NCBI GenBank assembly: GCA_902780385.1
Contig: CACZFF010000044.1
Location: 1-37,092 of the forward strand
DNA: 37,092 bases
Origin: an uncultured Lachnospiraceae bacterium
GTDB lineage: Bacteria; Bacillota; Clostridia; Lachnospirales; Lachnospiraceae
Direction: 5' to 3'
Shown here: positions 1-37,092 of the stretch, one piece after another
Layout of the letters: every line of letters begins with the position of its first letter
Numbering within the stretch: position 1 is the stretch's first letter
Program-made: the position numbers and the translations under genes
Notes under the pieces: generated by a model
Told to the model about the DNA's origin: nothing
The model's input: the letters and a program-made list of their open reading frames with translations, nothing else
Database searches by the model: none

Positions 1-56
1 GCAGCCGGTTACGGCAGTTCGAACATTCCCTTATATTGGGAAATAAAAGCCAGCTG

Positions 57-87
57 ACTCATGACTGAAGTCACAAGAATGCGCTGG
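57..87 (+). repeat. Diverged copy of a 47-bp dispersed repeat
   Basis: The core CTCATGACTGAAGTCAC followed by TGCGC resembles the better preserved copies at 9831-9877 and 33016-33062. GCCAGC before it and GCTGGC after it can pair, closing a stem around the small palindrome GACTgaAGTC. This is a degraded copy, assigned by similarity of the central part only. Confidence 0.4.
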
Positions 88-128
88 CTAATCTTTCAAG
101 CGCTTGAGAAGACAGGAAATGGTTCTGA

Positions 129-198
129 GGAGGAGACAGAGGACGGTTCAGTGTCTCCTTTGGGAACAGGAGACACTGAACCGTCCCCTGTCTCCTCC
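129..198. repeat. Large palindromic repeat, GGAGACAG flavour (copy A)
   Basis: Arms 129-158 and 169-198 are inverted complements with 29 of 30 positions matching, around a 10-base loop. Each arm carries the GACGGTTC core seen in four other copies in this window. It lies beyond the terminator of the porG-like gene. There is no T-tract, so it is not a simple terminator. Confidence 0.9.
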
Positions 199-207
199 AG
201 GCCTTCC

Positions 208-240
208 AAAAAACAAGACCTCCGCACAGTGACGGAGGTC
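208..240 (-). terminator. Intrinsic terminator after the porG-like gene
   Basis: On the minus strand an 8-bp stem (GACCTCCG at 217-224 with CGGAGGTC at 233-240) is followed by TTGTTTTTT. It lies about 96 bases past the stop of the minus-strand gene, so the gamma-subunit transcript ends here without further subunits. Confidence 0.8.
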
Positions 241-336
241 CCTGATCAGATTTCAAATTCTCAAACAGCTTCTGTCATCATAGACAGCAGCTGCCGCCGC
301 TGTCCTGAATCCTGTTATCGCTTCTATAATCCGTAC

Positions 337-936
337 TTACGCACTCTTTGTCATTCCGGCAGTTCTCTCGATGACGTCATAAGCCATCTCCAGCGCCTTC
401 ATATTCCCGTCTACGACCTCAGGCTTCCTGGCAAATTTATGCAGGAAGGAGGCACGCATCTCGTGCAGGAAGTCATCTTTTTTCATGACTCCGCTGACCG
501 CAGCCGCGGCTGCCAGCATGGGGGTATTGGGGAAGTTCTTTCCCAGGGTCTCCTCGGAGATCGAACGGGCGTCAACCGTGTAAACCGCGCCTTTGTAGCC
601 CCTGAGCAGGGGACGGATTTCCTCTGCAGACCTGGGCGTATTGACAATGATGGCGCCGTCGCGCTTTAGGCCGTCAGTTACATGGACCGAATGGAGAAGT
701 GTCTCATCCACTACCACGACGAAATCAGGATCGTAAATATTGGAATGCACGCGGATGGGATTCCGGCTGATCCGGTTGAAAGCTGTGATCGGAGCGCCCA
801 TGCGCTCCGGGCCGTACTCGGGAAATCCCTGCACGTGCGCGCCGGTTTTGAAAGCTACATCCGCCAGCAGCAGTGCCGCAGTCTTGGCACCCTGTCCGCC
901 TCTTCCATGCCACCTGATTTCGAGTGTGTTGTTCAT
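337..936 (-). CDS. 2-oxoacid:acceptor oxidoreductase gamma subunit (PorG/VorC-like)
   Basis: The 199-residue protein matches the gamma subunit of pyruvate/2-ketoisovalerate:ferredoxin oxidoreductases. The N-terminus has the family motif WHGRGGQGAKTAA (about residues 9-21), followed by EYGPERMGAP and later NTP and NFPNTPMLAA. In the family this subunit joins alpha, beta and ferredoxin-like delta subunits in CoA-dependent oxidative decarboxylation of 2-oxoacids in the cytoplasm. Length is slightly above the usual 180-190. The ATG at 936 is preceded by GGCAGGA, a modest ribosome site. Oddly, no delta, alpha or beta gene follows; a terminator comes within 130 bases. It may serve a complex encoded elsewhere or be left from a broken por operon. 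Family is clear; substrate is not. Confidence 0.88.
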   Translation of the reverse strand: MNNTLEIRWHGRGGQGAKTAALLLADVAFKTGAHVQGFPEYGPERMGAPITAFNRISRNPIRVHSNIYDPDFVVVVDETLLHSVHVTDGLKRDGAIIVNTPRSAEEIRPLLRGYKGAVYTVDARSISEETLGKNFPNTPMLAAAAAVSGVMKKDDFLHEMRASFLHKFARKPEVVDGNMKALEMAYDVIERTAGMTKSA

Positions 937-1037
937 GACTGAAAATCCTGCCTTTCCTGATACTGCTAAAACGCGCAGGACTGAACGCCCTGTTTTTCGC
1001 TTTACTTGAAATTCTTTTCGCCTGCCTCTGTCATATG

Positions 1038-1065
1038 GTGAATTTTATTCACTTTCATTGTGAAT
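1038..1065. promoter_or_regulatory. GTGAAT palindrome and repeat, candidate operator for porG
   Basis: GTGAAT TTT ATTCAC (1038-1052) is a perfect inverted repeat. Further GTGAAT half-sites lie at 1060-1065 and 1112-1117. A possible minus-strand -10 (TAGAAT) sits just upstream in the porG direction, so the palindrome would fall near its transcription start, a usual repressor position. The regulator is unknown. Confidence 0.4.
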
Positions 1066-1168
1066 TATTCTAAATAAAACAGACGACAAAAGTCATTATA
1101 CGCCTTTTTGAGTGAATGTAAATAATTTCATAGATGAATCTTTTTCATCGCATTCGCCGGGAAAATGA

Positions 1169-1594
1169 ATCTGTTTTGAAAATTGTATACAGAAACATAG
1201 TACCGACGCATGGTGGACCGGATACACCCTGGCCTGGTATCAGTGGTGGACAGGCTGTGATTTCCGGGAGTTATTTGAGCAAGTCCCGCCTTCCTCCGTT
1301 GCCGGAATGTACCGGAAGTATCATGAGATGGATCTGCATCATTCCGCTGACGAAATCAACCGGCTGCGCCGTATTTCCGCATATGCCGGAAGCATCGGAT
1401 TAAAGCGCCTGCGGGAGCAGGCAGGACTGAGCCAGCGGGAACTTGCGGAAGCCTCCGGCGTCCCTGTCCGGACCATCCAGCAGTACGAACAAGGTCAAAA
1501 AGAGATCCGCAGGGCAGCCTGGGAGACAGTCAGCCGCCTCGCCACAGCCCTGCACTGCCGGCCGGAGCAATGTGTCCGTTCTTTCCATGTTTAA
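1169..1594 (+). pseudogene. 5'-truncated XRE-family HTH protein
   Basis: An ATG at 1307 would give 95 residues with a good XRE helix-turn-helix (LKRLREQAGLSQRELAEASG then TIQQYEQG). However, the same frame is open upstream to a stop at 1166-1168 and encodes WWTGYTLAWYQWWTG followed by LFEQVPPSSVAGMYRKYHEMD. That block is conserved in the middle of full-length Lachnospiraceae proteins of this type, which carry roughly 80 or more further N-terminal residues. No start codon or ribosome site precedes the conserved block, so the gene has lost its 5' end. A short HTH-only protein from 1307 could still be made. The 3' end overlaps the 22-bp repeat array before the next gene. Confidence 0.7.
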
Positions 1595-1639
1595 AGTCCG
1601 CTCTTTCCAAATTTGAAGTCCGGCTTTTCCAAATATCCA
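1574..1639 (+). repeat. Three 22-bp tandem repeats (iteron-like)
   Basis: Units start at 1574, 1596 and 1618, each beginning GTCCG and containing TTTCCA. Units 1 and 2 share 18 of 22 positions; units 2 and 3 share 16 of 22. The period equals two helical turns. The array ends 17 bases before a consensus -35, as expected for a regulator-binding array. It overlaps the last codons of the decayed XRE gene. Confidence 0.75.
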
Positions 1640-1656
1640 AATAATTTCCATTTATA

Positions 1657-1685
1657 TTGACATTATCTATCCATTATTATATAAT
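1657..1685 (+). promoter_or_regulatory. Consensus sigma-A promoter for the HTH-Uma2 gene
   Basis: TTGACA (1657-1662), a 17-base spacer, then TATAAT (1680-1685): both hexamers match consensus. The start codon at 1731 is about 45 bases on, with AAAAGGAG before it. Confidence 0.88.
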
Positions 1686-1730
1686 TCAATTGCACAAGCG
1701 GAAATTTACATTCCAAAAGGAGTCGGGAAA

Positions 1731-2669
1731 ATGACGATAGAAGAAATGAAAAAATGGAAACGGACACTGGGCATGACTTCCGAGGAGATTTCTTCTGCCT
1801 CCGGAATTCCTCTCAGCACTGTACAGAAAATCTTCAGCGGTGTAACCAGATCCCCCAGGAGAGCGACCCTGGATGCCATCCTCTCCGCATTGGAGCGGCA
1901 GGCAGAAAAAGATGGTCTTCCTCCCGGAACCGCTTCAGCCGTGCATCCATCATCTGCTGACACAGAAAGCTTCGGTGAGAACGGATATGAGACTATCTAT
2001 AGAGGGAGTCTGTACAGGGAGAATGACAGTACCGGATATCCGGACAGGCTGGAGGAATCGGCAGGCCTTTATCGAGTTGAAAAGAAAGATGTGCTGAGCG
2101 AAAAAAAGCAGGGCGAATACACTCTGGACGATTACTATGCCCTGCCGGATGAACGCCGTGTCGAATTGATTGACGGGGTGATCTATGACATGGCTGCTCC
2201 CGCGATCATTCATCAGAAAATCCTGGGAGAGCTATTTATCCTTTTCAGAGAATGCATGGACCGGCATGAGGGTAACTGCGAAGTATATCTGTCCCCCTGC
2301 GATGTCCGTCTGGATCGGGATAACCGAACCATGGTACAGCCGGATCTGCTGGTCGTATGTGAGGAATATGATATCGGTGCCAAAGCCTTTGACGGAGCGC
2401 CGGCTCTGACCCTGGAGATCCTGTCTCCCTCCACCCGCTCCAAGGACATGCTGCTCAAGCTTCACAAATATGCCAATGCGGGCGTACGGGAATACTGGAT
2501 CGTGGATCCGGACCGCCAGACGGTGCTTGTCTACGACCTCGAACATGAAAACTACTACCCTGACAAGTATACATTTGAAGACTGTATCCCGATCATGATC
2601 TCCGGCGGGGAGTGCAGCATTGACTTCGCCAGGATCATGCGCAGGATAGAGCGCTACTACAAAGAATGA
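1731..2669 (+). CDS. XRE-type HTH fused to Uma2-family (DUF820) PD-(D/E)XK nuclease
   Basis: Residues 1-60 form an XRE-like DNA-binding domain (TSEEISSASGIPLSTVQKIFSG). Residues 61-125 are a variable linker. Residues about 128-312 match the Uma2/DUF820 endonuclease-like family: VELIDGVIYDM (E145), QPDLLVV (D205), LTLEILSPSTRSKD (E229, D239), a lysine at 243 and GVREYWIVDP. These are the acidic and basic positions expected of the PD-(D/E)XK fold. The 312 residues exceed the usual 190 or so of a stand-alone Uma2 protein because of the HTH. The promoter is consensus and preceded by a 22-bp repeat array, the likeliest place for its own HTH to bind. The family's cellular role is unsettled. Its stop lies 6 bases from the end of the convergent LysR gene. 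Confidence 0.85.
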   Translation: MTIEEMKKWKRTLGMTSEEISSASGIPLSTVQKIFSGVTRSPRRATLDAILSALERQAEKDGLPPGTASAVHPSSADTESFGENGYETIYRGSLYRENDSTGYPDRLEESAGLYRVEKKDVLSEKKQGEYTLDDYYALPDERRVELIDGVIYDMAAPAIIHQKILGELFILFRECMDRHEGNCEVYLSPCDVRLDRDNRTMVQPDLLVVCEEYDIGAKAFDGAPALTLEILSPSTRSKDMLLKLHKYANAGVREYWIVDPDRQTVLVYDLEHENYYPDKYTFEDCIPIMISGGECSIDFARIMRRIERYYKE

Positions 2670-2674
2670 GGTCG

Positions 2675-3607
2675 CTAAAAGCTGTGATTAATACCGTCCC
2701 GGGCACAGCTCATGAATGTATTGATCACAGACCATTGATAAGACTCTGACCGGTATCCGAACTTGATCCAATACGATGCCTCATCGGAAAGGCGGAAGAC
2801 CATCATCTCTCTATACTGCTGTTCAGTCTGAAAAGACTTTATAAGAATCTCCGGGCAGAAACAGGCCCCTGTTCCCTGCACACAGAGCTCCATAAGCATT
2901 CCCACATTGTGGGATACTGCTCTGATCTTGGGCTGTTCAATTCCTGCATTTTTCAGGACAGAATACCCGATCCGCCCATCAATATCTTCCATACTGCCGA
3001 GCACAAGCGGGCATTCTTTGAGAGCTCGGAAATCTCCGGCCCGGAACTGCCGCTCACATTCAGAAGCTTTTTCCCTGAACATTTCTTCAAACAGGCTGCG
3101 GCGGATCATCAAGACAATTTCCTCCCGATAAAACTGCTGCAGTTGGATTTTCGGCAGAGTCTCCGGAAAGTCCGCGACAGCAAGATCCAGGGTCCCCTGC
3201 TGCAGAAGTCTGCAGAGGGAATCGTTTGCACCCTCGGTCAGTTCCACGCGGATTTCGGGAAAAATCTTCTGAAAAGACTCAATTGCCCGGGGAAGCAGGA
3301 CTCTCCCTCTGGTCGGTGCTGCACCGATGCGCAGAATCCCTTTCTGGTTCTGCGAAATGTCTCCGAACTCCCGCAGCATGGCGGTCTGCGTATCCTGGAA
3401 ACTGCCCGCATATCTAAGGAACACTTCTCCTGCATAGGTCAGTTCAAGAGGAATATGACGGACCAGGAGCTGACAGCCCAGTTCCTTTTCCAGACCCGCA
3501 ATATGGGAGCTGAGAGACTGCTGTGTGATGTGCAGCTGCTCCGCAGCTTTCGTGAAGCTCCGCTCTCGTGCCAATATTGTGAAATACTCCATCGATGAAA
3601 AATTCAT
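2675..3607 (-). CDS. LysR-family transcriptional regulator
   Basis: The 310-residue protein begins with a typical LysR winged HTH (FTILARERSFTKAAEQLHITQQSLSSHIAGLEKELG, residues about 9-43). A periplasmic-binding-protein-like effector domain starts near residue 90 (GILRIGAAPTRGRVLLP) with LDLAVADF and CVQGTGACFCPE. LysR proteins usually act as cytoplasmic tetramers activating a divergent target and repressing themselves. Here the divergent neighbour is a LysE/RhtB-type exporter, with overlapping -35 elements between them. The exporter is therefore the likely target, and its substrate (perhaps an amino acid) the likely inducer. The effector is not identifiable from sequence. Confidence 0.93.
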   Translation of the reverse strand: MNFSSMEYFTILARERSFTKAAEQLHITQQSLSSHIAGLEKELGCQLLVRHIPLELTYAGEVFLRYAGSFQDTQTAMLREFGDISQNQKGILRIGAAPTRGRVLLPRAIESFQKIFPEIRVELTEGANDSLCRLLQQGTLDLAVADFPETLPKIQLQQFYREEIVLMIRRSLFEEMFREKASECERQFRAGDFRALKECPLVLGSMEDIDGRIGYSVLKNAGIEQPKIRAVSHNVGMLMELCVQGTGACFCPEILIKSFQTEQQYREMMVFRLSDEASYWIKFGYRSESYQWSVINTFMSCARDGINHSF

Positions 3608-3636
3608 AACGCCTCCAAGATACAGGTTTTTCCTGT

Positions 3637-3688
3637 AATATATATCAATTTTAACAGTTTTACAACGATATCGAAGTAATGGTATGCT
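3637..3688. promoter_or_regulatory. Face-to-face divergent promoters of the LysR and exporter genes
   Basis: Minus strand: TTGTAA (3660-3665), 17 bases, TATATT (3637-3642). Plus strand: TTTACA (3659-3664), 18 bases, TATGCT (3683-3688). The two -35 elements occupy the same bases, so polymerase binding would be mutually exclusive. Confidence 0.6.
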
Positions 3689-3757
3689 GAAAACAGTAAA
3701 GCAAACATGTGGCTATGGTCTCGTGCCAGCAAACATAGATGAAAAAGGAGTTCTCCC

Positions 3758-4351
3758 ATGCCCTTAGCTCTGTTCCCTTCATTTCTGCTCTTCTGCACAA
3801 TCTCCGCCATCACACCCGGCCCCGCCAACCTCTGTTCCCTTGCCTCCGCCATGGCATACGGCAGGGTACCGGCACTGCGTCAGTGGAGAGGAATTTTTAT
3901 CGGCTATACCCTTGTCTCCCTTCTGGTCTCTCTGGTCGTCTGGGGGCTTGGTCTGACATTAAACCGCTACATTGGTGCGCTGGCCTGGGTCAGTGCTGCC
4001 TATATTCTCTGGCTTGCCTGGAACATTCTGCACAGCAGCCACGACGAACAGCTTCGGCATCGTGAACACTGCAGTTTTTACACAGGGCTCTTCGTCCAGC
4101 TGACCAATGCGAAAATTATTGTCTTCTGTGCTGCAGCGCTGACCACCTATGCTCTTCCCTACGCACATAGTTATCTCGATGTATTAAAAATTGCGCTGCT
4201 GCTTCCTCTTTTCGGCGGTCCGATCGCCAACCTGCTGTGGCTGTTTGCAGGAGCCGGTCTGCAGCGTTTCTTTCAGAAATATCAAAAGCCCGTAAATGTG
4301 ATCATGGCTTTATCTCTTGTGTTCTGTGCAGTCAATATTATCTGGAAATAA
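3758..4351 (+). CDS. LysE/RhtB-family amino-acid exporter
   Basis: The 197-residue protein is very hydrophobic with about six membrane segments. It carries the family's N-terminal signature AITPGPANLCSLASAMAYGR (residues about 17-36) and an NAKIIVF motif after the central loop, matching LysE/RhtB exporters in length and pattern. In the family these proteins export amino acids or related small molecules across the cytoplasmic membrane. AAAAAGGAG precedes the ATG. It is transcribed away from the LysR gene, the usual pairing for this exporter class. A large palindromic repeat begins 13 bases after the stop. The substrate cannot be read from sequence. Confidence 0.9.
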   Translation: MPLALFPSFLLFCTISAITPGPANLCSLASAMAYGRVPALRQWRGIFIGYTLVSLLVSLVVWGLGLTLNRYIGALAWVSAAYILWLAWNILHSSHDEQLRHREHCSFYTGLFVQLTNAKIIVFCAAALTTYALPYAHSYLDVLKIALLLPLFGGPIANLLWLFAGAGLQRFFQKYQKPVNVIMALSLVFCAVNIIWK

Positions 4352-4364
4352 CCAAGGGGAGGAA

Positions 4365-4442
4365 GGGGGTTCGGAGACAGGGGACGGTTCTATGTCTCCT
4401 CCTGCGAGGAGACATAGAACCGTCCCCTGTCTCCGAACCCCC
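4365..4442. repeat. Large palindromic repeat, GGAGACAG flavour (copy B)
   Basis: Arms 4365-4401 and 4406-4442 are perfect 37-base inverted complements around a 4-base loop (ctgc). Each arm contains GGGACGGTTC. It fills most of the gap between the exporter stop and the ogt start, ending about 10 bases before the ogt ribosome site, so an mRNA hairpin here could affect ogt expression. Confidence 0.95.
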
Positions 4443-4466
4443 TGTCCTTCCAGCAAAGAGGTCTTT

Positions 4467-4988
4467 ATGGAATACATTTATCACTATTCTTCTCCCCTTG
4501 GGGGAATCCTTCTATCGGGAAATGATACTTCACTTACAGGCCTTTGGTTTGATGGTCAAAAATATTATGCCGACACCTTGACCGGTCCTGGGGTAGAGCG
4601 GCTCACGCCTGTTTTCGAGCAGACGCTTGACTGGCTGCAGATCTACTTCTCCGGTCAGGATCCCGCTTTTCTGCCACCTCTTTCTCCCAGAGGGACTCCC
4701 TTCCGCAAAGAAGTGTGGGATGTTCTTTTGACCATTCCTTACGGGCAGACCAGGACCTATGGGGAAATCGCATCTGTCATTGCCGCCCGGCGCGGTCTGC
4801 CGCATATGTCGGCCCAGGCAGTGGGCGGTGCAGTAGGGCATAACCCCATCTCCCTGCTCATCCCCTGCCACCGGGTTGTCGGTGCTGACGGCAGCCTCAC
4901 CGGCTATGCCGGAGGAGTCGATAAAAAGGCACAGTTGCTGAAACTGGAGGGCATTCTGACGGGGGTGTCAAGGGGACGGTTCCTCTGA
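4467..4988 (+). CDS. ogt: Methylated-DNA--protein-cysteine methyltransferase
   Basis: The 173-residue protein transfers the methyl group from O6-methylguanine to its own cysteine, a suicide DNA-repair reaction. The active-site motif IPCHRVVG contains C134. Before it are PYGQTRTYGE and the conserved QAVGGAVGHNP; after it is GYAGGVDKK. The start at 4467 is chosen because the reading frame upstream is only repeat sequence, AGAGG precedes this ATG, and the protein then begins like its family. The last eight residues (from about residue 166) and the stop codon are provided by the left arm of palindromic repeat C. The enzyme core appears complete, since this tail lies after the conserved region. 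Confidence 0.93.
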   Translation: MEYIYHYSSPLGGILLSGNDTSLTGLWFDGQKYYADTLTGPGVERLTPVFEQTLDWLQIYFSGQDPAFLPPLSPRGTPFRKEVWDVLLTIPYGQTRTYGEIASVIAARRGLPHMSAQAVGGAVGHNPISLLIPCHRVVGADGSLTGYAGGVDKKAQLLKLEGILTGVSRGRFL

Positions 4989-5032
4989 CACCTTGCGTAC
5001 AAGGTGTCAGAAGAACCGTCCCCTTGACACCC
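4963..5032. repeat. Large palindromic repeat, GTGTCAAG flavour (copy C)
   Basis: Arms 4963-4994 and 5001-5032 match at 31 of 32 positions around a 6-base loop. The GGGACGGTTC core is shared with copies A and B, but the flanks are GTGTCAA rather than GGAGACA. A trailing fragment (GAACCGTCCC) lies at 5034-5043. It overlaps the ogt 3' end and separates ogt from the convergent transketolase gene. Confidence 0.93.
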
Positions 5033-5060
5033 TAGAACCGTCCCTTTCCCAATTATGCCT

Positions 5061-6008
5061 TTATTTATTGATGAATTCTTTGACCTGCCTGCAGATACCC
5101 TCGCCGTCAAGGCCGTATTTTTGGATGAGCTGGGCGGCGGAGCCGGTCTCACCGAACTGATCGCGCAGACCGATGCGGGCAAAGCGGAAAGGTGTCTGTG
5201 CCTTCTCGGAGAGGCACTCGGAAACAGCACTTCCCAGACCGCCGATGATGCTGTGCTCTTCGGCGGTTATGACTTTACCGGTCTTTGCAGCGGAAGCCAG
5301 GATCATGTCCTCGTCCAGAGGCTTGATGGAAGCCATGTCAATGACTTCGGCTTCGATACCGTTCTCGGCCAGAAGGTCAGCCGCTTCGATGGAAGCGGCA
5401 ACACAAATTCCAGTTGCGACGATAGTCACATCCTTTCCCTCTCTCAGAAGGGTCCCTTTGCCGATCTCAAAGTGGTGGTTTTCATCGTAGATAACGGGTG
5501 TGGCATAGCGGCCGAAACGCATGTAGACCGGGCCTTCCATCTCGAGGGCAGCACGGACGATTTCTTTTGCCTCGGTATCATCTGCGGGGCTCAGAACTGT
5601 CATGCCGGGGATGGTCCGCATCAGAGCTATATCTTCCAGGCACTGGTGGGAAGCCCCGTCCTCTCCCACACTGATACCGGCGTGGGTCGCGCCGATTTTG
5701 ACGTTGAGATGGGGATACCCGATGGAATTGCGGACCTGTTCAAAAGCGCGGCCGGCTGCGAACATGGCAAAACTGCCTGCGACCGGGATAAGGCCTGTGG
5801 TGGAGAGACCGGCGGCGATGGACATCATATTACCCTCGCAGATGCCGCAGTCGATGAAGCGGTCCGGATATTTATCGCGGAAAATCCTGCTTTGGGTGGC
5901 GCCGGCCAGATCTGCGTCCAGGACGATCATATCAGGAAACTGGTCTCCCAGTTCTGCCAGCGCGTTGCCGTAGCTCATTCTGGTTGCAATCTTTTTATCT
6001 TTCATCAT
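5061..6008 (-). CDS. Transketolase C-terminal subunit
   Basis: The 315-residue protein matches the C-terminal half of split transketolases (pyrimidine-binding and C-terminal domains): DADLAGATQS near residue 33, DCGICEGNMMSIAAGLS, GATHAGISVGEDGASHQ and EEHSIIGGLGSAVSE. Its start overlaps the stop of the N-terminal subunit by 4 bases (ATGA), so translation is probably coupled. Together the subunits move two-carbon ketol units between sugar phosphates using thiamine diphosphate. It is the last gene of the PTS-transketolase operon, implying that the imported sugar enters the pentose phosphate route. Confidence 0.93.
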   Translation of the reverse strand: MMKDKKIATRMSYGNALAELGDQFPDMIVLDADLAGATQSRIFRDKYPDRFIDCGICEGNMMSIAAGLSTTGLIPVAGSFAMFAAGRAFEQVRNSIGYPHLNVKIGATHAGISVGEDGASHQCLEDIALMRTIPGMTVLSPADDTEAKEIVRAALEMEGPVYMRFGRYATPVIYDENHHFEIGKGTLLREGKDVTIVATGICVAASIEAADLLAENGIEAEVIDMASIKPLDEDMILASAAKTGKVITAEEHSIIGGLGSAVSECLSEKAQTPFRFARIGLRDQFGETGSAAQLIQKYGLDGEGICRQVKEFINK

Positions 6009-6832
6009 ATCGCCATACCAATCCTTTCCAGATCCTCCATTGCGGTCTTATACTGCTCTTCGTTGGGTGCCTTGCCATGCCATCCCACCTGGTCCTCCAT
6101 GAAAGAAACTCCTTTGCCCTTGACGGTCTTCATGACAATTGCAGTGGGTACGCCTTTGGTCTCCCGCGCTTCCTTGAATGCGGCGCGGAGCTGGTCGAAA
6201 TCATGGCCGTCCACATTGATAACATGGAAATTAAAGGCCTCGAACTTTTTATCAATGGGATAGGGTGAGTTCACATCAGTGATCGGTCCATCGATCTGGA
6301 GGTTGTTGTTGTCGACGATGACCACAAGATTATCAAGTCCTTTCGTGCCGGCAAACATAGCTGCCTCCCAGACCTGGCCCTCCTGAATCTCGCCGTCACC
6401 CAGAAGGGTGTAGACCCTGTAATCCCTGTTCCGGAGTTTTGCTCCCTGCGCAATGCCGACAGCCGCGCTGATGCCCTGCCCCAGGGAACCGCTGCTCATA
6501 TCAATACCGGGCAGCCAGTGAATAGAGGGATGTCCCTGCAGGCGTGAACCCATTTGCCGGAAAGTTCTGAGCTCTTCCATCGGGAAGTAACCTCGTACAG
6601 CCATGGCTGCATAGAGGCCCGGGCAGACATGCCCTTTGGAGAGCACAAACCGGTCTCTATCCGGATCTGCGGGGTTTTGCGGATCAATATTCATTTCTTC
6701 TTCATAGAGGAAGGCAAAAAGGTCTGCGCTGGACAGCGCACCGCCGGGGTGTCCGGACTGACCGCTGTAAACCTCTGTAATGATTCCCTTCCTGATCTCA
6801 TTGGCCGCACGGGCCAGTTCTCTGTTCTCCAT
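6005..6832 (-). CDS. Transketolase N-terminal subunit
   Basis: The 275-residue protein is the thiamine-diphosphate-binding half. It has SGHPGGALSSADL (residues about 26-38), SKGHVCPGLYA, SGSLGQGISAAVG, and the GDGEIQEGQVWEAAMFAGTK block ending in VDNNNLQIDG, the ThDP/Mg motif (GDG to NN). Split transketolases of about 275 plus 315 residues are common in Clostridia. A gene for fused transketolase is not present here. About 200 bases containing a 10-bp hairpin separate it from the PTS IIB gene upstream, which may set different expression levels within one transcript. Confidence 0.93.
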   Translation of the reverse strand: MENRELARAANEIRKGIITEVYSGQSGHPGGALSSADLFAFLYEEEMNIDPQNPADPDRDRFVLSKGHVCPGLYAAMAVRGYFPMEELRTFRQMGSRLQGHPSIHWLPGIDMSSGSLGQGISAAVGIAQGAKLRNRDYRVYTLLGDGEIQEGQVWEAAMFAGTKGLDNLVVIVDNNNLQIDGPITDVNSPYPIDKKFEAFNFHVINVDGHDFDQLRAAFKEARETKGVPTAIVMKTVKGKGVSFMEDQVGWHGKAPNEEQYKTAMEDLERIGMAI

Positions 6833-6923
6833 CGAATCTATCCTTTCTCTGACTGTAACAGATCGGTCCTCTCGACCTGTTCCTTCTCTGACTGCCTGTA
6901 ATCACAGCAGGCTTGAAACAGTT

Positions 6924-6951
6924 GTGCGGAACTCCTGAAGAAGTTCCGCAC
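6924..6951 (-). promoter_or_regulatory. Hairpin between PTS IIB and transketolase genes
   Basis: GTGCGGAACT (6924-6933) pairs with AGTTCCGCAC (6942-6951) around 8 bases. No T-tract follows on the minus strand, so a processing or stability structure within the operon mRNA is more likely than a terminator. Confidence 0.55.
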
Positions 6952-7028
6952 CTGATTATTGTTTGAAATACTGTCCGATCAATAACTGTCTGGTGAAAAT
7001 GAGCACTCCGGTATATGAACCGGTGTAA

Positions 7029-7310
7029 TCATTCCTCTGCCAATACCTTCTCAAGCTTTTCGGTCATTTCTTTCATGTTGACCATATTCAGAAGCCCAAT
7101 CACCTTGCCGCCTGCCTTCTCGGCATTTTTCACGAGATCCTGGCTGCAGATATAGAGATCCGCTGCGCCTTCCATGACGTCATCGATGGTGGAGTGGACG
7201 ACTTCAATATCATCTCTGCCCAGTTTCTTCAGGGCTTTTTTTGCATTCATTTCCATGACAAAGGAAGTTCCAAGACCGGATCCGCAGAAGCACATAACTT
7301 TTTTAATCAT
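7029..7310 (-). CDS. PTS system IIB component, ascorbate/lactose-type fold
   Basis: The 93-residue protein starts MIKKVMCFCGSGLGTSF, with the phosphorylated cysteine (C9) directly before the GSGLGTS phosphate-binding loop. This is the SgaB/UlaB-type IIB pattern and length. It accepts phosphate from IIA (9042-9479) and passes it to the sugar carried by IIC (7533-8939). The separate IIA, IIB and IIC proteins are characteristic of the ascorbate family. The ATG is preceded by GGAGAAAAATA. Confidence 0.92.
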   Translation of the reverse strand: MIKKVMCFCGSGLGTSFVMEMNAKKALKKLGRDDIEVVHSTIDDVMEGAADLYICSQDLVKNAEKAGGKVIGLLNMVNMKEMTEKLEKVLAEE

Positions 7311-7395
7311 TATTTTTCTCCTTTACTGATTAAACTTTTTTGATCATACTCATGATTCGCCCGCGATTCTTTCGCGATGAAGATTAAATTTGTTG

Positions 7396-7473
7396 TAGAA
7401 GCTCCGGTCAGGAGGCCGGGGGCTGTGCGTGCTCATACATATTCGAACACGGGCATTTAACCGGAGCTTTTAC
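7396..7473 (-). promoter_or_regulatory. Long-range stem between PTS IIC and IIB genes
   Basis: Bases 7396-7409 pair with 7460-7473 over 14 positions; the single non-Watson-Crick position (7399 with 7470) can be a wobble pair on one strand. It encloses about 50 bases in the 222-base gap between IIC and IIB, where no gene is seen. An mRNA processing or stability element is plausible; no T-tract makes it a terminator. Confidence 0.5.
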
Positions 7474-7532
7474 GCTTTGAGAACAGTCCATCTTCCCCGG
7501 CAGGTTATCAGGACACATCATTGTTTTGAAAA

Positions 7533-8939
7533 TCACTCTGCTTCAGAAGCTGACTTTGCACTTGTCCTGCCAACAGTGTAATTGTAGAGGATCGGCAGCA
7601 GGAAGAGGACGGCAACGATAACAGTCAGTGTATTTGCAGAAACAATCTTGTAGAGATTTCCGAAGACGATACCGACCAGAGTGAAGTCTGTGTCAGAGAA
7701 GGTTGTGTTGGAGAATCCCATGGAAGCCATGACCGGATAGAGGCCGGCTGCCAGGAAGGTTGCGATGAAACCGTGTACAAAGGCACCTGCGATGCAGCCC
7801 TTGAGACCGCCTTCCGCATTGCCTGCAACACCTGCCGTCGCGCCGCAGAAGAAGTGGAGTACTGCGCCGGGAAGGATGATTGGGACGATCATTCCTGCAT
7901 GTCCCATGGCAGCGAGGATAGCCATGGCCAGAATGCCTCCCACGAAGGAGCAGAAGAAACCGATCAGTACAGCGTTGGGTGCATAAGGGAAGACAATAGG
8001 GCAGTCCAGGGCGGGACGGGCGTTGGGAACAAGCTTCTCGGAGATGCCCTTGAAGGCGGGGACGATCTCATTGATCAGCATGCGGACACCTGCCAGAACG
8101 ATGTAGATACCGGCAGAGAAAGTGATAGCCTGAGTGACAGAGTAGAGGATCCAGTGGCTGTCACCAAAAATCTGTGCAGCGGCTTCCGGAGCACGGAAGG
8201 CAGCAACGCCTGCGACGATGATGTAGCAAAGGAACATGGCCAGGGCGATGGAGACGGTATTCTCGCGGAGGAAGGAGAGAGTCTTGGGGAAGTTGATATC
8301 CTCTGTGGTTGTAATCTCATCCTCATTTTTACCGCGGGCAAAAAGCTTGCCGATCTGGGCGCTGAGCCAGTAGCAACTGCTGCCGAAGTGGCCGAGAGCC
8401 AGAGAGTCATCACCTGTTATCTTCTCGATCGTGGGCTGCATGAGTGCTGGGAAGATACCCATGAGAAGTCCCATCAGCAGAGCTCCGGAGACGATGAGCT
8501 GGATGCCGGTCATGCCTGACAGGGACATGATGATCGCAACCAGGCAGGACATGTACAGAGCGTGGTGGCCGGTCAGGAAGATGTATTTCAGCTTCGAGAA
8601 GCGAGCCAGGATGATGTTGAAGACCATGCCCAAAGCGAAGATGGAAGCAGTCTGCACAGCGAAGTCAGTCAGGCCCAGAGAAACGATTGCCTCGTTGTTA
8701 GGGACGACACCTTCTACACCGAATGCGGCCATGAAGAGATCTCCGAACGGGATAATAGACTGCTGAACAACGGCTGCGCCGGCGTTGAGCACTATAAATC
8801 CCAGGATGGTCTTGATCGTTCCGGAAATGCATTTCTGTGCAGTTTCCTTTTGAAGCAGGAGTCCCAGTAAAGCAAGGAGTCCTACGAATATTGCAGGTGT
8901 CGAGAGAACCTGCTGTATAAAGTTTAAGATTGCCAACAT
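7533..8939 (-). CDS. PTS system IIC transporter, UlaA/SgaT family
   Basis: The 468-residue, strongly hydrophobic protein matches the ascorbate-type PTS permease: FIQQVLSTPAIFVGLLALLGLLLQ at the start, LNAGAAVVQQSIIPFG, GHHALYMSCLVAI, ALGHFGSSCYWLSAQIGKL, GVRMLINEIVPAFKGISEKLVPNARPALDCPIVFPYAPNAVLIGF split over the middle, and PGAVLHFFCGATAGVAGNAEGG. About 10-11 membrane segments are visible. AAAGGAG precedes the ATG. The classic ascorbate genes for lactonase, decarboxylase and epimerases are absent, while transketolase follows. The substrate may therefore be a pentose, pentitol or related sugar rather than ascorbate. Confidence 0.92.
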   Translation of the reverse strand: MLAILNFIQQVLSTPAIFVGLLALLGLLLQKETAQKCISGTIKTILGFIVLNAGAAVVQQSIIPFGDLFMAAFGVEGVVPNNEAIVSLGLTDFAVQTASIFALGMVFNIILARFSKLKYIFLTGHHALYMSCLVAIIMSLSGMTGIQLIVSGALLMGLLMGIFPALMQPTIEKITGDDSLALGHFGSSCYWLSAQIGKLFARGKNEDEITTTEDINFPKTLSFLRENTVSIALAMFLCYIIVAGVAAFRAPEAAAQIFGDSHWILYSVTQAITFSAGIYIVLAGVRMLINEIVPAFKGISEKLVPNARPALDCPIVFPYAPNAVLIGFFCSFVGGILAMAILAAMGHAGMIVPIILPGAVLHFFCGATAGVAGNAEGGLKGCIAGAFVHGFIATFLAAGLYPVMASMGFSNTTFSDTDFTLVGIVFGNLYKIVSANTLTVIVAVLFLLPILYNYTVGRTSAKSASEAE

Positions 8940-9041
8940 TTTTTCTTCTCCTTTTTCCCTTTATCAGACCTGCAGATCCGTTGAAGCAAAAGGCCGACAT
9001 CGTATCGGTCTGTATTCTTCTCTCCGGATCAAAGTCCTTAA

Positions 9042-9479
9042 TTAAACGAACAGTGTATAAAGCTCATCTTCATTTGCAGCCTGGAGAATCTGCTCCATTT
9101 TGTCATCGTCCTGAAGGATCTCGGAAATCTCCATCAGTACGTCGAGATGAGAATTATTGTCAGAGGCGGCGAGCGTCACGAACAGGTTTGCTTTCGCATC
9201 GTCCCGGTCGAACCCGTCAAAATCAACTTCCTCCCGGAAGAGGGTGACTGCAATCTGGGTCTTCAGAGCTCCCTGCTCCGGTCTCGCATGAGGCAGTGCA
9301 ACATGCGGTGCCAGGCAGATATAGGGGCCCAGCTGTTCGACGTTCGTGATCACACCTTCTTTATAGTCCGGCGTGACATAGCCTCCCTTTTCAAGGGGAA
9401 GGACCGATCTGCGGACCGCGTCCTTCCAGTCCGCTGCTTTTTCAAAAATCCGGACATTTTCTCTCTGTAATAATTCCAT
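9042..9479 (-). CDS. PTS system IIA component (mannitol/fructose-type)
   Basis: The 145-residue cytoplasmic protein has the IIA phosphorylation site in CLAPHVALPHARPEQGAL, with H64 as the expected phosphohistidine and H59 close by. Later FVTLAASDNNSHLDVLMEISEIL is the usual end of this domain. It takes phosphate from HPr and gives it to IIB. First gene of the operon; its ATG is preceded by AAAGGGGAA. Its leader is long, purine-rich and almost free of T on the sense strand. Confidence 0.92.
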   Translation of the reverse strand: MELLQRENVRIFEKAADWKDAVRRSVLPLEKGGYVTPDYKEGVITNVEQLGPYICLAPHVALPHARPEQGALKTQIAVTLFREEVDFDGFDRDDAKANLFVTLAASDNNSHLDVLMEISEILQDDDKMEQILQAANEDELYTLFV

Positions 9480-9645
9480 GCCTATCGTTCCCCTTTTTTG
9501 TGTTTTTCTTATTTTCTGCTGTGTCTTTTGTTTTGCTCCTGCAGGAGCTTTTCTTTTTCTTTTATCTCTTTTCTTTTTTCTGCGTTTATCCGTCTGTGTT
9601 TCCGTTATTTTTTTCTTGTTTTCTTTTTTGTTTTGAAAGACGCGC
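9480..9645 (-). promoter_or_regulatory. T-poor leader of the PTS operon
   Basis: Read on the minus strand, this stretch is almost all A, G and C, with long A-runs. The only clear pairing is the self-complementary GCTCCTGCAGGAGC at 9535-9548, which has no loop. It ends in the ribosome site AAAGGGG. A long unstructured leader would favour ribosome access or protein binding. Confidence 0.45.
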
Positions 9646-9830
9646 GCCTGTCTTATGTGTACATGTTACCAATCGGATTCTGAAAATAGAAGTCCAAATG
9701 CCCGCAGGATAATGTGCAAAGCCGTAGGCTGGTAAATCCAGCCATCTGCACACATTTTTGCAAAAAAATGAACGCCTTTCAGTGTCCGCTTCCAGAGCTT
9801 TTTCTTACATTCAAGACTCGCTTGCGCGCG
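9646..9830. other. Promoter region of the PTS operon with a hairpin
   Basis: No gene is seen. An imperfect hairpin at 9712-9756 (GGCTGG with CCAGCC inside GTGCA with TGCAC) is followed by TTTTT on the plus strand. It has no upstream plus gene and could instead be a binding or antitermination structure. The 15-bp motif shared with the regulator's own promoter lies at 9684-9698. No strong consensus -35/-10 pair was found. Confidence 0.35.
9684..9698 (-). promoter_or_regulatory. 15-bp motif shared with the regulator promoter (site 1)
   Basis: AAATAGAAGTCCAAA (plus strand) occurs here, 205 bases before the IIA start, and again exactly at 12259-12273 upstream of the PRD regulator. Both copies have the same orientation relative to their genes. 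A candidate operator for the regulator. Confidence 0.55.
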
Positions 9831-9877
9831 TATCTCACAACTGAAGTCACGGGTCTTGCGCGATAAAGAATAAAATA
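9831..9877 (+). repeat. 47-bp dispersed repeat, copy 2
   Basis: This copy matches 33016-33062 at 40 of 47 positions and includes ACTgaAGT, GGGT, TTGCGCGAT and AAGAATAAAA. The central part is a palindrome, clearest in copy 3. It lies in a gene-free gap next to the regulator terminator. Confidence 0.75.
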
Positions 9878-9910
9878 ATGTCTATAAAACAACTGCACCA
9901 GTTCTACAAG

Positions 9911-9950
9911 CAAAAAAAGAACCAGGAGATGAAATCGAAACATCTCCCGG
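9911..9950 (-). terminator. Intrinsic terminator of the PRD regulator gene
   Basis: On the minus strand CCGGGAGATG (9950-9941) pairs with CATCTCCTGG (9931-9922) apart from one mismatch, followed by TTCTTTTTTTG. It separates the regulator transcript from the PTS operon downstream. Confidence 0.85.
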
Positions 9951-10040
9951 CTCATTGCCGCTAATTAACTTATAATGAATAAACAGCGGGTCAAGCGGCC
10001 GCAAATACCGGAATCACTCGGGCACTTACGGACATTTGAC

Positions 10041-12074
10041 TTATTCTTCAATCCCGCGCAGCAGGTCCATTACAGCTACCGCATCCGGTGCATCTATAAT
10101 CCCGGAAAGAAGCGTCTCGCTCTGGGCGATGGTAAGCAGCTGATTAAGTATGCGGAAGTGCCGCTCATTGTCTTCTGCGGCAAGTACAAAGATGAGACGT
10201 GCCTTCCTGCCTCCCGTGAAGGGTATGGGATTGCGGAAGATTCCCAATGAAAGTCCCAGATAATTGGCACCGTTTTCCGGCTTTGCATGGGCAAGCATGA
10301 TCTCATTGGTAATAAACATGTAGGCACCGTAATAGGTGGTCTGCGACACAATAGTATCCAGATATTTTCCGCTTATGCAGCCGCTGTCCACAAGGGGACC
10401 GCCCGCCAGATAGACAGCATCGATCCATGCAGGCGTTGTTTCACAAAATGTGATCAGCGATGGACGCAGTATTTGCGCCAGTCCGGGTTTTTCTCCGAAG
10501 AGAGGCAGATCAGCAGCAGTATGTCCTGCTCCCGACAGACAATTCAGAAGATCCTGACGGAGTTCTTTATAGCGGGATTCATCAGTATATTTTTTCATCA
10601 CGCTGAACAGGCTCTCAAGAATCTGCCTGTTATGGCTGCTGGCGATCAGTCTGTGGTGCAGGATATAGCTGCGGTCATCGTCCGTGAGAATAGGATTCAC
10701 TACGATAACCGGGATAATGCTCTGCACCCGGACTGTGGAAATAACCAGATCACAGGTGTCCTGTACATGTACCGCATTGATCGCAGGCACAACACCAATA
10801 ATATCTGCTTCCGGCAGCAGCTTTGCCACCTCCCGCCTCAGCATGTTTCCTGTGGACACGCCGTTGACACATACAATCAGGATACGCAGACGGCGGCCGG
10901 CCGAAGACGAAGTCTTCAGAAATGCCCCAAAGTGCAGAGCCAGATAGGCGACCTCACTGTCCGGAATGGGGAGTCCGATCATCTGCTCCAGATACTTGCT
11001 GACATTTTTCGTAATCTCAAACAAATTGGGATACTCGCGAACGACGTCATCACTCATCGGATTCCCGATTTGAATCCCGTACTGGTAGCGGTAAAGTGAG
11101 GCCTTGATATGGATAAAGAGCGCCCTCTCCAATGTCTCCCTGTCTTCAAAAGTCACACAGGCAATTTTTTCAAATTCTGTCACCAGCGCCTTGGTGATTC
11201 CGAAGACAGACTTATCCGATTTTTCCTCAAAGATTTCTTCTGTTGTGATTGTCAGACGGGAGCCGAGCAGGTGCAGTGTCAGGTAAATAACTTCATCTTC
11301 AGCAAGTTCCGGAAAATACTCTCCGGCCAAACGATACTCCTGGCTGGCGCAGATTTCCTCCCGGCGAAGACCGGGGAAGGATAATGAGGATTCCCCCTTT
11401 GGATGATGCATGAGAGGCAGGAGCGCGGCAAGAGCGGAGAGGACACCCTCCACGTAATCGACGTGCAGCGATTCACGGATCTTTTCCAGTCTCTCGTAAT
11501 ATTCCTGAATCTCCTCCTGATTCTCCAGCTGCAGAGCACCGCTGTCGATCAGCGGACGAAGAGAACTGTAATACAGGAAAAACAGGGCACGAGCCCGGAC
11601 CGGATCTCCGGTTACCTCATATCCTGTTCTGGGTCTGTATTCCAGATCAAGCTCATATTCCCGCAGCTTCTGGACTGCGACCTTAATATCGCCAAATATC
11701 GTATTCCGACTGACCTGGAGAAGCTCTGTCAATTGCTCGATATAGACTGGCTGCCGGCTGTGAATCAGATAACAGATAATCACATCCACTCTCTCCGATG
11801 GCAGAAAGACATAATAATCTCCCTGTTCCTTTTCCTCAAGGGCAGCAAGAATTTTTTCCTTATCTTCCCCCGGGATCAGGATTCCCTTCCCTCGTACGAC
11901 TTCCAGATCCTGTAAATAATGCAGGTCCAGCCATTCATTGAGGCTGCATATATCATAATAGATACTGCGCCGGGAGACACCAGTCTTGTCCGCCAGTTTT
12001 TGCAGCGAAGTATATCCATTCTCCTGAAGCAGGAGATTCAGTATGCGCATACAGCGTTCACTCAGATTACTCAT
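10041..12074 (-). CDS. PRD-containing PTS regulator (MtlR/LicR type)
   Basis: The 677-residue multidomain protein has an N-terminal HTH (SLQKLADKTGVSRRSIYYDI, near residues 19-38), a second Mga-like HTH (LTELLQVSRNTIFGDI), and two PTS-regulation domains with conserved histidines (YLTLHLLGSR; AYLALHFGAF). A IIB-like domain follows (ILIVCVNGVSTGNMLRRE) and a C-terminal IIA-like domain with LAHAKPENG. Such proteins are DNA-binding activators whose activity is set by phosphorylation from HPr and cognate PTS components. A start at 12092 would be TTG without a ribosome site; the ATG at 12074 has AGGGAG at good spacing and is preferred. Its position just upstream of the PTS-transketolase operon marks that operon as its target. 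Confidence 0.92.
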   Translation of the reverse strand: MSNLSERCMRILNLLLQENGYTSLQKLADKTGVSRRSIYYDICSLNEWLDLHYLQDLEVVRGKGILIPGEDKEKILAALEEKEQGDYYVFLPSERVDVIICYLIHSRQPVYIEQLTELLQVSRNTIFGDIKVAVQKLREYELDLEYRPRTGYEVTGDPVRARALFFLYYSSLRPLIDSGALQLENQEEIQEYYERLEKIRESLHVDYVEGVLSALAALLPLMHHPKGESSLSFPGLRREEICASQEYRLAGEYFPELAEDEVIYLTLHLLGSRLTITTEEIFEEKSDKSVFGITKALVTEFEKIACVTFEDRETLERALFIHIKASLYRYQYGIQIGNPMSDDVVREYPNLFEITKNVSKYLEQMIGLPIPDSEVAYLALHFGAFLKTSSSAGRRLRILIVCVNGVSTGNMLRREVAKLLPEADIIGVVPAINAVHVQDTCDLVISTVRVQSIIPVIVVNPILTDDDRSYILHHRLIASSHNRQILESLFSVMKKYTDESRYKELRQDLLNCLSGAGHTAADLPLFGEKPGLAQILRPSLITFCETTPAWIDAVYLAGGPLVDSGCISGKYLDTIVSQTTYYGAYMFITNEIMLAHAKPENGANYLGLSLGIFRNPIPFTGGRKARLIFVLAAEDNERHFRILNQLLTIAQSETLLSGIIDAPDAVAVMDLLRGIEE

Positions 12075-12258
12075 GCCCGCTCCCTGCCGCAATGCGGCGT
12101 TTCAATTGATAGTTATTCCTGCCTGCTGCCCTCCGGAACGACAGTCTGAAGCGTTTTCGCCTCCGTGAAAAGAGGGATCACAGAATGTTTTGGCAGTCTC
12201 AAGGCAAAAGCACCCTGCACCTCTTTTGTCATATGTTTATTCTATCCTATAGCAACCG

Positions 12259-12273
12259 AAATAGAAGTCCAAA
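12259..12273 (-). promoter_or_regulatory. 15-bp motif shared with the PTS operon promoter (site 2)
   Basis: Exact copy of the motif at 9684-9698, 185 bases upstream of the regulator ATG. On the minus strand it contains TTGGAC, which with TAGGAT 17 bases on could also form a weak promoter. Suggests autoregulation. Confidence 0.5.
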
Positions 12274-12300
12274 AGTTGGCAAAAAACCGTGCAGAAAAAT

Positions 12301-12381
12301 GGAGACAGGTGTCAAGGGGGTGTCAAGGGGACGGTTCTATGTCTCCTCCGGCGAGGAGACATAGAACCGTCCCCTGTCTCC
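12301..12381. repeat. Large palindromic repeat, mosaic of both flavours (copy D)
   Basis: The right arm is pure GGAGACAG flavour. The left arm is the same but interrupted at 12309-12327 by two GTGTCAAG units typical of copies C and E. The perfect inner stem is 12328-12348 with 12353-12373. It lies between the divergent regulator and metal-transporter genes. Confidence 0.9.
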
Positions 12382-12394
12382 CTGTATTTTCCAC

Positions 12395-12453
12395 TTGCAA
12401 ACATTTCCATAGCAAGTATAATATATATCAAGAAAATTAGTTATTACTAACTA
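12395..12453 (+). promoter_or_regulatory. Promoter of the ZIP transporter with a metal-repressor-like operator
   Basis: TTGCAA (12395-12400), 16 bases, TATAAT (12417-12422). About 15 bases on lies TAGTTA-ttac-TAACTA (12438-12453), a 6-bp-arm palindrome overlapping TTAGT-tatt-ACTAA. The position near the transcription start and the TTAGTTA/TAACTA look fit DtxR/MntR-type repressors, an inference from family knowledge. Confidence 0.55.
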
Positions 12454-12488
12454 CAGTTTACAGTAAAAGCCAAACAAGGAGTATTATT

Positions 12489-13280
12489 ATGGCCGGAACA
12501 TTCACACTCAGCACTTTCGTCGGTGTCTTGATTCCTTTTGCGGGTACAACTCTGGGCTCCGCCTGTGTCTTTTTTCTCAAAGGAGAGATGAGCACCGGGA
12601 TCCGCAAGACTCTGACCGGGTTTGCCGCAGGTGTCATGGTCGCTGCTTCCTTCTGGAGCCTTCTGAATCCCTCACTCGAAATGGCGGAAAAAATGGGGCG
12701 ATTCGCCTTCGTTCCCGCCGCCGTCGGCTTTCTGATCGGCATGTTCTTCCTGCTGATCCTGGATCTTGTCACGCCTCATATGCATCTGGACAGCACCGTC
12801 GAGGGTCCCCGCAGCGGCATGCGCAGGACGACCAAACTCATCCTGGCTGTGACCCTCCACAACATTCCCGAAGGAATGGCCGTCGGTGTCGTCTATGCAG
12901 GATGGCTGGCCGGCGACAGCGGTCTCACCGCCGCCGGTGCCCTGGCGCTGGCTCTGGGTATTGCCATACAGAACTTCCCTGAGGGCGCCATCGTCTCCAT
13001 GCCCCTCCGCGCGGAGGGAATGAGCAAGTCCCGCACCTTCCTGTACGGGATGCTCTCCGGAATCGTGGAGCCGATCGCTTCTATCCTCACGATCATCGCT
13101 TCCGCCTTCATCACCGGCCTGCTTCCCTACTTTCTGAGCTTTGCAGCCGGAGCCATGATGTACGTGGTCGTCGAGGAGCTCATCCCCGAAATGTCCGAGG
13201 AGCCCCATAGCAACCTTGGGCCTGTCGCTTTCGCCTTCGGCTTCGTCCTCATGATGATCCTGGATGTCACCCTGGGGTAA
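12489..13280 (+). CDS. ZIP-family divalent metal transporter (ZupT-like)
   Basis: The 263-residue membrane protein has about eight transmembrane segments and the two ZIP metal-site motifs: HNIPEG (H124 to G129) and QNFPEG (Q161 to G166) in paired helices, plus VEPIAS and VEELIPE downstream. ZIP proteins bring Zn, Mn or Fe into the cytoplasm. The short loop with PHMHLD (near residues 96-101) may also bind metal. AACAAGGAG precedes the ATG. The promoter carries a palindrome of the kind bound by metal-responsive repressors, consistent with an uptake role. Palindromic repeats lie on both sides of the transcription unit. Confidence 0.92.
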   Translation: MAGTFTLSTFVGVLIPFAGTTLGSACVFFLKGEMSTGIRKTLTGFAAGVMVAASFWSLLNPSLEMAEKMGRFAFVPAAVGFLIGMFFLLILDLVTPHMHLDSTVEGPRSGMRRTTKLILAVTLHNIPEGMAVGVVYAGWLAGDSGLTAAGALALALGIAIQNFPEGAIVSMPLRAEGMSKSRTFLYGMLSGIVEPIASILTIIASAFITGLLPYFLSFAAGAMMYVVVEELIPEMSEEPHSNLGPVAFAFGFVLMMILDVTLG

Positions 13281-13299
13281 CAGGTTTATGAAAGGGGAC

Positions 13300-13352
13300 G
13301 GGTGTCAAGGGGGTGTCAGAAGAACCGTCCCCTTGACACCCCCTTGACACCC
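13300..13352. repeat. Large palindromic repeat, GTGTCAAG flavour (copy E)
   Basis: Perfect 19-base arms (13300-13318 and 13334-13352), each with two GGTGTCA units, enclose GAAGAACCGTCCCCT. An extra GGGGACGG precedes the left arm. It sits between the convergent ZIP transporter and fumC genes. Confidence 0.9.
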
Positions 13353-13364
13353 GCAAATTCCTTT

Positions 13365-14741
13365 TTACACCATCTCTTCCGGATGGAAGACCTCATCAAA
13401 TCTTTCTGCTGAGAGGAAGCCAAGTTTCACACATGCCTCTTTCAGGGAAATGTTTTCCTTGTAGGCAAGCTTGGCCGTCTTCGCCGCGTTCTCATAGCCG
13501 ATATAAGGGTTGAGGGCGGTGACGAGCATCAGGGAATTGTAAAGATTGTGGTGCATCTTTTCCCTGTCCGCCTTGATTCCGACGGCGCAATTGTTCCTGA
13601 AGGAAGTGATGGACTCGGAAAGGAGCCTCACAGACTGCAGGAAGTTGTAGGCGATCACAGGCATGAAGACATTCAGTTCAAAATTGCCCTGAGATGCCGC
13701 AAAGCTGATGGCAGCGTCGTTGCCCATGACCTGAACGGCCACCATCGTGACCTGCTCGCACTGAGTCGGATTGACCTTGCCGGGCATGATCGAGCTTCCC
13801 GGCTCGTTCTCCGGGATGCGGATCTCGCCCAGTCCGCAGCGGGGGCCGCTGGCAAGCCAGCGGACGTCATTGGCGATCTTCAACATATCAGCAGCCATGG
13901 CCTTCACCGCGCCGTGGGCAAACACGATCTCGTCCTTGGACGTCAAGGCATGATATTTATTGGGTGCTGTCACAAAGGTTTTTCCGGTAAGGGCTGAGAT
14001 CTCCTCTGCCACCTTTTCCGAGAAGCCTGCCGGCGCGTTCAGTCCGGTACCGACGGCCGTGCCGCCCAGAGCCAGCTCGGACAGAGGCTTAATTGACAGG
14101 CGGACGAGCTCAATATCTCTCTCAAGAGAGCTGCGCCAGCCGCTGATCTCCTGGGCGAAACTGATTGGAACCGCATCCTGCAGGTGGGTCCTGCCGCTCT
14201 TGACGATGCCTTCGTTTTCTGCCTCCAGAGTGCGGAAAGTCCCGATGAGTCCCTCTGCCGCAGGAATCAGACAGTCCTCGAGGACAGTCACTGCCGAGAT
14301 GTGCATGGCTGTCGGGAAGGTGTCGTTTGAAGACTGGCTCATATTGATATCGTCGTTGGGATGGCAGAGCTTTTCCCCCGCGATCTCATTGGCGCGGTTG
14401 GCAATGACCTCATTCGCGTTCATATTGGACTGGGTTCCGGAGCCAGTCTGCCAGACCACCAGGGGGAAATGCGCATTCAGCGTACCTGCGATCACTTCGT
14501 CCGCCGCCCTGCAGATCGCTTCCAGCTTCCGGGCCGTCATCTTCTCCGGTTTCAGTGCATGATTGGCGCGCGCCGATGCCTTCTTCAAAATTCCGAATGC
14601 TCTAATGATCTCCTTCGGCATAGTCTCGATACCGACGCCGATGGGAAAGTTTCCGCGGCTCCGCTCTGTCTGGGCCGCCCAGTATTTATCCGCAGGTACT
14701 CTGACCTCGCCCATTGAATCATGTTCGATCCTGTATTCCAT
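13365..14741 (-). CDS. fumC: Class II fumarate hydratase
   Basis: The 458-residue protein interconverts fumarate and malate. It carries the fumarase/aspartase signature GSSIMPGKVNPTQCE, as well as SGTQSNMNANEV, SSNDTFPTAMH, GRTHLQDAVP and GGTAVGTGLNAP. Length is normal for FumC. The start at 14741 is preferred because GAGAGGAC precedes that ATG and the protein then begins MEYRIEHDSMGEV like its relatives; an upstream in-frame start would add only a low-complexity stretch. It is transcribed alone, convergent with the ZIP transporter. Confidence 0.96.
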   Translation of the reverse strand: MEYRIEHDSMGEVRVPADKYWAAQTERSRGNFPIGVGIETMPKEIIRAFGILKKASARANHALKPEKMTARKLEAICRAADEVIAGTLNAHFPLVVWQTGSGTQSNMNANEVIANRANEIAGEKLCHPNDDINMSQSSNDTFPTAMHISAVTVLEDCLIPAAEGLIGTFRTLEAENEGIVKSGRTHLQDAVPISFAQEISGWRSSLERDIELVRLSIKPLSELALGGTAVGTGLNAPAGFSEKVAEEISALTGKTFVTAPNKYHALTSKDEIVFAHGAVKAMAADMLKIANDVRWLASGPRCGLGEIRIPENEPGSSIMPGKVNPTQCEQVTMVAVQVMGNDAAISFAASQGNFELNVFMPVIAYNFLQSVRLLSESITSFRNNCAVGIKADREKMHHNLYNSLMLVTALNPYIGYENAAKTAKLAYKENISLKEACVKLGFLSAERFDEVFHPEEMV

Positions 14742-14983
14742 TTTTTGTCCTCTCTTGGTGAAAAAAAAACTGAAAAATGTCCGCAAATGCCCGAGCGGGC
14801 ACGACGCTCCCCGGGCTTTTTCTTGCTGTTTTCATCATAACACATCCTGACACATGTACGCTATGAAACTCTCTTTCCCGGAATTTTTCCTATTATTTTT
14901 TTCCACATAATAGTTTTTAAATGAATTTGACCGTTTATGATTGTATTTTTGCGAAATATTGCTGTAAATATGAAAGAAATTGC
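14742..14983. other. Divergent fumC/fruK upstream region
   Basis: No gene is seen. A GC-rich imperfect hairpin (about 14789-14816, GCCCGAGCG with CGCTCCCCGGGC) lies in the fumC leader, followed at some distance by a T-run in the minus direction. A/T-rich sequence at 14880-14980 probably holds the fumC promoter; no clear hexamer pair was chosen. TTTGAC occurs at about 14927 and 14989, possible half-sites for the fru regulator. Confidence 0.3.
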
Positions 14984-15012
14984 TTGATTTTGACTGAATC
15001 TGGATATATAAT
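14984..15012 (+). promoter_or_regulatory. Promoter of the fruK-fruA operon
   Basis: TTGATT (14984-14989), 17 bases, TATAAT (15007-15012). The AAAGGAGG ribosome site and the ATG at 15042 follow closely, giving a leader of about 20 bases. Confidence 0.85.
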
Positions 15013-15041
15013 AAAGTCACTCAAGGAAAGGAGGTCAACGA

Positions 15042-15950
15042 ATGATCTACACAGTAACATTCAATCCTTCGCTGGACTACATTGTTTCCGTTCCGAATTT
15101 CGAGCTTGGAAAGACGAACCGGACAGTCTACGAGCAGATGCTGGCCGGCGGAAAAGGCATTAATGTAACCACTGTCCTCAGAAATCTTGGCATTGACAGC
15201 ACAGCTCTTGGATTTGTCGCCGGCTTTACCGGTGACGAGCTGATCCGCAGGATGAATGAGATGGGTCTGAAAAATGACTTCATCCGCATCGGGAACGGCT
15301 TCTCCAGGATCAATCTCAAGCTGAAGGATGTCGACGGCACTGAGATCAACGGCATGGGGCCCGTGATCGATCAGGCCGGACAGGACGCTCTGATGGCAAA
15401 GCTCAAGGCTCTCAAAGAAGGAGACACGCTTGTACTCGCAGGCAGCATTCCCGAGAGCATGCCCGGAACAATCTATTCCAATATTCTCGAGGCGCTTCAG
15501 GGCCGCGGAATCCGTTTTGTCGTTGACGCGACAAAGGATCTTCTGCTCAATGTCCTGCAGTATCACCCCTTCCTGATCAAGCCCAACCATCACGAGATCG
15601 GTGAGATCTTCGGTGTGAAACTCGAGACCAGAGAATCCGTTGTCCCCTATGCGAAAAAGCTCCAGGAAATGGGTGCTGTCAACGTACTGGTATCCATGTC
15701 CGGCATGGGCGCAGTCCTTCTGGACGAGAACGGCCATGTCCACGCTCTTCCCGCCCCCAAGGGCAGTCTTGTCAATGCGGTCGGCGCAGGCGATTCCATG
15801 GTCGCCGGTTTCCTGACAGGCTGGGAAGAGAAGCACGATTACGAGCATGCCTTCCGCATGGGCGTAGCTACCGGAAGTGCAAGTGCTTTCTCGGATCTGC
15901 TGGCAACCAGAGAAGAAGTCATGGATGTCTACGGACGGCTTGACGGGTAA
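15042..15950 (+). CDS. fruK: 1-phosphofructokinase
   Basis: The 302-residue PfkB-family kinase phosphorylates fructose 1-phosphate to fructose 1,6-bisphosphate. It starts MIYTVTFNPSLDYIV, has the sugar-binding GGKGINVTTVLRNLG block (residues about 36-50), and near the C-terminus NAVGAGDSMVAG with catalytic D251 in the anion hole. It begins the operon with fruA downstream, the standard fructose PTS pair. AAAGGAGG precedes the ATG. The stop codon lies inside the first copy of a repeat found twice between fruK and fruA. Confidence 0.96.
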   Translation: MIYTVTFNPSLDYIVSVPNFELGKTNRTVYEQMLAGGKGINVTTVLRNLGIDSTALGFVAGFTGDELIRRMNEMGLKNDFIRIGNGFSRINLKLKDVDGTEINGMGPVIDQAGQDALMAKLKALKEGDTLVLAGSIPESMPGTIYSNILEALQGRGIRFVVDATKDLLLNVLQYHPFLIKPNHHEIGEIFGVKLETRESVVPYAKKLQEMGAVNVLVSMSGMGAVLLDENGHVHALPAPKGSLVNAVGAGDSMVAGFLTGWEEKHDYEHAFRMGVATGSASAFSDLLATREEVMDVYGRLDG

Positions 15951-16047
15951 GTGTTCTGGTAAGCGACAGGCCGGAAAACGAAGACGTCGACGACGCCGTT
16001 CTAGTGATCAGGGTAAGTGTTCCGGTAAGCGACAGGCCGGAAAGCGG
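15945..16047 (+). repeat. Two direct repeats with conserved hairpin between fruK and fruA
   Basis: A sequence of about 36 bases starting GGGTAAGTGTT occurs at 15945-15980 and 16011-16046, 66 bases apart. Each can form a 6-bp stem (TTCYGG with CCGGAA) around TAAGCGACAGG. The C in copy 2 is T in copy 1, which keeps pairing as a G-U wobble. The remainder of the gap (16048-16146) has no gene. Confidence 0.7.
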
Positions 16048-16146
16048 CATAAGGCAGACAAAACACTCGGACGGAACTACAACATAAAGGGAGACATAAC
16101 CGGACAATCCGGGTACAGCCTGTACACGGACAGACGGAATGTCATA

Positions 16147-16176
16147 TTTACACACAGCAATTCGTGTAAAAGGAGG
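16147..16176 (+). promoter_or_regulatory. Hairpin abutting the fruA ribosome site
   Basis: TTTACAC (16147-16153) pairs with GTGTAAA (16164-16170), directly followed by AGGAGG (16171-16176) and the ATG at 16183. The ribosome site decides the fruA start, since the frame is open much further upstream. Confidence 0.6.
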
Positions 16177-16182
16177 AATTAC

Positions 16183-18102
16183 ATGCGTATTACTGATTTG
16201 CTCGACAGGCGGAGTATTGATCTGAACGGTACCCCCAAGAAAAAAGAGGAAGCGCTGGACCAGATGGTCGCCCTCATGGCAAAAAGTGAAAAGATCAGCG
16301 ATCTGGAAGCCTACCGCGCCGAGGTCTACCACAGAGAAGAAGAGTCCACGACCGGTATCGGCGAAGGCATCGCCATCCCCCACGGCAAATGCGACGCGGT
16401 CATCAAACCCGGTCTTGCAGCCATGGTCGTCAAGGACGGTGTCGATTACGACGCTCTGGACGGTGAGCCCGTCAATCTGATTTTCCTGATCGCTGCCCCG
16501 ATCACCAAGGACAACGTGCATCTGGATGTGCTCAGCAAACTGTCCCGCCTGCTCATGGATGAAAAGTTCAGCGAGGACCTGAAGAAGGCAAAGGATGTGG
16601 ACGAGTTCCTCGCAGTCATCGACGCTGCAGACGCCAAGGACGAGATGGTCGAGAACGGCGCCCCCCAGGTCATGGCAGCCCTTGCGGACGACGCATGCAA
16701 AATCTGCGCTGTTACATCCTGCCCCACCGGCATCGCGCACACATATATGGCCGCGGAAGGCATCGAGAAAGCCGCCAAGGCGGCAGGCTGCTGGGTCAAG
16801 GTCGAGACCAGAGGCTCCGGCGGTGCCAAGAATGTCCTGACCGACAAGGAAATCGCTGATGCAGACTGCATCATCGTCGCCGCGGATGCAAAGGTTCCCA
16901 TGGACCGTTTCCACGGCAAGAAGCTGATCGAAGTTCCTGTCTCCGACGGTATCAGCAAGGGACCGGAACTGGTGAAACGCGCGATGGCAGGTGATGCGCC
17001 CGTGTGGAACGCAGGGAACGCGGCAGCTGCTTCCGCTTCCGCAGCCAAGGCATCCGGCAGTGCAGGACACAAGATTTACGTCCAGCTGATGAACGGTGTT
17101 TCCCACATGCTTCCCTTCGTCGTCGGCGGCGGTATCCTGATCGCTCTGGCCTTCCTGATCGATGGCCTCCTGGTCGATATGAACGCCCTGTCTGTGGCAG
17201 ACAGAGGAAACTTCGGTTCCATCACTCCTGTCGCTGCAACCCTGAAATCTATCGGCGGTGTGGCATTCGGCTTCATGCTTCCTGTTCTCGCAGGTTACAT
17301 TGCAGAGAGTATTGCTGACAGACCCGGTCTTGCAGTCGGTTTCGTCGGCGGCATGATCGCAGCAAACGGCAAGTCCGGTTTCCTCGGTGCACTGGTCGCC
17401 GGTTTCGTAGCCGGTTACGTTGTACTCTTCCTGCAGAAGCTCTTCAGCAACCTTCCCGAGTCCATCGAGAAGATCGCGCCCGTCCTTCTGTATCCCCTGT
17501 TCGGTATTCTGCTGACAGGCCTGATCATGATGTTCATTGTTGAACCTCCCATCGGCGCCCTCAACACCGGCCTGAACAATGCTCTGAGCAACATGAGCGG
17601 CAGCAGCAAACTCATCCTCGGCCTGATCCTCGGCGGCATGATGGCCATCGACATGGGCGGCCCCTTCAACAAGGCAGCTTACGTCTTCGGTACAGCATCC
17701 ATCGCAGCAGGCAACTATGACATCATGGCAGCAGTCATGATCGGCGGTATGGTTCCTCCCTGCGCAATCGCACTGGCAACCATCCTGTTCAAGAACAAGT
17801 TCACCAAGGAAGAGAGAGAATCCGGCCCCGTCAACTTCATCATGGGCCTTGCATTCATCACTGAGGGCGCTATCCCCTTCGCAGCTTCCGATCCCGGCCG
17901 CGTCCTTCCTTCCTGCATCATCGGCTCCGGTATCGCAGGCGCGCTCTCCATGGTCTTCGGCTGCACACTGATGGCTCCTCACGGCGGCATCTTCGTGTTC
18001 CCTGTTGTCGGCAACTGGCCTATGTACATCGTCGCACTGGTCATCGGCACCATCGTAGGCACCCTGCTTCTGGGCTTCCTCAAGAAACCTGTCGAGGAAT
18101 AA
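16183..18102 (+). CDS. fruA: Fructose-specific PTS enzyme IIABC
   Basis: The 639-residue protein imports fructose as fructose 1-phosphate. Domain order is IIA (residues 1-150, phosphohistidine H67 in GIAIPHGKC), IIB (about 170-275, phosphocysteine C180 in AVTSCPTGIAHTYMAAEGIE), an Ala/Ser-rich linker (about 276-295), and a membrane IIC domain (about 300-639; LMNGVSHMLPFVVGGGILIALAF split over its first helix, GFVGGMIA, GPFNKAAYVFGTA, EGAIPFAA). Length and order fit Firmicutes fructose permeases. The frame is open upstream through the two repeats and would encode a very basic stretch, but the strong ribosome site places the start at 16183. Confidence 0.95.
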   Translation: MRITDLLDRRSIDLNGTPKKKEEALDQMVALMAKSEKISDLEAYRAEVYHREEESTTGIGEGIAIPHGKCDAVIKPGLAAMVVKDGVDYDALDGEPVNLIFLIAAPITKDNVHLDVLSKLSRLLMDEKFSEDLKKAKDVDEFLAVIDAADAKDEMVENGAPQVMAALADDACKICAVTSCPTGIAHTYMAAEGIEKAAKAAGCWVKVETRGSGGAKNVLTDKEIADADCIIVAADAKVPMDRFHGKKLIEVPVSDGISKGPELVKRAMAGDAPVWNAGNAAAASASAAKASGSAGHKIYVQLMNGVSHMLPFVVGGGILIALAFLIDGLLVDMNALSVADRGNFGSITPVAATLKSIGGVAFGFMLPVLAGYIAESIADRPGLAVGFVGGMIAANGKSGFLGALVAGFVAGYVVLFLQKLFSNLPESIEKIAPVLLYPLFGILLTGLIMMFIVEPPIGALNTGLNNALSNMSGSSKLILGLILGGMMAIDMGGPFNKAAYVFGTASIAAGNYDIMAAVMIGGMVPPCAIALATILFKNKFTKEERESGPVNFIMGLAFITEGAIPFAASDPGRVLPSCIIGSGIAGALSMVFGCTLMAPHGGIFVFPVVGNWPMYIVALVIGTIVGTLLLGFLKKPVEE

Positions 18103-18216
18103 GATATTTTAAAAAAGAGCTGCAGATTACAGTTTTTCACAGCTCTGAACCCGTGAACACCGGAAGATGTACGATCAGATGTACGATCCGGCAGAGTAGA
18201 ATTTAACAAAACACAA

Positions 18217-18266
18217 AGCGGGCCCGCGGAGATCAGCTTCTCCGCGGGCCCGCTCTTTCGTTTCTG
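18217..18266. terminator. Bidirectional terminator between fruA and the lipoprotein gene
   Basis: Perfect 16-bp GC-rich arms (18217-18232 and 18239-18254) around TCAGCT. T-rich runs follow on the plus strand (CTTTCGTTTCTG) and on the minus strand (TTGTGTTTTGTT). It suits two convergent genes. A 12-base tandem duplication (AGATGTACGATC, about 18164-18187) lies just before it. Confidence 0.9.
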
Positions 18267-18304
18267 CCGGCACTGTGGTGCAGTCAAAGCAGCTTCAAAA
18301 CGGA

Positions 18305-19396
18305 TCAGTGGGCATCAATTGCCTCTCCGCCGTTATTGACCACATCCAGATACCATTCGTTCATGATCTCATTCATTGTGGGGCTGCCTTCGGGGATATT
18401 TGCCTTGTAAAGGTTCTCATAGCTTTCGCCGTCAATGTCCCTGACTTCCCTGACATAATTCTGTCCCTGCTCAGCGAAGAAGAAGTCATAGCGCACATTG
18501 TCCTCCGGGACTGTGAAGACAACATACTCTCCGTCGGGAGCTTCCTCACCATCCGCATATTCAAAGGTAACACCTTTGAGTTTTTCAAGATGAGGTGCCG
18601 GGTCAACATCAGCGGGTCCCCAGACTCCATGTTCCAGGGATGAAAGTGTATAGCCTGCAAAGTTTCTGTATGCAATCCTTGCAAAATACATATCGAGGGA
18701 TGTGTTGCTGTGCTTCTCCAGAGTCAGGCCGGCGTTCTCTTCAACAAAAGTTCCGGGGACTGTCGCCGCCCAATTGTTGAGCTCGCTCCACTGGGCCATA
18801 TCCTCTTCAATGTCCTCGTACTGTTCCCTTACGAACCGGACATCTGTCGGATGATACTTCACATAGTAAGTACCGTCCTCCTTCCGTGCAAATACTTCCT
18901 CGCCGGACATGTCATCACAGAGTTTTTCCTGCACTGCGGACTCGTCGGATGTTCCGATACTGAACAGCCAGCCGGGGCCTTCCACATCATCGCCCTGGGC
19001 CTTCGCCGCCTCAACAGAAGCTTTTTCAAACACTTTGAACAAAATTCCGTCCTGGTCATTCTCAGTGACATCAACGATCAGCAGATCATTGTATTTGGCC
19101 GGAACAGAAAGTACCATATCATTGTTCGTGTACTTCACAGTCTCCTCTGTCTCTGCCGCGGCAGTTTCTGTTGCAGCCTCTGCAGCCCCGGGAACAGCCT
19201 TTGCTGCCGTGGCTTCTGCCGCGGGTGTCTGCTGTGTCTCTTCAGCCGTGGAAGCCTGCTGTGTCTCTTCCTCAATCACGGTTGCCTCTGCAGCAGGATT
19301 CTCTGCAGGAGTATTAGTAGCTGCCTGGCCGCAGGCTGCAAGGCTCAGTGCCAGCAGAGCTGCGGGGATCAAAGTTGCAATTCTATTTTTCATCAT
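18305..19396 (-). CDS. Secreted lipoprotein of unknown function
   Basis: The protein has 363 residues. The start at 19396 is chosen because AGGAGG lies 8 bases upstream and the product then begins with a lipoprotein signal peptide: a basic tip, the hydrophobic stretch ATLIPAALLALSLAAC, and the lipobox LAAC with C22. Residues about 25-95 are a low-complexity Ala/Thr/Glu linker with the duplicated ETQQ(A/T)xAAE motif, typical of a cell-wall-spanning tether. Residues 95-363 form a folded domain (VLSVPAKYNDLLIVDV, PGWLFSIGTSDE, YYVKYHPTDVRF). I do not recognise a named family. Convergent with fruA and separated from it by a strong terminator. No enzyme motif is apparent. Confidence 0.85.
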   Translation of the reverse strand: MMKNRIATLIPAALLALSLAACGQAATNTPAENPAAEATVIEEETQQASTAEETQQTPAAEATAAKAVPGAAEAATETAAAETEETVKYTNNDMVLSVPAKYNDLLIVDVTENDQDGILFKVFEKASVEAAKAQGDDVEGPGWLFSIGTSDESAVQEKLCDDMSGEEVFARKEDGTYYVKYHPTDVRFVREQYEDIEEDMAQWSELNNWAATVPGTFVEENAGLTLEKHSNTSLDMYFARIAYRNFAGYTLSSLEHGVWGPADVDPAPHLEKLKGVTFEYADGEEAPDGEYVVFTVPEDNVRYDFFFAEQGQNYVREVRDIDGESYENLYKANIPEGSPTMNEIMNEWYLDVVNNGGEAIDAH

Positions 19397-19986
19397 GGTT
19401 TTTACCTCCTGAATATTCAGTCGTAAAAAGAATGGCCGACGTTTCCTTTTCCAACAGTATTTTTTATTATCCAAACAGTGACATTTTCGAAACAGTGGTC
19501 CGGAAGCCGCCCTCTTTTCACTGAGCTTCTTTATTGTACACCCGATTATACGAAGCCTTCTCTAAACTTCCTCACTGTTTATAAATAATTTACACTTACC
19601 CGCAATCATATGGTGTTGAGGTCAAAAGGCGGTTAAGGGAACACCGTCTCGTCATCATATTCATCTTCACTCCCCAACATTCATTTCATCCACTTGCTGC
19701 CCGGACTCCCTGCGCCGTTTCTTTCAAAAACATTCAAACTCATCCTTAATCAGGCACAATTCCGTTTGAATCCCTTACTTTCTGGATTATAATAGATAAA
19801 AGAACAAATCCAGGAAGACTCCAATGCCATGCTCACATAAGCATTGTCGGACATTTTGCCGGCGTCCGCAGCCAGGCGCTTTGAGGTTTGAACGAAAAAC
19901 AGCCCTTATGCACTCTTGGGGGAAAGATAAGGGAAAAATAAAAGAAGGCTCATAGAAAGGTTCATAAAAAGATAAAGGAGATCATT
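19397..19986. promoter_or_regulatory. Divergent region with promoters for the lipoprotein and DeoR genes
   Basis: For the DeoR gene, TTGAAT (19766-19771), 16 bases, TATAAT (19788-19793); the leader is then about 185 bases. For the lipoprotein, a minus-strand -10 GATAAT (19466-19471) is flanked upstream by the direct repeat AAACAGTG (19473-19480 and 19490-19497), a possible operator. Nothing gene-like lies between. Confidence 0.55.
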
Positions 19987-20772
19987 ATGTTTGCCGAACA
20001 GAGACGACAGCAGATTCTGCAGATTCTGGATACACACGGGAGCACCACGCTCACAGAGCTGACCCGCCTTCTGCATGCCTCGGAATCTACTGTCCGCCGC
20101 GATCTGCAGGAAATGGACAGCAAGGGGCTTCTGATCCGGGTCTTCGGCGGCGCTATGTCCGTAAACAAAACGACCGACCTGCGTGAAGAGGGGGTCTCCG
20201 AGAAACAGAGCGTCAATATAGAAGAAAAGCAGCGGATTGGAAAATACGCCGCTGCTCTGATCAAACCGGATGATTTTGTTTATATCGATGCCGGTACGAC
20301 GACCGGCGCCATGATTCCCTATCTCACAGAATACTCTGCCGTCTATGTCACAAATGCCGTCGCCCACGGGCTGGAGCTGGCAAGGCGCGGCTTCCGCGTC
20401 AATCTGGTCGGGGGCGAGATCCGCGGCGTCACAGAGGCGATCGTCGGAAATGCGGCGTGTGAGGAGCTGCGTTCCTTCAACTTTACCAAATGCTTTATGG
20501 GAACCAACGGCGTCACTTCCGAAAACGGTTTTACCACGCCCGATATCAATGAGGCCGTCATCAAAGGGCGCGCAATCGTCCAGTCCAGGGAGCGCTATGT
20601 CCTCTGCACCGCCGAAAAATTTCACATCATCTCGCCGGTACGCTTTGCCGGATTCACCGATGCCACGATCATCACAGACCGCTGTCCCAACAGCTGGTAC
20701 GCGCAGCAGGAAAATGTCATCTGCGCCGCTCCGGAAGAGGAATCTGCACCAGAACAATCGCCGCAAACATAA
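19987..20772 (+). CDS. DeoR-family transcriptional regulator, probably FruR-type
   Basis: The 261-residue protein has an N-terminal DeoR HTH (QQILQILDTHGSTTLTELTRLLHASESTVRRDLQEMDSKG split over residues 9-48, then LIRVFGGA) and the family's sugar-phosphate sensor domain (DFVYIDAGTTTGAMI, VTNAVAHGLELARRG, GEIRGVTEAIVG, DINEAVIKGRAIVQS). Such proteins usually repress sugar operons and respond to a sugar phosphate. The nearest candidate target is fruK-fruA, about 1.9 kb away across the lipoprotein, and the fru operon has no other regulator nearby. This link is inferred. AAAGGAG precedes the ATG. Its 3' end overlaps the 3' end of the convergent EamA gene by 56 bases. Confidence 0.9.
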   Translation: MFAEQRRQQILQILDTHGSTTLTELTRLLHASESTVRRDLQEMDSKGLLIRVFGGAMSVNKTTDLREEGVSEKQSVNIEEKQRIGKYAAALIKPDDFVYIDAGTTTGAMIPYLTEYSAVYVTNAVAHGLELARRGFRVNLVGGEIRGVTEAIVGNAACEELRSFNFTKCFMGTNGVTSENGFTTPDINEAVIKGRAIVQSRERYVLCTAEKFHIISPVRFAGFTDATIITDRCPNSWYAQQENVICAAPEEESAPEQSPQT

Positions 20773-21679
20773 CGATACATCCCGCAAGTTCCCGGGCGGT
20801 CATGCGCTCTCCCAGAAGGACAGCGCCCGCGATCACGGCAAAAACCGACTCCAGGCTCATAAGGAGCGATGCGATGGTCGGATCCGTATATTTCTGGGCG
20901 ACCATCTGCAGAGTGTAGCCGATTCCTCCCGAGACAATACCGCAATAGAGGATGGGGATGGCTGCCGAGAGAATCTTCTCCGGCGAGGGTGCTTCCACGA
21001 TCCATGCAATGATCGAAGAAATCACTGCCGTCGTCAAAAACTGGATCGCCGAAATCTGAATCGGATTTCCCAACTGTACGAAGTGGTCGCAGCAAAGGAT
21101 ATGGCCGCTGAAGAGCAGGGCACAGATGCAGACGAGAGTGTCCCCGTAAGTGAGGCTGAATCCATCCTTGATACACAGAAGATACATGCCGATCACACCG
21201 ATCAAAACACCTGTCCAGACCAGCCAGGTGTTTTTCTTTTTGAAAAAAACAAAGTTGATGATCGGGACAAGCAGCATGTACATAGCCGTGATAAAGCCGG
21301 CCTTGCCCGCTGTTGTGTATACGACACCCATCTGCTGAAACAGACTGGCCGCCGTGAGAAAAGAGCCGCAGCAAATGCCGCCAATGATCGTATTTTTCCG
21401 CCGGTCCTGCGTCTTGTCCTGCTTATCTGCAGGCAGGATATCTGAGGTTCCGCCAGTTGTATATTCAGCGCTTCGGGTATCCTTCTGCAGGCCATTCTTT
21501 TTTCCGGTCAGGACAGCGACAAGTCCGATCGCGGCTGCCGCCAGCCACATGCGTGCCGCATTGAAGGTGACCGGCTCGATGGAATCCATCCCGACCCGCT
21601 GGAAAACAAAGGCCGTGCCCCAGATCACTGCAGTCAGCAACAGCAGCATGTTTCCCAGCATTTTTCTGCTTTCTGTCAT
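20717..21679 (-). CDS. EamA/DMT-superfamily transporter
   Basis: The 320-residue membrane protein has about ten transmembrane segments in two EamA repeats. The first begins LLLLTAVIWGTAFVFQRVGMD and the second near WTGVLIGVIGMYLL and GHILCCDHFVQLGNPIQIS; the end has LMSLESVFAVIAGAVLLGE, the family's final-helix signature. A hydrophilic insertion (about residues 62-90, LTGKKNGLQKDTRSAEYTTG) is longer than usual between helices. Likely exports a metabolite; the substrate cannot be told. It follows dxs by 34 bases on the same strand, so it may be the third gene of that operon. Only a weak ribosome site (CGGAAA) is visible. Confidence 0.88.
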   Translation of the reverse strand: MTESRKMLGNMLLLLTAVIWGTAFVFQRVGMDSIEPVTFNAARMWLAAAAIGLVAVLTGKKNGLQKDTRSAEYTTGGTSDILPADKQDKTQDRRKNTIIGGICCGSFLTAASLFQQMGVVYTTAGKAGFITAMYMLLVPIINFVFFKKKNTWLVWTGVLIGVIGMYLLCIKDGFSLTYGDTLVCICALLFSGHILCCDHFVQLGNPIQISAIQFLTTAVISSIIAWIVEAPSPEKILSAAIPILYCGIVSGGIGYTLQMVAQKYTDPTIASLLMSLESVFAVIAGAVLLGERMTARELAGCIVMFAAIVLVQIPLPERRR

Positions 21680-21713
21680 AGCATTATTTCCGTCAAAAGT
21701 TACGTGTTACAAG

Positions 21714-23603
21714 TCACAGCTGCACCGACCTGGAGATATTCTCGCGTATTTTCCGCTGCTTCTCCAGGATTTTTTCGACAACGGATTCCGCGTCAATGCC
21801 TGTCAGCCGGTACAGCTCCTCAGGTGTTCCCTGCTCGATAAAATTGTCGGGTATGGAAATATTCAGCAGAGGGACCTTCATTCCCTCTTCTTTATACCAG
21901 GAAGCCACATGCTCGCCGAAGCCGCCGCTGTGGATATTTTCCTCCATGGTCACGATCATAGAGTAGGATCCCGCCGCCCTGCGGAGCAGTTTTGTGTCCA
22001 GAGGTCTTACAAAGCGGGCATTGGCGATGGAACATACGATTCCCTTGTCCGCCAGAAGCTCCCGGACTTTTTCCGCAGTCTTGACCATACTGCCCACTGC
22101 CAGCAGCAGAATGCCGCCCTCGTCGCAGATGATCTCTGCCCGGCCCAGCTCTATAGGGGCATAGCTGGAACGCAGCCCGTCGTAGGCGGCTCCGCGGGGG
22201 TAGCGGATGGATACAGGGCTCCCCAGACCGATGGCAAACCGGAGCATTTCCGCGAGTTCCCGCCTGTTTTTGGGAGCCATGACCGTCATTCCCGGAATCG
22301 AAGACATATAGGAAAGATCGAAGATCCCCTGATGTGTCTCGCCGTCCGCGCCGACAATTCCCGCCCGGTCGATGGCGAAAACGACAGGGAGCTTCTGCAG
22401 ACATACGTCCGTGACGATCTGGTCATAGGCCCGCTGCAGGAAGGTAGAATAGACCGCCACCACCGGTTTCATGCCGCCGGCCGCAAGTCCCGCCGCAAAA
22501 GTAACAGCATGCTGCTCGGCGATTCCCACATCAAAAAAGCGGTTGGGGTAACGAGTGTGGAAACGCTGCAGTCCCACGCCGTCCTCCATGGCAGCCGTAA
22601 TGCCGACCAGCCCTGCCTCTTCTGCCGCCAGACGCAGCATTGCAGAGGAGAAAGTGTCCGTATAGGAGGGCTTTTTCCCGGGCTTTTTGGGCTGTCCGGT
22701 CGCGATATCGAAAGGCGGAGTTCCGTGGAATTTCGAAGGATTCTTTTCCGCGGGACCGTAGCCAATGCCTTTTTTGGTGCAGACATGGATCAGGACGGCC
22801 TTGTTCACGCGCTTGGCATAGCCGATCGCCTTGACCATATCCCTGACATTGTGGCCGTCCACCGGTCCCAGATAGGTGATGTCCATATCCTCGAAAAACA
22901 TGCCGGGAACCATCAGGGTCTTCAGCGACTGCTTGGCCTTGCTGATGCTCTTGGCCACGATGGGAAGCGCGTCATTGAGGGAATCGTAGATTTTGTCGCG
23001 CAGCTGGATATACCCGTTCGATGTGCGGATATCGCTGAGGTATCTGGGCATGCCGCCCACATTCCTCGAAATCGACATGCTGTTGTCATTGAGGATGATG
23101 ATCAGGTTTGAGGACAGGTGCGACACGTTATTGAGCGCCTCATAGGCCAGGCCGCCCGTCATCGCTCCGTCTCCGATCACTGCCACGATCGTCCTGTTTT
23201 CCGCGCGCAGTTCCCTGGCGCGGACCATTCCGAGCGCCGCACTGATAGATGTGGAGCTGTGTCCTGTGTCAAAGGTATCGCAGGGGCTCTCCTTGCGCTT
23301 GGGGAAACCGCTCATTCCGCCGTACTGCCGGAGATGATCAAATTCTTTTCTGCGCCCTGTCAGGAGCTTATGGGTATAGGACTGATGTCCCACATCCCAG
23401 ACGATCTTGTCCTCTGGAAGATTCAGGGAAAGATGCAGCGCCATGGTCAGTTCCACGGCACCCAGATTACTGGCCAGATGACCGCCCGTCTCACTGACTT
23501 TCTCAACAAGGAACTGCCGGATCTCCTCTGCGAGTTCCTCATAGGAATCCTGCGGTATTTTTTTAATATCATTCGGTTTTTTGATACGCTCTAAAAGTGT
23601 CAA
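21714..23603 (-). CDS. dxs: 1-deoxy-D-xylulose-5-phosphate synthase
   Basis: The 629-residue thiamine-diphosphate enzyme condenses pyruvate and glyceraldehyde 3-phosphate, the first step of the MEP isoprenoid route. Seen are SNLGAVELTMALH (N-terminus), WDVGHQSYTHKLLTGR, DTGHSSTSISAALG, the ThDP motif GDGAMTGGLAYEALNN to NDNSMSIS, DVGIAEQHAVTFAAG and DRAGIVGADGETHQG. Length is standard. The start overlaps the preceding hydrolase gene by 4 bases (ATGA), so the pair is translationally coupled. Confidence 0.97.
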   Translation of the reverse strand: MTLLERIKKPNDIKKIPQDSYEELAEEIRQFLVEKVSETGGHLASNLGAVELTMALHLSLNLPEDKIVWDVGHQSYTHKLLTGRRKEFDHLRQYGGMSGFPKRKESPCDTFDTGHSSTSISAALGMVRARELRAENRTIVAVIGDGAMTGGLAYEALNNVSHLSSNLIIILNDNSMSISRNVGGMPRYLSDIRTSNGYIQLRDKIYDSLNDALPIVAKSISKAKQSLKTLMVPGMFFEDMDITYLGPVDGHNVRDMVKAIGYAKRVNKAVLIHVCTKKGIGYGPAEKNPSKFHGTPPFDIATGQPKKPGKKPSYTDTFSSAMLRLAAEEAGLVGITAAMEDGVGLQRFHTRYPNRFFDVGIAEQHAVTFAAGLAAGGMKPVVAVYSTFLQRAYDQIVTDVCLQKLPVVFAIDRAGIVGADGETHQGIFDLSYMSSIPGMTVMAPKNRRELAEMLRFAIGLGSPVSIRYPRGAAYDGLRSSYAPIELGRAEIICDEGGILLLAVGSMVKTAEKVRELLADKGIVCSIANARFVRPLDTKLLRRAAGSYSMIVTMEENIHSGGFGEHVASWYKEEGMKVPLLNISIPDNFIEQGTPEELYRLTGIDAESVVEKILEKQRKIRENISRSVQL

Positions 23604-24400
23604 TTCAAGACCTCTGTTTGATTTGAAGATTTGTTTACAAAGTCCATGATACGGTCAATTGTCTCATGCCTCTGCTGCTGCGGCGTGATCGACGGGATCC
23701 CGTCCCCCTTCTGCCTGCCATAAGAGCCGAACTGTGCATGATTACCGCCTTCAATCACATCTTCCTCGTAATTTTCCGGCGCGTACTGCCGCCCTTCCGC
23801 AACCTTATCCATATTGATGACCTGATCCAGGGACCCCACCAGCAGAAGTTCGGAAAGCTGTGAGGGAATCTCTTTGACCGGATAAGCCGCCAGAAGGATC
23901 ACACCCTCGAAGAGACCGCCGTGTCCGGCTGCAAAATCAGCCGCCATAACGCCTCCGAGCGAGTGCCCTCCGATGTACCATTTTTCGTAGCTGTATTGCT
24001 CTATAATATCTTTCGCGGCGTCTGTGTCAAGTACTGCGAGACGAAAGGGCATTTTTGCCAGGCACACATCCATGCCGGCGGCTGCAAGTCTGTGGAGCAG
24101 AGGCGCGTACGCCGTTTCCTCCACCTTTCCGCCCGGATAGAAGATCAGTGCGGTGTCTTCAGACGGCCCGTCAAAATACCATCCGTAGTCCGTCTTTTCC
24201 ACCAGGACCTCGTCCGTCCTCAGAGCCTCTTCTGCTGCCGCGTCCGCCCTGTAATACACTGACACATAAATCAAAAAAACTGCAGCCGCGATCAGTGCCG
24301 TTACAGCAGGAACAAGAGCCGCTGCAACTATAATCCGATGTTTCCTGCCCTGTCCGGTTTTCCTCTTTCTTCTATGGCTTTTCCCGAGCTTTTCCCGCAT
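23600..24400 (-). CDS. Membrane-anchored alpha/beta hydrolase
   Basis: The 266-residue protein has a very basic start (residues 1-22), one membrane segment (about 23-48, IIVAAALVPAVTALIAAAVF), then an extracytoplasmic alpha/beta-hydrolase domain. The catalytic triad is visible: nucleophile serine in GGHSLGG (about residue 147), aspartate in VGSLDQV, and histidine in GGNHAQFG. An FYPGGKV segment probably forms the oxyanion region. It resembles small hydrolases of the alpha/beta hydrolase-5 group; the substrate is unknown. No clear ribosome site precedes the ATG at 24400. It overlaps dxs by 4 bases, but no functional link to isoprenoid synthesis is obvious. Confidence 0.85.
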   Translation of the reverse strand: MREKLGKSHRRKRKTGQGRKHRIIVAAALVPAVTALIAAAVFLIYVSVYYRADAAAEEALRTDEVLVEKTDYGWYFDGPSEDTALIFYPGGKVEETAYAPLLHRLAAAGMDVCLAKMPFRLAVLDTDAAKDIIEQYSYEKWYIGGHSLGGVMAADFAAGHGGLFEGVILLAAYPVKEIPSQLSELLLVGSLDQVINMDKVAEGRQYAPENYEEDVIEGGNHAQFGSYGRQKGDGIPSITPQQQRHETIDRIMDFVNKSSNQTEVLN

Positions 24401-24638
24401 AGTTTTTTTATTTCAAAGCAGAATCATTTTTAGTCAAATACAATCAACATCGCAATTTGCATGATACCATATTCCCGTGACAAATGCGTGCTTTTCCCGG
24501 GAAAATATGAAAATACAGTTTTACTTTTTTATTAATTGTTTTATTATTTTATTAACTAATCGAAGAAGGTCTGCAATCGTCTTTCTTAAAAAATAACAAA
24601 TCAAATACCTATTCACTTTTTTCACAGGAGGTCAATCT

Positions 24639-26615
24639 ATGTCAGATACGAAAAATCTCAACGAAGTGACTGCCGCTGAGAAAGCTGCTGTCAGCAGTGA
24701 GGAAGCAGTAAAGGCCGAAGCGCCTGCCGCCGCACCTGCAGAAGTTCCCGCAGAAGCTGTCGCTGCTGCACCTGCGCCGGAAGCCGCTCCCGCTGAAGAA
24801 GCTGCTCCCGCTCCTAAGAAACGCACGCGCAAGAAAGCCGCTGCCGAAAAGGATGAGAAGGTTGAGAAGGCCGCTGCGAAGAAACCCGCCGCAAAGCGCA
24901 CGACAAAGAAAAAATCGGACGCTGAAGCCCCCGCTGATGCGGAGAAAAAGCCCGCTGCAAAGCGCACAACAAAGAAAAAAGCGGACGCTGAAGCCCCCGC
25001 TGATGCGGAGAAAAAGCCCGCTGCAAAGCGCAAAAAAAAAAAAAAACCGGCTGCAAAACGCACCAGAAAGAAAAAGACCGAAGAAGCTCCTGTAGTCGAA
25101 GAAGTGAAGGAAGTCCCCGTAGAAGTCGTCGCTGAAGTTCCTGCAGAGCCTGAGCTTCCTCAGCCCAGAAGAAGCATCGCCTTCATCGGTTCCGAGTGCT
25201 ATCCTTTCGTCAAGACCGGCGGCCTGGGCGATGTCATGTACGCACTTCCCAAAGCTCTGATCGCGCAGAACTGCGATGTCAAAGTCATCCTGCCCAGATA
25301 TAAATGCATTCCCCAGAAGTATCAGGACAAGATGGTCTACCGCGGCGCTTTTGATATGGATCTGTGCGCGGACGGCCGTTCCTACTATGTAGGTATCATG
25401 GAATACGTCTGGGACGGCGTTGTCTATGATTTCATCGACAACGAGGAGTTCTTCAGCGAAGGCAAGCCTTATACAAACCTGATCGACGATATTCCGAAAT
25501 ACTGCTATTTCGGAAAAGCTGCCCTCGCAGCCCTCAATTACATGGACTGGATCCCGGATGTGATCCACTGCCACGACTGGCAGGCAGGTCTCGTTCCAAT
25601 CTATCTCCGCGAATTCTTCAACAATACACCGATCGGCCGTTCCAAGGTCATGATCACCATCCACAACCTGCGCTTCCAGGGTATCTATGATATCAAGACC
25701 ATCCAGTACTGGTCCGGTCTGCCGGATTATGTCTTCAATAAGGATGCGCTCAAGCAGGGCTACAATGATGCCAACATGCTCAAGGGCGGTCTGACCTACG
25801 CGAATATGATCACCACCGTCAGCGAAACTTATGCCGGCGAGATCCAGACAGAATTCTTCGGCGAGAATCTGGATGCGCATTTGCGTTATCATTCCGGCAA
25901 GCTCCGCGGCATCATCAACGGCATTGACTACGGTATGTGGGATTCCGCCAACGATTCCCTGCTGGCAGCTCCTTACGATATCGACACCGTAATTGAGAAG
26001 AAGAAAGCCAACAAGCTGGCTCTTCAGGAAGAGCTCGGCCTTGAAAAGGATGAAGGCAAGTTCGTGATCGGCCTCATCTCCCGTCTGACCAATCAGAAGG
26101 GTCTGGATCTCATCAACTCCATCGTTCCCGCCATCATGGACGGCAACACCCAGGTCGTTGTTCTGGGTACCGGCGATGACGAGTATGAGAACTCCTTCCG
26201 CGGATACGAGTATCAGTACAAGGGCAGCTTCTGCGCCAACATCATGTACGACGAGGGCAGGGCACACAAGATCTATGCAGGTTCCGATGCCCTTCTGGTT
26301 CCTTCCCTGTTCGAGCCCTGCGGCCTGACACAGCTGATCTGCATGCACTACGGTACCGTGCCGATCGTCCGCGAGACCGGCGGCCTCAAGGATACGGTTG
26401 AGCCCTACAACGAGTACACCAATGAAGGCAACGGCTTCACCTTCGACAGATATGAGGCCGGCCTCCTTCTGGATGCCATCAACAGGGCAAAGACCGTTTA
26501 CTTCACAGAGCGCGACCGCTGGGATCAGATGGTACAGCGCGATATGGCCAAGGATGTCTCCTGGGAGAATTCTGCAAAACAGTACCGCGCACTGTATGTG
26601 GAAATGACACAGTGA
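24639..26615 (+). CDS. glgA: Glycogen synthase with a histone-like N-terminal extension
   Basis: Residues about 178-658 form a standard GT5 glycogen synthase, which adds glucose from ADP-glucose to glycogen: RRSIAFIGSECYPFVKTGGLGDV (split; K192 in KTGGLGD binds ADP-glucose), HCHDWQAGLVP, TIHNLRFQG, NGIDYGMWD, GLISRLTNQKG, and SLFEPCGLTQLICMHYGTVPIVRETGGL split over the C-terminal domain. Residues 1-176 are a non-family tail: an acidic Ala/Pro/Glu part (1-58), then a Lys/Ala/Pro-rich part with KKRTRKK and AAKRTTKKK units resembling histone H1, then an acidic segment. A 22-residue unit is tandemly duplicated and a run of 15 A bases lies in the tail. The start has AGGAGG 8 bases before and there is no ribosome site near the core, so the tail is probably made. 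Its role is unknown. Confidence 0.93.
   Translation: MSDTKNLNEVTAAEKAAVSSEEAVKAEAPAAAPAEVPAEAVAAAPAPEAAPAEEAAPAPKKRTRKKAAAEKDEKVEKAAAKKPAAKRTTKKKSDAEAPADAEKKPAAKRTTKKKADAEAPADAEKKPAAKRKKKKKPAAKRTRKKKTEEAPVVEEVKEVPVEVVAEVPAEPELPQPRRSIAFIGSECYPFVKTGGLGDVMYALPKALIAQNCDVKVILPRYKCIPQKYQDKMVYRGAFDMDLCADGRSYYVGIMEYVWDGVVYDFIDNEEFFSEGKPYTNLIDDIPKYCYFGKAALAALNYMDWIPDVIHCHDWQAGLVPIYLREFFNNTPIGRSKVMITIHNLRFQGIYDIKTIQYWSGLPDYVFNKDALKQGYNDANMLKGGLTYANMITTVSETYAGEIQTEFFGENLDAHLRYHSGKLRGIINGIDYGMWDSANDSLLAAPYDIDTVIEKKKANKLALQEELGLEKDEGKFVIGLISRLTNQKGLDLINSIVPAIMDGNTQVVVLGTGDDEYENSFRGYEYQYKGSFCANIMYDEGRAHKIYAGSDALLVPSLFEPCGLTQLICMHYGTVPIVRETGGLKDTVEPYNEYTNEGNGFTFDRYEAGLLLDAINRAKTVYFTERDRWDQMVQRDMAKDVSWENSAKQYRALYVEMTQ
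24897..25046 (+). repeat. 66-bp in-frame tandem duplication and A15 run in glgA
   Basis: Units 24897-24962 and 24963-25028 are nearly identical and encode 22-residue repeats with one clear change (S to A after KKK). Immediately after, 25032-25046 is an uninterrupted run of 15 A encoding five lysines, a likely slippage site. Confidence 0.9.
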
Positions 26616-26760
26616 TCCGCCCGTCTGACCCTGCCGCCGTTTCCGCAATAACCATCTGCCGCAAAGGCGGATCCTTTGCCGCAGCGGCACACACTGCACA
26701 TGATAAATATGCAGAGCAGACAGCTGCCTGAAAAGCAGGCGGATAAAGCAGATAGAAAAA

Positions 26761-26805
26761 CTGCAGGCAGATGATGAATCCATCATCTGCCTGCAGCTTT
26801 CTTTT
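26761..26805 (+). terminator. Intrinsic terminator of glgA
   Basis: Perfect 16-bp arms (26761-26776 and 26781-26796) around AATC, followed by CTTTCTTTT. It lies about 145 bases past the glgA stop; nothing gene-like was seen between (26616-26760). Confidence 0.92.
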
Positions 26806-26908
26806 ACTCGTTACTCATGTTTTTGCCTTGTAATTCACACAAAAGCGCTTCGATTTTCGTGAATTTCATTGGGATTTATACAGGTGCTTTTATCCTGCTT
26901 TTACAGTC

Positions 26909-27238
26909 TCAGCATTTCGAATCAAGAAAGATTGTTGAGTTTGTAGATTTGACTGTATCCTTTCCTCCCGCATGTAATTCACTGCCCGCCTCGCTGCTGA
27001 CATAACCGCAGTTGTAGCATTTTGAATTGCGTCCGGACGGCATCATATTCCCGCATACAGGGCAGGGAACAACCGGATGCCCTCTCATATGTGTCGCAAG
27101 AGGAACTGTGATCTCCTCTCCGCAGATCGGGCAGATCTCCTTTTTGACAACTCTTCTTGTTTCTCCACCGGTGACTTTTCCCAGATCGTCCGGAGACATT
27201 TCCTGCATTCCGGCAATCTGCTTTTTATTCTTATCCAT
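26909..27238 (-). CDS. GG-leader peptide with a zinc-ribbon core (P1)
   Basis: The protein has 109 residues. Residues 1-25 (ending MSPDDLGKVTGG) match the double-glycine leader class cleaved by C39-peptidase ABC exporters. The predicted core (26-109) contains CPICGEE, a conserved THMRGH, CPVCGN and CYNCGY: six cysteines in three CxxC knuckles plus two histidines, a zinc-ribbon arrangement unusual for a secreted bacteriocin-like peptide. The C-terminus ends in a lone cysteine. AAAGGAG precedes the ATG, and a promoter lies at 27331-27358. Three other GG-leader genes lie within 6.2 kb, but no exporter or modification enzyme is in the window. It could be a secreted metal-binding peptide, a precursor modified elsewhere, or a cytosolic protein whose leader targets it to a partner. 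Confidence 0.8.
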   Translation of the reverse strand: MDKNKKQIAGMQEMSPDDLGKVTGGETRRVVKKEICPICGEEITVPLATHMRGHPVVPCPVCGNMMPSGRNSKCYNCGYVSSEAGSELHAGGKDTVKSTNSTIFLDSKC

Positions 27239-27330
27239 TCCAGTTCTCCTTTATTTCATAAAACCAGGCAGTAGATGCTTCACAGCTCTCACTGCTTTTC
27301 CATACAGTCTGCTCTTCCTGATTCCTTTCT

Positions 27331-27358
27331 ATTATCGCACACATTTTTGCGGAATCAA
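27331..27358 (-). promoter_or_regulatory. Promoter of GG-leader peptide P1
   Basis: On the minus strand, TTGATT (27358-27353), 16 bases, GATAAT (27336-27331), about 90 bases before the ATG. It shows P1 need not depend on the metalloprotease transcript upstream. Confidence 0.6.
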
Positions 27359-27447
27359 GCCATAATCTCGTGATAAAACCGTAATAAACTTCTTGTTGTT
27401 TTACTACCTATACTTACGATAAGGCAGGAAATAATCCACTGTTTTTA

Positions 27448-30255
27448 TTAATTTTCCTGTACAGCATCCGCTTCTTCCGATGAATCTGCTGTCTCCTCCG
27501 GGTTTTCATCTACGGTTTCATCCTTGTTCTCGTCTGAGGTTTCCTCTGAGTCCTCATCTAAGCTTTCCGCTGAGTTCTCATCAGTGGTTTCATCTGAGGT
27601 TTTCTCCGAGTTCTCATCTAGGCTTTTATCTGAATTCTCATCCGAGATTTTCTCCGGGTTCTCTTCTAAAGTTTTTTCTGGTGTTTCATTTGAGGTTCCC
27701 TCTGAAGGCAAAGGATTCCCGCCTGTATCATCGTCCCGGGCCTGGTCTGCAGCAGGGGCGATTTCCCCGGCTCCGCTGTTTTCTCTGACTTCACTGTTTT
27801 CCCTGACTTCGCTGTCTTCGCCGGCTCCGCTGTTTTCACTGTTTTCGCCGAATTCGCTGTCTTCGCCGGCTCCGCTGTTTTCGCTGACTTCTTTGGCCGC
27901 CTGAAGAGGACTGCTCTTATCTGTACCGGGATTTTCCCTCGACGCATTCTCCTTATCTCCGGGTACGGATTTCCCGCCGTCTATATGCGGCGCCGCAATT
28001 CCCACCGTGGAGGCTACGTAATCACTGGAACCCACGATCTGATAAATGTCCGACTCCATTGTCAGGGATCTGTCAATAGGTGACGTAAAGTCTCTGTCAA
28101 AATCAAAAAGAATCGAACCGTTTGGTATATAAGTACTGTTTCTGCCTATGTCCCTCATGTAATTGAGAAAATCGACACAGAAATCAATGGAATCCCTGTC
28201 TCCCTTCCCGTCGCTGCCTTTTATAAATTTTTCTTCAAAATCACTTGTACTTTTGTATCGTCCGTTTGAAATGCTGCGGATGATCTGGTCGAGCGTTTCT
28301 CCCTCGTGCAGCCGCTCGAGAATGGAGTTCAGTCCCATGCGGATCGTCTCGCTGGAGACCTTTTTATTGCCGCCGTCATCAAGGGTGACCGATGAATCCT
28401 CATAGATCTGCCTCGCCGCCAGTTCTCCCAGATAAAGGTCCGCCAGGTACCCTGTCACATAGAGAGAAGTCGTCGTCTGCTCCCCGCACCCGATATCATA
28501 GCTGTCCTCATATTCTTCGTCATCCTCGAGAATAAAGAGATTGGTCAGATAGGTATTCAGGAGATTCTCCGCCGTATGCCGGTCGCCGATCCTGCCGTTT
28601 CCCTCGTAGCGTAGCAGCTGGAAATAGGCATAGCGGTACTGGTAGACATTTTCGACCGCGGAGGCCATTCCCTCTGTAAACCAGGCCGGAAACTCATAGA
28701 CGTCCCGGATATTCTGCAGATCCTCGCTTCTCCTGAAGTAATCCTCCGGGTTCCTTGTTCCGATGCTCCCGGTTCGGTTGTAATCAAGCATAAAGGCGTG
28801 GAACATCTCATGTATGATGGAGTTATCGAGGTCCGCCGCCGCCTGCTCAGAATAGCCTATATGCAGATTTCCGTCTTCATCCTTGTATTGAAAATAAATG
28901 GTGTTCAGTCCAATGATGTAGCCGAATTCCGCCTTTCCCTGCTCATCTTTGGAGATATTGTATCCCACATAAGCCAGGGCCTGTAAGGACGTGTCGGCAT
29001 GTGCCTTGACCCCGTCCTTGTCTCCATACAGCCGATAGATATAGAGGCCGATCTCCTTTCCCAAGTCACCGGCTTTCGCCGCTTCGGCAAAAGCCGGAAA
29101 GCTGTTTTTGATGAATTCCACAGCCTGGGGCTGGATGGTGTTGATGATGAGCTCAACCAGGTTGACCATCTCATCTTCGCCGTATCTTTTCAGCGTGTTG
29201 TCTGCGCAATGCTCAAGGAGCTCTTCCCTGGTCAGAGGCTCTTTCTGATCAGTCTGTCCTTCCTCTTCATCCGGCTCTTCAAGGCCGTCTATCCGGGAAG
29301 GAAGATCTGCCTGCGGAGAGTCATCCTCTGTACCGGAATCACCTTGAATCTCCGGCGAATCCCTTCCCCTGAGATCATCAGTGCTGCCGGCAGGTTCCTG
29401 CTCTCCATCTTCGTCCGCTGCGTTTCCGGGCTCCGTTTCTTCAGGATCCTTTCCGATTCCTCTTATGTCCTGAGGAGCGGAATCTCCCGGCCGCCCCCCG
29501 GTCTCCGAATGGCCTTCCGCCTTATCATCATCCTTTTCCGATAGTTCTGAACCTGTATGCTTCGACGGATTGCGATAGGTTCCGTCTGTCGGTTTCTGCA
29601 GATCATCCGGAAGACCGGGGATCGGCGCAGCAGGCATTTTCTCTTCCCGGCCTTGCAGGAATTCCAGATCTGTCCCCGCCGCAATATAGGTGATGCCTGT
29701 TTTCATCTCATAAAAACAGACGGCACCTCCGGCCGCCTCGTAGAGCCTGCTCAGCTCTTCGTCCAGCGTGACCATGAAGCCATTCTCTGCATCATTCTGA
29801 ACCGCATATTCCTCCGGGACAAAAAAAGCCAGGACCGGACTGCAGTCTATTCCCGGCAGTCTTTCCTGCAGCGGCATATTGTTTTCATCTGTCCAGAAAA
29901 GCGGGATCTTCCAGGTAATCCCTTCCCGTGTCACTACCTCAGCTTCTTCGGTATAGCCGGGGACAGGCATCGAATCCTCTGCCGCCTGATTCCCTCTTTG
30001 ATCCGCAGAAATGTCCCCTGTTTCTTCTGCTTCTTTTTCCTCTCCTTCTGTTTCCTCTACTTCTGTTTCATCCAATGTGATACTGAGCCCGCTCACAGCA
30101 ACAGCGCCCTCTTGAGCCTGTCCGGAATTCTGGATAAACACCCTGCTCTGCTTTTCTTCCGGTGCCGCATAGACCGGCACCTGCAGTACAAAGGAAGCTG
30201 CAAACAGCATGGCAATCCAGATATATAAAATACGCGTGTGTTTAAACTTTTTCAT
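27448..30255 (-). CDS. Secreted HExxH zinc metalloprotease with acidic repeat tail
   Basis: The protein has 935 residues. The start at 30255 is used because the promoter at 30307-30334 places transcription downstream of any earlier ATG, and the product then begins with a signal peptide (about residues 1-30, ending VPVYAA). An acidic linker and a small domain (about 85-180) follow, then a second acidic linker. The catalytic domain has IIHEMFHAF (H482, E483, H486) and WFTEGMASAVEN (E528), the gluzincin spacing of HExxH plus a later glutamate ligand. Further on are SLYVTGYLADLYLGELAA and a C-terminal tail of about 180 residues with repeated NSGAGEDSE and DENSxxTSDE units, a possible cell-surface stalk. 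No sortase motif or final membrane segment is seen. Substrate unknown; it lies among GG-leader peptide genes on the same strand. Confidence 0.8.
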   Translation of the reverse strand: MKKFKHTRILYIWIAMLFAASFVLQVPVYAAPEEKQSRVFIQNSGQAQEGAVAVSGLSITLDETEVEETEGEEKEAEETGDISADQRGNQAAEDSMPVPGYTEEAEVVTREGITWKIPLFWTDENNMPLQERLPGIDCSPVLAFFVPEEYAVQNDAENGFMVTLDEELSRLYEAAGGAVCFYEMKTGITYIAAGTDLEFLQGREEKMPAAPIPGLPDDLQKPTDGTYRNPSKHTGSELSEKDDDKAEGHSETGGRPGDSAPQDIRGIGKDPEETEPGNAADEDGEQEPAGSTDDLRGRDSPEIQGDSGTEDDSPQADLPSRIDGLEEPDEEEGQTDQKEPLTREELLEHCADNTLKRYGEDEMVNLVELIINTIQPQAVEFIKNSFPAFAEAAKAGDLGKEIGLYIYRLYGDKDGVKAHADTSLQALAYVGYNISKDEQGKAEFGYIIGLNTIYFQYKDEDGNLHIGYSEQAAADLDNSIIHEMFHAFMLDYNRTGSIGTRNPEDYFRRSEDLQNIRDVYEFPAWFTEGMASAVENVYQYRYAYFQLLRYEGNGRIGDRHTAENLLNTYLTNLFILEDDEEYEDSYDIGCGEQTTTSLYVTGYLADLYLGELAARQIYEDSSVTLDDGGNKKVSSETIRMGLNSILERLHEGETLDQIIRSISNGRYKSTSDFEEKFIKGSDGKGDRDSIDFCVDFLNYMRDIGRNSTYIPNGSILFDFDRDFTSPIDRSLTMESDIYQIVGSSDYVASTVGIAAPHIDGGKSVPGDKENASRENPGTDKSSPLQAAKEVSENSGAGEDSEFGENSENSGAGEDSEVRENSEVRENSGAGEIAPAADQARDDDTGGNPLPSEGTSNETPEKTLEENPEKISDENSDKSLDENSEKTSDETTDENSAESLDEDSEETSDENKDETVDENPEETADSSEEADAVQEN

Positions 30256-30306
30256 CTTATCTTCACCCGTCCGACAGTCCGCCAAATGCTCATGAGTACG
30301 CTCCCT

Positions 30307-30334
30307 ATTATAAACAAAATATTCTGACATGCAA
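30307..30334 (-). promoter_or_regulatory. Promoter of the metalloprotease gene
   Basis: On the minus strand, TTGCAT (30334-30329), 16 bases, TATAAT (30312-30307). Transcription would begin near 30300, which supports the ATG at 30255 and excludes one at 30330. A modest ribosome site GGGTGAAG precedes it. Confidence 0.75.
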
Positions 30335-30341
30335 AATCAAA

Positions 30342-30409
30342 GAAAAGCCCTTCGCAGCAGTTCCGAATCCGGATCTTGTCCGGTTCAGCTCTGGTGCGAA
30401 GGGCTTTTC
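30342..30409 (-). terminator. Long terminator hairpin before the metalloprotease promoter
   Basis: Perfect 15-base arms (30342-30356 and 30395-30409) with an inner GAAtCCGG/CCGGTTC-type hairpin. On the minus strand the stem runs into TTTTCTTTGATTTTG. It ends transcripts from the GG-leader peptides P3 and P2. The 236 bases between it and the P2 stop (30410-30645) hold only a doubtful 17-codon ORF. Confidence 0.7.
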
Positions 30410-30645
30410 CACATAAAGGGGGAGTATGAAATCTATTTTTTTAAAGTGGGAGGTCCAATAGGAAACCGCCATCATCCTGTCCTCTGGCTGTCATTTCCTC
30501 TCTTCCGCTTACAAGTGTTATCATACAACATGATTCTAAAATCCAGATTCCCAAATTGTAAAAAAAATATAATGAATTAAAGAATCTTAAATGAACTGCC
30601 TTCTTCCCCTGGTTTTCCCCACCAATTAAGACTTGTACCCCGGAT

Positions 30646-30906
30646 TCAGGTATCGGTCGCCATCGAAGTCAGCCCTTCTTTGACCCGGTCCATTCCGAGT
30701 GCCATTCTGTCCAGAATACCTGCCCCCGGCTGAGGACCTGCCTTTACTGACGGATCTGTTCCAATGCTGCCTGCAGAAGGGTCCTCTTTCCTGCGTACAT
30801 TATCAATCGCTTCCGGATCATCCCTCCAGGCAGCGCCGCCTGTCACCTGCTCCAGATCTTCCGATTCAAGTCTTTTTGAAATATCCCGCTTCTTCTCTTC
30901 TCCCAT
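30646..30906 (-). CDS. GG-leader peptide P2
   Basis: The protein has 86 residues. The leader (1-24) ends in LESEDLEQVTGG, a clear double-glycine leader with the conserved ED-L-x-x-V pattern. The core (25-86) is hydrophilic, lacks cysteine, has VRRKEDPSAGS, a Pro/Gly-rich middle, and ends in a likely amphipathic helix (ILDRMALGMDRVKEGLTSM). It shares its layout with P4 (33143-33397): an N-V-R-(R/K)-x-x-D motif about 12 residues after the GG, a Gly/Ser/Lys linker, and a C-terminal helix with Asp, Met and Arg. AGAGGAG lies 7 bases before the ATG. It is 88 bases downstream of P3 and probably shares its transcript. Function unknown. Confidence 0.82.
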   Translation of the reverse strand: MGEEKKRDISKRLESEDLEQVTGGAAWRDDPEAIDNVRRKEDPSAGSIGTDPSVKAGPQPGAGILDRMALGMDRVKEGLTSMATDT

Positions 30907-30994
30907 AGCCGGTTCTCCTCTTTTTACAAAACGAAAATAAAACGAAAAAACCTATTGTTCTTCATAAGGACAGCTTTGATATCTGTAACATCTT

Positions 30995-31282
30995 TTAGAT
31001 AAATTCAAGGCCTGTGCTGTCGACCCATGCCTCCTGATTATTGTAAAATGCCAAGATATATTTTCCCGACCTGCGGCCCAGATCCACTGTGATATATTCA
31101 CCGCAGGGTATGGTAAACTGGCCGCTCGGCACGAAACTGCCGCCCGATTTGGAACAGGCGGGAAGCCCCTTGGCCGCTTTGACCATGGCCGAACTCCACT
31201 GCCCCGAACCGCCTCCGTACATGCCGCCCGCAATCTCTTTCAACTTCTCATCACTGATTCTGTTTTCTTCCATATTTGACAT
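30995..31282 (-). CDS. GG-leader peptide P3 with a Gly-rich, two-cysteine core
   Basis: The protein has 95 residues. The leader (1-20) ends in ISDEKLKEIAGG, again the double-glycine pattern. The core starts MYGGGSGQ, has two cysteines (in PACSKSGG and TIPCGEY) that could form a disulfide, and a beta-rich C-terminal half (SFVPSGQFTIPCGEYITVDL, KYILAFYNNQEAWVD). It looks like a small secreted beta-domain rather than a short helical bacteriocin. AAAGGAAA precedes the ATG. A minus-strand -10 TATAAT at 31341-31346 is the likely promoter, with a poor -35. First of the two-gene P3-P2 unit. Confidence 0.8.
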   Translation of the reverse strand: MSNMEENRISDEKLKEIAGGMYGGGSGQWSSAMVKAAKGLPACSKSGGSFVPSGQFTIPCGEYITVDLGRRSGKYILAFYNNQEAWVDSTGLEFI

Positions 31283-31492
31283 ATTTGTTTCCTTTCTAAC
31301 ATTCTACATTCGTATTTTTTAGAATTGTCGTCATCTGTTCATTATATCTTATAAACATATACGAAGAAATACTCCGGTATCCTTCTGCATCTTGGCGGCC
31401 ATGGGCAGGTGCCCGCAAACATGTATGATGAAAACTACGCGTGCTGTCGCGCTTACACGCTCCCAGCCCGCTCCAACCACTCGGATTCCGCT

Positions 31493-31520
31493 CATTTTGC
31501 ATGCCCTGGCATGCAAAATG
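31493..31520. repeat. 13-bp-arm palindrome in the P3/lysC intergenic region
   Basis: CATTTTGCATGCC (31493-31505) and GGCATGCAAAATG (31508-31520) are perfect complements around CT. The flanking 31430-31560 is GC-rich and non-coding in feel, unlike the A/T-rich promoters on each side, and may be a dispersed element. No second copy is in the window. Confidence 0.6.
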
Positions 31521-31557
31521 GCTCCTTCCTCGTGTTCTCGCTGTTTTCATCACACTC

Positions 31558-31586
31558 TTGGAAGGGGTGTGAGTAAATGGTATAAT
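31558..31586 (+). promoter_or_regulatory. Promoter of the aspartate kinase gene
   Basis: TTGGAA (31558-31563), 17 bases, TATAAT (31581-31586). The leader is only about 35 bases, which leaves no room for a lysine riboswitch. Confidence 0.8.
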
Positions 31587-31626
31587 AAGGCGCATCAATC
31601 TTTGTTTATAGGAAAGGCCTGCAGTC

Positions 31627-32976
31627 ATGAATGAGCGCATAGTCGTTGCAAAATTCGGAGGCACCTCCGTCGCGGATGCCGGGCAGCTTCGCAAAATCAG
31701 CAGTATTATCCACTCCGATCCGGAGAGAAGGTTTATAGTGGTATCCGCCCCGGGAAAGCGTTTTCCCGAAGACAGGAAAGTCACAGATCTGCTTCTGGAC
31801 TGTTATGAAAAAGCACACACCGGCAAGTCCTTTTCGGCTGAGCTGAAACAGGTCTATTTGAGATACAGAGAGATCATTGAAGGTCTGGAAATAGATTTTC
31901 CCCTGGAGGAGGAAATCCAGGCTCTGGAAAACACGCTAATAACAGACCCCCAGAGGGATTATACCGCCAGCAGGGGTGAATACCTGACGGCAAAAATCAT
32001 GGCCCTGTATCTGGGTTTCACCTTCGTCGATCCCGCCTGGTGCGTATGTTTCGATGAAGACGGTCAGCTGAACAGCGCCATGACCACACGGACCATGCGC
32101 GCTTCCCTGCTCCCCCTGCAGCACGCCGTGATCGCCGGATTCTACGGAGCCGATATGAATGGCAGAATCCACACCTTTGAAAGAGGCGGGTCGGATATAA
32201 CCGGAAGCCTTGCCGCCTGTGCCCTCAACGCTGACCTGTACGAAAACTGGACGGACGTGTCAGGACTGTACGCGGCGGATCCGGGAATTGTCGAAAACCC
32301 GGAAACTGTATCCTATATGAGTTACAGAGAATTGCGCACCCTGTCCTATATGGGCGCTTCGGTACTCCACTCAGACGCTGTGCTCTCAGCATCCGAGATG
32401 GAAATACCCATCAATATCCGCAACACCAACAAGCCGGAGGATATGGGAACAACCATTGTGCGCCATCTCCCCCACGGTGTGGCAAAAAATCCGGTGACCG
32501 GTGTTTCCGGCAGAAAAGGCATGTCCGTCGTCCAGATTGAAAAAGTGATGGTCAGTGACGGATCCGGCTTCAGCGCACTGATGTTGGATATACTGAAGGA
32601 GCGCTCCCTTCCTTTCGAATACTGCCTGACCGGCATAGATTCCATCACTGTGGTTATCCGGAGCGAGCTGCTCGACAGCTGCAGAGAAGATCTTTTTGAA
32701 GAAATCCGCAGAACACTGAACCCCGATTTCATCGGCGTGAGGGACAATCTTTCTCTGATTGCCGTCACAGGAGAGAAGGCGACGGAATCCAGTGACGCCA
32801 ATGTACGCGTTCTCGCAAAACTCACAGAGGAAGGAATTGAGATCATCACCATCAACCAGGGTGCTGGAAAGTTGAACCTGCTGATCGGTGTACCGGAAGA
32901 CCGTTACGAAGACGCCATCCGGGCAATCTATGAAATCCGACAGAGCATTTCCCCCAAATCATCCTCCGGGAAATAA
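31627..32976 (+). CDS. Aspartate kinase
   Basis: The 449-residue enzyme phosphorylates aspartate, the first step to lysine, methionine and threonine. The N-terminus has VAKFGGTSVADA (residues about 7-18). The kinase domain continues with SRGEYLTAKIMA, FERGGSDITGSLAACALNADLYENWTDVSG split around residues 180-210 and ADPGIV. The C-terminal part (about 300-440) carries two ACT-type regulatory modules (GMSVVQIEK; LIAVTGEK). Length fits the monofunctional class. Feedback inhibition by an amino acid is likely from the ACT domains, but which one cannot be told. It is transcribed alone, opposite to the GG-leader genes around it, and ends before a dispersed repeat and a terminator. Confidence 0.95.
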   Translation: MNERIVVAKFGGTSVADAGQLRKISSIIHSDPERRFIVVSAPGKRFPEDRKVTDLLLDCYEKAHTGKSFSAELKQVYLRYREIIEGLEIDFPLEEEIQALENTLITDPQRDYTASRGEYLTAKIMALYLGFTFVDPAWCVCFDEDGQLNSAMTTRTMRASLLPLQHAVIAGFYGADMNGRIHTFERGGSDITGSLAACALNADLYENWTDVSGLYAADPGIVENPETVSYMSYRELRTLSYMGASVLHSDAVLSASEMEIPINIRNTNKPEDMGTTIVRHLPHGVAKNPVTGVSGRKGMSVVQIEKVMVSDGSGFSALMLDILKERSLPFEYCLTGIDSITVVIRSELLDSCREDLFEEIRRTLNPDFIGVRDNLSLIAVTGEKATESSDANVRVLAKLTEEGIEIITINQGAGKLNLLIGVPEDRYEDAIRAIYEIRQSISPKSSSGK

Positions 32977-33015
32977 CATCGTCAAATAGCTGCGTCATTC
33001 GCAAATGCATATGCA

Positions 33016-33062
33016 TATCCCACGACTGTAGTCATGGGTATTGCGCGATGAAGAATAAAACA
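33016..33062 (+). repeat. 47-bp dispersed repeat, copy 3
   Basis: Matches 9831-9877 at 40 of 47 positions. Its core CCCACGACT-GT-AGTCATGGG is a near-perfect palindrome (10-base arms with a mismatch), resembling the end hairpins of IS200/IS605-type elements. It lies just after aspartate kinase and runs into a terminator. Confidence 0.75.
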
Positions 33063-33117
33063 GCAGACCGAAGGGACTGATCGAAAGGAAAGATCCCTGC
33101 GCTCTGCTGTTTTCTTT
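33059..33117. terminator. Bidirectional terminator after aspartate kinase and P4
   Basis: AACAGCAGA (33059-33067) pairs with TCTGCTGTT (33103-33111), with an inner GGGA..GATC/GATCCC stem. TTCTTT follows on the plus strand and TTTTATTCTTC on the minus strand, serving the convergent lysine-pathway kinase and P4 genes. Confidence 0.75.
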
Positions 33118-33142
33118 ACTGCTTATTTGATTGTTTGACTGC

Positions 33143-33397
33143 TTATTTGCGGCCGGCAAATCTGTTCAGCCGTTTCATTATCTGATCGACTCCGTCGTCT
33201 CCTTTTCCGGCTGAGCCGGCAGCTGATTCTTTTTTCTTTCCGGGATCATCCCCGGCAGCATGATTTGTTTTGTCCTTGCCTTTGCGGACACCATTAACTG
33301 CCACGTAAGCATCAAACAAAATGGCTCCGCCATTCACATCTTTCAGGTCCTCCGGATCGAGATTCTCAATATTTTCAATTTTCTTCTTCTCTTCCAT
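33143..33397 (-). CDS. GG-leader peptide P4
   Basis: The protein has 84 residues. The leader (1-24) ends in LDPEDLKDVNGG. The core (25-84) begins AILFDAYVAVNGVRKGKD, continues as a Lys/Gly/Asp/Ala-rich hydrophilic stretch, and ends GVDQIMKRLNRFAGRK, a probable basic amphipathic helix. No cysteine is present. Layout and the N-x-V-R-K-x-x-D motif match P2, so the two are probably distant paralogues. GGAGG lies 7 bases before the ATG. It is transcribed toward aspartate kinase and stops at a shared terminator. No exporter or maturation gene is nearby. Bacteriocin-like or signalling roles are possible but unproven. Confidence 0.82.
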   Translation of the reverse strand: MEEKKKIENIENLDPEDLKDVNGGAILFDAYVAVNGVRKGKDKTNHAAGDDPGKKKESAAGSAGKGDDGVDQIMKRLNRFAGRK

Positions 33398-33544
33398 AGT
33401 TATTCCTCCATCGTTTGGAACTGCCAGGTTTAAAACCTCGCTGCGCTATTTAATCATAGCCTATCTGTGTCTTGAATGAAAGGGCTCCATGGTGTCTTTT
33501 ATGGATTTTTCCGCTTTCATTATATCGTTTCTTTATCCGTCTAT

Positions 33545-34018
33545 TTATTCGTTTTTTTCATTTTGGCCGAGCAGCTTCCGCACCTGTTCTGAAACTCTTT
33601 TTGCGCCGGCGTGATCTTTCCCGCTTGCGGTCACGCCGACAACGATATCTCCTTTTGCGGCAATTCCGGGGAAATAGAAATCGCTTTTCCTTCTGTCTGT
33701 GCTCACATTTACCATGATGCCGTGTTTTTTGCAGTCATTGTGGATCCTGTCATTCACATCATGATCGTTGGTAGCAGCGAATACAATATCTGCGCCTTCG
33801 ATATCTTCTTCCTCATAGGATTTCCGCAGGAGGCGGATGGTTCCCTCTTCTGCAAGAGCCTCAACTTCGGGCAGGGAATCGGGCGCGATCACAGTAAGAT
33901 TCGGTGTGAACCTACAGAGCACTGTAATCCTCCTTCTTGCGATCTTCCCCGCGCCGATGACAAGGATTTTCTTTTCTGACAGATCTATAAAAATCGGAAA
34001 ATACGGATATTCCCCCAT
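33545..34018 (-). CDS. Precorrin-2 dehydrogenase / siroheme synthase N-domain
   Basis: The 157-residue protein has an NAD-binding Rossmann start: PYFPIFIDLSEKKILVIGAGKIARRRI (split; GAGKIA loop near residues 20-25), then FAATNDHDVN, MVNVSTDRRKSDFYFPG and GDIVVGVTASGKD, all typical of the CysG N-terminal/Met8-like family that oxidises precorrin-2 to sirohydrochlorin. The start at 34018 is preferred over two upstream in-frame ATGs because AGGAAGG lies 7 bases before it and the protein then begins like its family. It is shorter than the usual 200 or more residues, lacking much of the C-terminal dimerisation/chelatase region, so ferrochelatase activity is doubtful. No other siroheme or cobalamin gene is near. 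Confidence 0.87.
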   Translation of the reverse strand: MGEYPYFPIFIDLSEKKILVIGAGKIARRRITVLCRFTPNLTVIAPDSLPEVEALAEEGTIRLLRKSYEEEDIEGADIVFAATNDHDVNDRIHNDCKKHGIMVNVSTDRRKSDFYFPGIAAKGDIVVGVTASGKDHAGAKRVSEQVRKLLGQNEKNE

Positions 34019-34132
34019 GCAATACCTTCCTGAAATCGTTTTTGTCTTTTCCATCTCCGTATAATTGATTATACGATTCGATTTAATAATCTCCATTATA
34101 CATTATTGCATTTCGTAATTGCACATAAAAAT

Positions 34133-34178
34133 CCCCTGTGCAGTAATCCCGCTTTTAAGGCGGAATGCCGCACAGGGG
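34133..34178 (-). terminator. Terminator of the DUF2828/Ro-like gene
   Basis: CCCCTGTGC (34133-34141) pairs with GCACAGGGG (34170-34178), with an inner CCGC/GCGG stem. On the minus strand ATTTTTATG follows. It lies about 55 bases beyond the stop at 34232. Confidence 0.85.
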
Positions 34179-34231
34179 CATTTTATGCTGTGAGTCTGTC
34201 AAGTCACACGCTTTTTTCTACAGCCGGGTGC

Positions 34232-35716
34232 TCAGGCCACCGTAATGGCCTCGTATCGCTCGGAGTTGATGATCTTCTCCATGGCCTCGACCGGATTCAT
34301 GCCGACCGTCTGCATCACCTGACGGAACACAGCGGCGGACTGGCCGCTTGCCAGCTGGACGCCCTTGCGGTTCTTGTCCGCGTGGAAGATGTCGTGCCGG
34401 CTGTTCACGTTCCAGAAGATAATGTTGGGAATAATGTAGCCGTTCATACGGTACATTTCCTCCATCATCTCATAGAAGGTCCAGTCGCGGTCGCCGCAAT
34501 AGTCTATCTCCATATCGGAAATAACGATCAGGGACTTGGGCATCTCCGCCTGCGGAACATGGTTGCGGATGGCAATCTCCAGCACATGCTCGAAGGCAGC
34601 ACGCAGATTGGTGTTGCCTGCCCAATCATTCATGTTGATGCTGCTGATCTTCTGTGCCAGAGTCTCTCCGCGGAGTGCCTGAATCCTGGATGTACCGGAG
34701 AAGGACATGAACATGTTGTGGTATGCGCCGCGGTTGCGCTCGGCAAAGTAGACCGCCAGACCGACAGATGTCGCCATGGGTCTGCCGCACATGGAACCGG
34801 AAGTATCCGCAATAACAAGGGCATTTGTGCCGGGCTCCACATAGTCGGGGAGCTGGCGCCACTGCGCCTCAAGAGCGGGGTCATTGTTCAGAGAAGCGTT
34901 TGCGAAGAAGCTGGACAAGCGGGGCGCGACCTTCTCCACAATGTCGTAAGGATACAGTGTACCGGCATGGATCTTCTCCCGGCCGGCGACGGCGCGGTTC
35001 ACAAACTGCTCGTAGCGCTCGCCGTCGTGTCTGCGGAAGGCATCGCGATAGATCATCATGGCACGGGAAGGGACCTCCGGATACCGGATCTCATTCCAGC
35101 GTCCCTCTGTCATCAGTGTCTCGATGACGCCGATTCTGCGGCGAAGCGCACGCACGATACGCTTAAAATCATATACAGAGTAGCCGAGCTTGCGGGCTGT
35201 CAGGATGCCGAGCTCTCTGGTCTTCGCGGAAGACGCATCCGCTGTCTTGATCCACTTGGCCAGCAGGGATACTGCCTTTCCGTTCTCCAGGCTGCGGCGG
35301 TCCTCCTCAAACTGGGTCTTCATGGCCGCCCACATCTCATTCTCAAGAGGAGTGCCGATCAGACAATAGAGATCGTCATAACGGCCGTAGACGCCGATCA
35401 GATCCAGGTTGGGTCGAAGCGCCTCCGGATGCATCTGCGCCATATAGCGCATGATTGTACGGAAAGTCTCCCGCTCTCCCAGTCCGCCCCGAATGTCTCG
35501 GGCGTAAAACGCGATCTTTGTCGCAAAAAGAGGGTCCATCCGGTAGGCCTCGGAGAAGAGACGCTCAATACGGACCTGGTCTGCACCGCGAAGTGCTCCG
35601 ATCACACCGAACAGATCAAGCCGGGCATCTCTGGTGGAGTTCAGCGCAACCGCTCCGTTCTCTGTTCTTACATATACACTTTCCTTTCTTGCTACCTTTG
35701 CAAATAAACCGAACAT
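34232..35716 (-). CDS. Ro60/TROVE-like DUF2828-type protein with a vWA domain
   Basis: The protein has 494 residues. The start at 35716 is set by AAAGGAGG directly upstream. Residues about 20-270 form a helical region with family motifs ENGAVALNSTRDARLDLF, FYARDIRGGLGERETFR, GRYDDLY, SLLAKWIKTADASSAKT and LYPYDIVEKVAPRL. Residues about 295-480 are a von Willebrand A domain with an intact metal site: DTSGS (D304, S306, S308), T369 in GNTN and D401 in ISDMEID. This helical-repeat plus vWA layout is that of Ro60-type RNA-binding proteins, which in bacteria bind Y RNAs and act in RNA quality control and decay. I place it in the DUF2828 branch, whose RNA binding is less established. A candidate Y-like RNA lies just upstream on the same strand. 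Confidence 0.82.
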   Translation of the reverse strand: MFGLFAKVARKESVYVRTENGAVALNSTRDARLDLFGVIGALRGADQVRIERLFSEAYRMDPLFATKIAFYARDIRGGLGERETFRTIMRYMAQMHPEALRPNLDLIGVYGRYDDLYCLIGTPLENEMWAAMKTQFEEDRRSLENGKAVSLLAKWIKTADASSAKTRELGILTARKLGYSVYDFKRIVRALRRRIGVIETLMTEGRWNEIRYPEVPSRAMMIYRDAFRRHDGERYEQFVNRAVAGREKIHAGTLYPYDIVEKVAPRLSSFFANASLNNDPALEAQWRQLPDYVEPGTNALVIADTSGSMCGRPMATSVGLAVYFAERNRGAYHNMFMSFSGTSRIQALRGETLAQKISSINMNDWAGNTNLRAAFEHVLEIAIRNHVPQAEMPKSLIVISDMEIDYCGDRDWTFYEMMEEMYRMNGYIIPNIIFWNVNSRHDIFHADKNRKGVQLASGQSAAVFRQVMQTVGMNPVEAMEKIINSERYEAITVA

Positions 35717-35734
35717 CTCTACCTCCTTTCTGAA

Positions 35735-35880
35735 ATGTATAATGCTGCAGTCCCCGGAAAAAACGCGAAGGCGTTTGTTTTCACAGGGACTTGGACGTTC
35801 TGTTCCAAGAACATGACCCATTACGTGCGGTTTCCCGCATTCGCCTGCCTGACAAGCAGGCCTTGTGATTGCGTGTCGTC
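35735..35880 (-). other. Chain of hairpins between the Y-like RNA and the Ro-like gene
   Basis: On the minus strand four to five stems follow each other: GCCTGC/GCAGGC, TGCGG-gaaa-CCGCA, CTTGG/CCAAG, and an outer AGTCCC/GGGACT enclosing AAACGC-cttc-GCGTTT followed by TTT. No gene is seen. It may be a structured leader of the Ro-like mRNA, part of the upstream RNA, or a second RNA. Confidence 0.45.
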
Positions 35881-35908
35881 ATATGATATTTGCTGTCAGG
35901 GCCACAGT

Positions 35909-36080
35909 AAAAAAATTTTGGTCAAAACAAAGTGCTGTCTAATCAAAAGCTCAGACTTCACGAATTTTGACAGCAATCGGCGGACTGGGTTCGAACCAGC
36001 GGGCTGTTTTTTCCTTTATCAGAATACATCCGATCTTCTCCCCTGTCATTCAACCGCTGGTATAAGATTCGGCACCGTGA
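35909..36080 (-). ncRNA. Candidate Y-RNA-like, tRNA-mimicking RNA
   Basis: Minus-strand fold. A canonical T-arm: stem GCTGG (36000-35996), loop TTCGAAC, stem CCAGT (35988-35984). An acceptor-like stem: GATCGG (36035-36030) with CCGATT (35980-35975). A D-arm-like CTG/CAG (36022-36020 with 36006-36004) has GG in its loop. Outside are GACAG/CTGTC (36047-36043 with 35973-35969) and a bulged stem GGTGCCGAA (36076-36068) with TTTGACC (35926-35920), similar to the Ro-binding stem of Y RNAs, then T7 (35915-35909). G-U pairs in three stems would be A-C mismatches on the other strand, favouring minus. No intact tRNA fits: the gap before the T-arm is too short. No good promoter was found, and a 7-bp alternative pairing exists (36060-36054 with 36002-35996). 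Alternatively a tRNA 3'-end relic. Confidence 0.4.
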
Positions 36081-36123
36081 TCAGGATTCACCCGCAGATC
36101 CAGTCATTCTCAGCACAGCGCCC

Positions 36124-36171
36124 CTGTCCGGCACTGCATCCCCAAGGAATGTGGTGCCGGACAGTTTTTTT
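36124..36171 (+). terminator. Strong plus-strand terminator without a recognised gene upstream
   Basis: CTGTCCGGCAC (36124-36134) and GTGCCGGACAG (36154-36164) form a perfect 11-bp stem with a partly paired loop, followed by seven T (36165-36171). No plus-strand gene ends nearby, so it implies an untranslated plus-strand transcript or an insulator before the SDR gene. Confidence 0.85.
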
Positions 36172-36274
36172 ATGCCCTCTTTTATGGTTCTTTTATTCCC
36201 TCTTTTCAAACTTTATCGTGCCTGCCTTTAACGTTCTTTTTTCCATTGTGCGGAAAAACGCTGAACAAATGGAT

Positions 36275-36450
36275 TTCCGCGGGGGCGGAATTCGCGGAAT
36301 TAAAGCAGGGGTCTTTTTTTACTATCATTCAATCATCAAAAGAAAACAAACACAAAAACAAAACGAAAGCAAACACAAAAGCAAAGCAAAAAAAGACACA
36401 CAAAAGCAATCATTCAAAACTGAGCAAAAATGTTTTAGGAGGAGAAAAAA
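36275..36450 (+). promoter_or_regulatory. Leader of the SDR gene: hairpin and an A/C-rich, T-poor tract
   Basis: TTCCGCG (36275-36281) pairs with CGCGGAA (36293-36299), followed 15 bases on by TTTTTTT. Then 36331-36410 is almost only A and C with few G and T, composed of CAAA-like units, ending in AGGAGG before the ATG. It resembles the T-poor leader of the PTS operon at 9480-9645. Confidence 0.5.
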
Positions 36451-37092
36451 ATGGCAGACTGGTTAAATCTTGAAGGCAAAGTTGTTATCGTTACAGGCGG
36501 CGCTTCCGGCATCGGAAATCACGTAGTCAGCACCCTGAAAGACGCAGGTGCAACACCCGTCATCGCGGACATCTCCGTTGAGACCGGCGAAGAGAGAGAC
36601 GGCATCTTCTGCACAAAGTGCGATGTCACCAGCAAAGAGAGCGTCGAGGCCATGGTCGCAGCAGTCGTTGAAAAGTACGGCAAGCTCGATGCGATCGTCA
36701 ACAACGCAGGCGTCAACCTTCCCCGCCTCCTGGTCGATGTCCAGGGCGAGAAACCCCAGTACGAGCTGGATGAGAAGTCCTTCAACATCATGTTCAACAT
36801 CAACGTCAAGGGCCTGATGTACTGCGCACAGGCAGCCGCAAGACAGATGCTCAAGCAGGGCGGCGGCGTCATCATCAACATGTCCTCCGAGTCCGGCAAG
36901 GAAGGCTCCCAGGGACAGAGCGCATACTCCGCAACCAAGGGTGCCTGCGACAGCTTCACCCGCAGCTGGGCCAAGGAGCTCGGCAAATACAATATCCGCG
37001 TCGTGGCAGTCGCCCCCGGAATCATGGAAGCAACCGGCCTGCGCACACCCGCTTACAACGAAGCACTGGCTTATACCCGCGGCGTCAAGCCC
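36451..37092 (+). CDS. Short-chain dehydrogenase, sorbitol-6-phosphate dehydrogenase-like (partial)
   Basis: The first 214 codons are in the window; the frame is open at the right edge. The start MADWLNLEGKVVIVTGGASGIG (split) has the NAD-binding TGxxxGIG motif at residues 15-22. NNAG lies at 84-87, the catalytic serine at about 145-146, and YxxxK at Y159 to K163 in AYSATKGA, so the active site is intact. The opening WLNLEGKVVIVTGG and the insertion after NNAGVNLPRLLVD resemble sorbitol-6-phosphate 2-dehydrogenases of Firmicutes, which make fructose 6-phosphate from PTS-imported sorbitol. That assignment is by resemblance only. AGGAGG precedes the ATG and the leader is long. It probably starts a sugar-alcohol operon that continues outside. 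Confidence 0.85.
   Translation, partial: MADWLNLEGKVVIVTGGASGIGNHVVSTLKDAGATPVIADISVETGEERDGIFCTKCDVTSKESVEAMVAAVVEKYGKLDAIVNNAGVNLPRLLVDVQGEKPQYELDEKSFNIMFNINVKGLMYCAQAAARQMLKQGGGVIINMSSESGKEGSQGQSAYSATKGACDSFTRSWAKELGKYNIRVVAVAPGIMEATGLRTPAYNEALAYTRGVKP

What the first reader, a model, noticed from the sequence alone, without database searches (positions are those of the whole stretch)
35909..36080. Possible bacterial Y RNA with a tRNA-like module beside a Ro60-like gene
Seen: on the minus strand a canonical T-arm (TTCGAAC loop, 5-bp stem), an acceptor-like 6-bp stem, a D-arm-like hairpin with GG in its loop, outer stems, and a bulged helix GGTGCCGAA/TTTGACC before a T7 run. Three stems use G-U pairs that would be A-C mismatches on the other strand. 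Known: bacterial Y RNAs mimic tRNAs through D- and T-loop-like elements and are often encoded near Ro homologues. Inference: this is the RNA partner of the downstream DUF2828/vWA protein, which would extend Ro-Y RNA biology to that family. Weak points: short helices, no clear promoter, an alternative pairing, and the possibility of a tRNA 3'-end relic.
Basis: partly seen in the sequence, partly recalled or inferred. Interest (0 to 1): 0.82.

Follow-up and report, generated by a model that had tools for sequence, protein, structure and literature searches.

The report
New Y-RNA-like family beside DUF2828

Summary
The idea behind it holds. DUF2828 has a Ro60/TROVE-like predicted fold, and DUF2828 genes are accompanied by RNAs sharing one core: a covarying 7-bp helix, about two bases, ACAGCAA, a variable interior, a closing strand, then G. 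ACAGCAA is the most widespread upstream 7-mer in 154 non-redundant loci (121 loci; 8 on the reverse strand). Helix positions left out of the search pair in 85% of cases against 15-17% in controls. A second set gave 25 of 29 loci; a strict pattern hit once in 299 genomes, beside DUF2828. The core occurs alone, often around anticodon-like or T-arm hairpins, and, circularly permuted, inside whole tRNAs. The window keeps one intact unit (35812-35906, minus). None of 12 TROVE loci has the box within 600 nt upstream; RNAs beside the bacterial ones carry another core. Best reading: a Y-RNA-like class for the DUF2828 branch of Ro proteins. Binding is inferred; the role (decoy or tether in tRNA damage or decay) is a hypothesis.

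The parts
34232..35716 (-). DUF2828/DUF7788 (vWA) protein gene, Ro60-like predicted fold; start ATG at 35716 with AAAGGAGG before it
   Evidence: Pfam; PHROG 850 RNA-binding protein; AlphaFold model and Foldseek. The longer frame to 35821 would overlap unit W1; the start at 35716 is the one its neighbours share
35812..35906 (-). Unit W1: intact stand-alone RNA unit of the ACAGCAA class (helix TGTGGCCC with GGGTCATG)
35890..35896 (-). Conserved ACAGCAA box of W1
35844..35860 (-). Hairpin CCTGC-TTGTCAG-GCAGG inside W1, 7-nt loop, stem kept in orthologues
   Evidence: one compensatory change, in L006; one unpaired cell, in L004
35826..35839 (-). Hairpin TGCGG-GAAA-CCGCA inside W1, where other units have a T-arm
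35976..36007 (-).
   Evidence: alignment with L002; coordinates
35921..35971 (-). Hairpin-prone spacer, partly conserved with L002, without the box; unclassified
36021..36049 (-). Promoter-like ATGACA-N17-TATTCT
36044..36064 (-). Conserved block over the -35 region (TATACCAGCGGTTGAATGACA), a possible regulator site
   Evidence: 10 of 18 close orthologues; in the own genome this place and one weaker one, backward control 1

Best explanation
The window carries a small ribonucleoprotein locus. A promoter at about 36020 would drive a leader with a decayed tRNA-type unit and one intact RNA unit (35812-35906), then the DUF2828 gene. The unit belongs to a widespread RNA class tied to DUF2828 proteins. 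SHOWN by computation: the shared core (7-bp covarying helix, about two bases, ACAGCAA, closing strand, then G), its strand-specific linkage to DUF2828 genes in bacteria and phages, its two topologies (helix ends free, or helix capped and inserted into a whole tRNA between D-arm and anticodon arm), and the Ro60-like predicted fold of DUF2828. INFERRED: the protein binds helix plus ACAGCAA much as Ro60 binds the basal stem of Y RNAs, leaving the tRNA-like part exposed. HYPOTHESIS: the exposed part engages enzymes that act on tRNA (anticodon nucleases, modification or decay enzymes), so that the particle works as decoy or tether during tRNA damage or decay. For W1 itself tRNA mimicry is weak; it may be mainly a protein-binding unit.
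For: ACAGCAA in 121 of 154 non-redundant loci within 1 kb upstream, reverse strand 8; within 600 nt 118 against 5. Out-of-sample helix test: 252 of 353 sites have the seed complement against 436 of 1540 random positions; next two positions both paired 85% against 17% and 15%. 223 of 353 sites closed by at least 7 bp against 7.0% of random positions. Position -8 swaps AT 78, TA 68, GC 56; G after the helix in 205 of 232. tRNA-type: 7-bp acceptor across the site in 59 of 67, control 7.9%. Second set 25 of 29, reverse 1. Strict pattern: 1 hit in 299 genomes, beside DUF2828. Named phages: closed or tRNA-type sites in 12 of 14. Fold: only two PDB matches at E<=0.001, a TROVE domain and Ro.
Against: No expression or binding data. 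19 of 154 loci lack the exact box within 1.5 kb upstream and 0.8 kb downstream, among them close orthologues (L009, L014, L015) where the gene follows the promoter with no unit; the second DUF2828 copy of the same genome (L029) lacks it. W1 alone: fold z only -1.99 and one compensatory change, equalled by 92 of 500 shuffles. The strongest non-coding transcript of Listeria phage cka15, which also has DUF2828, lies outside the units. Vibrio TCU-VP04 and Salmonella SE_PL have no unit in the stretch held. Decoy or tether function rests on analogy.
Confidence: 0.72

Rival explanations
1. Cis-regulation: the units are leader elements by which DUF2828 binds its own mRNA and limits its synthesis; the tRNA-like parts are processing sites.
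For: Most units are upstream on the coding strand, close to the gene (156 sites within 250 nt); W1 lies between promoter and start codon.
Against: 35 of 154 loci have the box within 1 kb downstream of the gene; in Staphylococcus S-CoN_Ph6, LeBron, Snenia and SUSP2 the closed units are only downstream; tRNA-type units are whole tRNA-shaped molecules.
Confidence: 0.15
2. Ordinary tRNA-array debris: phages and bacteria with tRNA clusters leave tRNA pieces near DUF2828, and the reader's T-arm is one of them.
For: ARAGORN finds 459 tRNAs in 79 of 154 loci; the window's T-arm element is indeed a remnant.
Against: A fixed box with a covarying helix, and its insertion at one place in whole tRNAs, are not debris; the T4 tRNA cluster has no exact box.
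Confidence: 0.06
3. One reading: the 35909-36080 element itself is a working Y RNA.
For: T-arm present; T-run at its 3' end.
Against: Lost 5' half and core relative to L002; 5' arm upstream of the promoter; fold z -0.88.
Confidence: 0.03

Closest known systems
Bacterial Y RNAs (YrlA type) with TROVE/Rsr proteins
   Same: Encoded beside a Ro-fold protein gene; basal helix plus tRNA-like part in many units; the tRNA-type permutation idea also fits the RNAs beside bacterial TROVE genes
   Different: Other core: ACAGCAA beside a covarying helix instead of GAGGCG...GGGTTACTTCG or near variants seen beside 4 of 4 full bacterial TROVE genes; the box is within 600 nt upstream of 118 of 154 DUF2828 genes and of 0 of 12 TROVE genes. 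The label YrlA type for those RNAs is mine; Rfam names none of them
'Ro-like RNA binding protein' of phages (LeBron gp53 and others; PHROG 850)
   Same: Same protein family; the Ro-like label is not new
   Different: In the regions opened for LeBron and Snenia no RNA is annotated at the ACAGCAA units just after the gene
Listeria phage cka15 non-coding transcripts, proposed as Y RNAs (PMC12282133, passages)
   Same: DUF2828 gene (CKA15_055, HHpred match to Rsr) with suspected Y RNAs upstream
   Different: The one region given with coordinates, 26,236-26,727, has no box; three box-bearing units lie closer to the gene, about 25,290-25,560. Coordinates of the other two abundant regions were not in the passages seen

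Membership tests
Bacterial Y RNA (YrlA type) | Encoded beside a Ro60-family gene | tested here: met
   Beside DUF2828, whose model matches TROVE and Ro structures
Bacterial Y RNA (YrlA type) | Long stem formed by the 5' and 3' ends (PMC8394870, passages) | tested here: met
   Closing helix in 223 of 353 sites, random 7.0%; W1 has it
Bacterial Y RNA (YrlA type) | tRNA-like domain with D, T and acceptor arms (PMC8394870, passages) | tested here: inconclusive
   Met for tRNA-type units (59 of 67 with acceptor closure); T-arm in 48 of 223 closed units; W1 has no T-loop or D-arm
Bacterial Y RNA (YrlA type) | Core sequence seen beside bacterial TROVE genes (GAGGCG...GGGTTACTTCG or near variants) | tested here: not met
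   Seen at 4 of 4 full bacterial TROVE genes; not seen in W1, which has the ACAGCAA core
Bacterial Y RNA (YrlA type) | Binding to the Ro protein; modification by DusA and TruB | not testable with these tools
   No wet-lab data
Ro60/TROVE protein | TROVE domain by sequence (PF05731) | tested here: not met
   Not among the four Pfam families found at E<=0.01; no PDB relative by sequence at E<0.3
Ro60/TROVE protein | Ro60 fold: helical-repeat ring plus vWA domain | tested here: met
   Foldseek: 9kop TROVE domain E 1.3e-6, TM 0.54/0.57; 1yvr Ro E 7.7e-6, TM 0.47/0.45, over 525-563 columns at 14% and 11% identity; predicted model, so an indication, not proof
Ro60/TROVE protein | Metal-site residues of the vWA domain (pattern recalled) | tested here: met
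   D304, S306, S308, T369, D401 invariant in 19 sequences
tRNA gene or tRNA 3' relic at an integration junction | Intact tRNA, or a tRNA 3' end next to an integrase | tested here: not met
   No tRNA; the relic aligns with a tRNA-type unit of L002 at the same locus. Only seven window proteins were put to Pfam, none an integrase; the rest of the window was not scanned for one

The most novel reading that the evidence does not exclude
A second lineage of Y RNAs, unlike YrlA in core sequence, serves the DUF2828 branch of Ro proteins in bacteria and many phages. One binding core is used in two circular permutations, with free ends either at the core or at a tRNA acceptor, to present a varied set of tRNA look-alikes. 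Their anticodon-like loops favour A or U at position 36 before A37 (45 of 53 against 278 of 459 real tRNAs nearby, p = 4e-4), which would suit decoys or sensors for enzymes that recognise such loops, for instance anticodon nucleases in phage-host conflict.
Probability: 0.35. Interest if true: 0.9.

Novelty: new variant of a known kind. Interest (0 to 1): 0.78.

Why it matters
DUF2828 proteins occur in 674 of 50,697 phage records and in 31 of 299 genomes of the window's family, the own one included, and are annotated as hypothetical, DUF2828, vWA, RNA-binding or Ro-like. An RNA partner with a short recognisable core would turn a domain of unknown function into a testable ribonucleoprotein system, give Ro-Y RNA biology a second branch, and account for some unannotated sequence in phage tRNA arrays. 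One core in two circular permutations shows how a protein-binding module and a tRNA body can be combined. It also makes an open question testable: what tRNA mimicry by Y RNAs is for.

Tried and rejected
Rfam gave no Y RNA hit, but it gave none for the RNAs beside TROVE genes either, so its silence is no evidence of novelty. A second helix inside the units is not supported as a general feature (at least 5 bp: 53 of 223 against a shuffled mean of 34.6, maximum 44). W1 as a specific anticodon mimic: rejected, since the window's loop TTGTCAG is shared by none of the four orthologues.

A WYL/WCX regulator upstream in the remote clade: only matches below Pfam's cut-offs in the 4 proteins tested; kept as a lead. 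T4 rnaC and rnaD as relatives: no exact ACAGCAA in 4.5 kb. The abundant non-coding RNA of Listeria phage cka15 as expression evidence: rejected for the region with coordinates. An inverted copy in the window (TTTTGACAGCAATCG on the plus strand inside the remnant): not supported, because the minus strand aligns colinearly with L002.

TROVE control, corrected on re-check: a first script tested helix closure only at the 8 phage TROVE loci. With the 4 bacterial ones added, 7 ACAGCAA sites lie between 1.5 kb upstream and 0.8 kb downstream (where held) of the 12 genes; 3, all bacterial, meet the loose 7-bp criterion, more than the 6.5% seen at random positions in those four loci would give. None of the 3 is followed by G; two lie in open frames after the gene, and the third pairs with the other core's GTTACTT. 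None of the 7 is within 600 nt upstream. The contrast with DUF2828 stands, but '0 of 12 closed' would have been wrong.

Literature: DUF2828 with 'Y RNA' gave no paper; DUF2828 alone gave 4 papers, on plants by their titles; further searches. Papers likely to hold earlier descriptions (Chen 2014 RNA; Sim and Wolin 2018; Sim 2020) are not held, so prior partial description, above all of phage Y RNAs, cannot be excluded.

Full report
The minus strand at 36000-35984 has a clean T-arm. The rest of the proposed RNA does not hold. A promoter-like ATGACA-N17-TATTCT lies at 36049-36021, with a conserved block over its -35 box that is found, within 5 mismatches, in 10 of the 18 closest orthologues (L001-L018) and in none on the reverse strand. 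Transcription would start near 36014 (inferred), so the 5' arm GGTGCCGAA (36076-36068) would not be in the RNA. The stretch folds no better than shuffles. Aligned with L002, whose DUF2828 protein is 95% identical, the window lacks the acceptor 5' strand, D-arm, core helix and anticodon arm that stand there; it keeps ACAGC, the T-arm and the acceptor 3' strand. So the element is a worn 3' remnant.

WHAT LIES BESIDE IT. Directly downstream, 35906-35812, is an intact unit: TGTGGCCC-TG-ACAGCAA ... GGGTCATG, with two hairpins inside. L002, L003, L004 and L006 have the same unit; in L003 and L006 the box has one changed base. On these five sequences 98.5% of cells pair, against 30-44% when slid by 1-3 columns, but with only one compensatory change, which 92 of 500 shuffles equal. 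The case for an RNA rests on the wider family, not on W1 alone.

THE FAMILY. Of 196 loci with at least 700 nt upstream, 154 are non-redundant, 74 of them from viral contigs or phage records. In 1 kb upstream, coding strand, ACAGCAA is the 7-mer present in most loci: 288 sites in 121 of 154; on the reverse strand 9 sites in 8. Its 104 anagrams average 15.8 sites (the highest, CAGCAAA with 138, overlaps the motif). The next most widespread 7-mer is GGTTCGA, the T-loop: 98 loci against 5. Sites pile up near the gene (156 within 250 nt, 83 in the next 250); within 600 nt, 118 of 154 loci have one, 5 on the reverse strand. 35 of 154 loci have the box within 1 kb downstream.

THE HELIX. To avoid choosing what is then counted, only the five bases before the box (gap 0-2) were matched to a complement downstream, and the next positions outwards were then read. 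252 of 353 sites have such a complement, against 436 of 1540 random positions and 27 of 80 reverse-strand ACAGCAA sites. The next two positions both pair in 85%, against 17% and 15%. Over 232 units with a gap of 1 or 2, position -8 is AT 78, TA 68, GC 56 and paired in 93%; position -9 is paired in 91%; sliding the strand gives 16-54% there. A G follows the closing strand in 205 of 232. Closure by at least 7 bp holds for 223 of 353 sites and 215 of 3080 random positions. This is a covarying helix with a fixed box beside it.

TWO TOPOLOGIES. The 223 closed units lie in 110 loci; 130 sites are not closed. Closed units hold T-arms in 48 cases (shuffled mean 1.1) and, T-loops left out, anticodon-like arms in 58 (shuffled mean 4.9, maximum 10). 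Among distinct arms 45 of 53 have A or U at position 36, against 278 of 459 tRNAs found by ARAGORN in the same loci (p = 4e-4); the arm pattern demanded pyrimidine 32, T33 and a purine at 37, the tRNAs were not so filtered. That such loops carry t6A or i6A at A37 is recalled, not tested. Of the 130 unclosed sites 67 have a T-arm downstream; in 59 of these a 7-bp acceptor closes across the site (control 7.9%), and in 29 a hairpin directly before the box has the helix strands in swapped order, as in GTCATG-TTC-GTGAC (control 7.7%). The second form is a circular permutation of the first: a whole tRNA with the core inserted between D-arm and anticodon arm.

CHECKS ON OTHER SETS. A strict pattern in 299 genomes of that family gives one hit, at G480:C70:5789-5843, 420 nt before that genome's DUF2828 match; backward control 0. 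It misses most units by design, the window's included. In a Bacillota-wide draw PF11443 is in 4 of 249 genomes, the own one included; of the other three, two have two units each and one has none in the stretch held. Of 14 named phages, 12 have a closed or tRNA-type site in the stretch held; Vibrio TCU-VP04-AIR2 and Salmonella SE_PL do not.

THE PROTEIN. DUF2828 plus DUF7788; PHROG 850 'RNA-binding protein'. The AlphaFold model (pLDDT 81.4, pTM 0.80) has only two PDB matches at E<=0.001: a TROVE domain and the Ro autoantigen. Some phage members are already annotated Ro-like, and a Listeria phage paper reports an HHpred match to Rsr and the protein in purified particles (PMC12282133, passages).

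AGAINST TROVE/YrlA. PF05731 is in 6 of 249 Bacillota genomes. Four of those loci hold a full TROVE-length frame and all four carry an upstream RNA with GAGGCG followed by GGGTTACTTCG or a near variant; L208 and L213 lack such a frame and were left out. With eight phage TROVE loci, 0 of 12 have ACAGCAA within 600 nt upstream. Seven sites lie farther off or downstream; three bacterial ones meet the loose 7-bp criterion, none with the G, two in open frames after the gene and one pairing with the other core. So the DUF2828 RNAs resemble Y RNAs in placement and plan but not in core.

WHAT IT MAY DO. Passages on YrlA describe a stem that holds Rsr and a tRNA-like part that engages PNPase (PMC8394870), and suggest that YrlA might compete for an anticodon nuclease (PMC7790460). 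The look-alikes here, their several copies, and RNA ligase genes near DUF2828 in P100 and SE_PL fit a part in tRNA damage or decay, as decoy or tether. RtcB is in the window's genome, but on other contigs. This step is inference.

LIMITS. No expression or binding evidence. 19 of 154 loci lack the exact box, among them close orthologues. The cka15 transcriptome's region with coordinates lacks it. The main Y RNA papers could not be read, so the novelty claim is limited to: no description was found in the searches listed.

Noticed in passing
L029 and L030, upstream of the second kind of DUF2828 gene (L029 is the window's own genome, contig C26): These copies have no ACAGCAA upstream in the stretch held, but the two loci share a long, GC-rich, hairpin-prone upstream region, perhaps another RNA.
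   Followed up: no
L019, L022-L025, L104, L106, L108, L112, L115 and others, upstream: A motif like TTCGCAACTTTTTTTCC stands before the units in 20 of 154 loci; in L024, L026, L104 and L106 the preceding gene shows WCX/WYL similarity below Pfam's cut-offs: a possible regulator and its site.
   Followed up: partly
L210 and L212 (TROVE loci), upstream of the gene: The RNAs beside these TROVE genes contain an anticodon-like CTGTTAA loop and a T-arm, with acceptor and D-arm in permuted order in L210; CTGTTAA occurs in 8 of 12 TROVE loci counted. CTGTTAA is also the commonest mimic loop beside DUF2828.
   Followed up: partly
window plus strand, about 35962-35976: The plus strand inside the remnant reads TTTTGACAGCAATCG, nearly the core of L004's unit in the other direction; left unexplained.
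   Followed up: partly
window 26909-27238, 30646-30906, 30995-31282, 33143-33397 (minus): Four short proteins whose N-terminal parts end in a double glycine (VTGG, IAGG, VNGG), like leader peptides of exported or modified peptides (resemblance recalled); Pfam found nothing in three and only sub-cut-off zinc-ribbon matches in the first.
   Followed up: no
L217 1409-1547 (phage T4 rnaC): T4's small stable RNA rnaC has a T-arm and folds far better than shuffles (z -4.57), without the ACAGCAA box.
   Followed up: no
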